A stretch of 64,000 bases of DNA, taken from NCBI GenBank assembly GCA_030655135.1, contig JAURWC010000020.1, positions 62,001 to 126,000 on the forward strand, given 5' to 3'. The DNA is from Hyphomicrobiaceae bacterium (GTDB taxonomy: Bacteria > Pseudomonadota > Alphaproteobacteria > Rhizobiales > Hyphomicrobiaceae). The translations under genes and the position numbers were made by a program. Below, piece after piece: positions 1 through 64,000 of the stretch; position 1 is the first letter of the stretch; every line of letters begins with the position of its first letter. The notes beneath the pieces are model-generated. The model was not told the DNA's origin and did no database searches. It worked only from the letters and a program-made list of their open reading frames with translations.

Positions 1-1788
1 TTCCTTGCCAGCCTCGCCGCGGTGTTGCCCGCGCACGGCGAAGACAAGCCGCTGTCTCCGGAGGAACGTGCCCTCAAGACGGCTATCGGCAAGCTCGACT
101 CGCAGCTGCCCTTGTCGTCGGCCGATCATACCGCGCTGAAGAAGGCGGCCGCTGCCCGCAAGCTGGAACAGCTGCGCGTCTGTGGCGATCCAGGCAACAT
201 GCCGCTCTCGGATATCAACCGCGCGGGCTACGGCAACAAGATCATCGAACTCGTCGCCAAGGAGATGGGCACCGAAGTGCACTACTTCTGGCGGCCGTAC
301 CTCGAGCGCGGCATCACGCGCCAGACGTTCGAGGTCAACGAATGCGACGTGCTGCTCGACATGCCGGTCGGATTCGAGCGCATCCTCACGACGACGCCGC
401 TGTACAAAACGACATACGTTCTGGCCTATCGCAACGATCGTGGCATCGAGATCGCCAACCTGGATGATCCCAAGCTGCACGACTTGAAGATCGGTGTGTT
501 CCAGACCTCCGGGCTGCGTACCGCGCTGAACAAACGCGGGGTTATAACAAACGTCTCGCTGCATGTCCTCAGCCACAACGCCGACCTGAAACCCGAGAAC
601 CAGCCGTACCAGCAAGTGCGGCAAGTGCTCGACGGCAAGCTGGACGTTGCCGGCATCTGGGGGCCGTTCGCCGGCTGGCTGAAGGCGCAAGGCGAGCCGC
701 TCACGGTCCTGCCAGTAAATATGTGGGAAGACGAAATCCCGCAGGAATTCGAGATCGCGATCGGCCTGCGCAACATCGATTGGATCTTGAAGTACAAGTT
801 CGATCTGGCGCTGGAAGCGCGCAAGGGAGAGATCGAGAAGACGTTGCGCGACTTCGGTGTGCCGTTGGTGCAATGTTCCAAGTGCGTGGTGCAGGGTGAC
901 CTGCCGGCGCACGGCATCTATACGGTGCCGTTGCAGCAAGCGGCAAATCCGGCCACTGGACAGCCGCTCGCCGTCGCGCCCGACCAACTCGTGACGCAAG
1001 AACGCGTCGAATCCTGGTTGAGCGACGGCGCTGACATCGACAGCGAACTGGCCAATGCCGTGTTGGCGGCCGACGCGCCGCGCATCAAGTTCCTCGTCTC
1101 CAAGGGCGCCGATCTCAACAAGCGCGACAGCCAGGGTTACACCGCTTTGCAAAGCGCGGCGCGGCACCGCAAGACCAAGCTGCTGGAAGAGCTCATCACG
1201 CTGAAGGCGGACGTCAACGCGACCGACCAGGACGGCTATGCCGCCCTGCATCACGCTATTTTGCGCGATCATCCCGACTCGGTACGAGTGCTGATGCAGA
1301 ACGGCGCGGACAGTAGCCTGCGCACAGCTAGCGGTTTCACACCGCTGGCTTTGGCCATCCTGGAGAACCACTACAAAGCCGCCGTTGCGCTCATCGAGAC
1401 CGGCGCGCCCGTCGACACGCCGGTCGGCGAAGCCAAGCTCACGCCGCTCATGCTCGCGGCCGGCTCGGAAGGCAACAAGCTGCACTTGGGCGCGGGCAAG
1501 CACCGCGTCGAGAAGTGGAATCCCAAAGATCCGGGCGTTCTGGAGATCACGCGCGCGTTGCTGGACAAGGGTGCCAACGTCAACGCCGTGAGCGAAACGG
1601 GCGTGACGGCATTGATCCTTGCTGCGTCACACAACAACGCGCCGATCGTCGGCATGCTCGCACAGGCCGGCGCTGATCCGTTGGTGAAGACCAAGGACGG
1701 GAAGACCGCAGCGGACCTAGCAAAGCAGAACGGCAACGAAGCCGTGGTCAGTCTCCTGCGGCTTCTGGAACAGGCAGGTAACAACTGA
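1..1788 (+). CDS. MxaJ-type periplasmic binding protein fused to ankyrin repeats (5' partial)
   Basis: The frame is open from base 1 and the first codons read FLASLAAVLPAHG, the tail of a signal peptide, so the true start lies upstream of the window. After a short linker, roughly residues 50-300 (counted from base 1) form a periplasmic solute-binding fold of the quinoprotein-dehydrogenase-associated type (LRVCGDPGNMPLSD, then a DVLLDMPVGFERIL stretch), the same family as MxaJ. From about residue 335 to the end there are about six ankyrin repeats (VSKGADLNKRDSQGYTALQ, LKADVNATDQDGYAALHHA, LDKGANVNAVSETGVTALI). MxaJ itself (13912-14811) has no such extension. It overlaps the next gene by one base. 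The role is inferred: a partner or chaperone of a PQQ alcohol dehydrogenase whose gene is probably upstream. Domain identity is fairly sure, function is not. Confidence 0.85.
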   Translation, partial: FLASLAAVLPAHGEDKPLSPEERALKTAIGKLDSQLPLSSADHTALKKAAAARKLEQLRVCGDPGNMPLSDINRAGYGNKIIELVAKEMGTEVHYFWRPYLERGITRQTFEVNECDVLLDMPVGFERILTTTPLYKTTYVLAYRNDRGIEIANLDDPKLHDLKIGVFQTSGLRTALNKRGVITNVSLHVLSHNADLKPENQPYQQVRQVLDGKLDVAGIWGPFAGWLKAQGEPLTVLPVNMWEDEIPQEFEIAIGLRNIDWILKYKFDLALEARKGEIEKTLRDFGVPLVQCSKCVVQGDLPAHGIYTVPLQQAANPATGQPLAVAPDQLVTQERVESWLSDGADIDSELANAVLAADAPRIKFLVSKGADLNKRDSQGYTALQSAARHRKTKLLEELITLKADVNATDQDGYAALHHAILRDHPDSVRVLMQNGADSSLRTASGFTPLALAILENHYKAAVALIETGAPVDTPVGEAKLTPLMLAAGSEGNKLHLGAGKHRVEKWNPKDPGVLEITRALLDKGANVNAVSETGVTALILAASHNNAPIVGMLAQAGADPLVKTKDGKTAADLAKQNGNEAVVSLLRLLEQAGNN

Positions 1789-2141
1789 TGGCGATGATCA
1801 GATCTATCAGCGTGGCGCTCCTGCTGACCGCAATAGGCGGCATCGTCCCGGTATGGGCAGCGGGAGGGCCAGAAGAAAAGGCAGCGAAGCGGGAGGACGG
1901 CATCTGGAAGTCGGCTATTCCGCCGCACGGCATGACGGGCGAATTTGGCAACCACGATCCCATCGGACTCGCGGCAGGTGCCGTCATCAAGACGGACTGC
2001 TCGCTGAACTGGGTCGATCCGGACGATCACAAACTTTACTGCTTCAACAGTGCCACGGCGGTCGAATACTTCAAGCAATGGCCAAAAGCCAACATCCGCC
2101 GTGCCCGCGCCTCTTGGGAGGCGTTGCGGCCCACGCAGTGA
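1788..2141 (+). CDS. Small exported YHS-like protein
   Basis: 117 aa with an N-terminal signal peptide (ISVALLLTAIGGIVPVWA). The ATG overlaps the stop of the ankyrin fusion gene by one base, so the two are translationally coupled. The C-terminal half carries a DCSLNW ... YCFNSATAVEYF pattern followed by a Lys/Pro-bearing tail, which resembles a YHS domain (a small metal-binding fold often seen near copper or heme proteins); only two Cys are present here, so metal binding is a guess. Its position between a binding protein and a cytochrome c gene points to a periplasmic role in the quinoprotein cluster. I do not know a gene name for it. Confidence 0.75.
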   Translation: MAMIRSISVALLLTAIGGIVPVWAAGGPEEKAAKREDGIWKSAIPPHGMTGEFGNHDPIGLAAGAVIKTDCSLNWVDPDDHKLYCFNSATAVEYFKQWPKANIRRARASWEALRPTQ

Positions 2142-2257
2142 GCGCAGGGCTACGGGAAGAAATCGCATCAAGGTAGGGAAGCGGTGGCATCGACAGAATG
2201 ACCGCGGCGACCCTTTCGTATGCATGATACGCAATCCAATCGGGAAGGGAACGACGC

Positions 2258-2851
2258 GTGCTCAAGAAGATGACGAGGGACGTACTGGCACTGACACTGT
2301 TCGTGGCGCTCGCCAGTGCCAGCGGCTTCACGGCGCAGGCTCAGGAAGAGCCCAAAAAGGACGCCCCGGCTGCAGAAGCGCCGGCTGCTGCTGGCGAAAC
2401 GAAGGCACCTGAGGGTGACAAGGCCGCAGCTCCGGCTGCTGCAGCACCCGCCGGCGGCACGATGACGACCGCAGAGCGCGTGAAGGCCGCCGAAAAGGGC
2501 ACGCTGAAGAACCCTTACACGGGCGACGCGGCGGCAGCGGAAGAAGGCAAGAAGCTCTATCTCTCCAACAGCTGCAACGGCTGCCACGGCGGTGGCGGCG
2601 GCGGTGGCATGTGCCCGCCGCTGACGAACCAGATCTGGGTCTATGGCAGCGACGACGATACGATTTTTCGCCTGATCACGCTTGGCTCCAAAGACCTCCA
2701 GACCGCCGGCTACAAACGCAAGGGCAGCGAGAACGTCGTCGGCCCGATGCCGGCCTACAAGGACATCATCACCAAGGAAGAGGATCTGTGGAAGATCATC
2801 GCCTGGATGCGCACGCTGTGGACCCACGGCGACGCGCGGAAGAACTGGTGA
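2258..2851 (+). CDS. Periplasmic cytochrome c (c550, PedF/XoxG-like)
   Basis: 197 aa from a GTG at 2258 that has a GGGAAGGGA Shine-Dalgarno about 8 bases before it; an ATG at 2270 is the alternative. Layout: signal peptide (to about residue 28), an Ala/Pro/Lys-rich low-complexity linker (about 30-70), then one class I cytochrome c domain. The heme motif CNGCH is at residues 106-110, followed by a run of glycines, and the likely axial Met is in GPMPAY at about residue 164. This glycine-rich form is typical of c550 PedF and XoxG, which take electrons from lanthanide or calcium PQQ alcohol dehydrogenases. The mxa operon carries its own cytochrome cL (14849-15469), so this one probably serves a second dehydrogenase upstream of the window. 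Confidence 0.85.
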   Translation: MLKKMTRDVLALTLFVALASASGFTAQAQEEPKKDAPAAEAPAAAGETKAPEGDKAAAPAAAAPAGGTMTTAERVKAAEKGTLKNPYTGDAAAAEEGKKLYLSNSCNGCHGGGGGGGMCPPLTNQIWVYGSDDDTIFRLITLGSKDLQTAGYKRKGSENVVGPMPAYKDIITKEEDLWKIIAWMRTLWTHGDARKNW

Positions 2852-2858
2852 GGTAGGC

Positions 2859-2895
2859 GCTGTGCCGGCCGCAGTTCGGCGGCGGCTGGCACAGC
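2859..2895. terminator. GC-rich hairpin between the cytochrome and binding protein genes
   Basis: Arms GCTGTGCC and GGCACAGC enclose further pairing GCCGC/GCGGC. There is no T-run after it, so it is more likely an mRNA-stabilising or attenuating hairpin than a full intrinsic terminator. Confidence 0.45.
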
Positions 2896-2946
2896 CGTCT
2901 CACGTTTGCAGTGGGTAAATAGTCAAAGTGGAGCAAGAGCCTGATC

Positions 2947-4245
2947 GTGGATGACCGGAAAGCCGACGGCCGGACCTTCATGCGCCGTCTCAGCCGCGCC
3001 GCTGCCTTCACGGCAGCCGTGCTCGTGTGTCTGGGCGCCGGAGTGCCGCACAGTGCTGCCAACCCCGAGGCCGCGGCCGGGCAGCCGCCCTCCGTTGCAC
3101 CGAACGGCGGCCCCGCGATCTCGGTCGAGATCAATTACCTCACCAAGCAGTATGCCGAGCCGCCGCCGCTGTCGCTGCTCGACAAGGTCTTGACCGACGA
3201 AGGCGTCCAGGGCGCGCGTGTCGCGCTCAAAGAAAACAATATGACCGGGCGGCTCCTCAATCATACCTACACCTTGAAAGAGACCATCGTTCCAGCCAAG
3301 GACGACATCGCCCCCTCGTTCAAGCAATTGCTCGCATCGGGCCAGCGCTTCTTCATCGCCAATCTCGAGCAGCCTGACCTGTTGGCCATCGCCGATCTGC
3401 CGGAAGCGCGCGATGCGATCATTCTAAACGTGCGCGCCAGCGACGACGAGCTGCGCGGCGCCAACTGCCGCGCGAACCTGTTTCACATCATCCCCAGCTA
3501 CGCGATGCGCGCCGATGCGCTGGCGCAGTACCTGCTGTGGAAGAAGTGGCGCCAGTGGCTGCTGATCGCCGGGCAGAAGCCTGAGGATCTCGCCTATGCC
3601 GCCGCCATCAGGCGCGCCGCGGGCCGTTACGGCGCCAAGATCGTCGATGAGCGCGTCTACAAATACGATGCCGGCTCGCGCCGCACCGATAGCGGGCATC
3701 AGCAGATCCAGACACAAATGCCGATGCTGACTCAGGGCGCGCCGCAGCACGATGTCGTCTTCGTGGCCGACATGAGCGAGACGTTCGGCGACTATCTGCA
3801 GTATCGCACGAGCGTGCCGCGCCCGGTCGTCGGCTCGCACGGGCTTCAGGCCTTGGCCTGGCACCGCTCGTTCGAGCAGTACGCGGGCACGCAGATGCAG
3901 AACCGCTTCGAACGCGCGGCCAACCGTGCCATGACCGAACGCGACTATACGGCCTGGCTCGGGATGCGGGTCTTCGGCGAAGCCGTGACCCGCATCAGCA
4001 AATCGGAAGCCGCCGACGTCCGCGCGTACATGCTGTCGAAGGAGTTCGGCGTCGCCGGCTTCAAGGGCCAGGGCATGACGTTCCGCCTGTGGGACAATCA
4101 GATGCGCCAGCCGATGCTGCTGTCCGGGGCGCGCGCGCTCGTCTCTATTTCTCCGCAGGACGGCTTCCTGCACCAGAAGTTCCTGACCGACACGCTGGGC
4201 TACGACGAACCGGAAACCCAGTGCCGCATGACGAAAGCCAACTGA
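2947..4245 (+). CDS. PQQ-alcohol-dehydrogenase-associated ABC-type substrate-binding protein
   Basis: 432 aa from GTG 2947; the ATG at 2980 (MRRLSRAAAFTAAVLVCLGAG) starts directly at a signal peptide and may be the real start. The remaining 390 residues resemble the branched-chain amino-acid type periplasmic binding fold that is found beside PQQ-dependent alcohol catabolism genes (ISVEINYLTKQYAEPPPLSL near the N-terminus, LFHIIPSYAMRADALAQYL in the middle). No ABC permease or ATPase lies nearby, so it probably works as a periplasmic accessory factor, not for classical uptake. The beta-propeller gene follows 25 bases later, the arrangement expected for this family pair. Confidence 0.85.
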   Translation: MDDRKADGRTFMRRLSRAAAFTAAVLVCLGAGVPHSAANPEAAAGQPPSVAPNGGPAISVEINYLTKQYAEPPPLSLLDKVLTDEGVQGARVALKENNMTGRLLNHTYTLKETIVPAKDDIAPSFKQLLASGQRFFIANLEQPDLLAIADLPEARDAIILNVRASDDELRGANCRANLFHIIPSYAMRADALAQYLLWKKWRQWLLIAGQKPEDLAYAAAIRRAAGRYGAKIVDERVYKYDAGSRRTDSGHQQIQTQMPMLTQGAPQHDVVFVADMSETFGDYLQYRTSVPRPVVGSHGLQALAWHRSFEQYAGTQMQNRFERAANRAMTERDYTAWLGMRVFGEAVTRISKSEAADVRAYMLSKEFGVAGFKGQGMTFRLWDNQMRQPMLLSGARALVSISPQDGFLHQKFLTDTLGYDEPETQCRMTKAN

Positions 4246-4270
4246 CTGCAAGCAACGAGACGTTCAAAAC

Positions 4271-5242
4271 ATGAAACGCTGCCAAGCCGCACTTCTGTCC
4301 GCTCTTCTGCTGCCGGCACTTGCCCCGCCGGCCGCAGGCGCCACGATCTTCGTCAGCAACGAAAAGGACAACACCGTCACCGTCATCGACAGCGAGACGT
4401 TGAAGGTCGTCAAGACGATCCCCACAGGAGCCCGCCCGCGCGGCATGATCCTGACGCCGGACTTCAAAGAGTTGATCGTTTGCGCTGGTGACGACAACCG
4501 CCTCGACATCATTGACACCGACACGCTGGAAATCGTCCGCAGCCTCGATTCCGGCCCGGACCCCGAACTGCTGGACATCGACAGCAAGGGCGAGCGCATC
4601 TACGTCGCCAATGAAGACGACGGCATGGTGACCGTGCTGCAGAAGTCTGACGGCAAGGTGCTGGCGGAGATCACCGTCGGCGTCGAGCCGGAAGGCATGG
4701 CCGTCAGCAAGGACGACCGGATTACTGTTGCCACGTCTGAGGCGACGAGCATGGCGCACATCATCGACAACGCCAGCCTGAAGGTGGTCGCCAACATCCT
4801 GGTGGACTCGCGTCCGCGCGTCGCCGAGTTCACGCCCGACGGAAAGACCGTGTGGGTATCGTCCGAAATCGGCGGCACCGTCGCCGTGATCGACGGCACC
4901 ACCAACAAGATCGTCAAGAAGTTCGGTTTCGAGATTCCCGGCATCAAGCCCGAACTCATCCAGCCGATGGGCGTGCGCTTTTCCAACGATGGCAAGATCG
5001 CCTTCGTCGCGCTCTCGACCGCGAACCGCGTCGCTGTCGTCGATGCCGCGACCTACGAGGTGCGGGACTACATCGTCGTGGGCCAGCGGCCCTGGCACAT
5101 GCAGCTCGATCCGGAAGGCAAGAAGCTCTACGTCGCCAACGGCCTCACCAACGACATGACCGTCGTCGACGTCGCCACACTGAAGCCGGAGAAGTCGGTG
5201 CCTGTCGGCCGGCTGCCCTGGGGCGTCATGGTCAAGCCATAG
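4271..5242 (+). CDS. PQQ-catabolism-associated periplasmic beta-propeller (YVTN repeats)
   Basis: 323 aa. A signal peptide (LLSALLLPALAPPAAGA) is followed directly by YVTN/NHL-type repeats: IFVSNEKDNTVTVIDSETL, IYVANEDDGMVTVLQKSDG, VWVSSEIGGTVAVIDGTT, AFVALSTANRVAVVDAAT, LYVANGLTNDMTVVDVATL. With about seven units it should close as one propeller. This family is found with the preceding binding protein and PQQ dehydrogenases. The molecular function is not established. A second protein of the same length and fold is encoded at 21987-22958 behind mxaD, which suggests each dehydrogenase system here has its own propeller. Confidence 0.88.
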   Translation: MKRCQAALLSALLLPALAPPAAGATIFVSNEKDNTVTVIDSETLKVVKTIPTGARPRGMILTPDFKELIVCAGDDNRLDIIDTDTLEIVRSLDSGPDPELLDIDSKGERIYVANEDDGMVTVLQKSDGKVLAEITVGVEPEGMAVSKDDRITVATSEATSMAHIIDNASLKVVANILVDSRPRVAEFTPDGKTVWVSSEIGGTVAVIDGTTNKIVKKFGFEIPGIKPELIQPMGVRFSNDGKIAFVALSTANRVAVVDAATYEVRDYIVVGQRPWHMQLDPEGKKLYVANGLTNDMTVVDVATLKPEKSVPVGRLPWGVMVKP

Positions 5243-5252
5243 CGGGAACCTC

Positions 5253-5723
5253 ATGCGGCGGCAGCGTCAGTCTTGGATTGCCGTGCTGCCGCTTCTGGCG
5301 GCCACAATCGTCGCGTCGCTCCCCGCTGCCGCCAACGTTGCCATCGCACAAGTCATCCTAGGCCTTGATGATGAGGCGCCGCTCGCAACCGCAAAGCAGC
5401 CGGCGAGCGATGCCGTCCAATCCGGTATGTCCGCCATCCGCAAGCTGGTGCTCGACGCGCACACGCTGATTACGCATCGCCGTTTCGCACCGGACCAGGC
5501 GCGGCGCTTCTCCGCCGGCATCAAGCAGAGCGTCGCGGCCCTGAAGGCCGATCCGGCTGCTCCCGCGCTGGCGGATGTTCTTACGCTGCTCGACGATGGC
5601 GCGACGCAGATCGCCGCGCCCATGTCGGGAGACAGCCAGCTCGATGCGCTCGCAAAGTTCGAAACCGCGCTGGACCGCTACCCGCAACTCTTCAACGACC
5701 CTGAGTGGAAGCCGCTGCGCTGA
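5253..5723 (+). CDS. Exported protein of unknown function
   Basis: 156 aa with a signal peptide (AVLPLLAATIVASLPAAA). The rest is predicted helical (SGMSAIRKLVLDAHTLITHRRFAPDQARRFSAGIKQSVAALKAD) and has no motif I recognise. It begins 10 bases after the propeller gene, so it is most likely the next member of the same operon. Confidence 0.7.
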   Translation: MRRQRQSWIAVLPLLAATIVASLPAAANVAIAQVILGLDDEAPLATAKQPASDAVQSGMSAIRKLVLDAHTLITHRRFAPDQARRFSAGIKQSVAALKADPAAPALADVLTLLDDGATQIAAPMSGDSQLDALAKFETALDRYPQLFNDPEWKPLR

Positions 5724-5767
5724 CGCCGGCAGTGCCGCGGCAGCTCCAGATGATCGGGAGGACGACC

Positions 5768-6964
5768 ATGCCCAATGTGAACGCGCACCGCTCACGCCAG
5801 CTGCTGGCCATCACACGCGGCCGCATTGCCGGCGTCGCGTTGGCGGCCGGCCTAGGGTTCGCCGCGCCCGCTTATGCCGGCAATGGCGCCCCGCCCGCCG
5901 CTGCTGCAGCAGCGGCCGCGGCCGAAGAGCCATCCGTCGCATCCATCACCCTTACGGGTCACGCTGCCGATCTGTGGTGGGCCGATTTCAACCCCGACGG
6001 TACGCGCGCCGTCACAGCATCCAGCGATCGCACAGCGCGCATCTGGGATGTCGTCACGGGGCAAACGCTGCTCACGCTTTCCGGTCACGACGAAGCGGTG
6101 CGCGTTGCCATCTTCAGCCCGAACGGCGGGCAGATCGCCACCGCCTGCCGCAACGGGTTGGCAAAGATCTGGGATGCCAAGACCGGCAAAGAAATCGCGA
6201 CGCTGAACGGACACAAGGAAATGATCGAGGGCGTGGCGTTCAGCCCCGACAGCGAACGGCTGGTCACCGCGTCGCGGGACGGCTCGGCAATCCTCTGGGA
6301 CGCCAAAACGGGCAAGCAGCTCGCCGAACTCAAAGGCCATACGGAATGGCTGTCGGGCGTCGAGTTCAGTGCCGACGGCGCGCGCATCGTGACGTCGTCC
6401 AGCGACAAGACGGCCCGGGTGTGGGACGGCAAGACGGGCGCCGCCGTCATCACGCTCGAAGGACACGATGGCCTCGTCACCAGCGCCACGTTCAGCCCGG
6501 ACGGCACGCAGGTCGCGACGTCGTCGAGCGACAAGACCGGCCGGCTGTGGGACGCCAAAACGGGCCAAACGATCAAGACGCTCTCAGGTCACGAGCGCGC
6601 TGTTCTGCGCGCCGCCTACAGTCCGGATGGCGGCCGCGTCGTAACGGTTTCCAGCGACAAGACAGGCCGCATCTACGATACGGCGAGCGGCGACCTTGTG
6701 GCCAAGATGGAAGGCCATCACAAGCGGCTCATTCCCCGCGTGATGTACAGCCGCGACGGCACGCGCATCGTCACTGCCTCGCACGACAAGTCCGCTTCCG
6801 TCTGGGATGCCAAGACCGGCGCGCACATCGTAAAGCTCGCGGGCCACATGAAGGAAGTGGACGGCGCCGAATTCAGCCCGGACGGCAAAAAGGTTCTCAC
6901 CGCGTCCTACGACCGCACGGCGCGTGTCTGGGATGTGCCGGCCGCACCGCCGAAAGGCGAGTAG
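5768..6964 (+). CDS. Exported WD40 repeat protein, eight repeats
   Basis: 398 aa from ATG 5768, which has a GGGAGGACGA Shine-Dalgarno; an earlier in-frame start at 5705 would overlap the previous gene and lacks one. The N-terminus looks like a signal peptide followed by a poly-Ala linker (AGNGAPPAAAAAAAAA). Eight WD units follow, each opening with a GH (LTGHAADL, LSGHDEAV, LNGHKEMI, LKGHTEWL, LEGHDGLV, LSGHERAV, MEGHHKRL, LAGHMKEV) and closing with an IWD/VWD/LWD/IYD element. There are no other domains. It is probably a periplasmic scaffold; its place at the end of the quinoprotein accessory cluster is the only functional hint. Confidence 0.85.
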   Translation: MPNVNAHRSRQLLAITRGRIAGVALAAGLGFAAPAYAGNGAPPAAAAAAAAAEEPSVASITLTGHAADLWWADFNPDGTRAVTASSDRTARIWDVVTGQTLLTLSGHDEAVRVAIFSPNGGQIATACRNGLAKIWDAKTGKEIATLNGHKEMIEGVAFSPDSERLVTASRDGSAILWDAKTGKQLAELKGHTEWLSGVEFSADGARIVTSSSDKTARVWDGKTGAAVITLEGHDGLVTSATFSPDGTQVATSSSDKTGRLWDAKTGQTIKTLSGHERAVLRAAYSPDGGRVVTVSSDKTGRIYDTASGDLVAKMEGHHKRLIPRVMYSRDGTRIVTASHDKSASVWDAKTGAHIVKLAGHMKEVDGAEFSPDGKKVLTASYDRTARVWDVPAAPPKGE

Positions 6965-6980
6965 AGGCTGCTGGCGTCAA

Positions 6981-7048
6981 TTCTCCGGAAGCACGCGCTT
7001 CTGCGTGTCTGGCCGAAAGCCGGCGCACACTTCTCCGCAAGCACTCAG
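6981..7048. repeat. Degenerate copy of the 56-bp dispersed repeat
   Basis: Pieces TTCTCCGGAAGCAC and CACTTCTCCGCAAGCACTCAG around a GGCCGAAAGCC core match, with changes, the unit repeated at 32315-32541. It lies between two convergent genes and covers the stop codon of the minus-strand response regulator. Confidence 0.5.
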
Positions 7049-7701
7049 TGGCTCTTCGAGCCCGCGGGCATGATGCCTGGGAGATGCTGAATGGCCAGGC
7101 GCATCAACTCGGGTAGCGAGCCAACGCGGAGCTTCGTCTTCAGCAGCGAACAGGTATTGGCGACTGTCTTGTAGCTGACGCGCAGTTCGTCGGCGATGGC
7201 GCTATAGGGCTTGCCGTCGGCCAAGAGCGACAACGTCTGCAGCTCGCGTGCGGTCAGCACCTTCAGCGGGTTAGACGACCCGCGCGCCTCCATGAAGACG
7301 ACATCGGAGGCAAGGTCGCTGGACAGATACCGCTTGCCCTGCCGGACGCGGTCGAAGGCCCGGGCGAATTCCTCGAACGGCGTGTCCTTGAGGATGTATC
7401 CGGTCGCGCCCGCCTCAATGGCACGCGAGACGACGACGGGATCGCGGTGCATGGAAAAGACGAGAATGGGAATGTCGCGGTCGAGCCGCCGCAAGCGGCG
7501 AATGAAGGAAATGCCGCCGAGCGCGCCGGACTTCAGCGCGAGGTCGACGATCAACACGCTCGGCTTTTGCTGCCGGTAGAGGCGAAAGCCGCGCGACAGC
7601 GTCGAGGACTGGTGGATGGTGCTGGCGCCGGCGTCCTGAAGCAACTGGCGGCAACCCTGGAGAACGATCGGATGGTCGTCGATGACGAGGACGCTGGTCA
7701 T
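7045..7701 (-). CDS. NarL/LuxR-family response regulator, MxaX-like
   Basis: 218 aa from ATG at 7701. The N-terminal receiver (VLVIDDHPIVLQGC, phosphoacceptor Asp in VLIVDLAL, Lys in GYILKDTPFEEF) is followed by a LuxR-type helix-turn-helix (LTARELQTLSLLADG ... VSYKTVANTCSLLKTKL). Its ATG overlaps the TGA of nothing on its own side, but the upstream kinase gene stops inside it (ATGA overlap at 7698-7701), so kinase and regulator are one unit. In Paracoccus a kinase-regulator pair of this type (MoxY/MoxX, also FlhS/FlhR) sits upstream of the methanol dehydrogenase genes and is needed for their expression. A paralogue is at 10213-10896. Confidence 0.85.
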   Translation of the reverse strand: MTSVLVIDDHPIVLQGCRQLLQDAGASTIHQSSTLSRGFRLYRQQKPSVLIVDLALKSGALGGISFIRRLRRLDRDIPILVFSMHRDPVVVSRAIEAGATGYILKDTPFEEFARAFDRVRQGKRYLSSDLASDVVFMEARGSSNPLKVLTARELQTLSLLADGKPYSAIADELRVSYKTVANTCSLLKTKLRVGSLPELMRLAIQHLPGIMPAGSKSH

Positions 7702-9206
7702 GAGGTCAGGCTTTCGCTGGAAAGAACGCCGCGGGGTTTTTCGGTGTGGGGTAGAGGCGTGGGAACAGGTATGGCGATGGTGATGGTGGTGCCGCGCGGC
7801 TCCGCGCGCGTGATAAGGCATGTTCCGTCGACGGCGAGCACGCGTTCGCGCATTGACGAGAGGCCGAAGCCGATGGGCGTGCGTTCGGCTATTCCGGTGC
7901 CGTCGTCCGTCATCGTCAGCACGAGATGGCTTGGTGCGCGTGCATTTCCAGCGCGCAGCATCAAGCGGGCATCGATGTTCTCAGCCGCGCCGTGCTGCAG
8001 TGCATTGGTGAGGCCCTGCTGCAGGCAGCGGTAAATGGTGAGCTCGATCGCCTCGCCGTAGCGCGGCGCAATCGGCTCGATGGCGAGGAAGAAGTTCACA
8101 CCGGGATAGCGCTTCTCGAACTCGCTGACGAGATCGGAGAGGAGCTCTTCGAGCGAGACGCGGCCGATGGCGATAGGACGTAGAGATTTGAGCCGTCCCC
8201 TGTTGAGCGACTTCAGGCGCTCGGCCGAGTCGAGAATTGCCGACACGCGCTCGGTGACGTTGTCTCTCAAGGTTGCTTCCGCGGTCTTGACGATCGTGAG
8301 GATGGACCCGGCATTTGCAGTGATGCCGAACAGGCAAGGCCCTGCCTCATCGTGCAGTTCGTTGGCGATTTGGCGGCGCTCATCCTCCTGGACCGTGATG
8401 AGGTGGCCCAACAGTTCGCGGTTTTCCGCGCGCGACGCGTCCAGAGCGCTGGCCAGCGCGTTGAAGCGGCTGGCGATCGGCTGCAATTCCTTGATGCGCG
8501 GGGGCGCGAGGCGCGTGCCGTAGTGGCCCACTTCAAGCTCCTGCATGCCGCCGGTGAGGGTCTTGAGCGGATTGAGCACGCGACCCAGCACCCAGTAGAG
8601 CATTGCGAACGTCAGGCTGACCACGATGCCGGCGACGAGCGAGACTTCCGACAGGTCGCCCCACACCTCCGCGATCTCGTCGGCGGGCTCACCCGTGATA
8701 TGGAACGTGCCGATCTTGCTGCCGGCGAGCATAATGGGGACTTCGCGCGTCTCAACGTCTCCGTAGACCAAGCGCTCGAACCAGGCCGGGGCCCGCTCCG
8801 GTCCGTCGGCCGACGCGTCCGCAACGACTGGCGGCAGAATGACGGAATGGTGCCCTTTTAGATCGGTGAAGGATGTACGGATGTGGCGGAAGTAGCGAAG
8901 CTGCTGCGATACGTGAGCCAGCAATAACTCGGCCGACGTCGTCTCGGGCAAACCACGCACGGTCTCGCCAATCAGGCGCTCGGCAATCTGCAACGTCGCC
9001 TTCACCTCGACGCTGGCGCGATCATTGGCGCGCAAAACCGCCAAGGCGCTGGCAATCATTGCCGCGATCAAGCAGACGATGGCGATGGCGATGAGCAGGT
9101 GGGCGCGGATGGGGAGATGCGACCACCAAACGAGGATTGCAGAGCGTGGCTTTTGACCCGTGACCACGCCGGCACCTGTTGGGCTTTGGCTCAATTGGAT
9201 TGTCAC
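7698..9206 (-). CDS. NarX-like membrane sensor histidine kinase, MxaY-like
   Basis: About 502 aa if it starts at GTG 9206; the frame stays open to 9332, so the start is uncertain. Order of parts: TM1 (HLLIAIAIVCLIAAMIASAL), a periplasmic loop of about 130 residues, TM2 (VSLVAGIVVSLTFAMLYWVLG), HAMP, the HisKA_3 dimerisation helix with the phospho-His in ANELHDEAGP, and an HATPase domain (LTNALQHGAA, MTDDGTGIAE, GFGLSSMRERV). Such kinases pair with NarL-type regulators, and the partner overlaps it by 4 bases. The periplasmic loop could sense a methanol-oxidation product or the redox state; the ligand is not visible from sequence. Confidence 0.85.
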   Translation of the reverse strand: MTIQLSQSPTGAGVVTGQKPRSAILVWWSHLPIRAHLLIAIAIVCLIAAMIASALAVLRANDRASVEVKATLQIAERLIGETVRGLPETTSAELLLAHVSQQLRYFRHIRTSFTDLKGHHSVILPPVVADASADGPERAPAWFERLVYGDVETREVPIMLAGSKIGTFHITGEPADEIAEVWGDLSEVSLVAGIVVSLTFAMLYWVLGRVLNPLKTLTGGMQELEVGHYGTRLAPPRIKELQPIASRFNALASALDASRAENRELLGHLITVQEDERRQIANELHDEAGPCLFGITANAGSILTIVKTAEATLRDNVTERVSAILDSAERLKSLNRGRLKSLRPIAIGRVSLEELLSDLVSEFEKRYPGVNFFLAIEPIAPRYGEAIELTIYRCLQQGLTNALQHGAAENIDARLMLRAGNARAPSHLVLTMTDDGTGIAERTPIGFGLSSMRERVLAVDGTCLITRAEPRGTTITIAIPVPTPLPHTEKPRGVLSSESLTS

Positions 9207-9380
9207 GCTGATTGACCAAGCTGCAGCCCGGCCACTGAAGGGCCAAAGGCGCGGTTTATGAATTGGATAAAGGCAGTCCCGCACGCGTTTCGCGGCACCA
9301 GAGGCCGCGAAACATGTCGAGCTGCGACGCACTTAAAACTAGCTGACATGCCCTTTCGCGCAAGGCATGCCCCGCAGATT

Positions 9381-9393
9381 GGGAATTTTTCCC
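9381..9393. promoter_or_regulatory. GGGA-N5-TCCC inverted repeat, copy 1
   Basis: GGGAATTTTTCCC between the kinase gene and the divergent gene at 9557. The same 13-mer occurs at 25398. A candidate site for the NarL-type regulators encoded nearby; this is inference from position and symmetry only. The intergenic region (about 9207-9556) also has a perfect CCTCCA/TGGAGG hairpin at 9405-9420 and the palindrome GTTCGCGAAC at 9424-9433. Confidence 0.45.
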
Positions 9394-9466
9394 TGCCCAT
9401 CCCGCCTCCAATGCTGGAGGGGTGTTCGCGAACGGGCCGGCCTCAGTTCAATCGATTTCCCGTTCT

Positions 9467-9481
9467 CGGGAGATCTTCCCG
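9467..9481. promoter_or_regulatory. CGGGA-N5-TCCCG inverted repeat, copy 2
   Basis: CGGGAGATCTTCCCG, the same half-sites and spacing as the copies at 9381 and 25397. An extra TCCC half-site stands just upstream (9458-9461). It lies about 75 bases before the GTG at 9557, where an operator could act on that gene's promoter. Confidence 0.45.
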
Positions 9482-9556
9482 GTAGATCTTGCCGCGACTG
9501 GCATGCCTGCCGGTTGGCATGAGGGGCGCTCGTATGAGCGAGAACGGGAGATAGGC

Positions 9557-10192
9557 GTGAGATCAACACTTTGCGCAATGGCGCTGCTGCTAACGTCGGG
9601 TGCGCTCGCCAGGGCTGATTGCCAATCGGAAGTCGATGGGGCATTCACCAAGCTTCGCGAAACCAAGGAATTCCGGCTCGCCACCAAGATCGTCAGCCCG
9701 CAAGGTACGCTGGCGATGCAGGTGGACTACATCCTGCCGGATAAGATGCATCAGCGCGTCAAGGTTGGCGACAGCCCGGCCGAGATGGAGACGATCGCCA
9801 TCGGCGAGAAGGTCTGGTCAAACCAGGGCCAAGGTTGGGCCGAGGTTCCCAAGAACTTCGCCGATGAAATCGCCAAGCAGTTGAAGCAGAGCGTCGCCGA
9901 ACCGTCCAAGAGCAAAATCGATTACAGCTGCCTTGGCGAAAAGGAGTTCGAGGGCAAGACCTACCTGGCCTATGCTGCAACGTTGCCCACGGAAGAGAAG
10001 GCCAAGAACGAGCCTGCGCCCAAGGCCAACGTTCAGACGCTGTATGTCGACAAGGCAACGGGCCTACCTGCACGCAATGTGGTGGCGGAGGCCGATACGC
10101 CGGACAAACGGCTGTTCGACGGCACGTTCTCGAAGCCGGCAGGCATCGAGATCAAGGAGCCGTCCACTGACAAGCCAGTGCCAAATCCGTAG
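9557..10192 (+). CDS. Exported LolA/LppX-like protein
   Basis: 211 aa from GTG 9557, chosen because CGGGAG sits 7 bases before it and the signal peptide (STLCAMALLLTSGALARA) follows at once. The mature part reads like the curved beta-sheet lipoprotein-carrier fold (AFTKLRETKEFRLATKIV, QVDYILPDKMHQRVKVGD, GEKVWSNQGQGWAEVPKNF), ending with a Pro/Lys-rich tail. The family match is tentative. It is divergent from the two-component genes and shares their regulatory region, so it may be a target of that system. Confidence 0.7.
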   Translation: MRSTLCAMALLLTSGALARADCQSEVDGAFTKLRETKEFRLATKIVSPQGTLAMQVDYILPDKMHQRVKVGDSPAEMETIAIGEKVWSNQGQGWAEVPKNFADEIAKQLKQSVAEPSKSKIDYSCLGEKEFEGKTYLAYAATLPTEEKAKNEPAPKANVQTLYVDKATGLPARNVVAEADTPDKRLFDGTFSKPAGIEIKEPSTDKPVPNP

Positions 10193-10212
10193 CGGCGGGT
10201 TGGCGGGCGAAT

Positions 10213-10896
10213 TCAGCGTCCGGTGCCGATTGGGCCCGGAATGTGCTGGATGGCGATACGCATCAACTCGGGGAGGTTGCGGGCCCCGAGTTTGATCTTG
10301 ATCTGCGATGTGGTGTTGGCGACCGTCTTGTAGCTGACGCCCAACTCTTCCGCGATGGCGCCGTAGGATTGGCCCGACGCGATCAGAGAGAGCGTCTGCA
10401 GTTCGCGCACCGAGAGCGCGCGCAGCGGGTTTGCGAAATTGCGCGTTTCGTTGAATGCAATTTCCGATGCCACATCGTGGCTCAAGTATTGGCGGCCCTG
10501 GCGTACGATGTGGAACGCCTTGAGGAATTCCTCCGGCGGCGCATCCTTCAGCACGTAGCCAGTAGCGCCCGCCTCCAGCGCACGGCGAACGATCGTGGGA
10601 TCGGAATGCATGCTGAGAACGAGGATCGGCGTCCGCTTGTCATGCAGCCGAAGCCGGCGAACGAGCGATAGCCCGCCCAACAGTGCCTGCCGGATCGTAA
10701 GATCGACGATGATCATTGCGGGCTTGTGCGCGCGATACTGGCGGTAACCGTCTGCCAGGCTGCCCGCCATCAGAACACGCGCGCCGGCATCTTCCAGCGT
10801 GCGCGCGCAGCCTTGAAGCACGAAGGGATGATCGTCAATCACCAGAACGCAGGCAGGAGCGCCGGGAAACTGTTGCTGGTTCGGTTGGCTTTTCAT
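10213..10896 (-). CDS. Orphan NarL/LuxR-family response regulator, paralogue of 7045-7701
   Basis: 227 aa from ATG at 10896 (the frame is open further upstream, but that part crosses a repeat and has no coding character). Receiver domain VLVIDDHPFVLQGC with Asp in MIIVDLTI and Lys in GYVLKDAPPEEF; helix-turn-helix LSVRELQTLSLIASG ... VSYKTVANTTSQIKIKL. It aligns with the regulator at 7045-7701 along its whole length, down to shared stretches such as ELQTLSL and VSYKTVANT, so the two arose by duplication. It has no kinase of its own next to it, and it stands upstream of mxaF on the opposite strand. Confidence 0.85.
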   Translation of the reverse strand: MKSQPNQQQFPGAPACVLVIDDHPFVLQGCARTLEDAGARVLMAGSLADGYRQYRAHKPAMIIVDLTIRQALLGGLSLVRRLRLHDKRTPILVLSMHSDPTIVRRALEAGATGYVLKDAPPEEFLKAFHIVRQGRQYLSHDVASEIAFNETRNFANPLRALSVRELQTLSLIASGQSYGAIAEELGVSYKTVANTTSQIKIKLGARNLPELMRIAIQHIPGPIGTGR

Positions 10897-10945
10897 GGCC
10901 GTGATCTGTCTGGCATGTTGCAAGTTAGGCTCGTTCTTTGTTGGC

Positions 10946-10994
10946 GTGCTTCTTATCGGCAAACCGCTGCACACTTTGTCCGGAAGTTCTCTAG
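10946..10994. repeat. Single copy of the dispersed 56-bp repeat
   Basis: From GTGCTTCTTATCGGCAAACC to GTCCGGAAGTTCTCTAG. It differs by a few bases from the tandem units at 32315-32541. It lies between two minus-strand genes. Confidence 0.7.
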
Positions 10995-11003
10995 ATCGAT
11001 TGA

Positions 11004-11528
11004 TCACCGGCGCACGCCATAGCGTGACGTCAATGTCGCCAGCGCGTCTGCGCGTTCAATCTGGCTGGCCCTCAAGTTGTAATAGTGCTGGCTCACGGCG
11101 CCGAAGCCTTCCGTTTGCCCGATCTCTCCGGCGACGCGGGTCAAGTCGTCGAGGACGTCGGCAGCCCGTTCGATAATGCCGATATCCTTGAGCATATCTT
11201 CGACCTGGACGGCACGGTTGGCGATCATGCGCTCGCTCTCACGGTAGATTTTTTTGGCTGCGTCGAGATTGGAAGCGATGCGCTTCACCTCCGGATCGTG
11301 CAGCGGCTTCACCTCCGGCAGGCTCCGGCTCGTTATCCACTGCGCGGGCGTGATCTTGCTGCTGGGCTGCAGCCACGTCTCTTGATGTGCCGCCGTCTGC
11401 GGTGCGCCCGTCTCCGTACTCGCTGGCGTATCCTGCGCTCGAGGGGCGTCATCATCACAGCTGACAAGAAGGTGCCCGCAGGCGACAAGCGCCAAGCCTG
11501 CAGCAAGCCGATAGGTAGGCATGATCAT
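11004..11528 (-). CDS. Predicted lipoprotein of unknown function
   Basis: 174 aa (two ATGs, 11528 and 11522). A lipoprotein signal is visible: GLALVACGHLLVSC followed by Asp residues. The rest is helical (DVLDDLTRVAGEIGQTEGFGAVSQHYYNLRASQIERADALATL). No family recognised. It is the gene nearest upstream of mxaF, on the opposite strand, so its promoter region is shared with mxaF. Confidence 0.7.
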   Translation of the reverse strand: MIMPTYRLAAGLALVACGHLLVSCDDDAPRAQDTPASTETGAPQTAAHQETWLQPSSKITPAQWITSRSLPEVKPLHDPEVKRIASNLDAAKKIYRESERMIANRAVQVEDMLKDIGIIERAADVLDDLTRVAGEIGQTEGFGAVSQHYYNLRASQIERADALATLTSRYGVRR

Positions 11529-11951
11529 TGCGAAGTCCGGTCTTCAATCGACGTTTCGCTGCGGGCGCAACGAGTTTTCACGCTGACTGAAACCACACCC
11601 TCGCGAATTTGAGGCATCACAATGATGTTATAAAGTAACTCTTCCTGACATGGCCGAGCGCATTCGGGAATTGGTTGCCATCAATTCCCGCCGAGCTTTG
11701 CAACATGGACTAAAGACCAACGTTGGTTGACCTTCTAGCGTCCACCCCAAGGCAGACGGCCTACTCATGCTCGTTTTGAGCCGCTGACGAAAAGCCGCGA
11801 GCCGACGCACGGCGCAACAGTTCCAACACAGGAATGCTGGACCGCCGAGCCACTTCAAAGAGACGGACTTCACAAAACGCCCGCTGCAACGCGGCGCGTC
11901 GATGAGGATACTTGTCTTACGCCTTGGGACGGATAACGCGAGGTTTTGGGA
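11529..11951 (+). promoter_or_regulatory. mxaF upstream control region
   Basis: 423 bases without a gene, between a minus-strand lipoprotein gene and mxaF. I could not place a -35/-10 pair with confidence. Two symmetric elements stand out: 9-bp arms CGGGAATTG and CAATTCCCG separated by 8 bases (11665-11690), and the 12-bp palindrome ACCAACGTTGGT (11716-11727). A weak AGG at 11941-11943 precedes the mxaF ATG. Confidence 0.5.
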
Positions 11952-13817
11952 ATGACGAAACGCCTCCAAATGGCGCTGTTTGCAACGGCATCATGCTTTG
12001 CGCTGACAGCAACGACGGCCATTGCCAACGACAAGCTCAACGAGCTGTCTAAGAGCAATGAAAACTGGATCATGCCAGGCAAGAACTACAGCTCGCAGAA
12101 CTACAGCCCGAACAACAAGATCAACGCCGAGAACGTGAAGGGCCTGAAGGCCGCCTGGTCGTTCTCGACCGGCCTGTTGCATGGCCACGAAGGCACCCCG
12201 CTCGTCGTCGACGGCGTGATGTACGTTCATACGTCGTTCCCGAACAACACGTTCGCGCTCGACTTGAACGATCCCGGCCACATCCTGTGGCAGCACAAGC
12301 CGAAGCAGGATCCGGCTGCCCGCGCGGTTGCCTGCTGCGACCTCGTGAACCGCGGTCTGGCCTACTGGCCGGGTGACGGCAAGGCGCCGGCTCTGATCAT
12401 CAAGACGCAGCTGGACGGCCATCTGGTCGCTCTCAACGCCAAGACCGGTGAAGAGTACTGGAAGGTTGAGAACGGCGATATCAAGGTCGGCCAGACGCTG
12501 ACGCAGGCGCCTTACGTGATCAAGGACCTCGCACTCGTTGGTTCGTCGGGCGCCGAGCTCGGCGTTCGCGGTCACACCACTGCTTATAACGTCAAGACCG
12601 GTGAGCAGGTCTGGCGCGTGTACGCAACGGGTCCGGATGAGGAAGTCGGCCTGGCTGACGACTTCAACAGCGCCAACAAGCACTACGGCACCAAGGGCCT
12701 CGGCACCGGTACGTGGGAAGGCGACGCCTGGAAGATCGGCGGCGGCACGAACTGGGGCTGGTACGCCTACGACCCCGACACCAACCTGTTCCACTACGGC
12801 TCGGGCAACCCTGCTCCGTGGAACGAGACGATGCGTCCTGGCGACAACAAGTGGACCATGACCATCTGGGGTCGCGATGCCGACACGGGCAAAGCCAAGT
12901 TCGGCTATCAGAAGACGCCGCATGACGAGTGGGACTACGCCGGCGTGAACGTCATGATGCTCTCTGAGCAGAAGGACAAGGATGGCAAGATGCGCAAGCT
13001 TCTGACCCATCCGGACCGTAACGGCATCGTCTACACGCTTGATCGTGAGAACGGCGATCTCATCTCGGCCAATAAGCTGGATGACACCGTCAACTGGGTG
13101 AAGCAGGTCGACCTGAAGACCGGTCTGCCAAATCGCGATCCTGAGTTCGGGACGCGTATGGACCACAAGGGCAAAGAGATCTGCCCGTCGGCCATGGGCT
13201 ACCACAACCAGGGCCACGACAGCTACGATCCTGAACGTCAGCTGTTCTTCATGGGCATCAACCACATCTGCATGGACTGGGAGCCCTTCATGCTTCCGTA
13301 TCGTGCCGGCCAGTTCTTCGTCGGTGCGACCTTGTGGATGTATCCCGGCCCGAAGGGCGATCGCCAGAACTACCTCGGTCTCGGTCAGATCAAGGCCTAC
13401 AACGCGATCACCGGCGACTACAAGTGGGAGAAGATGGAGCGGTTCTCTGTTTGGGGCGGCACCTTGGCCACCGCAGGCAACTTGGTGTTCTACGGAACGC
13501 TGGACGGCTTCCTCAAGGCTCGCAACTCCGACACCGGCGAACTGCTCTGGAAGTTCAAGCTTCCCTCGGGCGTGATCGGTCACCCGATGACGTATGAGAA
13601 GGACGGCACGCAGTACGTCGCCATCATGTACGGCGTCGGTGGCTGGCCGGGCGTTGGTCTCGTGTTCGACCTGCAGGATCCGACCGCTGGTCTGGGTGCA
13701 GTGGGTGCCTTCAAGAACCTCGCCAACTACACCCAGATGGGTGGCGGTCTGATGGTGTTCTCGCTTGATGGCAAGGGCCCGTACGACAACCTCGAAACGG
13801 GCGAATACAAGGGCTGA
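11952..13817 (+). CDS. mxaF: Methanol dehydrogenase large subunit, calcium type
   Basis: 621 aa from ATG 11952. Periplasmic PQQ enzyme that oxidises methanol to formaldehyde and passes electrons to cytochrome cL. The signal peptide ends ATTAIA; counting the mature chain from the next Asn, the adjacent Cys pair in AVACCD falls on 103-104, as in the known enzyme. The catalytic Asp is in WDYAGVN; the residue two after it is Ala, whereas lanthanide XoxF enzymes have Asp there, so this is MxaF, not XoxF. Other landmarks: [12 protein letters not shown] (metal/PQQ site) and the tryptophan docking repeats. The gene differs from its neighbours in richer, more biased codon use, as expected of an abundant protein. 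Followed by mxaJ. Confidence 0.97.
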
Positions 13818-13834
13818 TCCAGCCTTCACACGAT

Positions 13835-13860
13835 ACCGCGGCGCTAGCCAGCGCCGCGGT
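13835..13860 (+). terminator. Strong hairpin between mxaF and mxaJ
   Basis: Perfect 11-bp arms ACCGCGGCGCT and AGCGCCGCGGT with the loop AGCC, 18 bases after the mxaF stop. No T-run follows. It probably protects the mxaF transcript 3' end and lowers read-through into mxaJGI. Confidence 0.65.
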
Positions 13861-13911
13861 ACTCACCCCGCTAAGTCTGCAGCCGACCGAACCCCCCCGG
13901 TGTTGATAATC

Positions 13912-14811
13912 ATGATGCGTTTCGCTACGCCCAAAACGATTGCCACTGCTCTTATCGTTGGCACCCTTGCCACGCCGCTGTGCGCGCAAGTGCGCAACAC
14001 GGCGCAGGATCCGAACGCTGAAAAGGCCGTCGTTGTCCCTGCCGATCCGTCGGTGCTGCGCATTTGCGCTTCGGCCAATGAACTGCCGATGTCCAAGAAC
14101 GACGGCAGCGGCTTTGAAAACAAGATTGCCGAAGAGCTGGCGAAAGCCATGGGCCGTACGGCGAAGTTCGCCTGGTTCCCCAAGGAATCGATCTATCTCG
14201 TTCGCGATCAGCTCGACGTGAAAGCCTGCGATGTCGTCATGGGTGTCGACACCGGCGATCCGCGCGTGCTGACGACGAAAGCCTATTATCGCGCGCCGTA
14301 CGTTTTCATCGTGCGCAGCGACAGCAAGTTGAACATCACCGGTTGGGACAGCGCCGATTTAAAGAAAGCCGGCAAGATCGGCTTCACGCCGGGTTCGCCG
14401 CCCCAGGTGATGATGGAGAAGACGGGTCTGTTCCAGGACCACTTCAACTACATGCACTCGCTGTCGAACTTCAAAGACAAGCGCAACAAGTTCACGCGTG
14501 TGCCGCCCGATCGCATGGTCGGCGAAGTCGCCGACGGCACCGCAGACGTTGCGATAAACTTCGCCCCGGAAGTGGCGCGCTATGCCAAGGCCGCCGGTGG
14601 CAAGGTCAAGCTGATCGTCATTCCCGACAACAACGTGCGCGATGATGGCGAGAAGGTTCCGCATCACTTCGACCAATCCTTGGCTGTTCGCAAGGACGAC
14701 GCAGCGCTGCAGGCCGACCTGAATGCCGCGCTCGATAAGGCCCGGCCCAAGATCGATGAGATCCTGAAGGACGAAGGCATTCCCCTGCTGTCGCAGTTGC
14801 CGCGGTCGTAG
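13912..14811 (+). CDS. mxaJ: Methanol oxidation periplasmic protein MxaJ
   Basis: 299 aa; ATG 13912 and 13915 are both possible. A signal peptide (ATALIVGTLATPLCA) is followed by a bilobal solute-binding fold: LRICASANELPMSKNDGSGF, then DVVMGVDTGDPRVLTTKAYYRAPYVF and a TADVAINFAPEVARYAK lobe. MxaJ is needed for an active methanol dehydrogenase and is always encoded behind mxaF; it likely helps to assemble or mature the enzyme. The same family forms the first part of the fusion protein at 1-1788. Confidence 0.93.
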   Translation: MMRFATPKTIATALIVGTLATPLCAQVRNTAQDPNAEKAVVVPADPSVLRICASANELPMSKNDGSGFENKIAEELAKAMGRTAKFAWFPKESIYLVRDQLDVKACDVVMGVDTGDPRVLTTKAYYRAPYVFIVRSDSKLNITGWDSADLKKAGKIGFTPGSPPQVMMEKTGLFQDHFNYMHSLSNFKDKRNKFTRVPPDRMVGEVADGTADVAINFAPEVARYAKAAGGKVKLIVIPDNNVRDDGEKVPHHFDQSLAVRKDDAALQADLNAALDKARPKIDEILKDEGIPLLSQLPRS

Positions 14812-14848
14812 TGAGACAACCATAAAAAAAATGAAGGGAACGCTACCG

Positions 14849-15469
14849 ATGACCGTTGTTCGCCTGTCGCTTACGATCGCAGCGACTTTGGTATGCACGC
14901 AAATGGCGCTGGCCGCCGAAGATTTCCGTCACACGATTACCGGCGAACCGCTGAAGGTTATGGAAGAGAGCCCTGCAGAGGGGCGCGACACACCGGCAGT
15001 CAAGAAGTTCCTGGAAGACGGCACCAATCTGTACATCGAGAACAAGGGCTGCCTGCCCAAGGGCGAGGAAGTTTATCTGACGGCGTGCTCTGGTTGTCAT
15101 GGACACGTGGGTGAGGGAAAACTCGGCCCCGGCTTGAACGACGCCTATTGGACCTATCCGAAGAACGCGACGGATAAGGGTTTGTTCGAAACCATCTTCG
15201 GCGGCGCACAGGGCATGATGGGTCCGCACGGCAACCATTTGGAGCTCGACGAGACGCTGAAGCTTATCGCCTGGATTCGCCACATCTACACCGGCAAAAC
15301 AGAGGAAGCCGAATGGCTGACGGACGAGCAGAAGAAGTCTTTCAAGACCTACACGGCCGCCCACGCCCCAGAATCCGCTGAGGCCCAGGCTGAGGCCGAC
15401 AAGAAGATCGCCGAAGCCGCCGAGAAAAAGGAAGGCGGAGACGATCAATGCAAAGTTTCCGGAGGCTAG
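14849..15469 (+). CDS. mxaG: Cytochrome cL, electron acceptor of methanol dehydrogenase
   Basis: 206 aa from ATG 14849. An ATG at 14831 is also in frame, but the AAGGGA just after it makes a good Shine-Dalgarno for 14849, and the signal peptide begins there (VVRLSLTIAATLVCTQMALA). One heme site, CSGCH, about residue 84; the axial Met is probably in the GAQGMMGPHG segment. The long acidic and Lys/Ala-rich C-terminal tail is common in cytochrome cL. It takes electrons from MxaF in the periplasm and hands them to a class I cytochrome c. No oxidase for that cytochrome is in this window; the oxidase encoded here is of the quinol type. Confidence 0.93.
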   Translation: MTVVRLSLTIAATLVCTQMALAAEDFRHTITGEPLKVMEESPAEGRDTPAVKKFLEDGTNLYIENKGCLPKGEEVYLTACSGCHGHVGEGKLGPGLNDAYWTYPKNATDKGLFETIFGGAQGMMGPHGNHLELDETLKLIAWIRHIYTGKTEEAEWLTDEQKKSFKTYTAAHAPESAEAQAEADKKIAEAAEKKEGGDDQCKVSGG

Positions 15470-15565
15470 CCGATCGGCCCCGGTCAACCGGGCGATGGAA
15501 AGTAACGGAGAGAAGAAGGCGGGCCTACCGCTGAAGACTGAACGATATCGGAGGAAAGAGACGCC

Positions 15566-15856
15566 ATGAAGAAAGTGATTGTTGCGATTGCCGCTGTAGC
15601 TGCGATCGGTTTTGGTGCCAGCACCGCGGCCGTTGCTTACGACGGCACCAAGTGCAAGGCCGAAGGTAACTGCTGGGAGCCGAAGCCCGGCTATCCCGAC
15701 AAGGTTGCCGGCTCCAAGTACGATCCGAAGCATAGCCCCGCTGAACTGAAGAAGCAGGGCGACAGCATGAAGGCCATGGAAGAGCGCAACAAGAAGCGCG
15801 CCGACGCGTTCAAGAAGTCCGGTAAGTGGACCTACGACGTCAAGAAGATCCAGTAA
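15566..15856 (+). CDS. mxaI: Methanol dehydrogenase small subunit
   Basis: 96 aa, with a GGAGGAAAG Shine-Dalgarno at about 15550. The signal peptide ends at AAVA; the mature chain of about 72 residues starts YDGTKCKAEGNCWEPKPGYP and holds the conserved Cys pair and a Lys-rich helical C-terminus (KAMEERNKKRADAFKKSG). It forms the alpha2beta2 enzyme with MxaF; the presence of mxaI is a further mark of the calcium enzyme. A terminator follows the gene. Confidence 0.95.
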   Translation: MKKVIVAIAAVAAIGFGASTAAVAYDGTKCKAEGNCWEPKPGYPDKVAGSKYDPKHSPAELKKQGDSMKAMEERNKKRADAFKKSGKWTYDVKKIQ

Positions 15857-15928
15857 CTCGTCCTGACGGTCTTTCCTCGGCTGCCAGGCAATAGTGCTTC
15901 CTTTTTGCCCTTCCTCACCGAGGATCTG

Positions 15929-15957
15929 GGGTGCGGCGGTCGCCGCACCCATTTTTT
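15929..15957 (+). terminator. Intrinsic terminator after mxaI
   Basis: 10-bp arms GGGTGCGGCG and CGCCGCACCC almost touch, followed by ATTTTTT. It is the best intrinsic terminator in the window and separates mxaFJGI from mxaRSACKLD. Confidence 0.85.
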
Positions 15958-16035
15958 CCGGCGCCGCGTCCAGGCTGCGAGAGACCGCTGGTAACGGCGC
16001 ACGCTTTCGGGGCCTTAAAGTCTTTGTGAGGTCGA

Positions 16036-17094
16036 ATGCCGCTCGCCCGAGCCAACGAAGCCGCGTCTGGGACAGCCATCGGGATGGTCGACCTCGCCGC
16101 GTGGCGTCAGCGCGCGCTCTCGTTCGAGACGGAGGTGGCCAAGGCCGTTGTTGGGCAGTCGCGTGCAATCCGGCTGATTACAATCGCCATCTTCGCGCGC
16201 GGCCATGTGCTGCTGGAAGGCGATGTGGGAGTCGGCAAGACCACGCTGCTGCGGGCCAGCGCCCGGGCGCTCGGCGGCTCCTATGAGCGCATCGAGGGCA
16301 CCATCGACCTCATGCCGGGCGACCTGATTTATCATACCTACCTTGGCGACGAAGGGCGCCCACGCGTGGAACCTGGGCCGGTGTTGCGGGCTGGCGAAGA
16401 TCTCGCGATCTTCTTCTTCAACGAGATCAACCGCGCCCGGCCGCAGGTTCACTCGCTGTTGTTGCGGCTCATGGCCGAACGCAGCGTATCTGCGTTCAAC
16501 AAGGAATATCGTTTTCCAAACCTGCTGATGTTTGCAGATCGTAACCGTGTGGAACGGGAAGAAACATTCGAACTCCCAGCTGCTGCGCGCGACCGGTTCC
16601 TCATGGAGATCGCCATAGAGCAACCGTCGGAGTCCGAAGCCCGGCGATCGCTCGTTTTTGATCCGCGGTTTCACGATGCCGATAGCCTGCTCGACAGCAT
16701 TGCCAGTGGTGTGCTGGACCACCAGCAGCTCAACGGCGTTGCGCGCGCCATCCAGACCAAAATCGAGACGAGCGAAACGCTTGAGCGCTACGTCGTCGCG
16801 CTGTGGGATGCCATTCGCAATCCCGCATCAGCTGGCATCCAGATCGACAACGTCGATACATCGCGGCTGGTGATGGCGGGCGCCAGTCCGCGTGGTCTCA
16901 GCTACCTGATCCGTGCCGCGCGCGTTGCCGCCTGGCTCGATGGCCGCAACGCGGTGTTGCCCGAGGACGTTCGCGACGTCTTCTACGAAACCATGGGGCA
17001 TCGCATCTTCTTCGATCCCGTCTACGAGCTGCGCCGCGAGGTGATCGCACGCGAACTCATTGCCGCTCTGTTCAAGACGGTGCCGGCCCCATGA
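16036..17094 (+). CDS. mxaR: MoxR-family AAA ATPase
   Basis: 352 aa. Walker A GDVGVGKTTLLRA at about residues 60-72 and Walker B in FFFNEINRA at about 130-138; sensor motifs lie in the AAA lid (RLVMAGASPRGLSYLIRAARVAAWL). MoxR ATPases act with von Willebrand factor A proteins to insert metals or remodel targets; MxaR is the founding example and is needed, with MxaS, A, C, K and L, for calcium insertion into methanol dehydrogenase. The stop overlaps the mxaS start by 4 bases. A GAGG at 16028 is the likely ribosome site. Confidence 0.92.
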   Translation: MPLARANEAASGTAIGMVDLAAWRQRALSFETEVAKAVVGQSRAIRLITIAIFARGHVLLEGDVGVGKTTLLRASARALGGSYERIEGTIDLMPGDLIYHTYLGDEGRPRVEPGPVLRAGEDLAIFFFNEINRARPQVHSLLLRLMAERSVSAFNKEYRFPNLLMFADRNRVEREETFELPAAARDRFLMEIAIEQPSESEARRSLVFDPRFHDADSLLDSIASGVLDHQQLNGVARAIQTKIETSETLERYVVALWDAIRNPASAGIQIDNVDTSRLVMAGASPRGLSYLIRAARVAAWLDGRNAVLPEDVRDVFYETMGHRIFFDPVYELRREVIARELIAALFKTVPAP

Positions 17095-17948
17095 CCGCAA
17101 CCGCCGTCGATATCCCTTATCGACTGGCCTGGCGCACCCGGACGGCCCGCGTGGGTGCACATCGCAGCACGTTCGCGGGCACCGGCGGCATGTTTCGTGA
17201 TCTGACATCGCTGCTTGATGCCCGCGATCCACGGCGCATCGACTTGCGGCAAAGCCTGCGCGACCCGTTCGAAAACATCTACGTGCGCCGCTTCGAGCAA
17301 ACCAGTGCCATTGCCGTTTCGGTGCTGATGGATGTTTCCGCCTCGATGGCTTTCGATGGCCGGTCGCGGAAGTTCAAGCTCGCCTGCGAACTGGCGCAAA
17401 CGATCGCGTCTTCCGCACTCCGTACCGGCGACACATTCGCACTGATCGCTGCCGACACGGACGTGCGGACCGAATTGACCCTTATGGCTAGCCGAAGCCG
17501 CTCTGCTATCGCTCAGAAGATCGATGACATGCAGCGGTTCGTGCCCTCGCGCGCGGGCGCGGGCGGATTGATCGGCGCGGCCACGCTGATGACCGGGCGT
17601 CGCGGTCTCGTGTTTCTCGTCTCGGACTTCCTGATGCCGGACGATCGGATTCACGCGATCTTCGAGCGGCTCTCGCGGCACGACGTCATTCCGGTTGCGC
17701 TGCATGACAGCGCGGAAATCGAAGCGCTGCCCGATTGGGGTGTGATGGAACTGGCCGACCTCGAAACAGGCCGGCGCCGTCTCATTGTGTTGAGGCCGTC
17801 TTTCAAAGAGACCTGGCGCAGGAGGATTGAGGCGCGCCGGTCTGATTTCCGCGCGATCGCGCGCCGCTTCGGACGCGATCCGTTCGAAGTAACCGACCGG
17901 ATCGATTGGGAACGCCTTGCCGCACACCTGATGAGCGGGGCGCATTGA
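17091..17948 (+). CDS. mxaS: DUF58/vWA-like maturation protein MxaS
   Basis: 285 aa from ATG 17091, which overlaps the mxaR stop. It has the DUF58 signature RRIDLRQSLRDPFENIYVRRFEQ, followed by a von Willebrand A-like core whose metal site reads VLMDVSASMAFDG. No membrane segment is seen, so it is probably cytoplasmic and a client of MxaR. Required for active methanol dehydrogenase in known methylotrophs. Confidence 0.9.
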   Translation: MTATAVDIPYRLAWRTRTARVGAHRSTFAGTGGMFRDLTSLLDARDPRRIDLRQSLRDPFENIYVRRFEQTSAIAVSVLMDVSASMAFDGRSRKFKLACELAQTIASSALRTGDTFALIAADTDVRTELTLMASRSRSAIAQKIDDMQRFVPSRAGAGGLIGAATLMTGRRGLVFLVSDFLMPDDRIHAIFERLSRHDVIPVALHDSAEIEALPDWGVMELADLETGRRRLIVLRPSFKETWRRRIEARRSDFRAIARRFGRDPFEVTDRIDWERLAAHLMSGAH

Positions 17949-18853
17949 TGATGCGCTGCTGGCTTGCCCTGCTGTTTCTGCTGCCACTGGCCCACTTCGC
18001 AAGTGCAGCGGGCGAGCCGGCCGCGGTACATATGATCGAGCCGCGAGGCTTCGGCCACTTCGTCGGTGATTTGATAGAGCGCAACGCAGAGTTCGAGGTC
18101 AGCGACGGCGAGACGTTCGTGCCGGCCTCTCTGCCGCAACCCGGGCAGCTGGCCTATTGGCTCGAACTGCGATCGGCCGAAATCGGTCAGCGGTCGCGCG
18201 CGGGCCGGCGTACCATTACGTTGCAGCTGACCTATCAACTTTTCTACGTTCCGATCGATACCCGCAAAGTGCGAATTCCGCCGACGAACATCGCGTTGAA
18301 GGGGCCACAGGGAACGCGCGTCGCGACGATACCTGCGTTCACGTTTCTCATCTCCCCCATCCGCGAGATCTATCCGGAGAAAAGTGGAGAGACGACCGCC
18401 ACCTTCCTCAAGGACGACGCGCGCGCCGAGTACATCCGCACCGCATCGGTTCGCAGGGCCGCGGCCGGCTCAGCGTTGACTGCCGCGTTGGCAATCGGAC
18501 TGTTGGCTTTCCATCTGGCGTGGTGGCCTTTTCACAAACGCGCCGGACGGCCGTTCACCGAAGCGCAACGCGTCGTGACGGATCATCGCGAATGCTACCC
18601 AGCCCTGCTGTTGGCATTGCACCGCGCCTTCGATCGATCGCAGGGGCACCGGTTGCTTGCAGCCGACGTGGAAGGCTTTCTCGACGTGCGCCAGGAGCAC
18701 GCAGCGGCCCGCGACGCGATTGAGAGGTTCTTCAAGGCCTCCCAGACGTACTTCTTTGCAGGCGATGCGGTCGCAGCCGAGGCGGCAATGCCCCGTTCCA
18801 GCCTTGAACAGCTCGCGGCGCGCCTTGCGAAAAACGAGAGGGCGGCACGATGA
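17948..18853 (+). CDS. mxaA: Methanol oxidation protein MxaA
   Basis: 301 aa from ATG 17948 (overlaps the mxaS TGA by one base). A signal peptide (CWLALLFLLPLAHFASA), a periplasmic domain of about 150 residues, one TM segment (SALTAALAIGLLAFHLAWWPF, about 178-200) and a cytoplasmic helical tail. MxaA belongs to the set needed for calcium insertion in the dehydrogenase. The topology suggests it bridges the cytoplasmic MxaR/S ATPase side and the periplasmic enzyme, which is inference. Confidence 0.88.
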   Translation: MMRCWLALLFLLPLAHFASAAGEPAAVHMIEPRGFGHFVGDLIERNAEFEVSDGETFVPASLPQPGQLAYWLELRSAEIGQRSRAGRRTITLQLTYQLFYVPIDTRKVRIPPTNIALKGPQGTRVATIPAFTFLISPIREIYPEKSGETTATFLKDDARAEYIRTASVRRAAAGSALTAALAIGLLAFHLAWWPFHKRAGRPFTEAQRVVTDHRECYPALLLALHRAFDRSQGHRLLAADVEGFLDVRQEHAAARDAIERFFKASQTYFFAGDAVAAEAAMPRSSLEQLAARLAKNERAAR

Positions 18854-19851
18854 CTGCGCTTGCCCTGTCGCATCCCGCCGTGGCGTTGCTGCTGCCGTTG
18901 GCGCTGCTGCCGTTGCTGCGCACCAGTGCCACGCCGCAGGCATACCCATCGTTGGAGCCGCTCGGCGGCGATCCGCTCTCGGCCGTGTTCAGCTGGCTCT
19001 TGCGGCTTGCCGGGACAGTCGCAATCGCCGCGCTCATTCTTGGAATTGGCGGCCTGCACTTGAAGGGGCAGACGATCACGAAGACGGGCGAAGGGGCGCA
19101 CATCGTGCTGCTGATTGATCGCTCCTCGTCGATGGACAACAACTTTGCCGGGCGCGCGCCTGCAGGCGGCGAGGAGAGCAAGTCGGCGGCTGCCCGCCGG
19201 CTGATCAAGGATTTCATCCTGGCTCGCGAGCACGATCTGGTGGGCGTCGCGGCATTCTCGACATCGCCGATGCACGTGTTGCCCTTGACCGATCATAAGC
19301 CCGCGCTGCTGGCGGCCGTCGATGCGATGGACCGGCCGGGGCTCGCCTTCACGAACGTCGGCCGTGGCCTGGCGCTCTCGCTGGACATTCACGAGCGCGA
19401 CACATCAGCTGCAGCTCGCGCGATCCTTCTTGTCTCGGACGGCGCCGCCGTTATCGATCGCAAGGTGCAGGAAACGCTGCGTGCCGCATTCGCCAAGCGC
19501 AAGATGAACCTGTACTGGCTTTTCTTGCGTACGGCCGGCACGCGCGGCATTTCCGAGGCTCCACCGGAAGGCGAGCCCGACACACCGCAGGCGTTTCCCG
19601 AGCGCCACCTCGATCTCTTCTTCAAGACGCTCGGCACCAACTATAAGGCCTTCGAAGCGGAAAACTCAGCAGCGGTCGCGGAGGCGATCGCGGAGATTTC
19701 CAAGCTCGAACGCAATCCCATCACCTACGTCGAGAACACGCCGCGCAGCGATTTGACGGGCTATGCCTATGGCCTCGCGCTGCTGTGCATGCTGTTGCTG
19801 GCTCTGGCCAAGGCGGCCGAAGTGCGTATCCCGCGGGGCAGCCCCGCATGA
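18850..19851 (+). CDS. mxaC: Membrane vWA protein MxaC
   Basis: 333 aa. An N-terminal hydrophobic pair of segments (ALLLPLALLPLL and VAIAALILGIGGL), a von Willebrand A domain with MIDAS motif LLIDRSSSM at about residue 91 and VSDGAAVI later, and a C-terminal TM (GLALLCMLLLALAKAAEV). The layout is that of BatA-like membrane vWA proteins. Overlaps mxaA and mxaK by 4 bases on each side, so the block is translationally coupled. Confidence 0.9.
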   Translation: MTALALSHPAVALLLPLALLPLLRTSATPQAYPSLEPLGGDPLSAVFSWLLRLAGTVAIAALILGIGGLHLKGQTITKTGEGAHIVLLIDRSSSMDNNFAGRAPAGGEESKSAAARRLIKDFILAREHDLVGVAAFSTSPMHVLPLTDHKPALLAAVDAMDRPGLAFTNVGRGLALSLDIHERDTSAAARAILLVSDGAAVIDRKVQETLRAAFAKRKMNLYWLFLRTAGTRGISEAPPEGEPDTPQAFPERHLDLFFKTLGTNYKAFEAENSAAVAEAIAEISKLERNPITYVENTPRSDLTGYAYGLALLCMLLLALAKAAEVRIPRGSPA

Positions 19852-20465
19852 ACATGCACATCAAGCCCGTCGTATTGCCGGCGGCGAACGTCTGGCTCGG
19901 CCTTAAGCGCCGGCTGCGCGCTGCGCGCGGATCGCTGATCGTGGCGCTGCTGCTCGGCAGTCTCGCGATGCTGGCATACAGCCTGTGGCAGCTTTACGAG
20001 CTTAATTGGCAGAATGCCCAGATCACAGCGCTGGCATCCGGCGAAGACGCGGGCGCCAACGCGAGCGCGGGCGAAGTGCAGCTGGCGCGGGCGGCTTTCC
20101 TGGCAGCGCGCAATCGCTTCGATGATGCCCAAGCCGTCGTTGACGCGGCCAAACTCACGGCCAAGCCGCATACGCTTTCGCGCATGCTGTACAATCAGGC
20201 CAACACCAATGTACGCCGTGCGTTCGCTGCTATCGAAGCGGGCAAGGCGGATGCAGCCATCCCCCTCACCAAGCTGGCGAAGGATGCGTACCGGGAAGCC
20301 CTGCGCCTCGACCCGCAAGCGTGGAATGCAAAATACAACTACGATGTCGCCTCGCGCCTGATGCGCGACTTCCCGGGCCACGAACAGGATGGTGAAGAGG
20401 TTCCGCCGGAATCGGAGGTCAAGCTCTGGACCGATCTGCCGGGCGTGCCCCAGGGGGCGCCATGA
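19848..20465 (+). CDS. mxaK: Methanol oxidation protein MxaK
   Basis: 205 aa from ATG 19848, overlapping the mxaC stop. One TM near the N-terminus (LIVALLLGSLAMLAYSLWQLY), then a periplasmic helical region that looks like tetratricopeptide repeats (LARAAFLAARNRFDDAQAVVDAA, LAKDAYREALRLDPQAWNAKYNYDVA). The position between mxaC and mxaL gives the name; the sequence fits the family. Confidence 0.87.
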   Translation: MNMHIKPVVLPAANVWLGLKRRLRAARGSLIVALLLGSLAMLAYSLWQLYELNWQNAQITALASGEDAGANASAGEVQLARAAFLAARNRFDDAQAVVDAAKLTAKPHTLSRMLYNQANTNVRRAFAAIEAGKADAAIPLTKLAKDAYREALRLDPQAWNAKYNYDVASRLMRDFPGHEQDGEEVPPESEVKLWTDLPGVPQGAP

Positions 20466-21451
20466 CGCCCTGGCAGCTGCGAGACTGGCGGTCGATGGCG
20501 CTGGCATCAGCACTGGTGTTGACGGCATTGGCCCTCGTGGTGCCGCGCGTCACCGTGCAGCGCACCGTCTACAATGTCATGGCCTTCGTCGACATCACCG
20601 GCAGCATGAAGGTGCGCGATATGGGCTCCGCGGAGGCGCCGGTGGAACGTCTGGAGGCTGCGAAAGCCGTGCTGCAGAGACTGGTGGGCGATCTGCCCTG
20701 CAAGTCGCGCCTGGGCCTGGGCCTGTTTACGGAGCGCCGCGGCTTCGTCCTCTTCAACCCGATCGAGGTCTGCGAAAACTTCGCTCCGATCGAGCAGTCC
20801 ATCGCCAACATCGACTGGCGCATGGGCTGGGAGGGCGACAGCATGGTCGCCAAGGGATTGCACCACGCCATCGCCGAGACTGCGCTGGTTGATGCGGACA
20901 TCATCTTTCTGACGGAGGGGCAGGAAGCCCCGCCGCTGCCGCCGGGCGGCGCTTTACCGGAGTTCGACGGCGAACGCGGCAAGGTCAAGGGCCTCATCGC
21001 CGGCGTCGGCGGCCAGGCGAAAGTGCCTATTCCACGCTTCGATGGCGAGGGGCACGAGACCGGCGCCTACGCCGAGCAGGATGTCGTGCAGGAGAACAGA
21101 ACCGGCGCGCCACCGCCCGATGCCGAACAGCGTCCCGGATATCACCCCAAGTGGGCGCCGTTTGGCAGCGATCCGCCGACCGGCGACGAGCATCTGTCAT
21201 CGGTGCGAACGGCGCACCTGTCGGCACTGGCCGCGCAAACCGGTCTGGCCTATGCCGGCCTGCAAGAAGAGCCCGACCTGCTCGGCGCAGTGATGCGCGC
21301 GGCCCATCCGCATCAAACATCCGTCGCTGTCGACGTGCGGCCGTATCCCGCGTCACTCGCCTTGCTGGCGCTGCTCGGTGTCTATGCCGCGCCGCTTGCC
21401 GCGCGCGCCCTCGCAAAGATTTCGCATCACAAAACAGGACAACGCTCATGA
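20462..21451 (+). CDS. mxaL: Membrane vWA protein MxaL
   Basis: 329 aa. TM segments at both ends (MALASALVLTALALVV and SLALLALLGVYAAPLAARAL) around a von Willebrand A domain with an altered MIDAS, FVDITGSMKV. Together with MxaC it makes a BatA/BatB-like pair driven by MxaR. Overlaps mxaK and mxaD by 4 bases. Confidence 0.9.
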   Translation: MTPWQLRDWRSMALASALVLTALALVVPRVTVQRTVYNVMAFVDITGSMKVRDMGSAEAPVERLEAAKAVLQRLVGDLPCKSRLGLGLFTERRGFVLFNPIEVCENFAPIEQSIANIDWRMGWEGDSMVAKGLHHAIAETALVDADIIFLTEGQEAPPLPPGGALPEFDGERGKVKGLIAGVGGQAKVPIPRFDGEGHETGAYAEQDVVQENRTGAPPPDAEQRPGYHPKWAPFGSDPPTGDEHLSSVRTAHLSALAAQTGLAYAGLQEEPDLLGAVMRAAHPHQTSVAVDVRPYPASLALLALLGVYAAPLAARALAKISHHKTGQRS

Positions 21452-21987
21452 CGCTGACGAAACAGGCTCTGTTGCTTCTTGCCGGACTGATGTTCGGCGC
21501 CGGAATGGCGGCCGCGCACGGCCCGACCCCACAAAAGGGCGAAGAAAAGATCATCATCGCCGCGCCGCCGGACAAGGTCTGGGCCGTGATCAAGGAGTTC
21601 GGCAGTTTCGCGGAGTGGAACCCCGCGGTCACCAAATGCGTGGCCGAAGGCGGCAATGCCGCCGGCGCGACGCGTGTCATCACGCTGAAGAACGGTGGCG
21701 AACTGACGGAAGGCCTCGACGAATACGACGACAAGGCCAAGATGTACGCCTACCGGCTCTCCAAGGAGAACATCGAGGTGTTCCCGGTGAGCTTCTACTC
21801 CGCGACCATCACCGTGAAGCCTGCCGGAGACGGCAGCGAGGTCGAATGGGTGGGGCGCTTCTATCGCGCCGACACCAACAACGAGCCGCCCGAGAATTTC
21901 AACGACGCAGCGGCCGTGAAGGCGATGCAGGACTTCATGAAGGCCGGTCTCGAAGGTCTCAAGGCGAAGGCCGAAGGCAAGTCCTGA
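21448..21987 (+). CDS. mxaD: SRPBCC-fold periplasmic protein MxaD
   Basis: 179 aa from ATG 21448. Signal peptide (LLLLAGLMFGAGMAAA) and one SRPBCC/Bet v 1-like domain (IIIAAPPDKVWAVIKEFGSFAEWNPAV ... ATITVKPAGDGSEVEWVGRFY). MxaD has been described as speeding electron transfer between methanol dehydrogenase and cytochrome cL. Overlaps mxaL by 4 bases and the next gene by one. Confidence 0.92.
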   Translation: MTLTKQALLLLAGLMFGAGMAAAHGPTPQKGEEKIIIAAPPDKVWAVIKEFGSFAEWNPAVTKCVAEGGNAAGATRVITLKNGGELTEGLDEYDDKAKMYAYRLSKENIEVFPVSFYSATITVKPAGDGSEVEWVGRFYRADTNNEPPENFNDAAAVKAMQDFMKAGLEGLKAKAEGKS

Positions 21988-22958
21988 TGCGCACGCTGGC
22001 CGGCTTTATCTTTGCAGCGGTCTGCCTGTCGCTTGGCGGCGGTGCAGCACCGCTGCAGGCCGGCACCGTTCTCGTGCTCAGCCAGACAGCCGCGCAACTG
22101 GTGGCCATCGACCCGGAGACCGACACGATCCGCGGCGTGCTGCAGCTCGACACGTCGCCGGCCAACCTCGCGGTTTCGCCGGACGGCCAAAGGGCGTTCG
22201 TTGCGCACGCCGACATCGGCCGCATCAGTATCATCGACCTGCCGAGTTGGACCGTTGCCGTTGCGATCCCGGCACCGGGCTCTCCATTCGGATTGGCCGT
22301 CTCCCAGTCCGGCAAGCTCTACGCCGGCGACTGGAACAGCGACCAGGTTCACGAGATCGATACCGCGACCGGCAGGGTTCTAAGGTCGGCGGTCATCGGC
22401 AAGGCACCGGCGCACCTGGCACTGACACCCGACGGGCAGCTGCTGATTGCGGTGGCGCGCGAGACCAATGCGGTCTCCATCATCGATCCGGCAAGTTTTA
22501 CCGTGAAAACGACGCTGGCCGTCGAGCGAGCGCCCTTTGCCATCGCCCTCAATCCGCGGGGCGGCAGTGCCGTGGTGGCGAACGCGCAGGCCGGCAGCGC
22601 GTCGACGATCGATCTCGGAAAGCTTACGGTTACAGCCAGTGTGCCTGTCGGCGCCATGCCGTATGGCGTCGCCTATTCGGGTGACGGTGCAACGGTACTG
22701 ATCACCAACCAGCAGAGTGGCACGGTTTCGATCTTGGGGCGGCCCATGGGATCTCCCGCGGGCCGCGCTGCCATCAAGGTCGGAAGCTACCCGGAAGGCA
22801 TTGCGCTCAACTCGGACAGCACGCGCGCCTATGTCGCCAATTGGTTTTCCGACGATGTCTCGATCATCGACCTGACCAGCGGAAAAGAAGCGGCGCGCCT
22901 AAAAGTACCCGGCGGCCCGCGCGGCGTCGCGTTTACGACAGGGAGCTTTGGACGCTGA
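21987..22958 (+). CDS. Exported YVTN beta-propeller protein, mxaE position
   Basis: 323 aa from ATG 21987, overlapping the mxaD TGA by one base. A signal peptide (TLAGFIFAAVCLSLGGGAAPLQA) precedes repeats such as TVLVLSQTAAQLVAIDPETD, AFVAHADIGRISIIDLP, LIAVARETNAVSIIDPASF and AYVANWFSDDVSIIDLTSG. Same length and fold as the propeller at 4271-5242. In Methylobacterium mxaE and mxaH follow mxaD; the position fits mxaE, but I cannot confirm the sequence match. Part of the mxa operon by overlap. Confidence 0.82.
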   Translation: MRTLAGFIFAAVCLSLGGGAAPLQAGTVLVLSQTAAQLVAIDPETDTIRGVLQLDTSPANLAVSPDGQRAFVAHADIGRISIIDLPSWTVAVAIPAPGSPFGLAVSQSGKLYAGDWNSDQVHEIDTATGRVLRSAVIGKAPAHLALTPDGQLLIAVARETNAVSIIDPASFTVKTTLAVERAPFAIALNPRGGSAVVANAQAGSASTIDLGKLTVTASVPVGAMPYGVAYSGDGATVLITNQQSGTVSILGRPMGSPAGRAAIKVGSYPEGIALNSDSTRAYVANWFSDDVSIIDLTSGKEAARLKVPGGPRGVAFTTGSFGR

Positions 22959-23953
22959 TGCTGATGCGGCACATGTTTTGCGCGCTCCTGATGCTTCCGG
23001 CAGCAACGCCTGCCACGGCCAGCCAGGAAGAGGTCTGCCGCGCCGAGAGCATCATTGCCGAACTGGACCGCAAGGATCCCAAGACGGTTGCACGCATTCT
23101 GCGCGAAGCCGGTGAAGTCGAGAATTCGCAGGCGATGCTCTGGCGGATCGAGCGCGGCGGTACGCCTGCGTCATACCTGTTCGGCACAATTCATGTCGGC
23201 GACCGGTCGCTCAGCGAACTCAGCCCGAAAACGCTTGTCGCCCTGCGCGCCTCCTCGACCGTTGCGCTCGAAGCCGAGCAGGTCTCGGCCAAGCAGATGC
23301 CGTACATCATGGCGCAAGCGGGCAAGCTGATGAGCGCGCGCGACAAGCCGCTCCAGCACAAGCTGGACGCCGACGAACTGAGCGTCGTGGAGCGCAGCCT
23401 TGTCGCTTCGGGCTATCCTAGCGACCTTGCCCTTGGCATCCGCCCATGGGTGGCGATCCTGTTTCTGACCGGCTCGAACTGCCAAGGACCTGAGCGGCCT
23501 GGCACCAAGCCGTTGGATCTGATCATTTCGGACGAGGCCCGGCGGGCGGGGCAAAAGCTGATCGGCCTCGAGACAATGCTGGAGCAGTTTCAGTCGCTGT
23601 CGGAGATCGACGATGAGGTTCAACTCAGCTGGCTGCGGGCGAGCATCGCAACGCACGATCGCATCGACGACATCACCCACACGATGGCGGAGCTGTATCG
23701 CTTTCGACGCATCAACGCGGTATGGGAACTGACGCGCGAACTGGCCACAACGGCAAAGCTGACCGATGCCGATCTGTCCGCCATCCAAGCCGGGCTCGTC
23801 GCCAAACGCAACGTTCGATTGGCCGATCGCAGCGTTCCGCTATTAGAGGCAGGCGGCGCGTTCGTCGCGGTCGGCGCGTTGCATCTTTCAGGCCGGGACG
23901 GCTTGGTCGCGGCGTTTCGCAGCCGTGGCTACACACTGCACCCCATCGAGTAG
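22958..23953 (+). CDS. TraB/GumN-family exported protein
   Basis: 331 aa from ATG 22958 (one-base overlap with the propeller gene; ATGs at 22964 and 22973 are also possible). After a signal peptide it has the family opening LWRIERGGTPASYLFGTIHVGDRS with the GTIHVGD motif, a second motif AIQAGLVAKRNVRLADR, and the closing GAFVAVGALHLSGRDGLV (GALHLxG). The two His of these motifs and nearby Glu are thought to form a metalloprotease-like site. Unusual to find directly behind mxaD; it may process or check a periplasmic component of the methanol system. Confidence 0.87.
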   Translation: MLMRHMFCALLMLPAATPATASQEEVCRAESIIAELDRKDPKTVARILREAGEVENSQAMLWRIERGGTPASYLFGTIHVGDRSLSELSPKTLVALRASSTVALEAEQVSAKQMPYIMAQAGKLMSARDKPLQHKLDADELSVVERSLVASGYPSDLALGIRPWVAILFLTGSNCQGPERPGTKPLDLIISDEARRAGQKLIGLETMLEQFQSLSEIDDEVQLSWLRASIATHDRIDDITHTMAELYRFRRINAVWELTRELATTAKLTDADLSAIQAGLVAKRNVRLADRSVPLLEAGGAFVAVGALHLSGRDGLVAAFRSRGYTLHPIE

Positions 23954-23961
23954 GACTCCGG

Positions 23962-24291
23962 ATGCGCCACCATAGATGCCGAACTGCCGCTTTCTTATTC
24001 GTCCTGGCGGCTACACTGACGCCGGCGGCAGCCGCGCAGTACTGTGGCGAGCGCCTGGAAGGCGGCGCTGTGCTGCGGCCGACCGAAGCCGAAGCGCGAA
24101 AGGATGCGGAGAACTGGTGGGCGTCGCGTGCCGGCTCGCTCGGCAAGGGCTTCCAGGATTGGAACATCGCCAAGGACAAGTCGATCGACTGCAGCGAAAA
24201 GTCTGACGGCACTTTCCGTTGCTCCGCCGCGGCAAAGCCCTGCCTGCCCGAGGGGACGTTGCCGAGCGACGTGCCGAAGCTTGAGATGTAA
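23962..24291 (+). CDS. Small exported Cys-rich protein, unknown
   Basis: 109 aa. Signal peptide (TAAFLFVLAATLTPAAA), then a mature part with five Cys (YCGERLEGGAV, IDCSEKSDGTFRCSAAAKPCLPEG) that could form disulfides in the periplasm. It starts 9 bases after the TraB/GumN gene and is part of the same run. I do not recognise the family. Confidence 0.75.
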   Translation: MRHHRCRTAAFLFVLAATLTPAAAAQYCGERLEGGAVLRPTEAEARKDAENWWASRAGSLGKGFQDWNIAKDKSIDCSEKSDGTFRCSAAAKPCLPEGTLPSDVPKLEM

Positions 24292-24308
24292 CAACGGCGA
24301 TTACCACG

Positions 24309-24737
24309 ATGATATCACCAGCAAGGCCGCTCTGCGTGGCTCTCACCTTCGTCATGCTGATTAGCGCCAATCTTGCGCTTGCTGACACCGGCGCGCCGCT
24401 TCCGGTTCGCAAGGCCGGGCTCTGGAAGATCACGAGCATTTCGGCGACGCACGGCATGCAGTCTATCGATGCGTGCATCGGACCGGAGGACAGCATCGCA
24501 GCGACGACCAGCCCCGGTGAATGCACCGCCCCCGAAGTCCAGATCGCCGGCGACCAGACCATCGTCAACGTCGTCTGCACGTCAGCGGAGGGGCGTGAGA
24601 AAACGAGTACGCTATTTACGGGCGACTTCTCGACCTGGTATCGCGGCATCGTCAAAATGAGCTTCGACCCGCCAGCTGCCGGCCGCGCCAATCTCGGTAT
24701 CACGCTTGATGCCAAGTACGTTGGGTCTTGCCGTTAG
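24309..24737 (+). CDS. DUF3617-like exported protein
   Basis: 142 aa. Signal peptide (VALTFVMLISANLALA) followed by the DUF3617 pattern: GLWKITS, spaced Cys, TGDFSTWYRGIVKMSFDPP, and a final GSC. It is the last plus-strand gene of the extended mxa run. Function unknown. Confidence 0.75.
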   Translation: MISPARPLCVALTFVMLISANLALADTGAPLPVRKAGLWKITSISATHGMQSIDACIGPEDSIAATTSPGECTAPEVQIAGDQTIVNVVCTSAEGREKTSTLFTGDFSTWYRGIVKMSFDPPAAGRANLGITLDAKYVGSCR

Positions 24738-24862
24738 ACGCAACTCGCGGGCGAGTTTCCCGTCCGGTCTTGCCTTTCCTGCCATTGCCATCCGGCCCCA
24801 CTGCTGGCTGCATGGAAGCCGGAAGAGGACGTCTCCGATTATCGTGGCGGCGGGGCAAGCAA

Positions 24863-24900
24863 CTCGACGTCTGGCCGCTTACAGCTCTCCAGACGTCGAG
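24863..24900. terminator. Perfect 12-bp inverted repeat between convergent genes
   Basis: CTCGACGTCTGG and CCAGACGTCGAG with 14 bases between. It stands between the plus-strand DUF3617 gene and the minus-strand gene ending at 24927, so a bidirectional stop is likely, although no T-run follows on either strand. Confidence 0.5.
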
Positions 24901-24926
24901 CGTCGTGCCGCTTCGATGCGAGGTTT

Positions 24927-25340
24927 CTAGATATCCCGATGCTGCGCGCTCTGCTGCAACGTGCCCGTAACCGTGCCGTGCCAGCGTTCGACATTCTCCG
25001 GCAGGAACGTATAGCTGCGCAGCACGTAGACGAGGCCCTTGTCGATCACCGTCTGCTCCGACGTCGGCACGGCGTCGGCGACGATGTAGGGCATGCAGGA
25101 TGCCTGGCCCAATTCCTTGTTCACGGCATTGGAGGCCATGACCTCGTTCTCGCCTTCGGCCTTTTTATTCAGGAATGCCAGCTGGTCTGCCTTCGCATTG
25201 CAGAAATAGCCCTCCACCTTGACCGGCGCGCCGGCAAGCGTTGACGTGGCTAGTCCAGCGGAAAAAAGGATTGCAGCTGAAGCCCAGTACCAGCTGCCTC
25301 TGCCAGGCAGCATATTTGCAGCGCACGACTTCGCATTCAT
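24927..25340 (-). CDS. Exported protein of unknown function
   Basis: 137 aa. A signal sequence (YWASAAILFSAGLATSTLAGA), then a mature domain of about 100 residues with two Cys (VKVEGYFCNAKADQLAFLNK ... GQASCMPYIVADA) and the segment YVLRSYTFLPENVERWHGTVTG. No family recognised. The GGGA-N5-TCCC motif lies 57 bases before its start, which may tie it to the regulators at 7045-10896. Confidence 0.7.
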   Translation of the reverse strand: MNAKSCAANMLPGRGSWYWASAAILFSAGLATSTLAGAPVKVEGYFCNAKADQLAFLNKKAEGENEVMASNAVNKELGQASCMPYIVADAVPTSEQTVIDKGLVYVLRSYTFLPENVERWHGTVTGTLQQSAQHRDI

Positions 25341-25396
25341 CGCGACCTCCTGTCGGGACTATTTGCTATGGCGCTTGCAGGCAATCATCAGTCTGC

Positions 25397-25411
25397 CGGG
25401 AATTTTTCCCG
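25397..25411. promoter_or_regulatory. CGGGA-N5-TCCCG inverted repeat, copy 3
   Basis: CGGGAATTTTTCCCG, with a 13-base core identical to the copy at 9381-9393. It sits upstream of the minus-strand gene that starts at 25340. Confidence 0.45.
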
Positions 25412-25494
25412 TCGACTAGAGATATTTTGCCACCAGTTGTGGGTTGTATGCGGGCTCTTGAACGCTATGGCACAGCGCCGGCCGCGCGCGACTC

Positions 25495-25665
25495 CTAGGA
25501 CGCCGTCACGGCATCAATCTCAACCAGCTCCGCCGGGAGGCCACCGATCATCATAAGGGTCTGCCGGAGCTCCGCAATTATCGGGTTCGGCATCGCGCCG
25601 GGAGCGTTTGCTCCCGCGATTTCGCCGATCACAACGCGCAGCCCTTCAATCTCGTCGGCCGTCAT
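25495..25665 (-). CDS. Possible 56-aa small protein
   Basis: ATG at 25665 to TAG at 25495; the product begins MTADEIEGLRVVIGEIAGAN and contains PNPIIAELRQTLMMIGGLP. The amphipathic helical look and normal GC-rich codon use favour coding, but there is no clear Shine-Dalgarno and I know no homologue. The rest of the 408-base gap 25341-25748 holds only the inverted repeat at 25397. Confidence 0.35.
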   Translation of the reverse strand: MTADEIEGLRVVIGEIAGANAPGAMPNPIIAELRQTLMMIGGLPAELVEIDAVTAS

Positions 25666-25748
25666 CGAATCGATCCGTTCTAGCGAGTTTCCAGGCTAGG
25701 CGGAACTTCCTAAGATTCGCCGAATGGGACGGAGCGCGCCGCGGCCGC

Positions 25749-27080
25749 TCACCGGGCGGCTGGGCGCTCTTCGGCCGGGTCGGTGCGCTGGACCACGGCG
25801 AGGGCCAGCAAAGTGCAGATGGCGCCGGACAGCAGATAGTAGCCCGCGAACGTGATGTCGAACCGGCTCGACAGGCCCAGCGCGACGATCGGGGCAAAGC
25901 CCGCGCCGATCAGCCAGGCGATATCGGACGTCATGGCCGAGGCCGTGTAGCGGTAGCCGTGGCTGAAACGTGAGGCGACGGCGCCGCGCGCCTGGCCGAG
26001 CGACAGGCCAAGCAGGACGAAGCCAACCAGGACGAAGGCGTAATGGCCGGCCACGCCGGCGTTGAAGAGCGGCGCTGTCAAGAAGCTGAACACGGCAATG
26101 GCGATGGCGCCGTACGTCAGCAGCTTGCGGCGGCCGATGCGGTCGGCGATGACACCGGACAGCATGATCGAGATGCCGCCCAGAACCGCGCCGATCAACT
26201 CGACGCCCAGGAAATGCGAGACGTTTTCCGTGGTGTTCAGAGTCACCCAGCTCAGCGGGAAGATGGTGACGAGGTGGAACATGGCGTAGCTGGCCAGCGG
26301 GATGAAGGCGCCTACCAGGATCTCGCGGCCGTGGGCGCGCAACGTGCGGAAGACCGGCTGTGGCTGCAGTTCGCGCTGCTTGAAGAGCGCTGCAAATTCA
26401 GGCGTGAGAATGAGCCGCAAGCGCGCGAACAGGGCCACAACGTTCAGCGCAAGCGCCACGAAGAACGGGAAGCGCCAGCCCCAGGCCAGGAACTCCTCGG
26501 TGGTGAGCAGGCTGGTGAAGACGATGAACAGCGCGCTGGCGAGGATGAACCCGACGGCCGCGCCCAGCTGCGGGATCATGGAGTACCAGCCCCGGCGATG
26601 CGGTGGCGCGTTGAGGGCCAGCAACGAGGGCAGTCCATCCCATGCGCCGCCGAGGCCAAGGCCCTGGCCGATGCGGAAGACCGCGAGCAGGACAGGCGCC
26701 ACCCAGCCGATGTCGGCGTAGCCAGGCAGGAAGCTGATGGCCATGGTGGAGCCGCACAGAAGGAACAGCGCGGCGATGAGCTTGACGGCCGGGCCGAACT
26801 TGCGGTCCAGCGCCATGAAGATGAGAGTGCCGACCGGGCGGGCAAGGAACGCCAGCGAGAAGACGGCGAACGAGTAGAGCATCGCCGTCAATAGGTCAGG
26901 CGCGTTGAAGAAAATCTTGGGGAACACCAACACCGAGGCGATGCCGTAGACGAAGAAGTCGAAGAACTCCGTCGTGCGGCCGATGACGACGGCCGCGGCG
27001 ATGCGGCTAGCGGCGGCTTCGGGCTCGTGAGGTCCGACGTTAGCCGGAGCCTGGTCGACGAGGTTTGCGCTGCCAGTCAT
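25749..27080 (-). CDS. MFS transporter, metabolite:H+ symporter (MHS) type
   Basis: 443 aa with about 12 membrane segments. The opening GRTTEFFDFFVYGIASVLVFPKIFF and the loop LARPVGTLIFMALDRKFG are typical of the MHS branch (citrate, ketoglutarate, shikimate and betaine carriers), and a second loop reads SGVIADRIGRRKLL. The substrate cannot be told. It is divergent from cyoA with 131 bases between. Confidence 0.85.
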   Translation of the reverse strand: MTGSANLVDQAPANVGPHEPEAAASRIAAAVVIGRTTEFFDFFVYGIASVLVFPKIFFNAPDLLTAMLYSFAVFSLAFLARPVGTLIFMALDRKFGPAVKLIAALFLLCGSTMAISFLPGYADIGWVAPVLLAVFRIGQGLGLGGAWDGLPSLLALNAPPHRRGWYSMIPQLGAAVGFILASALFIVFTSLLTTEEFLAWGWRFPFFVALALNVVALFARLRLILTPEFAALFKQRELQPQPVFRTLRAHGREILVGAFIPLASYAMFHLVTIFPLSWVTLNTTENVSHFLGVELIGAVLGGISIMLSGVIADRIGRRKLLTYGAIAIAVFSFLTAPLFNAGVAGHYAFVLVGFVLLGLSLGQARGAVASRFSHGYRYTASAMTSDIAWLIGAGFAPIVALGLSSRFDITFAGYYLLSGAICTLLALAVVQRTDPAEERPAAR

Positions 27081-27211
27081 GCGTCCGTCTCCATCAAGCG
27101 TCTCAATCTGACGCGATCTCCACAGCTGAGGACCTTGGCCATTCAGCTTGCGATAGCCAACCCTTCGTCATCGGAATATGAGCGTTAGGTCGCACCCTGC
27201 GCGTTCGCCGC

Positions 27212-28411
27212 GTGACGAAAAATCACATTATCTCACGCACACGGCTCATGCTCTTAGCGTTTCGTTCTTACAGTCTCATCCCCACCGATCAACAGACTTT
27301 ATACGGGCGACCCCACGTGGCAGGCGGAAAAAGCACTCTCGTTGTATGCCTGACCCTGCTGGCACTCCCCCTGCTCGGCGGTTGCGACATGGTCGTCATG
27401 CAGCCCTCCGGCGACATCGCCGTGCAGCAGCGTGACCTCATCATCATCTCGACGGTGCTGATGTTGCTGATCATTGTGCCGGTCATGGCGCTGACGCTCT
27501 GGTTCGCTTGGAAGTACCGCGAATCGAATAAGGACGCCGATTATGCGCCGGACTGGGATCACTCGGCGCGGCTGGAAATCGTCATCTGGTCGGCACCCCT
27601 CGTCATCATCATGATCCTGGGTGCCATCACCTGGATCTCGACGCACAAGCTGGACCCCTACCGGCCACTGGATCGGATCGACGCGGCCCGCGCCATTCCG
27701 CAAGGGACCAAGCCGCTGACGGTCGAGGTCGTCGCGCTCGATTGGAAGTGGATGTTCATCTACCCAGAGTACGGCATCGCCACGATCAACGAGCTTGCAG
27801 CCCCCGTCGACGTGCCGATCACGTTCAAGATCACGTCGTCGTCGATGATGAACTCGTTCTATATCCCAGCCCTGGCGGGCCAAGTTTACGCCATGACCGG
27901 CATGCAGACGAAGCTTCATGCGGTGATCAATCATGAAGGCGTCTATGAGGGCTTTTCGGCGAACTACAGCGGCCTGGGCTTCTCGCACATGCGCTTTGCC
28001 TTCCATGGATTGAGTTCAGACAAGTTCGCGGCCTGGGTCGAGAAGGCGCGGACCACCGGCACGCAGCTGGGACGGGCCGAATTCCTGGAAATCGAAAAGC
28101 CGTCGCAGAAGGAGCCGGTGCGTCTCTTCAACAGCGTGGATCCGCAGTTGTACGAGGCCATCCTCAACATGTGCGTTGCGCCCGGCAAGATGTGCATGAG
28201 CGAAATGATGCATATCGACATGAAGGGCGGCGGCGGACGCGAAAGCCACGCCAACCGGCAGCGGCTGGAATACGACACCCGGCGCGAAGGCCAGCCGCCT
28301 GCTGCGGGCCATGAAGAGGGCGAGACGCATTCCGACAAGACCGACACGCCGGAAGGCAGCAAGGAAACCGAGCCGCCCGCCGGCCCACCCGCCGGTCATC
28401 ACCATCACTAG
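27212..28411 (+). CDS. cyoA: Cytochrome o-type ubiquinol oxidase subunit II
   Basis: Up to 399 aa; the start is uncertain (GTG 27212, ATG 27248 or GTG 27317). A lipoprotein signal (LLALPLLGGC) is followed by two TM segments (IISTVLMLLIIVPVMALTLW and WSAPLVIIMILGAITW) and a periplasmic cupredoxin domain. The Cys ligands of the CuA centre of cytochrome c oxidases are absent (GLGFSHMRF in their place), so it takes electrons from quinol. The C-terminal tail of about 60 residues is Glu/Pro/Lys rich and ends in four His; this tail is not usual in CyoA. First gene of cyoABCD. Confidence 0.92.
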   Translation: MTKNHIISRTRLMLLAFRSYSLIPTDQQTLYGRPHVAGGKSTLVVCLTLLALPLLGGCDMVVMQPSGDIAVQQRDLIIISTVLMLLIIVPVMALTLWFAWKYRESNKDADYAPDWDHSARLEIVIWSAPLVIIMILGAITWISTHKLDPYRPLDRIDAARAIPQGTKPLTVEVVALDWKWMFIYPEYGIATINELAAPVDVPITFKITSSSMMNSFYIPALAGQVYAMTGMQTKLHAVINHEGVYEGFSANYSGLGFSHMRFAFHGLSSDKFAAWVEKARTTGTQLGRAEFLEIEKPSQKEPVRLFNSVDPQLYEAILNMCVAPGKMCMSEMMHIDMKGGGGRESHANRQRLEYDTRREGQPPAAGHEEGETHSDKTDTPEGSKETEPPAGPPAGHHHH

Positions 28412-28474
28412 AGCCGGCGCCGCCAGCTCGCTGTAAGCCGTATTGAACAGAACACCTCAGGATTGTCCGACGAC

Positions 28475-30469
28475 ATGGACCTCACGACCCTCATCTTCGG
28501 AAGACTGACACTGGAGTCTTTCCCGATCCACGAGCCGATCCTGGTGGCGACATTTGCAATCGTCGTGCTCGGCGGCGGCGCGGTGCTGGGCGCGATCACC
28601 TACTACAAGATGTGGGGCTATCTCTGGCGCGAGTGGTTCACTTCGATCGACCACAAGAAGATCGGCGTGATGTACGTGGTGCTGGCGTTGATCATGCTGC
28701 TGCGCGGCTTCGCCGACGCGCTCATGATGCGGTTGCAGCAGGCGATGGCTTCTGGCGGGGGTGAAGGCTACCTCAACGCGCACCACTACGACCAGATCTT
28801 CACGGCGCACGGCGTCATCATGATCTTCTTCGTCGCCATGCCGCTGGTGACGGGGCTGATCAACCTCGTCGTGCCGCTGCAGATTGGCGCACGCGACGTA
28901 GCGTTCCCGTTCCTGAATAATTTCAGCTTCTGGATGACGACAGCCGGCGCCATCCTGGTCATGATCTCGCTGTTCGTCGGCGAGTTCGCGCAGACTGGCT
29001 GGCTCGCGTATCCGCCGCTGTCGGGGGCGGACTACAGTCCGGGTGTCGGGGTGGACTACTACATATGGGCGCTGCAGATAGCGGGCATCGGCACGCTGCT
29101 GTCGGGCATCAACCTCGTCGTCACCATCGTGAAGATGCGGGCGCCGGGCATGACGCTGATGAAGATGCCCATCTTCGTGTGGACGGCGCTGTGCACCAAC
29201 ATCCTGATCACGGCCATCTTCCCCGTGCTGACGGCGACGCTGGCGCTGCTGACGCTCGATCGCTACGCGGGCACGAACTTCTTCACGAACGATCTCGGCG
29301 GCAACCCGATGATGTACGTGAACCTCATCTGGATCTGGGGCCATCCGGAAGTCTACGTGCTGATCCTGCCGGCGTTCGGCATCTTCTCGGAAGTGGTTGC
29401 CACGTATAGCGGCAAACGGCTGTTCGGTTACACGTCGATGGTCTACGCGACGCTGGTGATCACGATCCTGTCGTGGCTGGTTTGGCTGCACCACTTCTTC
29501 ACGATGGGAGCGGGGGCCTCGGTCAACTCGTTCTTCGGCATCACGACGATGATCATCTCGATCCCGACGGGGGCGAAGCTGTTCAACTGGTTGTTCACGA
29601 TGTATCGCGGCCGCATCCGCTTCGATACGCCGATGCTGTGGACGATCGGCTTCATGATCACGTTCACGATCGGCGGCATGACGGGCGTGCTGCTGGCCGT
29701 GCCGCCGGCCGACTTCGTGCTGCACAATTCGCTGTTCCTCATTGCGCACTTCCACAACGTCATCATCGGCGGCGTGCTGTTCGGCCTGTTCGCCGGCATC
29801 GTCTACTGGTTCCCGAAGGCGTTCGGCTTCAAGCTGGACGAGTGGTGGGGCAAGGTGTCGTTCTGGTGCTGGCTGATCGGCTTCTACCTGGCGTTCATGC
29901 CGCTCTACGTGCTGGGCCTCATGGGCGTAACGCGGCGCATCAGCCAGTTCGAGGACACGTCGCTGCATTGGTACTTCGTCGTGGCGGGCATCGGCGCGCT
30001 GTTCATTTTGGCCGGCATCCTGGCGTTCATCATCCAGCTGTATGTGAGCTTCAAGAACCGCGAAGCGCTGCGCGACACCACGGGTGACCCGTGGAACGGG
30101 CGGACGCTGGAGTGGTCCACGTCGTCGCCGCCCCCGGCGTACAACTTCGCGTTCACGCCTGTGGTGCACGAGCTCGATGCCTGGTGGGATATGAAGCGGC
30201 GCGGATATCAACGGCCCGTATCCGGCTTCGCGCCGATCCACATGCCACGTAACACCGGCACCGGCGTGATCCTGGGCGGCTTGAGCGTCGCCCTGGGCTT
30301 CGGGTTGATCTGGCACATGTGGCTGCTGGCCGGCGTGGTGTTCGTGGCGATGATCGCAGTGACGATCTGGCATACGTTCGACTACGACCGCGACTTCCAT
30401 ATCCCGGCAGACACCGTGACGGTGGCTGAAGACGCGCGGACGCAACTGCTTGCGGCACGGGGCGTCTGA
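28475..30469 (+). CDS. cyoB: Cytochrome o-type ubiquinol oxidase subunit I
   Basis: 664 aa from ATG 28475; a TTG at 28463 is in frame, but AGGA just before it suits the ATG better. This is the heme-copper catalytic subunit that reduces oxygen and pumps protons. Ligand motifs: [11 protein letters not shown] (low-spin heme His), [11 protein letters not shown] (CuB His with the cross-linked Tyr), [10 protein letters not shown] (CuB His pair) and [11 protein letters not shown] (heme ligands). About 14-15 membrane segments, the usual length for CyoB. Confidence 0.96.
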
Positions 30470-30470
30470 C

Positions 30471-31118
30471 ATGGCACACACGGTTGCTTCTCCCGATAGC
30501 GGCAAGGACGTGGAATTCTACGTCCGCCCCGGTGCGCACGACGACGGTCACGGCCACGATGCTGACGGCGGCACGATGCTGGGGTTCTGGCTCTACCTGA
30601 TGAGCGATTGCCTCATCTTCGCGGTGCTGTTTGCCACGCACGCCGTCGTTGGGCGCAGCTATGCGGCAGGGCCCTCGCCGGCCGACCTGTTCGACCTGAA
30701 GCTGATACTGATCTCGACGTTCATGCTGCTGTTTTCGTCCATCACCTACGGCTTCGCCATGCTGGAGATGGAAAAGAACCGGCTGCGGCCCACGATCGTG
30801 TGGCTGGCCGTCACTTTCTTCTTCGGCGCCTGCTTCCTGGGGCTGGAACTGTATGAGTTCTCGCACCTCATCCACGAAGGAGCGACGCCGCAGCGCAGCG
30901 CGTTCCTGTCGTCGTTCTTCACGCTGGTGGGCACGCACGGGCTGCACGTGACGGTCGGCATGGTGTGGATGATCGTGCTTGGCGTGCAACTGTGGCAGCG
31001 CGGGCTGATTGCGGAAAACAAGCGCCGGCTGCTGTGCCTCAGCATGTTCTGGCACTTCCTCGACGTCGTCTGGATTGGCGTCTTCTCCTTCGTTTATCTG
31101 ATGGGTGTCCTGCCATGA
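30471..31118 (+). CDS. cyoC: Cytochrome o-type ubiquinol oxidase subunit III
   Basis: 215 aa from ATG 30471, one base after the cyoB stop. Five TM segments are visible (LGFWLYLMSDCLIFAVLFATH, ISTFMLLFSSITYGFAMLEM, TFFFGACFLGLELYEF, TLVGTHGLHVTVGMVWMIV, MFWHFLDVVWIGVFSFVYLM). Typical subunit III of the heme-copper oxidases. Confidence 0.94.
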   Translation: MAHTVASPDSGKDVEFYVRPGAHDDGHGHDADGGTMLGFWLYLMSDCLIFAVLFATHAVVGRSYAAGPSPADLFDLKLILISTFMLLFSSITYGFAMLEMEKNRLRPTIVWLAVTFFFGACFLGLELYEFSHLIHEGATPQRSAFLSSFFTLVGTHGLHVTVGMVWMIVLGVQLWQRGLIAENKRRLLCLSMFWHFLDVVWIGVFSFVYLMGVLP

Positions 31119-31498
31119 GCGCGACCAGCGAAACGTCTCACGGCGCCGAGCATCATCCGGGCGGCGAATCCCATGGCAGCCTGCGCGGCTACGTCATCGG
31201 CTTCCTGGCGTCCGTCGTCCTGACGGTCATTCCGTTCTGGCTGGTGATGGCGGACGTGACCGGCAACTCGCTGGTGACGGCGTTGCTGATCATGGAATTG
31301 GGCGTCGCGCAGATCTTGGTGCACATGTACTACTTCCTGCACATGAACAGCTCGTCGCAAGGCGGCTGGACGCTGATGGCGCTGATCTTCACCGTCGTGC
31401 TGGTGCTGATCACCCTCATCGGATCGATGTGGGTGATGCACCACCTGAACACGCTGATGATGCCGATGTCGGCCGACCACATGCGCCATGTGCCGTAA
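31115..31498 (+). CDS. cyoD: Cytochrome o-type ubiquinol oxidase subunit IV
   Basis: 127 aa from ATG 31115, overlapping cyoC by 4 bases. Three TM segments (GYVIGFLASVVLTVIPFWLVM, LLIMELGVAQILVHMYYFLHM, LMALIFTVVLVLITLIGSMWVM), with the usual His-rich N-terminus. Aids assembly and stability of the CuB site. Confidence 0.93.
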   Translation: MSATSETSHGAEHHPGGESHGSLRGYVIGFLASVVLTVIPFWLVMADVTGNSLVTALLIMELGVAQILVHMYYFLHMNSSSQGGWTLMALIFTVVLVLITLIGSMWVMHHLNTLMMPMSADHMRHVP

Positions 31499-32271
31499 TG
31501 CAGCCGGCGCCGCCAGACGCAAACGGCGGAGCGGCAGGGGATACGGGAGGGCCTCGCCCGGGCGCTAAACGCTGGGTGCTGTTGTTCGGGCTGTTGATCG
31601 TCACCGTGACGTTCCTAGCGCTCGGCATCTGGCAAGTTCAGCGCATGGTCTGGAAGCACGAGCTCATGGCACGGATCGAAACGCGCGTCGCGGCGGTGCC
31701 GGTGACCGCGCCTGGTCCGGCTCGCTGGCCGCAGATCACGGCAGCTGACGACGAGTACACCCGTGTCGTTCTCAACGGCACGTACCTGCATGACAGGGAG
31801 GCGCTGGTGGCCGCCTCGACAGAGCGCGGGCCGGGCTATTGGGTCATGACACCGCTGGCGCAGCCGGATGGCACAGTCGTCATCGTCAACCGGGGTTTCG
31901 TGACGGCAGAGCGGCGCAGTCCGGTGTCACGCATGGGCGGGCAGACGCCGGGGCCGGTTGCCGTGCTGGGGCTTTTGCGGCTTTCCGAAGCCGGCGCGTG
32001 GATCTTGCGGCAGAACGATCCCCAAGCGGACCGGTGGTATCGCCGTGACCCGCTGCAGCTGGGCCAGGCGCGCGGGTTGACGCGCGTGGCGCCGTACTTT
32101 GTTGATGCCGAGGCGTCGCCGCCTGGCAGCGAATGGCCCATGGGCGGCATGACGCGCATCCGCTTTAGCGACAACCACTTCGTCTACGCGCTGACATGGT
32201 TTGTGCTGGCGGCGCTCGCAGCCTTCGCGGCTGCGTTCGTCCTGCGCTCGGAATTCCGTCGCGCTGGCTAG
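31498..32271 (+). CDS. SURF1-family oxidase assembly protein
   Basis: 257 aa, one-base overlap with cyoD. TM segments at both ends (WVLLFGLLIVTVTFLALGIWQVQR and HFVYALTWFVLAALAAFAAAFVL) hold a periplasmic domain with the family motifs GIWQVQR, GYWVMTPL and VIVNRGFV. SURF1 helps heme a insertion in cytochrome c oxidases; some quinol oxidase operons also carry it. No cyoE (heme O synthase) follows, so the heme type of this oxidase is open. Confidence 0.88.
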   Translation: MQPAPPDANGGAAGDTGGPRPGAKRWVLLFGLLIVTVTFLALGIWQVQRMVWKHELMARIETRVAAVPVTAPGPARWPQITAADDEYTRVVLNGTYLHDREALVAASTERGPGYWVMTPLAQPDGTVVIVNRGFVTAERRSPVSRMGGQTPGPVAVLGLLRLSEAGAWILRQNDPQADRWYRRDPLQLGQARGLTRVAPYFVDAEASPPGSEWPMGGMTRIRFSDNHFVYALTWFVLAALAAFAAAFVLRSEFRRAG

Positions 32272-32314
32272 AGGCTTTCCGCTTTTTGTTGAAAGCATAA
32301 AGCCTCTCGCTCAC

Positions 32315-32541
32315 TCTAGTTCTGTCGTGCTTCTTATCGGAAAACCGCTTCACACTTTATCCGGAAGCACTCTAGTTTTGTCGTGCTTCTTATCGGAAAA
32401 CCGCTTCACACTTTATCCGGAAGCACTCTAGTTTTGTCGTGCTTCTTATCGGAAAACCGCTTCACACTTTATTCGGAAGCACTCTAGTTTTGTCGTGCTT
32501 CTTATCGGAAAACCGCTTCACTTTATCCGGAAGCACTCTAG
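32315..32541. repeat. Four tandem copies of a 56-bp palindromic repeat
   Basis: Units start with TCTAG at 32315, 32371, 32427 and 32483; the periods are 56, 56, 56 and 54, the last having lost two bases, and a TCTAG at 32537 closes the array. Each unit carries inverted ends GTGCTTC ... GAAGCAC and the core CGGAAAACCG. The block lies between convergent SURF1 and RND pump genes and the last copy holds the pump's stop codon. The core matches a repeat family I know from Rhizobiales genomes. Other copies: 6981-7048 and 10946-10994. Confidence 0.9.
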
Positions 32542-35500
32542 ATCCGCGCCGGACTTGCGCCCGCCGGGACGTCTTCAACCTCGATGAGTTCTTCCGGGCT
32601 GTGGCGCGAGGCCAGCACCAGGTAGATCACCGGCAGAATGAAGAGCGTGAAGAGCGTGCCAATGGCCATGCCCGAGACCAGCATGATGCCGATGGAGTTA
32701 CGCGCTTCGGCGCCAGCGCCGGTAACGAACACGAGCGGCAGATGGCCGAACACCGTCGCAGCAGTCGTCATCAGGATCGGACGCAGACGCGTGACCGAGG
32801 CTTCGCGGATCGCTTCCAGCTTATCCTTGCCGGCCCGTTGCAGTTCGTTGGCGAACGTGACGATGAGGATGCCGTTCTTGGCGATCAAACCGACTAGCGT
32901 GATGAGGCCGATCTGGCTGTAGATGTTGATCGTCGTGAAGCCGAAGAAGGTGAAAACGAGCGCGGATGACAGCGCCAGCGGCACGGAGCCAAGCAGCACG
33001 ACCAGCGGATCGCGGAAACTGCCGAACTGGGCCACGAGCACGAGATAGATCAGCACGACGGCGAAGCCCAGCGTGCCCGCGAGCGTCGTGCCCTCCTGGC
33101 GCAACTGGCGCGACTCGCCGGCATAATCGATCGTGTAGCCAGATGGCAGGATGGTCTTCGCGGCGTCTTCAAGCACCGTCAGCGCTTCGGACTTCGTGAT
33201 GCCGGGCTTGACGCCGCCGAAGATGCGGAAGGCATCGTTCTGTTGGAAGCGCGCGAGAACGCGCGGGGCGGTGAAGGTTTCCAACGTGGCGAACGACGAT
33301 ACCGGTACCTGCGTGCCGTCCCGCGTGCGTACTTTATAGTCGAGCAGCCGTTCGGCGGCCTGGCGCGCGTCGATGCCAACTTGCGGTATAACCTTGTATG
33401 CGCGGCCTTCAAGTGTGAAGCGGTTGACGTAGTTGCCGGCCAACAGCAGGCCCAGCTGGCGGCCGATCTCGGCGAGGTCCAGACCCAGGTCGGCAACGCG
33501 CTCGCGGTTGATCGTCACGCGCACCTGCGGCAGATCCAGCTTCAGGTCGGTGTCGGCGAACAGGAACTTGCCGCTGCCGAACGCAGCGCCGACGAGCTTA
33601 CCGGCGTACTCAGCCATCTGTTCGGCTGTGCCGGGGCCTTTCAGAACCAATTCGACATCGAAGTTTCCGGCGCCCGGCAAGGGCGCTGGCATCATGGGAA
33701 ACAACTGCAGCTCTTTAATCTGCGAGACGCCGGCGAAGATCTCCGGAAACATCTCGTGCGCCGTTCGCTCGCGGTCATGCCAGTTCTTGAAGAGGTAGCC
33801 GGCAAAGCCGCTCGAGGGCATGACGACCTCGAACATGGCATCGAACTCCGGCATCTTCTTGCCGAGTTCGTAGACCTTTTGCATGTTGCCGGACGTGTAG
33901 GCGAGCGACGCATCTGGCGCTGAGTTCACCATCATGAAGACGAAGCCCTCGTCTTCCACCGGGGCCAGTTCCTGGCCCGAGAACATGTAGAGCGGCACGG
34001 CCAGCAGGCAAACGAACAGGCCGAAGGCGATGACCTGCGCCTTGAGGTGCAGCACGGTATCGAGCATGCGGCTGTAGATGTCGGCGATCTTGTCGAACAC
34101 ACGGCCGACGAAGCGGGTGTAGGCGCCCTCTTCGCCGCCGCGCGGCGCGGTGTAGGCGCTCATGATCGGCGAAAGGGTGATGGCAACGAAACCGGACACG
34201 ATCACCGCGATCGCCAGCGTGAAGGCGAACTCCTTGAACAGGACGCCGGTCAAGCCGGAAAGAAATCCGATGGGGGCGTAAACGGCTGCCAGCGTGATCG
34301 TCATGGCGACGATCGGCGAGAACAGCTGGCGCGTCGATAGCAGGGCTGCCTGGACCCTGCCCATGCCTTGCCGCATGTAGCGAGAAACGTTCTCGACGAC
34401 GACGATGGCATCGTCGACCACCAGGCCGACGGACAGCACGATGGCGAGCAGCGTCAGCAGGTTCAGCGAGAAGCCCATCGCCATCATCGCGGCGATGGCG
34501 CCGATGAGGGAAATCGGAATCGTGACGAGGGGCACGAGCGCGCTGCGTGCCGAGCCGAGGAACAGGAAGACGATGATGCCGACGATCGCCACCGTCTCGG
34601 TGAAGGTGACGGCGATCTCCTTGATGGAATTTTCCATGTAGACCGTGCCGTCGAAAGCCAGCGCAATCTCGGTTTTCGGCGGCAGGATCGGCTTTATTTT
34701 ATCGAGCTCTGCGCGCAAATCGTAGGCGACGCTGATTTCGTTGGCGCCGGGCAGCGGCCAGACGGCTAGGTAGACGCCGTCCTTGCCGTTGTGCCGGACG
34801 TTGGACGTCTCCTCCTCGGCGCCCAGTTCCACGCGGCCGATGTCGGACAGGCGGATCATTTGATCCAGCGCGCCGTCCTCGCGCACGATGAGGCGCTCGA
34901 ATTCGCCGGCGTCTCGCAAATCCGTATTTGCGAGCAGGTCGACCTGGACTTCGTTGCCCTTGGCGCGGCCGACGGCGGCGAGGAAGTTGTTTCGCGTCAG
35001 CGCTGCCTGAACGTCGGCTGGACTGAGGTTGAATGCAGCTAGGCGCTCGCTGTCGAGCCAAATGCGCATCGCCTGCGGGCGCGCGCCTTCCAGCCCGACG
35101 CGCTGCACGTTGGAAATCGTGCTGAGGCGGGGCTGAATGTTGCGCGTCAGATAGTCGGTGAGCTGCGCGGGCGTCATGCTGTCGGAGACGACGCTGACGT
35201 AGAAGGTCGCGTAGGGCCGGTCGGCGCGCTGCACCTCGACGACGGGAGACTCGATTTCGAGCGGCAGTTCGCTGCGGATCTGGCTCAGGCGGTTGCCGAC
35301 TTCGGCGAGGGCCACCGTGCTCGGCTGATTGAGCTTCAGGCGCGCAGTTACCGTGCTAAGGCCGGCCACGCTGCTCGATTCCACGTAGTCGACGCCCGTC
35401 AGTGACGACAGCGCGCGCTCGATCGGCGTCGTGACGAAGCCGCGAATGACGTCGGCGGGCGCGCCGACGTAGATGGTCGTCACGATGACGGAGGAGCTTT

Positions 35501-35621
35501 CGATGCGCGGGTATTGCTGGATCGGCAACTGCGTGGCCGCGCGCAGCCCCAAAAACACGAGGGCGAGATTGATGACGATCGCCAGCACCGGACGGCGGAC
35601 GAAGATTTCGATACTGCGCAT
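32538..35621 (-). CDS. RND efflux pump inner-membrane subunit (AcrB/HAE1 type)
   Basis: 1027 aa. The start MRSIEIFVRRPVLAIVINL is standard. Twelve TM segments arranged as 1+5 and 1+5, with two large periplasmic loops. The proton-relay Asp pair is in GLVVDDAIVVVENVSRYM. The loops and length fit hydrophobe/amphiphile pumps and not metal pumps. Encoded 12 bases after its membrane fusion partner. No outer membrane channel gene is next to them, so a TolC encoded elsewhere is needed. Confidence 0.93.
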   Translation of the reverse strand: MRSIEIFVRRPVLAIVINLALVFLGLRAATQLPIQQYPRIESSSVIVTTIYVGAPADVIRGFVTTPIERALSSLTGVDYVESSSVAGLSTVTARLKLNQPSTVALAEVGNRLSQIRSELPLEIESPVVEVQRADRPYATFYVSVVSDSMTPAQLTDYLTRNIQPRLSTISNVQRVGLEGARPQAMRIWLDSERLAAFNLSPADVQAALTRNNFLAAVGRAKGNEVQVDLLANTDLRDAGEFERLIVREDGALDQMIRLSDIGRVELGAEEETSNVRHNGKDGVYLAVWPLPGANEISVAYDLRAELDKIKPILPPKTEIALAFDGTVYMENSIKEIAVTFTETVAIVGIIVFLFLGSARSALVPLVTIPISLIGAIAAMMAMGFSLNLLTLLAIVLSVGLVVDDAIVVVENVSRYMRQGMGRVQAALLSTRQLFSPIVAMTITLAAVYAPIGFLSGLTGVLFKEFAFTLAIAVIVSGFVAITLSPIMSAYTAPRGGEEGAYTRFVGRVFDKIADIYSRMLDTVLHLKAQVIAFGLFVCLLAVPLYMFSGQELAPVEDEGFVFMMVNSAPDASLAYTSGNMQKVYELGKKMPEFDAMFEVVMPSSGFAGYLFKNWHDRERTAHEMFPEIFAGVSQIKELQLFPMMPAPLPGAGNFDVELVLKGPGTAEQMAEYAGKLVGAAFGSGKFLFADTDLKLDLPQVRVTINRERVADLGLDLAEIGRQLGLLLAGNYVNRFTLEGRAYKVIPQVGIDARQAAERLLDYKVRTRDGTQVPVSSFATLETFTAPRVLARFQQNDAFRIFGGVKPGITKSEALTVLEDAAKTILPSGYTIDYAGESRQLRQEGTTLAGTLGFAVVLIYLVLVAQFGSFRDPLVVLLGSVPLALSSALVFTFFGFTTINIYSQIGLITLVGLIAKNGILIVTFANELQRAGKDKLEAIREASVTRLRPILMTTAATVFGHLPLVFVTGAGAEARNSIGIMLVSGMAIGTLFTLFILPVIYLVLASRHSPEELIEVEDVPAGASPARI

Positions 35622-35633
35622 GGCTCCGCCCCC

Positions 35634-36749
35634 CTAGTTCGTGGTGACCTGGTCGGGAATGGGCGCGGCCGGCGTCTCTTCCTGCACCAGTGCGCCATCG
35701 CGCAGCTTGAAGGATCCCGAAGTCGCGATGAGTTCGCCGGCGGCAATGCCCTTGGCGATGGCTATGTCGCTGCCGATCACCGGCCCCGTCTCGACAACGC
35801 GCTGGCGGGCGCGCAGCTTGCCCTCTTCCTGGGCGAGCACGAAGACGTGCTGGCCGTAGGGTGAGCGGCGCACCGCGTTGAGCGGCACGAGCACCACGGT
35901 GTGCGATTTGTCGGTCGTTGCGACTACGTCGACGAAGATGCCGGGGCGCACGGTCTGACCCAGCCCGGGCGCCACCGCGCGAAAGCGCACTGTCCGGTTG
36001 GCGCGATCGACGCTGTCGTCTTCCGCCACGATCTTGGCTTCGGCCGACCCGCCCGGGAACGCCGCGCTCAGAATTTTCACGTTGCTGCCGGAGCGCAACT
36101 GTAAGGCGCTGTCCTGGGGCAAAGAGAAGTCGACATAGGCATCCTCATCGACGCCTTGCAGCGTGGCGATGCGCGTGCCGATATCGAGGTACGCTCCTGG
36201 CTGCAGGTTGGTGATGCCAATGCGCGCGCGGAAGGGTGCCGCAATTCGCTTCTTGTCGATGGCGACTTCGAGATTTTTTGAGCGCGCCGACGCTGCCGCG
36301 TATTCTTCGCGCGCCTTGTCGAACTCCTGCTCGGAGAAGGCGGCGGAGTTGCGCAAGCCCTCACGCCGTTCCAACGTCAGCTTGGCCAGGCGTGCGTCGG
36401 CCTCGGCTGCAGAAAGCGCCTCTCGTTCCTGGCGCACGTCGAACTGGACGAGCAACTGCCCGGCTTCAACGATGCTACCAGACGTGAAGCCCATCTCGGC
36501 GATGGTGCCGGCGATTTCGTTGCGGATCTCCAGCTGCCGTTTGGCGACCACCGTGCCGATGGCGCGGGTGCTGGGCGACCACGTGCCTTCGCGCGCGCGG
36601 CCGGTCGCGACCGCTTCGGCCGGCTCGGGCATGGCAGTGGCCGCAGCTTTTGCGGCTTCGAGTTCGCTGTACTTGTGATAGCCGAACGCTGCCGAGATTC
36701 CGGCGACGGCGACCAGCACGGTCAGCCAGGCTGCAAATTGTCTCAACAT
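35634..36749 (-). CDS. RND efflux membrane fusion protein
   Basis: 371 aa. An N-terminal membrane anchor (WLTVLVAVAGISAAFGY), a lipoyl-like half (EIRNEIAGTIAEMGFTSGSIVEAGQLLVQFD), a coiled-coil hairpin (EREALSAAEADARLAKLTLERREGL ... AREEYAAASARSKNLEVAI), the second lipoyl half (IAAPFRARIGITNLQPGAYLD) and a beta-barrel. It links the pump to an outer membrane channel. First gene of the pair; no regulator is adjacent. Confidence 0.92.
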   Translation of the reverse strand: MLRQFAAWLTVLVAVAGISAAFGYHKYSELEAAKAAATAMPEPAEAVATGRAREGTWSPSTRAIGTVVAKRQLEIRNEIAGTIAEMGFTSGSIVEAGQLLVQFDVRQEREALSAAEADARLAKLTLERREGLRNSAAFSEQEFDKAREEYAAASARSKNLEVAIDKKRIAAPFRARIGITNLQPGAYLDIGTRIATLQGVDEDAYVDFSLPQDSALQLRSGSNVKILSAAFPGGSAEAKIVAEDDSVDRANRTVRFRAVAPGLGQTVRPGIFVDVVATTDKSHTVVLVPLNAVRRSPYGQHVFVLAQEEGKLRARQRVVETGPVIGSDIAIAKGIAAGELIATSGSFKLRDGALVQEETPAAPIPDQVTTN

Positions 36750-36926
36750 CGCATCCTCACCCGTATTTTTGCCATCCGCAGGCGATACCCGCGAAGCTGG
36801 CAGCCTTCAGCAACGTCGCCGCCGGGACCGGCACGCGTTGTCGCAGAAGCTCACGTATAGGTAAAGTGGAAGTCTTCCCGCCGTAGACGAGAAGACGCCT
36901 GCTATTCGCATGCAGACGACACTAGA

Positions 36927-36948
36927 CGATCCGCTCACACGCGGATCG
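36927..36948. terminator. Perfect 8-bp hairpin between the phytochrome and pump genes
   Basis: CGATCCGC and GCGGATCG around TCACAC, in the 237-base gap (36750-36986) between the phytochrome 3' end and the fusion protein start. No T-run. Either a stop for the phytochrome message or an operator of the pump; nothing else was seen in the gap. Confidence 0.35.
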
Positions 36949-36986
36949 ACACCGGAGGCAAAAGATTTGACAGGCGGAGGTGTTGT

Positions 36987-39542
36987 TTAGCGGCTGAGCA
37001 TCAGAACGGCGGCCAGCTGTTCGGCCAGCTCTCTCTCGCTAAGTGGTTTGCGGACAACGGGAATATGGCGGAAACGTTCGGGAATCATGACCGCGTCCCG
37101 GTATCCGGTTGCGAAGATGAACGGCACGGACCTGGCCAGCAGCGCGTCGGCGATTTCCGCAGATGTTTCCCCCGCCAGATTAAGGTCGAGCACCGCACAA
37201 TGGGGCTCGCTGGCAACGATGCCGGCAAGGGCGTCGGCAATGTTCGGAAATGCGCGGACCGACAACGCGCCCAGCTTCCGCAGCACGTCCTCAATGTCCA
37301 TCGCAATCAGTGCCTGGTCTTCGACCAGAACAACATCTTTGCCCGCGAGCACGCGGCGTTGGAGGGGAAGTGGCCGATCCGCGGCGCGTGTCGATGGCGC
37401 CACCTCCCGAACATGGATGGCGGGTATCGAGAAACGCGCGCGGACGCCGCCGGGCGCGTACTGCAAGTCGGCCTTGCCGCCAAGATCATACGCGATTGTG
37501 TTGTCGATGAGCGTACTGCCGAAGCCGGTTTTCTCCGGCGTTGTTACCGCAGGGCCGCCGCTTTCGATCCAATCGATCACGCAGTGGCCGTCTTGGTCGC
37601 GCGTCCAGCTAATGTGCAGTGTGCCTTCTGGGACCGAGAGCGAGCCGTACTTCGCGGCGTTGGTCATCATCTCATGGAGGAGCAGCGCCATGACGCCAAA
37701 CGCGCGATCGTCGAGCCCGATAGGGGGGCCTGACGTGACGACGCGTTCGTTGGTGGCGCCAAAGCGATGCAAGCTGGCTTCAGCATCGACCAAGGTCGCT
37801 AGCGTGCCGCCCTCGCCTCCGAGCGATTGATCGTGCGCAAACGCCAAGGCGGACAGGCGGCCTTCCAGCGCGCGGGAATAATCGTCGACGGTGCTCGAAC
37901 TGGAACCAGTCTGCAGCGCGAGCGACTTCACGAGGGCAATGATGTTCTTAACACGGTGATTGAGTTCGTCGTTCAACAGCCGGCGCCGGCGGTCTGCGCG
38001 TGAACGTTCGTCTGCGGTCGCTTCCTTGAAGCGCAATATGACGTCGCGCAGGTACGTCCGCGTGGCCTCGGCGACTGCGAATTCGGGATCGGTCCAAGGC
38101 GTGGAGCGCCAACGGACATCTTCCCGCCAGGTTTCGAAGCTTCCGCGCGGTGTCAGGCGTGGACCTTGCGGGCCCTCGACAACCTGTTTGACGGGTTCGC
38201 CCGCCCATTCGATCTTGTGAGCCTCTTCGCTCCGAAAATAGATCAGAAAATCACCGCTTTGGCCGGAGATGGGTATTGCCAGCAGACCAGCGACGCGTTC
38301 GCCATAACCTTTCCCGCTGCCCAGCAATGTACGAAGATCCTCGGTCGACCAAATCGCGTCCTGGGCGTGCTCTTTCAAAAATGCAGTGATCTCAGCGGCT
38401 GCCTCGCGGCCCGGTGCCACCCCCGTCGTGTGCCAGACATCGCCAAGCCACAGCGCGGCGCCGTCACAGGCAATCAGTTCCGCCAGCGCGGGAAGCAACT
38501 CGACCAACCCCGTGTCGACCGGTTCGGCTGGGTCCAATGACGTGATGATATCGTCGAGGCGCCGGCGCGCTTTAGCCGACGCCAGGTATTCGGCTCGACG
38601 CTCTGCGATCGCGATTTGCAGCGAATAGTATTGCGCGAAAAGCTCGGCGCTGACGCGCATCGGCAATGGCACGAGCTTGGGCGTATTGTGATGACACGCG
38701 ATCAGCCCCCATAATTTGCCTTCGACGACAATCGAGATCGACAGCGAGGCGGCCACGCCCATGTTGCGCAGATATTCACAGTGGATCGGCGACACGCTGC
38801 GCAGATGCGCATGCGACATGTCGATATCCGGCAGGGTGCCGTGCCCGTCCGCCGGCGCCATCGTGACAGGCTCGTAGGACACGTCTGCGATCAGTCTGAT
38901 CCAGTTCAAGAGATAAAGGCGCCGCGCCTGATCCGGAATATCAGACGCGGGGAAATACTGGCCCATGAAGCTGTGCAAGTCGTGCCGCTTAGCTTCCGCA
39001 ATGACCTTGCCTGCACCGTTGTGCAGAAAACGGTAGACCATCACACGATCATACCCCAGCAAGGCGCGAACGAGCTTTGCCCCCGAGGCTGCGAGCGCTT
39101 CGACCTCCGTCTCCTTGCTTATGCGGCGCACGAGCGCCTGCGTCAGATCCAGCGCAGATTTTGCCTCGCCGCGGCTTTGGGACGTCGGTTCCAGCTCGAC
39201 AAATATGCGATCGTTGTGCCGGTGGATTGAAGCGTCAACGACCTGCCCACTCTGGAGCTGTACGCCCAGTTCGGCCCCGGCCAAGTGGCTGCCGCCCGCG
39301 CGCGCGATAGCGTTGCGCAGATTGTGAGCCACGTCACCGCCAAGGATGTCGGCCAGCGTAAGCCCCACAACGTGGTTACGCTGTCCGCCCAAGAAAGCAG
39401 CAGCGTTCGCGGAGGCGGCGGTGATCAGATTGTCGTTGACGTCACAGACCAGCAGAACGCCATGGGGTTGTATGCTTCCCGGGGTGTGGATGGGTTCGCG
39501 ATCGCAATTGGTGAGGTCGACTTTTAGGATTCGTTGGCTCAT
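36987..39542 (-). CDS. Bacteriophytochrome hybrid histidine kinase (PAS-GAF-PHY-HWE-REC)
   Basis: 851 aa from ATG at 39542. Order: PAS with the biliverdin-binding Cys at about residue 13 (NCDREPIH, then TPGSIQPHG); GAF with PASDIPDQARRLYLLN and SPIHCEYLRNMGV; PHY with the tongue motif PRGSFETW; an HWE-type kinase whose His is in ELNHRVKN; the ATPase lobe; and a C-terminal receiver with Asp in CAVLDLNLAGE. So it should sense red/far-red light and either phosphorylate its own receiver or pass the phosphate on. HWE kinases of this build are common in Rhizobiales. No heme oxygenase (biliverdin source) is adjacent. Confidence 0.93.
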   Translation of the reverse strand: MSQRILKVDLTNCDREPIHTPGSIQPHGVLLVCDVNDNLITAASANAAAFLGGQRNHVVGLTLADILGGDVAHNLRNAIARAGGSHLAGAELGVQLQSGQVVDASIHRHNDRIFVELEPTSQSRGEAKSALDLTQALVRRISKETEVEALAASGAKLVRALLGYDRVMVYRFLHNGAGKVIAEAKRHDLHSFMGQYFPASDIPDQARRLYLLNWIRLIADVSYEPVTMAPADGHGTLPDIDMSHAHLRSVSPIHCEYLRNMGVAASLSISIVVEGKLWGLIACHHNTPKLVPLPMRVSAELFAQYYSLQIAIAERRAEYLASAKARRRLDDIITSLDPAEPVDTGLVELLPALAELIACDGAALWLGDVWHTTGVAPGREAAAEITAFLKEHAQDAIWSTEDLRTLLGSGKGYGERVAGLLAIPISGQSGDFLIYFRSEEAHKIEWAGEPVKQVVEGPQGPRLTPRGSFETWREDVRWRSTPWTDPEFAVAEATRTYLRDVILRFKEATADERSRADRRRRLLNDELNHRVKNIIALVKSLALQTGSSSSTVDDYSRALEGRLSALAFAHDQSLGGEGGTLATLVDAEASLHRFGATNERVVTSGPPIGLDDRAFGVMALLLHEMMTNAAKYGSLSVPEGTLHISWTRDQDGHCVIDWIESGGPAVTTPEKTGFGSTLIDNTIAYDLGGKADLQYAPGGVRARFSIPAIHVREVAPSTRAADRPLPLQRRVLAGKDVVLVEDQALIAMDIEDVLRKLGALSVRAFPNIADALAGIVASEPHCAVLDLNLAGETSAEIADALLARSVPFIFATGYRDAVMIPERFRHIPVVRKPLSERELAEQLAAVLMLSR

Positions 39543-39755
39543 GCACGGTTCCGAGGAGCAGCGACGCTGTCGCCCTTTCATGCCAATGGTGTTTGGAAAC
39601 GACGTTCAACCGGCGTCTTTTCGCCAATTGGATCGGTGCCGGGCCAGTGCCAGACAACCAGCGTGTTTCGCATAGACGCAAATCGGAGTCTGCGCAGTTG
39701 TGAACGCTAAACCCGGACGTTTGGTTGCTCGCGCCGAAGTCATTGTGATCACATA

Positions 39756-40877
39756 TTATTGTAGCGGCGTCCTGGCCGCGGCCAAGGCTACAGGAAGCTC
39801 CGCCTCAAGAACATCTAGATCGGACGCCTGTCCGCAGCTAATGCGGATGCAACGGTCGAGGGGCGCTACCCCTGGTTTGCGGACGAATACATCGCGTGCC
39901 AGCAGGCTCTCAAGCACGCGTTTGGCGAAATGACCGTCTGCGCCGCAATCGATCGCGACGAAGTTTGCTGCGGACGGCAGCGGTGCCAGGCCATTGCGGC
40001 TTGCGATCCCGGCGATGCGGTCACGGGCGCGGGCGATTTGGGCGACGGCGCGGGCGAGATAGGCCTGATCTTGAACGGCGGCCAATGCGCCAACCTGGCC
40101 GACGCGATTGATACCGTAGTGGTTGCGCACCTTTTCGAAAGCGGAGATCATGCCGGCCTCGCCCACGCAATAGCCGATGCGCGCGCCGGCCAGCCCATAG
40201 GCCTTGGAGAAAGTTCGCAGCCGCAGAACCTGCGGGTTAGACGTATCGATGGCCGGTACCGTACCGACGGGCGCGGTGTCGCAATAGGCTTCATCCAGCA
40301 GCAACACGAGGCCAGGTGGCAGCCGCGAAATGAGATTGGACACGGCCGCCGCATCCCACCACGTCCCCATCGGGTTGTTGGGATTGGAAAGGTAAAGGAT
40401 GCGGGCACGCGTCTCAGTGGCGCGATGCAGCAGGCCCGCAAGGTCTTCGCGGTCGTCGCGAAAAGGCACCTTCGTCAGAACGCCGCCTTGGCCAGCGACG
40501 TGGAAAGCGAACGTCGGATAGGCGCCATCGGCCATGACGACGCCGTCGCCCGGCTCGCAGATCAGCCGCACCGCATAGCCCAGCAAGCCATCGATACCTT
40601 CGCCGATGACGACATTGCCGGCGCTGACACCGTGAAGGCTAGCGATCGCTTCGCGCAGTTCGAGATTTTCAGGATCGGCGTACATCCAGTTGCCGGCCAC
40701 TGCTTCGCTCATGGCAGCAAGCGCTCTTGGGCTGGGACCAAAGACGCTTTCATTGGCGCCAAGACGCGCACGGAAGGGGCGGCCGCGGGCGCGTTCCTGC
40801 GCCTCTGGTCCCACGAAAGGCACCATGGCAAGAAGCGCATCGAACAGCGGTGTAATGAGTTTCCGGGACACTGGCAT
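39756..40877 (-). CDS. HisC-like pyridoxal phosphate aminotransferase
   Basis: 373 aa, fold type I aminotransferase. Landmarks: ARLGANESVFGPSP (N-terminal substrate segment), GEGIDGLLGYAVRL, YLSNPNNPMGTWW (Asn), LLLDEAYCD (Asp) and the PLP Lys in RTFSKAYGLAGARIGY, then RISCG near the end (substrate carboxylate Arg). Closest to histidinol-phosphate aminotransferase. No other his gene lies near, so it may be a second HisC or act on an aromatic amino acid. Confidence 0.87.
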   Translation of the reverse strand: MPVSRKLITPLFDALLAMVPFVGPEAQERARGRPFRARLGANESVFGPSPRALAAMSEAVAGNWMYADPENLELREAIASLHGVSAGNVVIGEGIDGLLGYAVRLICEPGDGVVMADGAYPTFAFHVAGQGGVLTKVPFRDDREDLAGLLHRATETRARILYLSNPNNPMGTWWDAAAVSNLISRLPPGLVLLLDEAYCDTAPVGTVPAIDTSNPQVLRLRTFSKAYGLAGARIGYCVGEAGMISAFEKVRNHYGINRVGQVGALAAVQDQAYLARAVAQIARARDRIAGIASRNGLAPLPSAANFVAIDCGADGHFAKRVLESLLARDVFVRKPGVAPLDRCIRISCGQASDLDVLEAELPVALAAARTPLQ

Positions 40878-40935
40878 TTACCGGCGGGCGCGACCCACAT
40901 GCAGGCCGCAAGCCGCGTTTGCCATTGATGCCGCC

Positions 40936-41376
40936 TCAGATCAAGCCGAGGTCGGCCAGTTCCTTGCGCATTTTAGGCGGCATGGCGGTCAATTCTTCGC
41001 GTGCGCCGGCCTTCAGGTCCTTGGGTGCATCCTTGCCATCGAGATAGCGCCACCCTTGAAAGGCCCGTCGTGGAACCGGGCGTACGGCGGTGATCGGCAC
41101 GTCGAGCAGCAACAGGCAACAGGGCGAGCCGTCGTCTTTCTGGCCCTCCTCAAAGCCAAGCAGACGCTGGCGCGCCTGGATCACGCCCTTGATGACCCAA
41201 TAGAGTGACCCGCCCGCCAACAGCTCCGCCTGTCGCTTCGGAGCCTGGAACGTCGTGTGGAACAGGCGCGGTGTCTGCCTGGCTTTCTTCTGCGCCTGCA
41301 ACCGCCCGGCCTGCCAATCCGCCAAATCCTCGATCGAGGCTGCGCCGACGCAAAGCTTGACGAGGTGTAGCGTCAT
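40936..41376 (-). CDS. DUF1489 family protein
   Basis: 146 aa. The typical start MTLHLVKLCVGAASIEDLAD and the core GGSLYWVIKGVIQARQRLLGF, followed by DVPITAVRPVPRRAFQGWRYL, identify the family. It is confined mostly to Alphaproteobacteria and has no known function. No signal or TM. Confidence 0.88.
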   Translation of the reverse strand: MTLHLVKLCVGAASIEDLADWQAGRLQAQKKARQTPRLFHTTFQAPKRQAELLAGGSLYWVIKGVIQARQRLLGFEEGQKDDGSPCCLLLLDVPITAVRPVPRRAFQGWRYLDGKDAPKDLKAGAREELTAMPPKMRKELADLGLI

Positions 41377-41513
41377 CGCAACTCACTTTCCTGGGTCCTG
41401 CAAGCCACAATCATCGCCGCCCTGGCTTAGGTTGTCGACACCAGACGCCAATTTTATCGACAGGTCTGTCGCGGCAGCGGTAAATGGCGCCAGCGCCACA
41501 TGGGTTACCCGAT

Positions 41514-41948
41514 ATGACTCGCACTCTGCAGTCTGGAATGCTCGTGATAATTAGCTGCAGTTTTGCAGCGTGCGGCGCGTCGCCCGAAATGCAGACATCG
41601 GCAGCCGTCGCGCCGCCCGTGCAAGCGGCTGCCGCACCATCGCCTACTTACCAGCTCAGCGAGAAAGAGCTGAAGATGAATTGCAAGCAGCTGACGGGCA
41701 CGATGAAGGTGCGCATCATGCAAATGAGCGCTGCGTCAGCGGATGGAACAATGGTGGCGCGGGGCATGCAGGCGGGTGCCGTAAAGATCTGGGGTGGCCC
41801 AACATACGGCACCGATCCGGCCGGGGAAGACGCGCGCGACCGGGCTCAGCTGGAAGCCTATAATCAGCAGCTCGCCGCCAAGAAGTGCAAGACGCTCGAC
41901 CTGCAAGCCGAGATGCAGGCGGCTGCACCGGCGCCGAAAAAGAACTAA
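41514..41948 (+). CDS. Predicted lipoprotein of unknown function
   Basis: 144 aa from ATG 41514. The N-terminus reads as a lipoprotein signal (GMLVIISCSFAACG, Cys at about residue 20), then an Ala/Pro linker and a helical segment (LSEKELKMNCKQLTGTMKVRIMQM) and a C-terminal charged helix (RAQLEAYNQQLAAKKCKTLDLQAEM). Its 3' end overlaps the convergent YdcF gene by 4 bases. No family recognised. Confidence 0.68.
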   Translation: MTRTLQSGMLVIISCSFAACGASPEMQTSAAVAPPVQAAAAPSPTYQLSEKELKMNCKQLTGTMKVRIMQMSAASADGTMVARGMQAGAVKIWGGPTYGTDPAGEDARDRAQLEAYNQQLAAKKCKTLDLQAEMQAAAPAPKKN

Positions 41949-42754
41949 TCCGCGGGGCCGGGAAACAGCTCATCGGTGCGGCCAGTGAGCCGATAGACGA
42001 GCAGGCCGATCCACTCTTTGAAAACCATGTCGGTTCGACGCAGCCCGTCGCCGACGGTTTCGAACAGCCGCATCACATCGACTTCGCCATGCGTTCGAAA
42101 ATCCACGGCATGTGGCTCGACTGCGAACCCCGCGTGCCGGAACACACCCATCGCGCGCGGCATGTGATAGGCCGACGTCACCAGCAGCCAACGCTCACCC
42201 CGCTTGGGATCGACGAGTGCACGCGTGAACTCGGCATTCTCCAACGTGTTGCGCGACTTTCCCTCGAGTACGATGCGATCTGCGGCGATGCCCCAGTCTT
42301 GCAGCAGCTGGCCGATGGGCGTGGCGGCATCCGTTCCGCCTGAAAGCAGCCCGCCGACACCTCCGGTAAATATCACTCGTGATTCCGGGTGCTTCAGGGC
42401 AAGCCGCACGCCTTCTGTTAGCCGCTCGGCCGCCTCGTTAAGCGCGACACCGCCGCGGCCCTTGCTGACCCAGCCGTCTTCGAAACCACCAAGCATGATG
42501 ATGCCGGTGATCTTCTCGTCTGCCGCGGGCGCGGGAATGCCGGCATAGCGCTGCTCCAACGGCAGGATCAGAAGGTTGCTCAGCGGCAGGATACCGGCAA
42601 TGAAGTATCCGGCAGCGCCCGTCGCGATCAGTCTGATGCCCAGGCGTTGGCGGCGTTGTGAGCGCTGCAGCAGAAGTCCTGCGACGATCAACACCAGCAG
42701 GAACGTCGAGGGCTGAAGCAGGAACGTCAGCACCTTCGATGCGGCGTAGAACAT
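41945..42754 (-). CDS. YdcF/ElyC-family (DUF218) membrane protein
   Basis: 269 aa from ATG 42754, which overlaps the TGA of the nucleotidyltransferase gene. Two N-terminal TM segments (LLQPSTFLLVLIVAGLLL and LIATGAAGYFIAGILPLSNLL), then a DUF218 domain: GIIMLGGFEDGW, SRVIFTGGVG, LEGKSRNTLENAEFT, LLVTSAYHMPRAMGVFRHAG. ElyC-type members act in cell envelope homeostasis. Confidence 0.87.
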   Translation of the reverse strand: MFYAASKVLTFLLQPSTFLLVLIVAGLLLQRSQRRQRLGIRLIATGAAGYFIAGILPLSNLLILPLEQRYAGIPAPAADEKITGIIMLGGFEDGWVSKGRGGVALNEAAERLTEGVRLALKHPESRVIFTGGVGGLLSGGTDAATPIGQLLQDWGIAADRIVLEGKSRNTLENAEFTRALVDPKRGERWLLVTSAYHMPRAMGVFRHAGFAVEPHAVDFRTHGEVDVMRLFETVGDGLRRTDMVFKEWIGLLVYRLTGRTDELFPGPAD

Positions 42755-43575
42755 CACAGGTCTCCGAGGCCAATCGTCTGTCTGAACAGCCGGTCGGCCG
42801 CGTCACGGCCGTCATGGGGAACAGTGTCCGGCAGTGTGTGGTTCTCCGGCGCGTAGTGCGTGATTGCCGCCGATGCCCACTCGTCGATCGCAGCAATGCG
42901 ATCTCCCAGCCCGAGTTCGGGCGTTTGACGCTTCGTTGCCAGCAAGTCTTCGATGGCGCGCGCCAAGGGGGGCGGCAGCGGCACGGCCGCAAGCAGATGG
43001 CCGATATCCATCGGCGGGGCCCGGCTGTGCTCGATCACGCTCAGCATGGAGAGCAGCGGGCGCACGACGTAAAAATATTTCTTCAGCTTGACCTGATCGC
43101 GTCCGTCGATCTCTCTGGCCCACTGGCCACGCGCGATCGACCAGTAATGAGCCGCGAGCGCACGCGGGCTGGCGTGAGCCTCGAAGACTTGCTGTGCCGC
43201 CGCGCGGAAGACGCCATCGTCGGCGTAGACGATCGGAGAGACGAACCACTCGTAAAGGGCCGGATTGGACTTTAGCAACAGCCGCATCGCCTTGCGCACA
43301 TCCCAGCCGGCGAGATCGAGCAGGTGTGCATCGAGCGGGCGTTCGAGCACGTCCCGCTTGTCTGTGAGGCTGAGGTACCAGGCGGGTTCGTGCGCGTAGA
43401 TGAAGCGCACGTCGAAGTCGCTATCCGGTGAGCCGAAGCCCCAGGCGCGACTGCCCGACTCGGCGGCATAGAGAATGCGGACGTGATGCTCGCGCGCCAC
43501 CTTATCGAGCGCGCGCGCAACGTGCTGGCGCACATCCGGGGGGATGGCGTCGCCGCTGTTTTGCGGAGTGATCAA
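42754..43575 (-). CDS. RlaP/YcgL-type nucleotidyltransferase
   Basis: 273 aa. The catalytic motif GSRAWGFGSPDSDFDVRF is the polymerase-beta-like nucleotidyltransferase signature (GS...DxD), about residues 41-58, followed by a helical domain with EWFVSPIVY and KLKKYFYVVRPLL. The start appears to be a TTG at 43575 overlapping the TGA of the SH3 gene. It is one of three overlapping minus-strand genes (43868 to 41945). Substrate unknown; some relatives have been linked to RNA-ligase-related repair. Confidence 0.83.
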   Translation of the reverse strand: MITPQNSGDAIPPDVRQHVARALDKVAREHHVRILYAAESGSRAWGFGSPDSDFDVRFIYAHEPAWYLSLTDKRDVLERPLDAHLLDLAGWDVRKAMRLLLKSNPALYEWFVSPIVYADDGVFRAAAQQVFEAHASPRALAAHYWSIARGQWAREIDGRDQVKLKKYFYVVRPLLSMLSVIEHSRAPPMDIGHLLAAVPLPPPLARAIEDLLATKRQTPELGLGDRIAAIDEWASAAITHYAPENHTLPDTVPHDGRDAADRLFRQTIGLGDL

Positions 43576-43868
43576 GGGCAGGTGATCTTTTCCATGAATG
43601 CCTTATCGACGTAGCCGTCGACAGAGCCGGCCCGGATCGCGCACCAGTATCCGCGCAGCGTGCACAGCATCTTGCGCTTGATCAGGATGTCGCCCTTCAG
43701 CGCCGTGCCGACGACCTTCGCGTCCGAATAGGGCCGCGCGCGGATGTTGACTTCGCTAGCCGTTACCAGGAAGCAGCCGAAGCCTTTACCGGCCGCTTGC
43801 GCCGGCGCGATCGTGGCGGCGAGCGATGCGGCGGCCGCCAGCCCAAAAACCATTGCTCTGAAAGTCAT
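43572..43868 (-). CDS. Exported bacterial SH3-domain protein
   Basis: 98 aa. Signal peptide (FGLAAAASLAATIAPAQA), then one SH3b domain: VTASEVNIRARPYSDAKVVG ... GYWCAIRAGSVDGYVDKAF. It likely binds the cell wall or a periplasmic partner. Overlaps the nucleotidyltransferase start by 4 bases. Confidence 0.83.
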   Translation of the reverse strand: MTFRAMVFGLAAAASLAATIAPAQAAGKGFGCFLVTASEVNIRARPYSDAKVVGTALKGDILIKRKMLCTLRGYWCAIRAGSVDGYVDKAFMEKITCP

Positions 43869-43886
43869 GTGTGATTCAATCCCCGT

Positions 43887-45083
43887 TCAGGCCGCGCGTT
43901 CGATCGCAACGGCGGTTGCCTCGCCGCCGCCGATGCACAGCGCGGCGACGCCCCGGTGGACGTCGTATTTCTCCATTGCGGCTAAAAGTGTGACGAGGAT
44001 GCGCGCGCCCGAGGCGCCGACCGGATGGCCCAGCGCGCAGGCGCCGCCGTGAACGTTGACCTTCTCGTGCGGCAGGTTCAGGTCGCGCATGGCGGCCAGG
44101 GCGACGACGGCGAAGGCTTCGTTGATTTCGAACAGGCCGACGTCCCCGGCCGTCCAGCCTGCGGCGGCGAGCACCTTCTCGATGGCGCCGATGGGGGCCA
44201 GCGTGAAGCCCGCCGGCTCGCGCGCGTGGGTGGCCGTGGCGATGATCTGCGCGCGCGGCTGCAACTTGCGCCGCCTGGCTTCGGACGCGCGCATTAGCAC
44301 GAGCGCGGCGGCGCCGTCGGAAATCGAACTGGAGTTGGCCGGCGTCACCGTGCCGTCCTTGCGGAAGGCGGGCTTCAGCGTGGGGATCTTCGCGGCATCG
44401 GCCGTTTGCGGCTGCTCGTCCTGCGAGACCTGGATGGTGCCTTTGCGCGAGGTGACGTCGACGGCGACAATTTCACCGCTGAAGCTGCCGTCGCTTGCCG
44501 CGCGCTGTGCGCGCTTGAGACTTTCGGTGGCGAACGCGTCCTGCATGGCGCGTGTCATCTGGTAGGCTTCGGCGGTGTCCTCCGCGAAGCTGCCCATCAG
44601 ACGGCCGGTGCCGAAGCTGTCCTCCAGCCCGTCTAGAAACATGTGGTCCTTGACCTCGGCGTGACCGATGCGGGCGCCACGACGCATCTTTGGCAGGATG
44701 TATGGTGCGTTCGTCATGCTTTCCATGCCGCCAGCGACGATGACGTCTCGCGGGCGGGCCGCGAGTGCGTCGGCGGCGATCATGACCGCCTTCATGCCGG
44801 AGCCGCACATTTTGTTGACGGTGGTGGCCGGCACGCTGTCGGGCAGACCGGCCTGCAACGCAGCCTGGCGTGCGGGCGCCTGGCCGATGCCGGCCGGCAG
44901 GACGCAGCCCATGACGACGTCGGCGATTTGGTCCGCCGGAACGCCGCTACGCCGCAGGGCCTCGCCGATAGCGCGGCCCCCGAGGTCCGGCGCCGTCACA
45001 TCGGCGAAGACGCCCTGGAACGAGCCCATGGGCGTGCGCGCGCCAGAGATGATGACGATGGGGTCGGATTGAGGTTTGGCCAT
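43887..45083 (-). CDS. Acetyl-CoA acetyltransferase (thiolase)
   Basis: 398 aa from ATG at 45083; the longer open frame upstream has no thiolase character. Cytoplasmic enzyme that joins two acetyl-CoA into acetoacetyl-CoA or does the reverse. Catalytic residues: Cys in VNKMCGSGMKA, His in ALGHPVGASG and Cys in ALCIGGGEA; also NEAFAVVAL. In methylotrophs such thiolases feed the ethylmalonyl-CoA or polyhydroxybutyrate routes, but no phaB or other pathway gene is adjacent, so the role remains open. Confidence 0.93.
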   Translation of the reverse strand: MAKPQSDPIVIISGARTPMGSFQGVFADVTAPDLGGRAIGEALRRSGVPADQIADVVMGCVLPAGIGQAPARQAALQAGLPDSVPATTVNKMCGSGMKAVMIAADALAARPRDVIVAGGMESMTNAPYILPKMRRGARIGHAEVKDHMFLDGLEDSFGTGRLMGSFAEDTAEAYQMTRAMQDAFATESLKRAQRAASDGSFSGEIVAVDVTSRKGTIQVSQDEQPQTADAAKIPTLKPAFRKDGTVTPANSSSISDGAAALVLMRASEARRRKLQPRAQIIATATHAREPAGFTLAPIGAIEKVLAAAGWTAGDVGLFEINEAFAVVALAAMRDLNLPHEKVNVHGGACALGHPVGASGARILVTLLAAMEKYDVHRGVAALCIGGGEATAVAIERAA

Positions 45084-45246
45084 TGGCTGCTCCGCTGGTG
45101 CCGGTGGCAGCAGCATAGCGCGCAGCCGGACCGGGTGTCCGCGATCATCGACGTAGGGCGGCGTGCCTCTTGGCCGAGCCCACTTTGCCGCCGGTATGGG
45201 ATCGCGCACGGCGCGGCGCACGCGGCCATTACAGAGTGACGCAGTG

Positions 45247-46800
45247 CTAATTTGAAACGAACGGGGCAGAAATACTCGTGGCGATCCCTGCGAATGCAGC
45301 CTTGAGGGCAGCACCGTCGTCCGCCAGAAACGCTTTGTCCGGTGAGGAGGCGCATTGGGTCAAAACCGTCTTTGCAGCTGCTTCGGTCAAAGCAAGACCG
45401 ACTGCGTAGACCACGATGCCGGAGGTTTCAGCAAATGCGCACGTCGCCAACAGACGGTCGTTGATGGCTGGAATGCCAATGTTGGAGGGGTAATTTTTGT
45501 TGGGCCACGGAATCCGGTTGTCGGCCTTGTACCCGTAAGCCGAATAGTTCGATCCGTTCATGTTGTTCGTGGCCTGCTGCCAGTTTCCACCGTCAGTCAT
45601 GATGACGAGGACGCGCAGCCCGCCATTTGCGATATCAGTACTCGTCATGCCGTCGGCAAACGGCGCTTTACTCGACAGCACACGCAACCCCCAAGCTGCC
45701 CCTTCGGCGCTATTCGTGCCACCCTCGACTTTCATCGCGGCAATGGCCGCCTTAATGGTCGCGACGTTGTCGGTCAGACGCGTAATTGGCTGGATTACGC
45801 AGCCTTGGTTGGGCCCGCTAGCAAGCCCTGCCGACACCCATGTGTCGACGGACTTCACCGTGTTGCCGTAATACTTGCACGTGCTGTCTTGCTTGTCGGT
45901 CTCTGCGGCCGGCGCGGTTTTGCAGTTCCCAGTATCGTCGAGATAGGGATTTCCGTAGTGGCCCGGGGATGTGCCAGTGTTTTTGATGTCGGCTACCGGC
46001 GCCGGTCCGGGGTCGTCAGGCACGAAAAGCGGGACAAAAAGCGTATCTCCGGACAGGGGCGGCTCGTCGGTAGAATCCAATCCCGGCTTGCGCGCTTCGA
46101 CACAACCTGCCCAGGGCTGATTTAAGGCCGCGAACAGGTCGAACCGCCGCGTGCTACTCATCGTGCCATTCGCAAGTTGCGTAGCTTTGAGGTGCGGAGA
46201 GGGGGCGGCATCGTTGAGCCAGGAAGCGGATTTGTACTGCGTACCAACGTTCACGTAGGCCCCGAATGGGACCAGGGCAAACTTCGAATCCTTGTTCGTG
46301 GCTCTCACTTCCGTGACGAGCGTCGTTGCGGCACTGACCAAATCCGGCATGCGCGTACCGGTCATGGAACCAGAGTTGTCGAGCGCCATGGCTACATGAA
46401 CCTTTTGCACGCGACGGCTGACCTCGGCGTCGGCCGTTACGTCCATGTGATCATGGCCGAAGATCCGCATCATCGTCGTAGGCATCCGGTACTTCGTCTT
46501 GAGCCGTGTTTTGAACACAGGCGGAAGAGTGCTCTGCTCGAGGCTGACGATGTCCAAGGGGAAGCGTGAATTTATCCGCAACACACGGTTGACGAATGCC
46601 GTCGAGTCATCGTTGGCGGTGCTCACAGCATAGGCTAAAGCTGCCGTGTCAGTGGCCATCTGGATTTCCTGCTTTGCCCACACGCCGCGCGCGTAGTCGA
46701 TGCTGACGCCGGCAACCAAGATGAGCAGGGAAATCAGAAAGGCCGAGGTGATCGCGATGTTGCCGCGCTCGTCGCACAGAAAAATTCTGAATTTGGGCAT
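45247..46800 (-). CDS. TadG-like protein with vWA domain
   Basis: 517 aa from ATG at 46800. The N-terminus is a TadE/G-type prepilin-like segment, DERGNIAITSAFLISLLILV, with one TM, followed by a von Willebrand A domain with MIDAS motif ALDNSGSMTGTRMP and a long insert rich in Pro, Thr and Cys. TadG proteins belong to the Flp/tight-adherence pilus system, but no tad genes are beside it, so this is a lone copy; it could also be a surface stress or adhesion protein. Confidence 0.83.
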   Translation of the reverse strand: MPKFRIFLCDERGNIAITSAFLISLLILVAGVSIDYARGVWAKQEIQMATDTAALAYAVSTANDDSTAFVNRVLRINSRFPLDIVSLEQSTLPPVFKTRLKTKYRMPTTMMRIFGHDHMDVTADAEVSRRVQKVHVAMALDNSGSMTGTRMPDLVSAATTLVTEVRATNKDSKFALVPFGAYVNVGTQYKSASWLNDAAPSPHLKATQLANGTMSSTRRFDLFAALNQPWAGCVEARKPGLDSTDEPPLSGDTLFVPLFVPDDPGPAPVADIKNTGTSPGHYGNPYLDDTGNCKTAPAAETDKQDSTCKYYGNTVKSVDTWVSAGLASGPNQGCVIQPITRLTDNVATIKAAIAAMKVEGGTNSAEGAAWGLRVLSSKAPFADGMTSTDIANGGLRVLVIMTDGGNWQQATNNMNGSNYSAYGYKADNRIPWPNKNYPSNIGIPAINDRLLATCAFAETSGIVVYAVGLALTEAAAKTVLTQCASSPDKAFLADDGAALKAAFAGIATSISAPFVSN

Positions 46801-47021
46801 ATATAACTTCTGCTGACGTTCCGCCAGCAACATACGTAGTCAGATTGTTTTAATAAATATTTAGAGCCTGGGGCGGGGGGCGGTTCTAGCGTCGCAAACA
46901 TCGCGCTCCGACTCCCCCGCCCGTCCATTTTCGCGCGACAGGGAGGCCTGCAAATGCAGCAGGTCACTGTGACAGCGCGACTGCTTTGGCTTGCAGCCGT
47001 CGGCCTGCACGAGACCAATTG

Positions 47022-47549
47022 TTAGTCGGGCGCCCGGCCGAACGACGCGTGACGGACCTTGTCGCCCGCCTTCAGCCCCAGCCGTTCCGCGGCGCCGCCG
47101 GCGAGTTCCAGGACGGCAGCCACCTCTCCTTGAGAGCTGACGATCTTTTCCGACAATGGCTCAGTGCGCTCGGCAATGCGGTGCACGGTGCCGTCGGCGC
47201 GGATGAAAACCATGTCGAGCGGAATGTATGTGTTGCGCATCCACATGGAGACCTCGCGCGGCTTGTCATGCGGGAACAGCATGCCGTGGTCGTCAGCTAG
47301 GGTGGAGCGAAACATCAGGCCCTTGGCCTGCTGGTCGATCGTGCGCGCAACCTCGACATTAAGAGTGCGCACGCCGGCCGAGGTGACGAGTTCCAACTTC
47401 TCCATGGGCAACGTGGTCCCTGCCTCGCCCTGATCGCCCGCGGTACCGGGGGCACCACTGGTCTGACCCTGCCAGGAGAAGGCGTACAGCGCGAAAAGCA
47501 ATAGGGCCACCAATCCGGCGGCCCCTGCTAGAACTCGTGAAACTTGCAT
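47022..47549 (-). CDS. DUF192 family exported protein
   Basis: 175 aa from ATG at 47549. N-terminal TM/signal (AGAAGLVALLLFALYAF), then a DUF192 domain: VARTIDQQAKGLMFRSTLADDHGMLF, MWMRNTYIPLDMVFI and VLELAGGAAERLGLKAGDKV. Widespread small exported family with no assigned function. It lies 15 bases after the cold-shock gene, likely cotranscribed. Confidence 0.88.
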   Translation of the reverse strand: MQVSRVLAGAAGLVALLLFALYAFSWQGQTSGAPGTAGDQGEAGTTLPMEKLELVTSAGVRTLNVEVARTIDQQAKGLMFRSTLADDHGMLFPHDKPREVSMWMRNTYIPLDMVFIRADGTVHRIAERTEPLSEKIVSSQGEVAAVLELAGGAAERLGLKAGDKVRHASFGRAPD

Positions 47550-47564
47550 CAACCCGTCACCAAA

Positions 47565-48164
47565 TCAGTGCGCGGGCGGCAGACCGGGATTGCCATCCGG
47601 CCGCAATTCAGCGGCCATGCAGCCCTTGGAGCCGTAGCCCCAGCGGACTTGTACAATCTGGCCCGGCCGCAGTTCGGTGAACCCGAAGCGCCGCAGCGTT
47701 TCCATATGGACGAACACATCAGGCGTTCCGTCGCCCCGCGTCAAGAAGCCAAAGCCACGGACACGGTTGAACCACTTGCAGACCGCGCGTTCCCACTGGC
47801 TTTCAGGCGTAACCTGAACGTGAGTGCGCTGCGGCAGCAGGGCCGGGTGGATCGCTGTCGACTCATCCATCGACAAGATGCGGAATGCTTGCATGCCCTT
47901 AGGCCGCTGCAGAACCTGACAGTGCAGGCGCGCGCCTTCGTATGCGGTCTGGAAACCGCCAGCGCGCAGGCACGTCACGTGCAGCAGTACGTCCGGCAGG
48001 CCATTGTCCGGCACAATAAAGCCGTAGCCCTTCGACACGTCGAACCATTTAATGAAACCAGCGATCTCAATAACTTCGAGACCAGCTTCCTGCAACTTCT
48101 GCAGATCACTCTCGATGGCCAAATCATAGCCCGGATACTCCGGAGATAACTTGGAGTCCCCCAT
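47565..48164 (-). CDS. Double cold-shock-domain protein
   Basis: 199 aa. Two cold-shock folds with the RNP motifs: domain 1 about residues 35-100 (KWFDVSKGYGFIVPD, DVLLHVT) and domain 2 about 130-190 (KWFNRVRGFGFLTRG, DVFVHME). Binds single-stranded RNA or DNA. Two-domain forms of this length are characteristic of Alphaproteobacteria. Cytoplasmic. Confidence 0.92.
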   Translation of the reverse strand: MGDSKLSPEYPGYDLAIESDLQKLQEAGLEVIEIAGFIKWFDVSKGYGFIVPDNGLPDVLLHVTCLRAGGFQTAYEGARLHCQVLQRPKGMQAFRILSMDESTAIHPALLPQRTHVQVTPESQWERAVCKWFNRVRGFGFLTRGDGTPDVFVHMETLRRFGFTELRPGQIVQVRWGYGSKGCMAAELRPDGNPGLPPAH

Positions 48165-48726
48165 CTTCTACACCCCGCTATACTGTTCTTATAACCTAGT
48201 ATTTACTTACCGGCTGCTTGGCCGCCTGATCTTGAGTGCCCTCTCGAAGATCGTTTGAACCTCTGCAACGCGACCGAGAATATCATTGGGCTGTTGGGCT
48301 GCCAGCGACAAATTTCTAAGATCGCGGCCCAGACGCATCGAAACCCTAAGATACCCACATGAGTTGAAGTCGGTTAACGCTTGAAATCTATTGGTGTTCC
48401 TAGCCCTTTCCGTTCAGAGAACCCACTGCACAGATGTCTGTGTAATCTCGTGACCTTCCACGATTTCCACACGATTACTGCGCGGCCCTAACACGTTGCT
48501 TGGATCAACGATTCGCGGCGTGTTTTGGGCGCAAACACGGATGCCGGGCGATCGCGGCAGGATCGCGGTTGCCGTGGCATCCGAGGCAGGTTATCCCCAG
48601 GCGGCGGAGCATTCGGGTTACACTGCACGGCCACACACGAGCCTGAACTTTGCTTCTCCCATAAGTTTCAGCGAGTTGGTTCGCCGGCTCACCGCGCGAC
48701 TCACGGTATCAGGCAAGGAAAAATGC
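48165..48726. other. Gene-poor interval with one doubtful small ORF
   Basis: 562 bases between the divergent cold-shock and glyoxalase genes. The segment near 48165-48210 is AT-rich and probably the cold-shock promoter with its 5' leader. A minus-strand 43-codon frame (48338 to 48207, MRLGRDLRNLSLAAQQPNDI and on) has a helical look but no clear ribosome site. Nothing else was recognised. Confidence 0.4.
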
Positions 48727-49167
48727 ATGCGTTATCTGCATACGATGGTGCGCGTCAGCAACATGGACGCGAGTCTGGAGTTCTACTGCCGCAAGCTGGG
48801 CATGGTGGAGACGAGGCGCGTCGATAATCCGGCGGGCCGCTTCACGCTCGTGTTTCTGGCTGCGGGTGGAGATGAGGCCGTGGCCCGCGGCGCCAAGGCA
48901 CCCCTGCTTGAGCTCACCTACAATTGGGATCCGGAGGACTATGGCTCTGGCCGCAACTTCGGACACTTGGCGTTCGAGGTCGATGACATCTATGCCACTT
49001 GTGCGCACTTGGCGGCCGAAGGGGTCGTCATCAACCGGCCACCGCGGGACGGGCGGATGGCGTTCGTGCGATCACCCGACAACATCTCGATCGAACTTCT
49101 GCAGAAGGGTGTCTCTTTGCCTAAGCAAGAGCCGTGGGCCTCGATGGCCAATACAGGTGTCTGGTGA
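48727..49167 (+). CDS. gloA: Lactoylglutathione lyase (glyoxalase I)
   Basis: 146 aa from ATG 48727; the longer frame upstream lacks family character. Converts the glutathione-methylglyoxal hemithioacetal to S-lactoylglutathione. Metal ligands expected from the family are present: His in YLHTMVRV, Glu in LLELTYNWD, His in [10 protein letters not shown] and Glu in SIELLQKG. The stop overlaps the next start (GTGA). Confidence 0.92.
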
Positions 49168-50408
49168 GCGCCAGGAAGACTGCTGCGATTATCGGCGCGG
49201 GCCCGGCCGGATTGATTGCGGCCGAGCGGCTTGCCCAGGCGGGTGTCGCCGTGACGGTCTACGACCGCATGCCCTCGCCGGCCCGCAAGTTGCTGATGGC
49301 CGGCCGCGGCGGGCTCAACCTCACCCACAGCGAGCCGCTGGACACGTTCTTGGACCGGTACGCGGATGCTGACCAACGCCTGCTGGACACTATTCGTTTG
49401 TTTCCGCCGCATCGGCTGGTGGCCTGGGCACAGGCCTTGGGCCAGGCGACCTTCGTCGGCACGAGCGGCCGGGTGTTTCCGAAGGCGATGAAGGCCTCTC
49501 CTTTGCTGCGCAGTTGGCTGGCGCGGCTGGCCGGGCTTGGCGTTGCGTTCCGGCTCGGTCATCACTGGCGCGGCTGGACCGGCGACGGCGCGCTGGCGTT
49601 CTCGACAGCGGCAGAAGATGTGAGCGCGCGGCACGACGCGGTGCTGCTTGCCCTCGGTGGCGGCAGTTGGCCGCGTCTGGGATCGGATGGCGGCTGGACC
49701 GATTTGCTCCGCGAGCGAGGCGTCAACGTCTCGCCGCTGCAGCCGTCCAACTGCGCGGTGACGGTCGCCTGGTCACATCATATGGCGCGCCACGAAGGCG
49801 AGCCCCTGAAGCGCGTCGCCCTGAGCCTTAGCGACAAGACTAAACGCGGTGAAGTGATCCTTACCAAAACCGGCCTGGAGGGCGGCGCCGTTTACGCCTT
49901 GGCGCCCGAATTGCGCCGGGCCCTCGCCGAGGGCGCCGCGACGGTTTATCTCGATCTGCGGCCGGACGCGACGGCCGGCGAGCTGGCCGAGCGACTGCGC
50001 GAGCCGCGCGGCAAGCAGTCGATGGCAAACTTCCTGCGCAAATCCATCAGGGTGACGCCGGCGGCCATCACGCTTCTCAATGAAGCCACCAAGGGCAAGC
50101 TGCCCCAGGACGCCCAGGCGCTCGCGGCGTTGACGAAGGCGGTGCCGCTGACCGTGACGGGGTTTGCCGGCATCGAGCGGGCTATTTCAACCGCCGGCGG
50201 GGTGCCACTGAGCGAACTCGACGAACGGTTCATGGTCAAGACGATGCCCGGTGTCTTCGCGGCCGGGGAGATGCTCGATTGGGACGCGCCAACGGGGGGT
50301 TATTTGCTCCAGGCGTGCTTTGCGACTGGTTTTGCCGCAGGGGCCGGAATGGCAGGATATTTGACCCAGGTTACGGCAGGGCAGGAGCAACCGAACCCCG
50401 CCGTCTGA
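49164..50408 (+). CDS. FAD-dependent oxidoreductase (HI0933/BaiN family)
   Basis: 414 aa from GTG 49164, overlapping the gloA TGA. Dinucleotide motif [21 protein letters not shown] at the N-terminus, then [12 protein letters not shown] and the end motif [22 protein letters not shown]. It belongs to the TIGR03862-like flavoprotein group, of unknown substrate. Coupled to gloA by overlap. Confidence 0.85.
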
Positions 50409-50511
50409 CCGCACCGCAATAAAATCTTCCCAGCACGTCAGTTTTGGCATGATTTTCCCACTACGGGGCGAGCCTGAAACGCCATCCTATTCTTATTTGC
50501 GGGACCCCCTT

Positions 50512-50523
50512 CATTCCGGAATG
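50512..50523. promoter_or_regulatory. Palindrome CATTCCGGAATG upstream of cysH
   Basis: Perfect 12-bp palindrome 43 bases before the cysH ATG. A candidate operator for sulfate-assimilation control; no regulator gene is adjacent. Confidence 0.3.
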
Positions 50524-50566
50524 GTTTTTCCCTATTTTCCGGCCACCGATTAGGAGCCAGAGAGCC

Positions 50567-51406
50567 ATGTCACTGCCGGGAACAGTCGACGCCGCTGACC
50601 AGCGGGCGGCAAAGCCAGCCTCTGCGCAAAGCGCAGGGGGGCCGGAGGCTGCGCGCGCGTTGAGCGAGCGCCTCGCCAATCTTACCAGCTTAAAAGATCG
50701 CCTGCGGGCGGTGACCGAGGCCATTCCCGGACGCGTCACGTTTTCGACCAGCCTCGGCATCGAGGATCAGGCAGTGCTGCACGGCATCGCCAAGGCCGCA
50801 CCTGAGATCGACGTGTTCACCCTCGATACCGGCCGGCATTTTCCCGAAACGCTGCAGACGCTGGAAGACAGCGAGAACGTTTACGGCCTCAAGATCCGCG
50901 TGATGTTTCCCGACGCCAAGGAGGTTGAAGACCTCGTGGCGCGGGACGGCATCTTCGGCTTCCGCAACGCCGTCGCCAATCGCAAGGCCTGCTGCGACAT
51001 CCGCAAGGTGCGTCCGCTGAACCGCGCCGTCGCAGGCGCCAAGGGCTGGATCACGGGCTTGCGCCGAGAGCAATCGGTCGGCCGCGCGGAGGTGCCGTTC
51101 GCGTCGTGGGATGTCGAGCACGAGTTGATCAAGATCAACCCGATTGCTGACTGGACGCTGGAACAGCTCGAGTCATTCGTTGCCGACAACGCCATTCCGA
51201 TCAACGAGCTGCACGCCAAGGGCTTCCCGTCGATCGGGTGTCAGCCGTGCACGCGCGCCATACGACCCGGCGAAGACGTCCGCGCCGGACGCTGGTGGTG
51301 GGAAGCGAAAGAGAACGGACAAGAGTGTGGCCTGCACAGCGGGCCCGCCAGCATAAACCCGCAGGCGGCCGCGACGGCTACCGAAACACTGGCCCCGAGG
51401 CAGTAA
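50567..51406 (+). CDS. cysH: Assimilatory APS/PAPS reductase with iron-sulfur cluster
   Basis: 279 aa, ATG with AGGAGCC before it. Reduces adenylyl sulfate to sulfite. The core FSTSLGIEDQAVLHGI, the LDTGRHFPET loop, and two Cys sets RKACCDIRK and GCQPCTR bind a 4Fe-4S cluster, which marks the APS-using type; the catalytic Cys is in QECGLH near the end. Because CysN here lacks an APS kinase domain, direct APS reduction fits the locus. Followed, after a repeat-bearing gap, by cysD and cysN. Confidence 0.93.
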   Translation: MSLPGTVDAADQRAAKPASAQSAGGPEAARALSERLANLTSLKDRLRAVTEAIPGRVTFSTSLGIEDQAVLHGIAKAAPEIDVFTLDTGRHFPETLQTLEDSENVYGLKIRVMFPDAKEVEDLVARDGIFGFRNAVANRKACCDIRKVRPLNRAVAGAKGWITGLRREQSVGRAEVPFASWDVEHELIKINPIADWTLEQLESFVADNAIPINELHAKGFPSIGCQPCTRAIRPGEDVRAGRWWWEAKENGQECGLHSGPASINPQAAATATETLAPRQ

Positions 51407-51471
51407 TGCGCGTCGATGCCGTTCGCGTCCTTGAAAATTTGGTGAGGCCCTCGGCCCTACCCGCAACGTCA

Positions 51472-51607
51472 TGCCCGCGCAGGCGTGCACCCACGACACG
51501 CATCATAACTTCTACGAAAGTTTTACGCCGCGGCCGTCAACCCAGTTCCCCTTTTAGGTCTCAAGCTTTGAGACCTGTCGTGGATCCCCGCCTTCGCGGG
51601 GATGACG
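51472..51607. repeat. Palindromic repeats between cysH and cysD
   Basis: Three elements in the 296-base gap 51407-51702: ATGCCCGCGCAGGCGTGCAC at 51472 (a half copy of a common proteobacterial repeat); AGGTCTCAA/TTGAGACCT arms with a 3-base loop (51556-51576); and GGATCCCCGCCTTCGCGGGG with a 6-bp stem (51583-51601). The last is a widely dispersed type of repeat. They may stop or weaken transcription from cysH. Confidence 0.65.
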
Positions 51608-51702
51608 GGAGGAGAGGGTTGTTGCCCATGGAATGGGTTGGCACTGGGCAACCGACGAAAGCGAGAATGAAGACCAAGTTGCACGACCGGAGCTTTTCTT
51701 AA

Positions 51703-52608
51703 ATGACCGCACCCATATCTCACCTCGATCTGCTCGAGGCGGAAAGCATCCACATCTTCCGCGAGGCGGCGGCCCAGTTCCGGCGGCCGGTTCTGTTGTA
51801 CTCGATCGGCAAGGACTCGACCGTCCTGCTGCATCTGGCGCGCAAGGCGTTCTATCCCGCCAAGCTTCCGTTCCCGCTGATGCACATCGACACGACGTGG
51901 AAATTCCGCGAGATGATCGCCTTCCGCGACCAGACCGTGAAGAACTTCGGTCTCGACCTCATCGTGCACACGAACGAAGACGGGCGCGAACGCGGCATCA
52001 ACCCGATCGACTACGCGCCGTCCATTTATACGGACGTGATGAAGACGGTGGCGCTGAAGCAGGGCCTCGACAAATATCAGTTCGATGCCGGCTTCGGCGG
52101 CGCGCGCCGCGACGAGGAAGCCTCGCGCGCCAAGGAGCGCGTATTTTCGTTCCGCGCCGAAGGCCATCGCTGGGATCCGCGCAAGCAGCGGCCGGAGATG
52201 TGGCACCTGCTCAACGGCCGCCTGGGGTCAGGCGAGACGGTGCGCGTGTTCCCGTTGTCGAACTGGACCGAGAAAGATGTCTGGCGCTACATCCTGCGCG
52301 AAAAGCTCGACGTCGTGCCGCTCTACATCGCCAAGGAGCGCCCGACCGTCGTTCGCAACGGCCAGATCATCATGCTCGACGACGAGCGCTTCCCGCTGAA
52401 GCCCGGTGAGAAGCCGCAGATGCGTAAGATACGCTTCCGGACGCTTGGCTGTTATCCGCTGACGGCGGCCATCGAATCCGATGCCGACACGCTGGAGAGC
52501 GCGGTCGCCGAGACGTTGTCGTCCACCACGTCCGAGCGCGAGGGGCGCCTGATCGACCACGATCAGGCCGGCGCGATGGAGAAGAAGAAGCAAGAGGGAT
52601 ACTTCTGA
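51703..52608 (+). CDS. cysD: Sulfate adenylyltransferase small subunit
   Basis: 301 aa. ATP sulfurylase subunit that adenylates sulfate to APS. PP-loop motif [19 protein letters not shown] near residues 30-48, the [12 protein letters not shown] segment, [20 protein letters not shown], and the typical end EKKKQEGYF. Its stop overlaps the cysN start by one base, so the two subunits are made together. Confidence 0.96.
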
Positions 52609-54113
52609 TGACGGCCCTGACGGCGATCAAAGAGCCGGTAACCGCTGCTGCGCCGAGTATCGAAGCGATCCTCGGACACGAACTCAACGGCATGCTGCGC
52701 GTGCTGACGTGCGGCTCCGTCGACGACGGCAAGTCGACCCTCATCGGCCGCGTGCTGTGGGATGTGGCCGACCTGCCCGAGGATACCCGCGCCAACATCC
52801 AACGCTCGAAGACGAGTTCGGGACATCCCGACTTCTCGCTGCTGCTCGACGGCCTGGTGGCCGAACGCGAGCAAGGCATCACCATTGACATCGCCTGGCG
52901 CTACTTCGATACGGCAACGCGCCGCATCGTCATCATCGACAGCCCCGGCCACGAACAGTACACGCGCAACATGGCATCGGGCGCCTCGCATGCCGACGTC
53001 GCCATCATGCTCATCGACGCGCGTCACGGCATCAAGCGGCAGACGAAGCGTCACGCGGCCATTCTCGACCTCATGGGCGTGAAGCGCGTCATTCTGGCCG
53101 TCAACAAGATGGATCTCGTCGACTGGTCGGAAGAGAAATTCCGCAAGATCGAGGCCGATTTCCGCACCCTGATGTGGCGCTTCGCGTTCTGGGAAGCGAT
53201 CGCGATTCCGGCTTCGGCGGTTGCTGGCGACAACATCGCGTCGAAGAGCGCCAACATGGCCTGGTACACCGGGCCGACGCTGGTGGAGCATCTCGACGAG
53301 ATCCCGAGCCGCGGCATCGCTCCAGCGGGTCACTTTCGCTTTCCCGTGCAGACGGCCCTGCGTGACGCAGCGAGCGATTTCCGCGGCCTTGCCGGAACGG
53401 TGACGTCCGGCTCCGTCGAAGTCGGCGATCGCATCACCGATACGGTCAGCGGCAAGACGGCGAAGGTGCAGCGCATCTCCACGTTTGACGGCGACTTGCA
53501 GAAGGCAAGCCAAGGTCAGGCCGTCGCGATCCAGCTCGATACCGATCTCGACATCGCGCGCGGGGCGGTGATGGCGAAGCCGGAGCAGCTGCCGACGATC
53601 ACGCGCACGCTCGATGCGCGTCTCGTGTGGCTCAGCGAGGACGAATACCAGCAGCGCAAGAGCTATCTGCTGCGCACGTCGACCGATCTGGTGCCGATCT
53701 CGACGCTGGAGATCCGCTCGCTGCTTGACCTGGAAACCCTCGCCGCGCATCCCGCGACGGGCGCCAGCGTCAACGACATCGCCATCGCGCATATCGCATT
53801 GGGCCGTGCCACGGCCTTGGACGCGTTCAGCGACCTGCCAGAGACCGGCAACTTCATGATCGTCGATGCGGTCACCGGCGCCTCGGTCGCCGGTGGCATC
53901 GTGACGGCCGCCAGCACGGCGGCAGCCGCGACGACCGGCCGCCCGGATGCTTTCATCCTCACGCGGTTGATGCTGGAACGCGGGTTGTGCGCGGATCTGG
54001 GATCCGACGCGAAATCGCAGGCCGAGTTCAACCGCCGCGCGGATGAAGTGTCGCTGCTGCTGCGGGCCGCCGGCGTCGCAGTCGAGTTTGAAGTCGACGA
54101 CCCGGGAATCTAA
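52608..54113 (+). CDS. cysN: Sulfate adenylyltransferase large subunit (GTPase)
   Basis: 501 aa. The EF-Tu-like GTPase that drives CysD. G1 GSVDDGKSTLIGR, G2 region EREQGITIDIAWRYF, G3 DSPGHEQYTRNM, G4 NKMDLVDW. It stops after the C-terminal barrels without an APS kinase domain (fused CysNC proteins are about 620-650 aa). Downstream is a decayed permease fragment. Confidence 0.96.
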   Translation: MTALTAIKEPVTAAAPSIEAILGHELNGMLRVLTCGSVDDGKSTLIGRVLWDVADLPEDTRANIQRSKTSSGHPDFSLLLDGLVAEREQGITIDIAWRYFDTATRRIVIIDSPGHEQYTRNMASGASHADVAIMLIDARHGIKRQTKRHAAILDLMGVKRVILAVNKMDLVDWSEEKFRKIEADFRTLMWRFAFWEAIAIPASAVAGDNIASKSANMAWYTGPTLVEHLDEIPSRGIAPAGHFRFPVQTALRDAASDFRGLAGTVTSGSVEVGDRITDTVSGKTAKVQRISTFDGDLQKASQGQAVAIQLDTDLDIARGAVMAKPEQLPTITRTLDARLVWLSEDEYQQRKSYLLRTSTDLVPISTLEIRSLLDLETLAAHPATGASVNDIAIAHIALGRATALDAFSDLPETGNFMIVDAVTGASVAGGIVTAASTAAAATTGRPDAFILTRLMLERGLCADLGSDAKSQAEFNRRADEVSLLLRAAGVAVEFEVDDPGI

Positions 54114-54177
54114 CTGCGACGGCCCACTTCACCCCTCTGCTCCCAAAGCAGGGGCCTACCCGACGCGGCACGCCCCC

Positions 54178-54378
54178 GGCACCGGTATCGTCCATACGAT
54201 CCCGCTGACGTTTGTCGCAGCTGGGCCATGCCGGCTGAGCAACGTCGATCCGATGATCCTGGTGGGATTGCTCGCTGGCTCGATTCCCGGCTTTGCCATC
54301 GGCTCGCGCATCACCGGCATCATCCCGGATTGGGTACCGCGCGTCGCGCTGTCGCTGGTGTTGTGCTACGCAGTCTAA
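54178..54378 (+). pseudogene. C-terminal remnant of a TauE/SafE (TSUP) permease
   Basis: The translation GTGIVHTIPLTFVA ... IPDWVPRVALSLVLCYAV resembles the last two TM segments of sulfite exporter TauE/SafE proteins (the HTIPLTFVAG and LAGSIPGFAIGS stretches are family-like). No start or N-terminal part is present; the frame before it runs through the cysN 3' end. About 65 of the usual 250 residues remain. Such permeases often sit next to cys genes. Confidence 0.6.
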
Positions 54379-54410
54379 GTGCTCGTGGAACAAATAGCAG
54401 GAGGTGTCTC

Positions 54411-54914
54411 GTGCCCACGTTGACGCGACGCGACACGCTCGTAGGCGCTGCAGCCGTCGCGGCCGCCACCCAATTGCCCCTGCCTGTGCTGGCCGGGGAC
54501 ATTCTTGCCGTTCAGGAGAGCCACATGCCTTTACTCCGTATCGATCTGTACGAAGGCCGGAGCGATGACGAACTGACGAAGCTGCTCGATACCGTTCACG
54601 CGGTGATGCTGGCGGCCTTCAAGGTGCCGGAGCGCGACCGCTATCAGATCGTGAGCGAGCATCGGCCATCGCGCATGATCATGCACGACACCGGCCTTAA
54701 CATTCCGCGCACCCGCAACTTCGTGATGATCCAGGTGACGACGCGTCCGCGCTCGCGCGAAATGAAGGAGCAGTTCTACAAGCAGATGGCCGAACAGCTC
54801 GACAAGGTTTGCGGTGTTGCACCCAGCGACGTGATGATGAACTTCGTGACCTGCACCGACGAAGACTGGTCGTTCGGCCTGGGGCGCGCGCAGTTTTTGA
54901 CGAAGGAGCTTTGA
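54411..54914 (+). CDS. Tautomerase-family protein with two possible starts
   Basis: From GTG 54411 (AGGAGG 8 bases before it) the product is 167 aa and starts with a twin-arginine-like leader, TRRDTLVGAAAVAAA ... LPVLAGD. From ATG 54525 (AGGAG at 54514-54518) it is 129 aa and begins MPLLRIDLYEG. In tautomerases the catalytic residue is Pro1, exposed after removal of Met, so only the short form should be active. The domain then shows SEHRPSRMI, RTRNFVMIQVTTRPR and SDVMMNFV. Which start is used cannot be settled from sequence alone. Confidence 0.8.
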   Translation: MPTLTRRDTLVGAAAVAAATQLPLPVLAGDILAVQESHMPLLRIDLYEGRSDDELTKLLDTVHAVMLAAFKVPERDRYQIVSEHRPSRMIMHDTGLNIPRTRNFVMIQVTTRPRSREMKEQFYKQMAEQLDKVCGVAPSDVMMNFVTCTDEDWSFGLGRAQFLTKEL

Positions 54915-54948
54915 GGGGGCGTTTCGACGATTGGCTATCGCTTCAAAT

Positions 54949-54970
54949 GGGGTCAGACCGAGGTATGACC
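54949..54970. repeat. Degenerate REP-like palindrome
   Basis: GGGGTCAGACC followed after 2 bases by GGTATGACC, an imperfect copy of the two palindromes flanking the RAYT gene, 52 bases to the left of the first. Confidence 0.7.
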
Positions 54971-55021
54971 GCGAAATGACCGTTAGATCCCCAGCGATGC
55001 CAAGCGTGTGGAGTTAGACCT

Positions 55022-55045
55022 GGGGTCAGACCTCGGTCTGACCCC
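55022..55045. repeat. REP palindrome, left copy
   Basis: Perfect 11-bp arms GGGGTCAGACC and GGTCTGACCCC with the 2-base centre TC. It lies 6 bases from the RAYT stop. Confidence 0.9.
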
Positions 55046-55051
55046 TTGCTG

Positions 55052-55633
55052 TTAACTTGCGAGTCCCAAATAGTAAGCGCGTGTTTCGTCGTCTATGCCT
55101 TCTGCCACGAAGCGCTGATAAGTTTCGGGAGCAGCCTGAGCGCCAATCATGTCCAGAATCACGTCTGATCGCATCTGAACGAGCCCGCAAGGCTGGCCAA
55201 CATAGTCAGCATAGCTCGACCATTTCCAATCCCCAGGCCGCGGGACAATTCCGGCCTCGACGGGATTCAAATGAATATATCTACTGACCTGCATAAGCTG
55301 CGCGTCGTTGCGAATGAGCACAGACATGTAGCGTCCGCGAAACCGTGCTCCATCCACTCCGTCGCGCTTGTTGGCAACGTTGGTGAACTTGCCGGCGAGA
55401 CGTTTCATGCCTTCAGCGAGCCGCGCATCGACACTACGAACCAGCAAGTGATAGTGGTTACCCATCAGGCAGAAGCAGTGCAGCTCGATTTGAGCGAGGG
55501 CGAATGCCTCATCGAGACAGGCGCAGAACAACGTTCGATCTGCATCGGTGTGAAAAATAGTCTGCCGGGCCGCGCCCCGGTTCATCACGTGATGCCAGGC
55601 ACCCGGATAATCAATTCGAAGAGACCGCGGCAT
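55052..55633 (-). CDS. REP-associated tyrosine transposase (RAYT)
   Basis: 193 aa. IS200/IS605-like Y1 transposase fold: MPRSLRIDYPGAWHHVMNRG at the start, the HUH pair in CLMGNHYHLLVRS, and the catalytic Tyr region SRYIHLNPVEAGIV. RAYTs move or trim REP sequences and are thought to spread them through the genome. The start, motif order and length are all regular, so the gene looks intact. Confidence 0.92.
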   Translation of the reverse strand: MPRSLRIDYPGAWHHVMNRGAARQTIFHTDADRTLFCACLDEAFALAQIELHCFCLMGNHYHLLVRSVDARLAEGMKRLAGKFTNVANKRDGVDGARFRGRYMSVLIRNDAQLMQVSRYIHLNPVEAGIVPRPGDWKWSSYADYVGQPCGLVQMRSDVILDMIGAQAAPETYQRFVAEGIDDETRAYYLGLAS

Positions 55634-55715
55634 CGCTCAGTTGTCCAAGCCGACTCTGCCACGCTAACGGTATGATGTGGACTGATCAAGACGCCGTATG
55701 CTTGATGTCGAGCTA

Positions 55716-55739
55716 GGGGTCAGACCGAGGTCTGACCCC
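55716..55739. repeat. REP palindrome, right copy
   Basis: Same 11-bp arms as the left copy, centre GA; exact inverted mirror of 55022-55045. Confidence 0.9.
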
Positions 55740-55742
55740 ATT

Positions 55743-57218
55743 TCAGATGCCGAGCTTCTTGCGCAAAATCTCGTTCACGGCGGCCGGGTTGGCCTTGCCG
55801 CCGGAGGACTTCATGACCTGGCCGACGAACCAGCCGAGGAGGTTCGGCTTGAGCTTGGCCTGCTCGGCCTTGTCGGGATTGGCGGCGATGATCTCGTCGA
55901 TGGCTTTTTCGATGGCGCCGGTGTCGGTCACCTGCTTCATGCCGCGCAGCTCGACGATGTCTGCCGGGTAGCCCCCCTCGGTCCAGACGATCTCGAACAG
56001 CTCCTTGGCGATCTTGCCGGAGATGGTGCCGCCGGCAATGAGATCGACGATGGCGCCGAGTTGGCCAGCCGACACGGGGCTGTCGGCGATGTCGCGGCCT
56101 TCCTTGTTCAGACGGCCGAACAGCTCGTTGATGACCCAGTTGGCGGCCGCCTTGCCGTCACGGCCCTTGGCGACCGCTTCGAAGAAGTCGGCGTTCTCGC
56201 GCTCGGCGACGAGAACTGACGCGTCGTAAGGCGACAAGCCATAGCTCTTCATGAAACGTGCACGCTTCTCGTCCGGCAACTCGGGCAGATGCTGCGCCAG
56301 CTCGTCGACGTAGGCCTGCGTGAACTCGAGCGGCAGCAAATCGGGATCGGGGAAGTAGCGGTAGTCGTGCGCTTCTTCCTTGGAGCGCATCGAGCGCGTC
56401 TCGCCGCGGCCGGGATCGAACAGGCGGGTTTCCTGGCTGATCGTGCCGCCGTCTTCAAGGATGTCGATCTGGCGGCGCGCTTCCACGTCGACGGCCTGGC
56501 CGATGAAGCGGATGGAGTTGACGTTCTTGATTTCGCAACGCGTGCCAAACGGCTCGCCCGGCTTGCGCACGGACACGTTGACGTCAGCCCGCAAGTTGCC
56601 CTTATCCATGTCGCCATCGCAGGTGCCGAGGTAGCGCAGGATGGTGCGAAGCTTCGTGACGTAGGCCTGCGCCTGCTTGGCGGAGCGCAGATCCGGCTTC
56701 GACACGATCTCCATCAGGGCGACGCCTGAGCGGTTGAGATCGACGTAGGAATATTCCGGGTGCTGGTCGTGGATCGACTTGCCGGCGTCCTGCTCCAGAT
56801 GCAGCCGCTCAATGCCGACCGTGATCGTCTCGCCATCGGCGTCGATCTCGACTTCGCCTTCGCCGACGATCGGCTGCTTGTACTGGCTGATCTGATAGCC
56901 CTGCGGCAGGTCGGGATAGAAGTAGTTCTTGCGGTCGAACACGCTTTTCAGGTTGATGCCGGCCTTGAGCCCCAAGCCAGTGCGTACTGCCTGCGCCACG
57001 CATTCGGCGTTGATGACGGGGAGCATGCCGGGCATGGCCGCGTCGACCAGCGACACGTGGCTGTTGGGCTCGGCGCCAAACGCGGTGGATGAGCCCGAAA
57101 ACAGCTTCGATTTCGACGCCACCTGAGCGTGCACCTCAAGGCCGACGATGATCTCCCAATCACCTGTCGCGCCAGGGATGAGGTTTTTGTTCGTGGCCGA
57201 TTTCGTCGTGTCCTGCAT
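55743..57218 (-). CDS. gatB: Aspartyl/glutamyl-tRNA amidotransferase subunit B
   Basis: 491 aa from ATG at 57218, with AGGAG 8 bases upstream; a TTG one codon earlier is not needed. Part of GatCAB, which amidates Glu-tRNAGln and Asp-tRNAAsn. Signatures: [43 protein letters not shown] and the tail domain ending in [10 protein letters not shown]. gatA and gatC are not in the window. Confidence 0.96.
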
Positions 57219-57390
57219 CAAAAAATCTCCTGTGGCCCAACCTGTTAGCGCAAGCTAACCGGCCTCGCAATAGCAGCGGGCTGAGCGTTGGCCGGCGGAC
57301 CGGGCGACGGGTTGGGTGCCCACACGCGTTACGACACCAGCGGGCGCGACGCGTACCCGCATCACGGTGGGATCACAGGGAGGACTAAGA

Positions 57391-57804
57391 ATGTTCAAAA
57401 CCAGCATCATCGCGACGTTAGCCGGCGTAATGGCACTGACATTAGCTGTAGACGACGCGGAAGCGCGGCGCGGCGGCAAGCGCAGCTGGGAACTGCTTGG
57501 CTCGCAGAAGGTCGGCTTCCTGATCGACAAGGACGTCATTCAGGTCGGCCGCAAGGACGGCGACTTTTCGAAGATCAAGATTGTCGTCAAAGGCAACGAC
57601 GTGGAGTTCAAGGACGTCGACATCGTTTACGGCAACGGCCAGAAGGACGACATCCAGATTCGCAACCGCATCAAAGCAGGCGGTGAGACGCGCGCCGTCG
57701 ACCTGAAAGGCGGCGACCGTTTCATCAAGCGCGTCGAGTTCGTTTACAAGAGCAAGCCGAGCTTCAAGGGCCAAGCCACAGTCGAACTGTGGGGCAAGGA
57801 CTAA
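57391..57804 (+). CDS. Exported protein, DUF2541-like
   Basis: 137 aa, AGGGAGGA 8 bases before the ATG. A signal peptide (TLAGVMALTLAVDDAEA), then a single beta-rich domain: WELLGSQKVGFLIDKDVIQV, GNDVEFKDVDIVYGNGQKDD, GGETRAVDLKGGDRFIKRV and GQATVELWG. It resembles DUF2541 members; function unknown. Confidence 0.72.
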   Translation: MFKTSIIATLAGVMALTLAVDDAEARRGGKRSWELLGSQKVGFLIDKDVIQVGRKDGDFSKIKIVVKGNDVEFKDVDIVYGNGQKDDIQIRNRIKAGGETRAVDLKGGDRFIKRVEFVYKSKPSFKGQATVELWGKD

Positions 57805-58017
57805 TTTTCGAGCTCTGACTTTGCTGGCCGCCGCGACGACGAAGCCGTCCGCGGCGGCCTCCAAATTACCGCATGTGGGTCAAAAGGCCCGCGATTCCCT
57901 GTAATGCCTCGTCAATTCTCGCCCTGTTTTGGCCTTGGCAGGCCCGTCTAATGCTTCCGATTACCGGGGGTTAAAGGTTGTTGACGCATTCTGACCGTTC
58001 GCGCGGCAGTTGGGCGT

Positions 58018-59574
58018 TTGCAGCCATTGCCGTCGCCGTACAGGGAAGTTCTCTTGGATTATCCGGCTAGCTTGTTTCATCGGGCACGAAAAGCTGCGGC
58101 CTGCCTCGCGCTCACCCTCGCGTGGCTCGGCGCGTCGCATCTGTCTGCGCGGCCGGGCGATACGCGCACGATCAGCTTTTATCACATCCATACCAAAGAG
58201 ACGCTGACCGTCACCTACAAGAAGAACGGCAAGTTTGTTCCCGACGCGCTTAAGCAAATCAATCATCACATGCGGGATTGGCGCCTCAACCAAGAGATTC
58301 CGATCGATCCCAATACGGTCGACCTGCTCTGGGAAATGCACACGGAACTCGGCTCCCGCGAGCCCATCCACGTCATCTGCGGATACCGCGCGCCGGCCAC
58401 GAATACCATGCTGCGCAAGACTCGCGGTGGCCAGGCGAGCCAGAGTCAGCACATGACCGGCAAGGCCATCGACGTGGCGTTTCCAGACATTCCCGCCAAG
58501 CAACTCCGCTACTCAGCCATGATCCGCGAGCGCGGCGGCGTTGGCTATTATCCCACGTCGGCGATCCCGTTCGTGCATGTTGACACATCGCGCGTGCGTC
58601 ACTGGCCACGCATGGGCCGCGACGAGCTTGCCCTGCTCTTCCCGTCCGGCCGCAGCCAGCACAATCCCTCGAGCGGCGGGCCGATTACGGCTGACGACGT
58701 GCGCAGCGCGCGCGCCAAGCAGAAGGACATGGCGCAGCAGGTGGCGGCGTTCTTCGAACTGCGCTCGCGGCCAAAGAAGGACACGATGCTGGCGCTGGCG
58801 GAGCCCGTACCGCAGCCGAAGGCTGCCGCCCGCCCGCCGAAGAAGCCGGGACCCGTCGTCGCCGCGTTGACGCCGCCGCCTGCGCCTTCTCCCGTCAAGC
58901 GCGCCGGTGGGGATGTCCCGAAGCTTGTTGCCGAACCGCGCACGGCAGAGCGTCCCGCCAGCTTCAAGCGTGAGCCGCGCGACAAGCGCGATCGCCAGCA
59001 AATGGAACAGTTGGTGACCCTGGCGTCACTGGAGAAGTTCAACGCCGGCGTGCCCAAGCCTGCCGAGCCACCGCAGGCTCCGCCTGCCGTGGCCGTTCCC
59101 AATGCACCTGCGCGCAATGCCGAGGCGATGGCAGAGGAAGCAGCGACCGTGGCCTCCGACCGCGCGGCTCTGGCGCGCCTGGCCGAGGCCAAGACCAGCG
59201 CCGAGGCGGACGAGGCGACGGGGCGTTTCGGCTGGGGATCGAGCTTCGTGCGCGCGCCCGATTACGACGAGGATCATCCCGAGGAGCTGGCGTACCGGCC
59301 ATTCCCGCTTGAGCCCATGATGACGGCCAAGGCGGACGATCCTCAGCTGTCTCAACTGCAGCCGCTTGATGTCGGCCGCACTCTGGATCTGATGGACGAT
59401 GGCGGTGCCGTGGCGCCGATGCGATTGCGGCCCAAAGAGAAGGTGGCGCAGGCGATGTGGTCGCAGCAGTTCCAGGGCTCGGTCGTGAGCCGGATGCCGA
59501 GCGAGGGCGAGGCCTCTGTCGGTCCGGTGCCGAAGGGGCTGAACGAACGCAGCGTTACGACGACTGTGCGATAA
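58018..59574 (+). CDS. DUF882 (M15-like) protein with long Pro/Ala-rich tail
   Basis: Up to 518 aa from a TTG at 58018; the start is uncertain. A signal-like segment (ARKAAACLALTLAWLGASHLSA) is followed by a YcbK-type peptidase M15 domain at about 50-205: FYHIHTKETL, ICGYRAPATN, then zinc-ligand motifs QHMTGKAIDVAFPD and FVHVDTSRVRHWPRMG. The rest, about 300 residues, is Pro/Ala/Lys-rich with no fold recognised. It is probably a cell-wall-acting protein in the periplasm. Its 3' end overlaps the convergent oxyR by 20 bases. Confidence 0.83.
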   Translation: MQPLPSPYREVLLDYPASLFHRARKAAACLALTLAWLGASHLSARPGDTRTISFYHIHTKETLTVTYKKNGKFVPDALKQINHHMRDWRLNQEIPIDPNTVDLLWEMHTELGSREPIHVICGYRAPATNTMLRKTRGGQASQSQHMTGKAIDVAFPDIPAKQLRYSAMIRERGGVGYYPTSAIPFVHVDTSRVRHWPRMGRDELALLFPSGRSQHNPSSGGPITADDVRSARAKQKDMAQQVAAFFELRSRPKKDTMLALAEPVPQPKAAARPPKKPGPVVAALTPPPAPSPVKRAGGDVPKLVAEPRTAERPASFKREPRDKRDRQQMEQLVTLASLEKFNAGVPKPAEPPQAPPAVAVPNAPARNAEAMAEEAATVASDRAALARLAEAKTSAEADEATGRFGWGSSFVRAPDYDEDHPEELAYRPFPLEPMMTAKADDPQLSQLQPLDVGRTLDLMDDGGAVAPMRLRPKEKVAQAMWSQQFQGSVVSRMPSEGEASVGPVPKGLNERSVTTTVR

Positions 59575-60523
59575 GGGCGTTGTGCTTCTTCTGCTTGCCC
59601 GGCATGCGTGCCGTGGTGTCGAGCAATCCATCTTCCCAAGCGCGGGTCACCAGCCGCCCAAGCTCCATGAAGTCCGGCTTGCGAGGCGATGTCGAGCGCC
59701 AGACTAGCCCGAGGGTGCGGAAGGGTTCAGGGTCGATGAAGCGCACGAGGCTGAGATCGCGGCCGCGGCCTTCGACGCCGAGGCAAATCTCCGGGAGCAA
59801 CGTGATGCCGAAGCCGGCGGCCACCATCTCGATGATCGTCGATAGGCTGGAGGCGCCGAACGTATTGACGGTGTCGACTTGCTGCAGGCTGCAGTACGTC
59901 AGCGCCTGATCGCGCAGGCAATGTCCCTCCTCCAGCAGCAGAAGCCGCTCGTGCTCGATCAGCTCTTTGGTGGCGCGCACGCGGCCTGAAAGCTTTCGCT
60001 CCTTCGGCAGGGCGAGGACGAAGCGGTCATCGAAGAGCGGGAGGGCTTCCAGGTCAGGGTGCTTCACCGGCAGTGCCAGCAACAGCACGTCAAGCTTTCC
60101 CTCGATGAGTTCATCGGTAAGAATTTGCGTCTGCGTTTCGCGCACGTGCAGTTCAAGTTCCGGATAGGCTTCGCGCAGCAATGGCAGCAGCGGCGGCAGC
60201 ATGTAGGGCGCGACTGAGGGAATGACACCGACACGCAGGACACCGGACAAGACCTTGTTGGCGTGTTGTGCGAAGGCGATGAGATCGCGAACGTCGCCGA
60301 GAATGCGGGCTGACCGCTGCGCGATTTCTTGGCCCTTCGCCGTCAACTGCACGCCGGAACGCGTGCGTTCGACGAGCATCAGTCCGAGGCTCTGCTCCAG
60401 TTCGTGGATCTGCATGGACAGGGCCGGCTGCGTTACCGCACAGGAATCGGCCGCCCGTCCAAAGTGGAGCTCGCGTGCGAGCGCGTCGAAATATCGAAGC
60501 TGCTTGATGGTTACATGTGTCAT
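59555..60523 (-). CDS. oxyR: LysR-family hydrogen-peroxide regulator OxyR
   Basis: 322 aa from ATG at 60523. N-terminal winged helix MTHVTIKQLRYFDALARELHFGRAAD ... QPALSMQIHELEQSLG. In the sensing domain the redox Cys pair is at LLEEGHCLRDQAL and, a few residues on, TYCSLQQVD, as in OxyR. Divergent from katA, the classic arrangement for OxyR control of catalase. Confidence 0.88.
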   Translation of the reverse strand: MTHVTIKQLRYFDALARELHFGRAADSCAVTQPALSMQIHELEQSLGLMLVERTRSGVQLTAKGQEIAQRSARILGDVRDLIAFAQHANKVLSGVLRVGVIPSVAPYMLPPLLPLLREAYPELELHVRETQTQILTDELIEGKLDVLLLALPVKHPDLEALPLFDDRFVLALPKERKLSGRVRATKELIEHERLLLLEEGHCLRDQALTYCSLQQVDTVNTFGASSLSTIIEMVAAGFGITLLPEICLGVEGRGRDLSLVRFIDPEPFRTLGLVWRSTSPRKPDFMELGRLVTRAWEDGLLDTTARMPGKQKKHNALIAQSS

Positions 60524-60546
60524 CAGACAACCTGATCTTGTCGCCA

Positions 60547-60562
60547 ACAAATTACGATTTGT
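60547..60562. promoter_or_regulatory. Candidate OxyR operator
   Basis: Inverted repeat ACAAAT-TACG-ATTTGT, 24 bases upstream of the oxyR start in the oxyR-katA intergenic region. Position suggests autoregulation. A second, AT-rich stretch (60716-60760) may be the katA promoter. Confidence 0.4.
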
Positions 60563-60656
60563 CCTTACTACACCCTGCCTTTAATTTTGACACATCACGG
60601 CTTCGTCAACGACGCACCGTGTAGGCGGCGTGCGGGAGACCGGACCGCCGTCAAAG

Positions 60657-60690
60657 CGCCCCGGACCGTGCGCCGAAGCGGCCCGGGGCG
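60657..60690 (+). other. GC hairpin in the katA leader region
   Basis: Arms CGCCCCGG and CCGGGGCG around an 18-base loop, followed by TTGCTC. It resembles the stem after katA (62310), so both may come from one terminator-like repeat. Confidence 0.35.
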
Positions 60691-60805
60691 TTGCTCAAGA
60701 CACGTCAGTCAGTTTTTCTTATCGGCTCTGCAAATATTTATAACTTTTGTTTATCGTCCGTTTGCTGTTAGGTCCTCAGATCACTTAATCATTCGGGAGC
60801 GGTCT

Positions 60806-62281
60806 ATGACCTCGAAAGTCATGACGACGAGCGCTGGCGCGCCTGTCGCAGACAATCAGAATTCGCAATCAGCCGGGCCGCGGGGGCCGTTGCTGCTGCA
60901 GGACTATCAGCTGCTTGAGAAGCTGGCGCATCAGAACCGCGAGCGCATTCCGGAGCGTACGGTTCACGCCAAGGGCTGGGGCGCGCACGGCACCTTTACC
61001 GTCACGCACGACATCACGCGCTACACCAAGGCGGCAGTCTTCGCCAAGATCGGCAAGACGACGGACATGATCGCGCGGTTCTCGACCGTTGCAGGAGAAA
61101 TGGGCGCTGCCGACGCGGAGCGCGACGTGCGCGGTTTCGCACTGAAGTTCTACACCGAGGAAGGCAACTGGGACATCGTCGGCAACAACACGCCGGTTTT
61201 CTTCGTTCGCGATCCGCTGAAATTCCCTGACTTCATTCATACGCAGAAGCGCCATCCGCGCACCAACATGCGCTCGCCCACGGCGATGTGGGATTTCTGG
61301 TCGCTGTCACCCGAGAGCCTGCATCAGGTGACGATCCTGATGTCGGACCGCGGATTGCCGACGGACGTTCGCCACGTTGACGGCTTCGGCTCGCACACAT
61401 TTTCGTTCCTCAATGCCGCCGACGAGCGCCATTGGGTGAAGTTCCACTTCAAGAGCCAGCAAGGTCACAAGCACTGGACCAACAAGCAAGCCGCAGAAGT
61501 GGTTGGGCGCACGCGTGAATCTACGCAGGAGGATCTGTACGGCGCGATCGAGTCGGGCAACTTCCCGAAATGGACGATGTTCGTGCAGGTGATGAGCGAG
61601 GAGCAAGCGAAGCACACCAGCTACAATACTTTCGACATCACTAAGGTGTGGCCGCATGGCGAATTCCCGCTGATCGAGGCCGGCGTGTTCGAACTGAACC
61701 GCAACGCCGACAACTATTTCGCGGAGATCGAGCAGCTGGCGCTGTCGCCGAAGAATATTGTGCCCGGCATCGGCTTCTCGCCGGACAAGATGCTGCAGGC
61801 GCGTATTTTCTCGTACGCCGACGCGCACCGTTACCGGCTCGGCACGCACTACGAAGCGCTGCCGGTTAACGCCCCGAAGTGCCCGATGCACCACTATCAC
61901 AAAGACGGTGCGATGCGCTTCTTCGCCAATGATACGGGCAACGCCAATGCTTATTACGAGCCCAACTCGTTCGGTGGACCGGCCCAGGCGCCCCAATTTG
62001 CCGAACCACCGCTTGCGTTGGAAGGCGCTGCCGATCGCTTCAATCATCGCGACGGTAACGACGACTACATCCAGCCGGGCAATCTATTCCGGCTGCTGAA
62101 GCCGAATGCCAAGGAGCGGCTGATGGACAACATCGCTGCGGCCATGCAAGGCGTGCCGAAGGAGATCGTGGAACGGCAGGTGGTTCACTTCATGCGCGCG
62201 GACCCGGCGTACGGCGCGGGCGTAGCCCAGCGCATGGGTGTTGCCGTGCCGGTCGAAGCACACAGAACAGCGGCGGAGTAA
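60806..62281 (+). CDS. katA: Monofunctional heme catalase
   Basis: 491 aa from ATG 60806, which has CGGGAGC about 7 bases before it; an open frame back to 60587 has no catalase sequence. Catalytic His in [14 protein letters not shown], Asn in [12 protein letters not shown], and the heme-ligand Tyr in [14 protein letters not shown]. Length is that of the small-subunit class. Removes hydrogen peroxide in the cytoplasm; probably under OxyR. Confidence 0.95.
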
Positions 62282-62309
62282 GGGGCAACCCTATCTCCCG
62301 CCATTGTAG

Positions 62310-62354
62310 CGCCCCGGGCTCGCCGCCGAACGAGCCTGGGGCGTTGTTATTTTA
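62310..62354 (+). terminator. Intrinsic terminator after katA
   Basis: 13-base arms CGCCCCGGGCTCG and CGAGCCTGGGGCG (one G-T pair) around an 8-base loop, then TTGTTATTTT. It also faces the 3' end of the convergent DUF2312 gene. Confidence 0.8.
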
Positions 62355-62363
62355 CGGAAAGGT

Positions 62364-62672
62364 CTACTCTGCCGCGATGATGTGGTGGGGGGCGTCGTCG
62401 CCGCCGTTCATGGGCATGGGGTTGTCGTTTAGCATGCCCAGGGCGTGCATATAGACCTCGAGGATGCTTTCTTCCTCTTCGCGCTCTGTCTGGCTTTTCT
62501 TGCGCATGCGAACGATCTCGCGCAGCGCCTTGACGTCAAAGCCGACGCCCTTGGCTTCCAGGTATTTGTCACGGATGTCAGACGCGAGCGCCTTCTTCTC
62601 TTCTTCCAGCCGCTCGATCTGTTCAATGAATTGGCGCAGCTGGTTCTGGGCCGAAGCCTGGAGCGTCGTCAT
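62364..62672 (-). CDS. DUF2312 family protein
   Basis: 102 aa. The helical N-terminus (QLRQFIEQIERLEEEKKALASDIRDKYLEAKGVGFDVKALREIV) is the family signature; short tail. Cytoplasmic, common in Alphaproteobacteria and their phages. Related proteins have been called GapR-like nucleoid factors; that link is from memory. Confidence 0.87.
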   Translation of the reverse strand: MTTLQASAQNQLRQFIEQIERLEEEKKALASDIRDKYLEAKGVGFDVKALREIVRMRKKSQTEREEEESILEVYMHALGMLNDNPMPMNGGDDAPHHIIAAE

Positions 62673-62891
62673 CTTGTATACCCCACGTGTTACGGGCGCC
62701 GGGTCCCTCTCGGCGCATCTGGCAAACGCTAGCGATCGGTCAGGGGGGCATCAAGGCCAGCAAAGAACCATCCAGAGGTATTTGGGCAACGGTTCCGGCC
62801 TCCGCTCTATGGGTCGCTAAGCTCGCTCCCTTACATCCAGCAGGGATGGAGCAAGAGGGGACGAAATGACATCGAGAGGGAATTGCTAAGG

Positions 62892-62911
62892 CTATACAAA
62901 ATATTGTATAG
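62892..62911. promoter_or_regulatory. Toxin-antitoxin operator palindrome
   Basis: 8-bp arms CTATACAA and TTGTATAG around AATA, 8 bases before the toxin ATG. It contains -10-like TATA elements on both strands and would let the antitoxin block the promoter. The rest of 62673-62918 shows nothing else. Confidence 0.7.
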
Positions 62912-62918
62912 TTGAAGA

Positions 62919-63260
62919 ATGAGCGGAAGACGCCGCCTGATCGAATTCAGAGGAAGCGCCCTCGACGACTTGCGGTCGTTCCCTTCCGAGGCCCGGCAGG
63001 AAGCCGGCTATCAGCTCCACCGGGTGCAACAAGGCAACCACCCTAGTGACTGGAAGCCGATGACGTCAGTCGGCAAGGGTGTTTCCGAGATTCGGATCCG
63101 CGACGAGTCCGGCGCCTATCGGGTGTTGTATGTGACAAAGTTTGCGGCTGCCGTGTACGTGCTCCACTGTTTCGAGAAGAAAACTGAAAAGACACGGCAG
63201 CAGGACATCGACCTAGCGGCAAAGCGGTACCGCGAATTGGTGCAGGAATACAAACGATGA
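62919..63260 (+). CDS. RelE/HigB-like toxin (Gp49-like)
   Basis: 113 aa. The typical body IEFRGSALDDLRSFPSEARQEAGYQLHRVQ, then GVSEIRIRDESGAYRVLYVTKFAAAVYVLHCFEKKTEKT and QDIDLAAKRY. It probably cleaves mRNA on the ribosome. Toxin-first order, overlapping the antitoxin by 4 bases, is the HigBA layout. Confidence 0.87.
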   Translation: MSGRRRLIEFRGSALDDLRSFPSEARQEAGYQLHRVQQGNHPSDWKPMTSVGKGVSEIRIRDESGAYRVLYVTKFAAAVYVLHCFEKKTEKTRQQDIDLAAKRYRELVQEYKR

Positions 63261-63538
63261 CCAAGAAAAAGTTCAACAGTGTTTGGGACGCGATCGAAGA
63301 TACGCCTGAGGCGGCAGAAAACATGAAGCTGCGTTCGATCCTTATGACGGCCCTTCAGAACCATATTTCGCGGGCTGACCTCAGCCAGGCGAACGCGGCC
63401 AAACTATTTGGCGTCACGCAGCCCCGCATCTCAGACCTCATGCGCGGAAAGATCAGTCTGTTTGGGCTCGATGCGCTGGTCAACATGGCAGCCGCGGCGG
63501 ACCTGAAAATCGAGCTCCGTATTTTGGAGAAGACCTAG
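63257..63538 (+). CDS. XRE-type HigA-like antitoxin
   Basis: 93 aa. The segment SVWDAIEDTPEAAENMKLRS followed by a helix-turn-helix (LSQANAAKLFGVTQPRISDLMRGKISLFGLDALVNMA). It should bind the palindrome at 62892 and neutralise the toxin. Confidence 0.88.
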   Translation: MTKKKFNSVWDAIEDTPEAAENMKLRSILMTALQNHISRADLSQANAAKLFGVTQPRISDLMRGKISLFGLDALVNMAAAADLKIELRILEKT

Positions 63539-63542
63539 CCGC

Positions 63543-63851
63543 TCAATGCTCGTGCGGATTAGACTTGGCGAATGCAGCTTGCTGGCTGGCCGTCGCGTCG
63601 GTCTGATATTTGGCTTTCCACTCGGCGAAGGGCATGCCGTAGACGATTTCGCGGGCGTCATCCTTACTGAGGTTCAGGCCTTTGGCTTCGGCTGCTGCCT
63701 GATACCAGTTCGACAGGCAGTTCCGGCAGAAGCCGGCGAGGTTCATCATGTCGATGTTCTGCACGTCGGTGCGCGTGCGCAGGTGCTCTAGCAGGCGGCG
63801 GAAGGCGGCGGCCTCAAGCTCGGTTTGGGTTTGCTGGTCGAACTCAGCCAT
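63543..63851 (-). CDS. DUF1244 family protein
   Basis: 102 aa. Family motifs: AAFRRLLEHLRTRTDVQNIDMMNLAGFCRNCLSNWY and ARE-IVYGMPFAEWKAKYQ. The CRNC Cys pair is conserved. Small cytoplasmic protein, function unknown, common in Alphaproteobacteria. Confidence 0.88.
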   Translation of the reverse strand: MAEFDQQTQTELEAAAFRRLLEHLRTRTDVQNIDMMNLAGFCRNCLSNWYQAAAEAKGLNLSKDDAREIVYGMPFAEWKAKYQTDATASQQAAFAKSNPHEH

Positions 63852-63905
63852 TGCTGTTGTCCTTATCAGTAGACGGTGGCGGCATAACCGGACGTGAGCG
63901 CTTCT

Positions 63906-64000
63906 TTAATAGTGGCGGACTTGGCGAAGATCGGCACGCAGGTCCTCGCGCGCAAGGATCTGCGAAATAATGCGCGATAGCCGTTCGCCCCACGCAGCCT
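63906..64000 (-). CDS. 3' end of a minus-strand gene
   Basis: The last 30 codons before a TAA at 63906 read AWGERLSRIISQILAREDL and end LRQVRHY, a plausible amphipathic C-terminus. The gene continues beyond the window and would lie just upstream of DUF1244. Too short for a family call. Confidence 0.45.
   Translation of the reverse strand, partial: AAWGERLSRIISQILAREDLRADLRQVRHY

Follow-up and report, generated by a model that had tools for sequence, protein, structure and literature searches.

The gene that opens the window, by which is meant the whole stretch of 64,000 nucleotides analysed here (C71:62001-126000 of a 4.06 Mb genome of a Hyphomicrobiaceae bacterium), raises the question of why a periplasmic binding protein related to XoxJ and MxaJ should be joined to ankyrin repeats, and which partner these repeats would serve. 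The function of XoxJ and MxaJ is itself an open question of lanthanide-dependent methylotrophy, and an arm that is separable from the binding domain makes the question testable. The original prediction took the product, here termed XoxJ-Ank, for a periplasmic MxaJ-family protein that could scaffold a PQQ dehydrogenase together with the cytochrome encoded from position 2258 and the neighbouring propellers. The answer tentatively favoured here is that XoxJ-Ank is the XoxJ dedicated to the XoxF1 dehydrogenases of Proteobacteria, and that the arm adds another docking surface, the likeliest partner of which is XoxF1 itself.

No mention of a XoxJ-ankyrin fusion was found in the literature searched, most subscription journals lying outside that search, and the word 'ankyrin' is absent from PMC4109929, from the description of a XoxF1 structure (PMC8546591) and from a survey of XoxF systems (PMC10875860). 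The cluster of Methylotenera mobilis 13 was described in 2014, according to excerpts of the report, as an xoxFJG island gained by lateral transfer, with relatives among alphaproteobacterial, gammaproteobacterial and NC10 genes (PMC4109929). XoxF1 enzymes are characterised as little known in excerpts of a metaproteomic study of a mine mat, where XoxF1 was the dominant clade and proteins were assigned to Hyphomicrobium zavarzinii, Methylotenera mobilis, Dokdonella koreensis and others (PMC8999231). Work in which XoxF1 is expressed by itself could overlook its partner.

Two domains in one exported protein

The list of open reading frames and its translation place both domains of XoxJ-Ank within a single open frame at positions 1-1788 of the window, as originally claimed. 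A further 36 bp precede the window, and the whole gene (L007:15965-17788; contig C71:61965-63788) starts with GTG and encodes 607 aa. Its N-terminus is a hydrophobic Sec-like leader, called by eye, of the sequence MKHHTFSRLLSGFLASLAAVLPAHG, and a hydrophobic leader is present in 76 of the 77 XoxJ-Ank homologues in which 34 or more residues precede the domain, the lone miss beginning at a contig edge. On the strength of these leaders XoxJ-Ank is predicted to be exported to the periplasm, the location first proposed for it.

In a search of the whole protein, upstream bases included, both parts exceed the cut-offs of their families. TIGR03871 matches residues 69-302 with a score of 222.3 bits, above its cut-off of 212.15 (222.4 bits over residues 44-277 in the translation of window positions 40-1785), whereas TIGR03870, the MoxJ/MxaJ equivalog model, reaches only 105.9 bits against a cut-off of 258.1. 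As the latter score lies far below its cut-off, the binding domain is XoxJ-like and MxaJ proper is ruled out as its identity; of the proposed MxaJ membership, the kinship between MxaJ and XoxJ is what holds. TIGR03871 is a curated NCBIfam model, the name of which covers the XoxJ half only. Ank_2 (PF12796) scores 103.6 bits against a gathering score of 27.3, and ankyrin families cover about residues 365-600; matches to T4SS effector and MzaA models of NCBIfam were set aside as ankyrin-repeat cross-matches far below their cut-offs. The C-terminal ankyrin part, first estimated at about 250 residues, is slightly larger and comprises some 260 residues in seven repeats.

An AlphaFold2 model built with 63 sequences (mean pLDDT 89.9) shows a binding-protein core, an ill-defined linker and then seven helix pairs, with a pTM of 0.60 at which the mutual orientation of the two halves is not fixed. 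Structure comparison superimposes the first half of the model onto XoxJ (6onp; Z 25.2, 1.6 Å over 209 residues) and MxaJ (5sv6; Z 26.0, 2.0 Å over 229), and matches the second half to ankyrin chains with Z up to 26.7. The model of XoxJ-Ank from M. mobilis 13 likewise has seven repeats.

Features of XoxJ-Ank and of its nearest neighbours (window positions unless marked L007)
Feature	Position	Strand	Basis or remark
xoxF1 upstream of XoxJ-Ank	L007:13923-15803	same strand as XoxJ-Ank	
End of Sec-type leader, XoxJ-Ank	1..39	+	leader by eye; cleavage site inferred
N-terminal helical extension ahead of binding-protein core	40..168	+	model helices 7-20 and 27-39
XoxJ-type periplasmic binding-protein domain (TIGR03871)	169..870	+	hmmscan, structure comparison
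CxxC (CSKC) closing the binding domain, then VVQGDLPAHG	874..885	+	alignment of fused domains
Linker, first 12 residues conserved, rest variable with low pLDDT	886..999	+	model, conservation
Ankyrin arm, cap helix and seven repeats	1000..1785	+	hmmscan, model, conservation
Ankyrin repeat starts	R1 1042, R2 1126, R3 1225, R4 1324, R6 1591, R7 1690	+	
Ankyrin repeat R5	start about 1426, insertion near 1465-1539	+	
117-aa protein	1788..2141	+	no Pfam/NCBIfam match; overlaps XoxJ-Ank stop by one base
c-type cytochrome, proposed XoxG of the XoxF1 system	2258..2851	+	MoxG model 41.8 bits, below cut-off 147.8
TIGR03863 periplasmic binding protein of PQQ-alcohol dehydrogenase systems	2947..4245	+	NCBIfam
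YVTN/YncE-type beta-propeller	4271..5242	+	Pfam; conserved neighbour in Alphaproteobacteria

The dehydrogenase upstream and the genes around it

The PQQ dehydrogenase expected as a neighbour was found directly upstream of XoxJ-Ank, on the same strand and outside the window, at a distance of 161 bp. Its best solved relative is 7o6z, the neodymium XoxF1 of Methylacidimicrobium thermophilum (863.5 bits), followed by 4mae (546). An Asp described as diagnostic of XoxF1 in excerpts of Schmitz et al. (PMC8546591) corresponds to D209 of the upstream enzyme, where it stands beside the metal-binding Glu and is invariant in the 8 rows of alignment A1, both copies from this genome included. In the wider alignment this Asp occurs in 86 of 92 XoxF1 and in 0 of 19 other dehydrogenases, and the lanthanide Asp (DYD) in 92/92 XoxF1. 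The upstream enzyme has both residues and is assigned to the XoxF1 type of the predicted lanthanide methanol dehydrogenases. Another such pair is located 9 kb farther upstream (xoxF_A, L007:5019-6905; XoxJ-Ank_A, L007:7047-8894), and the same genome encodes a stand-alone XoxJ next to another dehydrogenase, at C22.

The gap between xoxF1 and XoxJ-Ank (L007:15803-15965) holds strong hairpins just 3' of the xoxF1 stop codon (one shuffle in 200 equally stable, z -2.8), which perhaps set the ratio of the two products. A consensus search revealed no sigma-70 promoter within L007:13600-18400.

Further downstream the window contains mxaFJG (11946-15469), a separate Ca-type system: the second Asp position of MxaF is occupied by Ala, and the scores of MxaJ and MxaG exceed their cut-offs. 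The MxaJ of this genome is thus its own gene (13909-14808; TIGR03870 352.5 bits), and a tie of XoxJ-Ank to the mxa cluster was dropped, its neighbour being the XoxF1 upstream. Positions 5705-6964 encode a WD40-repeat protein with relatives at 10 of 75 XoxF1 loci (best 80 of 202 stretches), which is probably exported because it has an N-terminal hydrophobic leader. A histidine kinase together with a LuxR-type response regulator (7045-9332), and a second response regulator (10213-11007), were named by eye from their translations, and two-component genes are close to many other XoxF1 loci too. Besides the two XoxJ-Ank genes the genome has Ank_2 only in L001 (G000:C15:12889-13164), a 133-aa protein without a leader whose neighbour was recognised by eye as a TctC-like binding protein; contamination of the genome is put at 2.82%, and this contig may be foreign to it.

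XoxJ-Ank behind XoxF1 in three classes

Named genomes were scanned with a XoxF1 alignment, and the best 80 of 202 related stretches yielded 75 loci with 77 distinct XoxF1 genes from Alpha-, Beta- and Gammaproteobacteria; because of this selection, more distant XoxF genes lie outside the view of the scan. The genera include Hyphomicrobium, Filomicrobium, Methyloceanibacter, Methyloligella, Chthonobacter, Methylotenera, Methylophilus, Hydrocarboniphaga, Solimonas, Nevskia, Dokdonella, Rudaea and others, along with Methylorubrum rhodinum. For 73 of the 77 genes the contig is long enough downstream to be testable, and in 66 of these 73, still within the best 80 of 202 stretches, XoxJ-Ank follows within 1 kb, so that XoxF1 is the dehydrogenase adjoining the fusion; the count takes in L115, where a frame break splits the XoxJ half. 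As most of the 94 XoxF1 genes collected overall that fall outside the named scan were picked for a long XoxJ frame, the rate to quote is the named 66/73.

The seven testable misses (L082, the first tandem copy of L089, two copies of L090 with a broken gene, L091, L092 and L106) are extra or decayed copies. All of their genomes, L089 and L092 being one genome, have a XoxJ-Ank match elsewhere in a frame of at least 602 aa. Behind the intact xoxF1 of L082 (Filomicrobium sp. ih4) XoxJ-Ank has decayed to a 129-aa ankyrin remnant at 9001-9390, and two further copies in that genome are intact. In L089 and L090 (Methyloceanibacter), a tandem of two xoxF1 genes stands ahead of one XoxJ-Ank. Ten genomes with exceptional or truncated loci were searched whole, of which nine gave a XoxJ-Ank match (seven in frames of at least 565 aa, one partial and one frame-broken); none was present in one MAG, that of L097.

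Among the matches listed for the order, of which 397 genomes were covered, frames with TIGR03871 and a length of about 600 aa or more occur only in the families f1 (its own), f31 and f10, and in every fetched long-frame locus where the contig reaches far enough, XoxF1 lies directly upstream. The one other long frame, at G010:C6, belongs to a stand-alone XoxJ whose frame is over-long and which adjoins another dehydrogenase. The surroundings of stand-alone XoxJ in 20 stretches from the same order contain an ankyrin match or XoxF1 in 0/20 cases; 14 of the stretches have another methanol dehydrogenase and 6 have none. In PLSDB, 245 plasmid records matched but none spanned 80% of the query in one place, and hence no fused homologue was found there.

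Overall, the presence of XoxJ-Ank directly behind XoxF1 in very different bacteria suggests that XoxF1 has its own dedicated and so far unstudied partner. XoxJ-Ank beside xoxF could thereby serve as a marker by which XoxF1 systems are distinguished from those of the XoxF5 or Mxa type.

One clade of fused domains under purifying selection

Two ways in which the fusion might have been illusory were raised with the original prediction, and neither was encountered. Alignment A2 comprises the window protein and 62 of 67 fused frames, five having been dropped as truncated, misframed or near-identical, and all 63 members have matches to TIGR03871 as well as to Ank_2 at E <= 0.001 (two HMMs were trained on 22 sequences that are themselves fused). 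A frameshift or mis-joined frame is ruled out because both domains are present in 63/63 members and the fusion recurs in three classes. Nor are the homologues always separate genes: those beside XoxF1 are fused, apart from a few broken copies. In Methyloceanibacter marginalis (L103) a frame of 1028 aa joins XoxJ-Ank to the TIGR03863 protein; this longer fusion was left out as evidence because of an apparent frameshift inside the final repeat.

In a tree of the XoxJ domain, built without fragments from L090, L115 and L071, a single branch with support 100/99 separates 85 fused from 35 stand-alone domains; as all of the stand-alone sequences come from the same order as the window, the tree shows a single fused clade rather than the full history. 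The two groups also differ in the CxxC at the domain end, which is present in 86/86 distinct fused domains and in 0/35 stand-alone ones at that place, and of which the middle residues vary (SK, SR, SN, AE, DT, NE).

The ankyrin part is under purifying selection, with a median dN/dS of 0.19 as compared with 0.16 for the XoxJ domain (19 independent pairs). Its first repeat contains Glu 336, Asn 339, Asp 345 and Arg 348 in 62, 58, 61 and 63 of 63 sequences, residues which we take to lie outside the usual ankyrin consensus. Conservation of the concave face of the repeats does not significantly exceed that of the convex one (mean JS 0.398 versus 0.348, p 0.075), and a conserved concave binding face was therefore dropped. 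That the arm is a passenger such as a mere stabilising tail, a view with which this lack of significance would agree, is nevertheless highly improbable given the low dN/dS, the seven repeats in alpha- and betaproteobacterial models and the retention of the arm across classes.

The partner of the arm

It is proposed that XoxJ-Ank is exported together with XoxF1 and that its binding-protein half docks the enzyme and helps it to become or stay active, by analogy with XoxJ and MxaJ. The arm, tethered by the variable linker behind the CxxC, may also contact XoxF1 on another face or on the other protomer, so that one XoxJ-Ank would clamp XoxF1 during cofactor loading or electron hand-over. The binding events, the activating role and XoxF1 as the partner of the arm are all what we infer. 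That the first half should bind XoxF1 follows from its homology to XoxJ and MxaJ: in excerpts of work on M. extorquens grown with La, loss of xoxJ equals loss of xoxF1 and xoxF2 (PMC7391723), which makes xoxJ necessary for XoxF-dependent growth, and an MxaF/MxaJ complex has been solved (9ism). Passages in the citing literature also suggest that stand-alone XoxJ binds and activates its dehydrogenase.

For the arm itself, the distances between ankyrin parts follow those between XoxF1 enzymes with a partial correlation of 0.43 (0/500 permutations; 52 operons, XoxJ and cytochrome held fixed), a pointer rather than proof because the permutations leave shared descent in. The distances follow the cytochrome more weakly (0.13, 10/500 permutations, 52 three-gene operons), the cytochrome stretch used being short and the co-variation possibly reflecting shared descent.

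The first rival of an arm that contacts XoxF1 is the scaffold envisaged by the original prediction, in which the arm docks the operon cytochrome c (XoxG, window 2258) and XoxF1 is linked to its electron acceptor through XoxJ-Ank. The order xoxF1, XoxJ-Ank, cytochrome recurs in three classes, and cytochrome relatives are found at 55 of 75 named loci (best 80 of 202 stretches). By alignment positions, a cytochrome gene lies within 2.5 kb downstream of 56 of the 77 XoxJ-Ank genes with room for it, including 43/43 of those beside xoxF_B-type genes. The weak co-variation between arm and cytochrome fits this bridge, as does the proposal, taken from excerpts of PMC9728263, that MxaJ is an adapter between the dehydrogenase and cytochrome cL. 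However, the arm is kept in 21/77 genes without a linked cytochrome (20/30 beside xoxF_A-type genes among them), although a cytochrome encoded elsewhere in the genome could serve these, and the arm tracks XoxF1 more strongly. The cytochrome thus stands as a frequent operon member while the scaffold around it is weakened to a doubtful possibility; the retention of the arm without a linked cytochrome and its co-variation with XoxF1 together favour a contact between arm and XoxF1.

The cysteines of the two proteins offer a further elaboration. XoxF1 has Cys pairs that are lacking in all 19 other dehydrogenases: C231/C241 in 91/92, C306/C314 in 92/92, C101/C107 in 55/92 and C443/C455 in 52/92 sequences. 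The members of each pair are always both present or both absent, as disulfides would be, and the verrucomicrobial XoxF1 7o6z, the sole one from Verrucomicrobia in the alignment, is without these extra pairs. Together with the CxxC of XoxJ-Ank they allow, but do not show, a role in disulfide maturation. It is conceivable, if unlikely, that XoxJ-Ank is a private maturase-clamp needed by proteobacterial XoxF1, where the CxxC would serve the XoxF1-specific disulfides and the ankyrin arm would grip the enzyme. If true, this would constitute a third dehydrogenase-XoxJ class, next to those with a free XoxJ and with XoxGJ fused to a cytochrome, and it would define the proteobacterial XoxF1 clade as a whole.

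A related reading makes XoxJ-Ank a maturation factor for disulfides or the cofactor, with the CxxC acting on the extra disulfides of XoxF1 and the arm holding a folding enzyme. The restriction of the CxxC to fused domains and of the Cys pairs to XoxF1 other than 7o6z would both agree with such a factor, which we nonetheless consider rather unlikely: the two middle residues of the CxxC vary, and the half that bears it has the XoxJ/MxaJ fold, which is not known for thiol exchange. The CxxC lies behind the C-terminal helix and may be merely a structural disulfide, and it may have just lineage in common with the XoxF1 Cys pairs.

Finally, the arm might anchor the enzyme to another partner in the envelope, namely a regulator, a terminal oxidase, the YVTN propeller or the TIGR03863 protein. 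At loci that lack the cytochrome, the TIGR03863 protein or the propeller is often encoded by the next gene with a match, which at several loci overlaps XoxJ-Ank by 4 bp, and two-component genes are near many loci. These two proteins are, however, close neighbours of XoxJ-Ank mainly in Alphaproteobacteria: the TIGR03863 gene occurs at 29 of 75 loci, none named as Beta- or Gammaproteobacteria, whereas the arm is found in all three classes (best 80 of 202 stretches), and the propeller has 25-35% identity or is unmatched in Beta- and Gammaproteobacteria. Such an anchor is improbable. The 117-aa protein encoded next to XoxJ-Ank has relatives at 8 of the 75 loci (best 80 of 202 stretches).

Comparison with known systems

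XoxJ of M. extorquens AM1 (6onp) resembles XoxJ-Ank in fold, in export, in its operon place between xoxF and cytochrome and in exceeding the TIGR03871 cut-off. Stand-alone XoxJ, as compared within one order, differs in having neither ankyrins nor the CxxC at the domain end, and the XoxJ-Ank domains form a clade apart. MxaJ (5sv6; 9ism) shares the fold and the operon logic, but XoxJ-Ank falls far below the TIGR03870 cut-off and mxaFJG are separate genes.

Cytochrome cGJ or XoxGJ of verrucomicrobial methanotrophs is a XoxJ-type domain joined to a cytochrome domain. Both XoxGJ and XoxJ-Ank thus add a second functional domain, which is a cytochrome in the former and ankyrin repeats in the latter, and in XoxJ-Ank systems, unlike in XoxGJ, the cytochrome is a separate gene. 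Ankyrin proteins that serve a redox enzyme are represented by the periplasmic AnkB with the catalase KatB in Pseudomonas aeruginosa and by Cj1386 with the catalase KatA in Campylobacter; these differ from XoxJ-Ank in lacking a XoxJ-type domain and in the kind of enzyme. MxaI, a small subunit, bears no relation to ankyrins. Excerpts on XoxF1-MxaI of Methylomirabilis oxyfera describe a XoxF1 that takes an extra protein partner, and to this extent the complex is similar to the proposed pairing of XoxF1 with XoxJ-Ank (PMC6028718).
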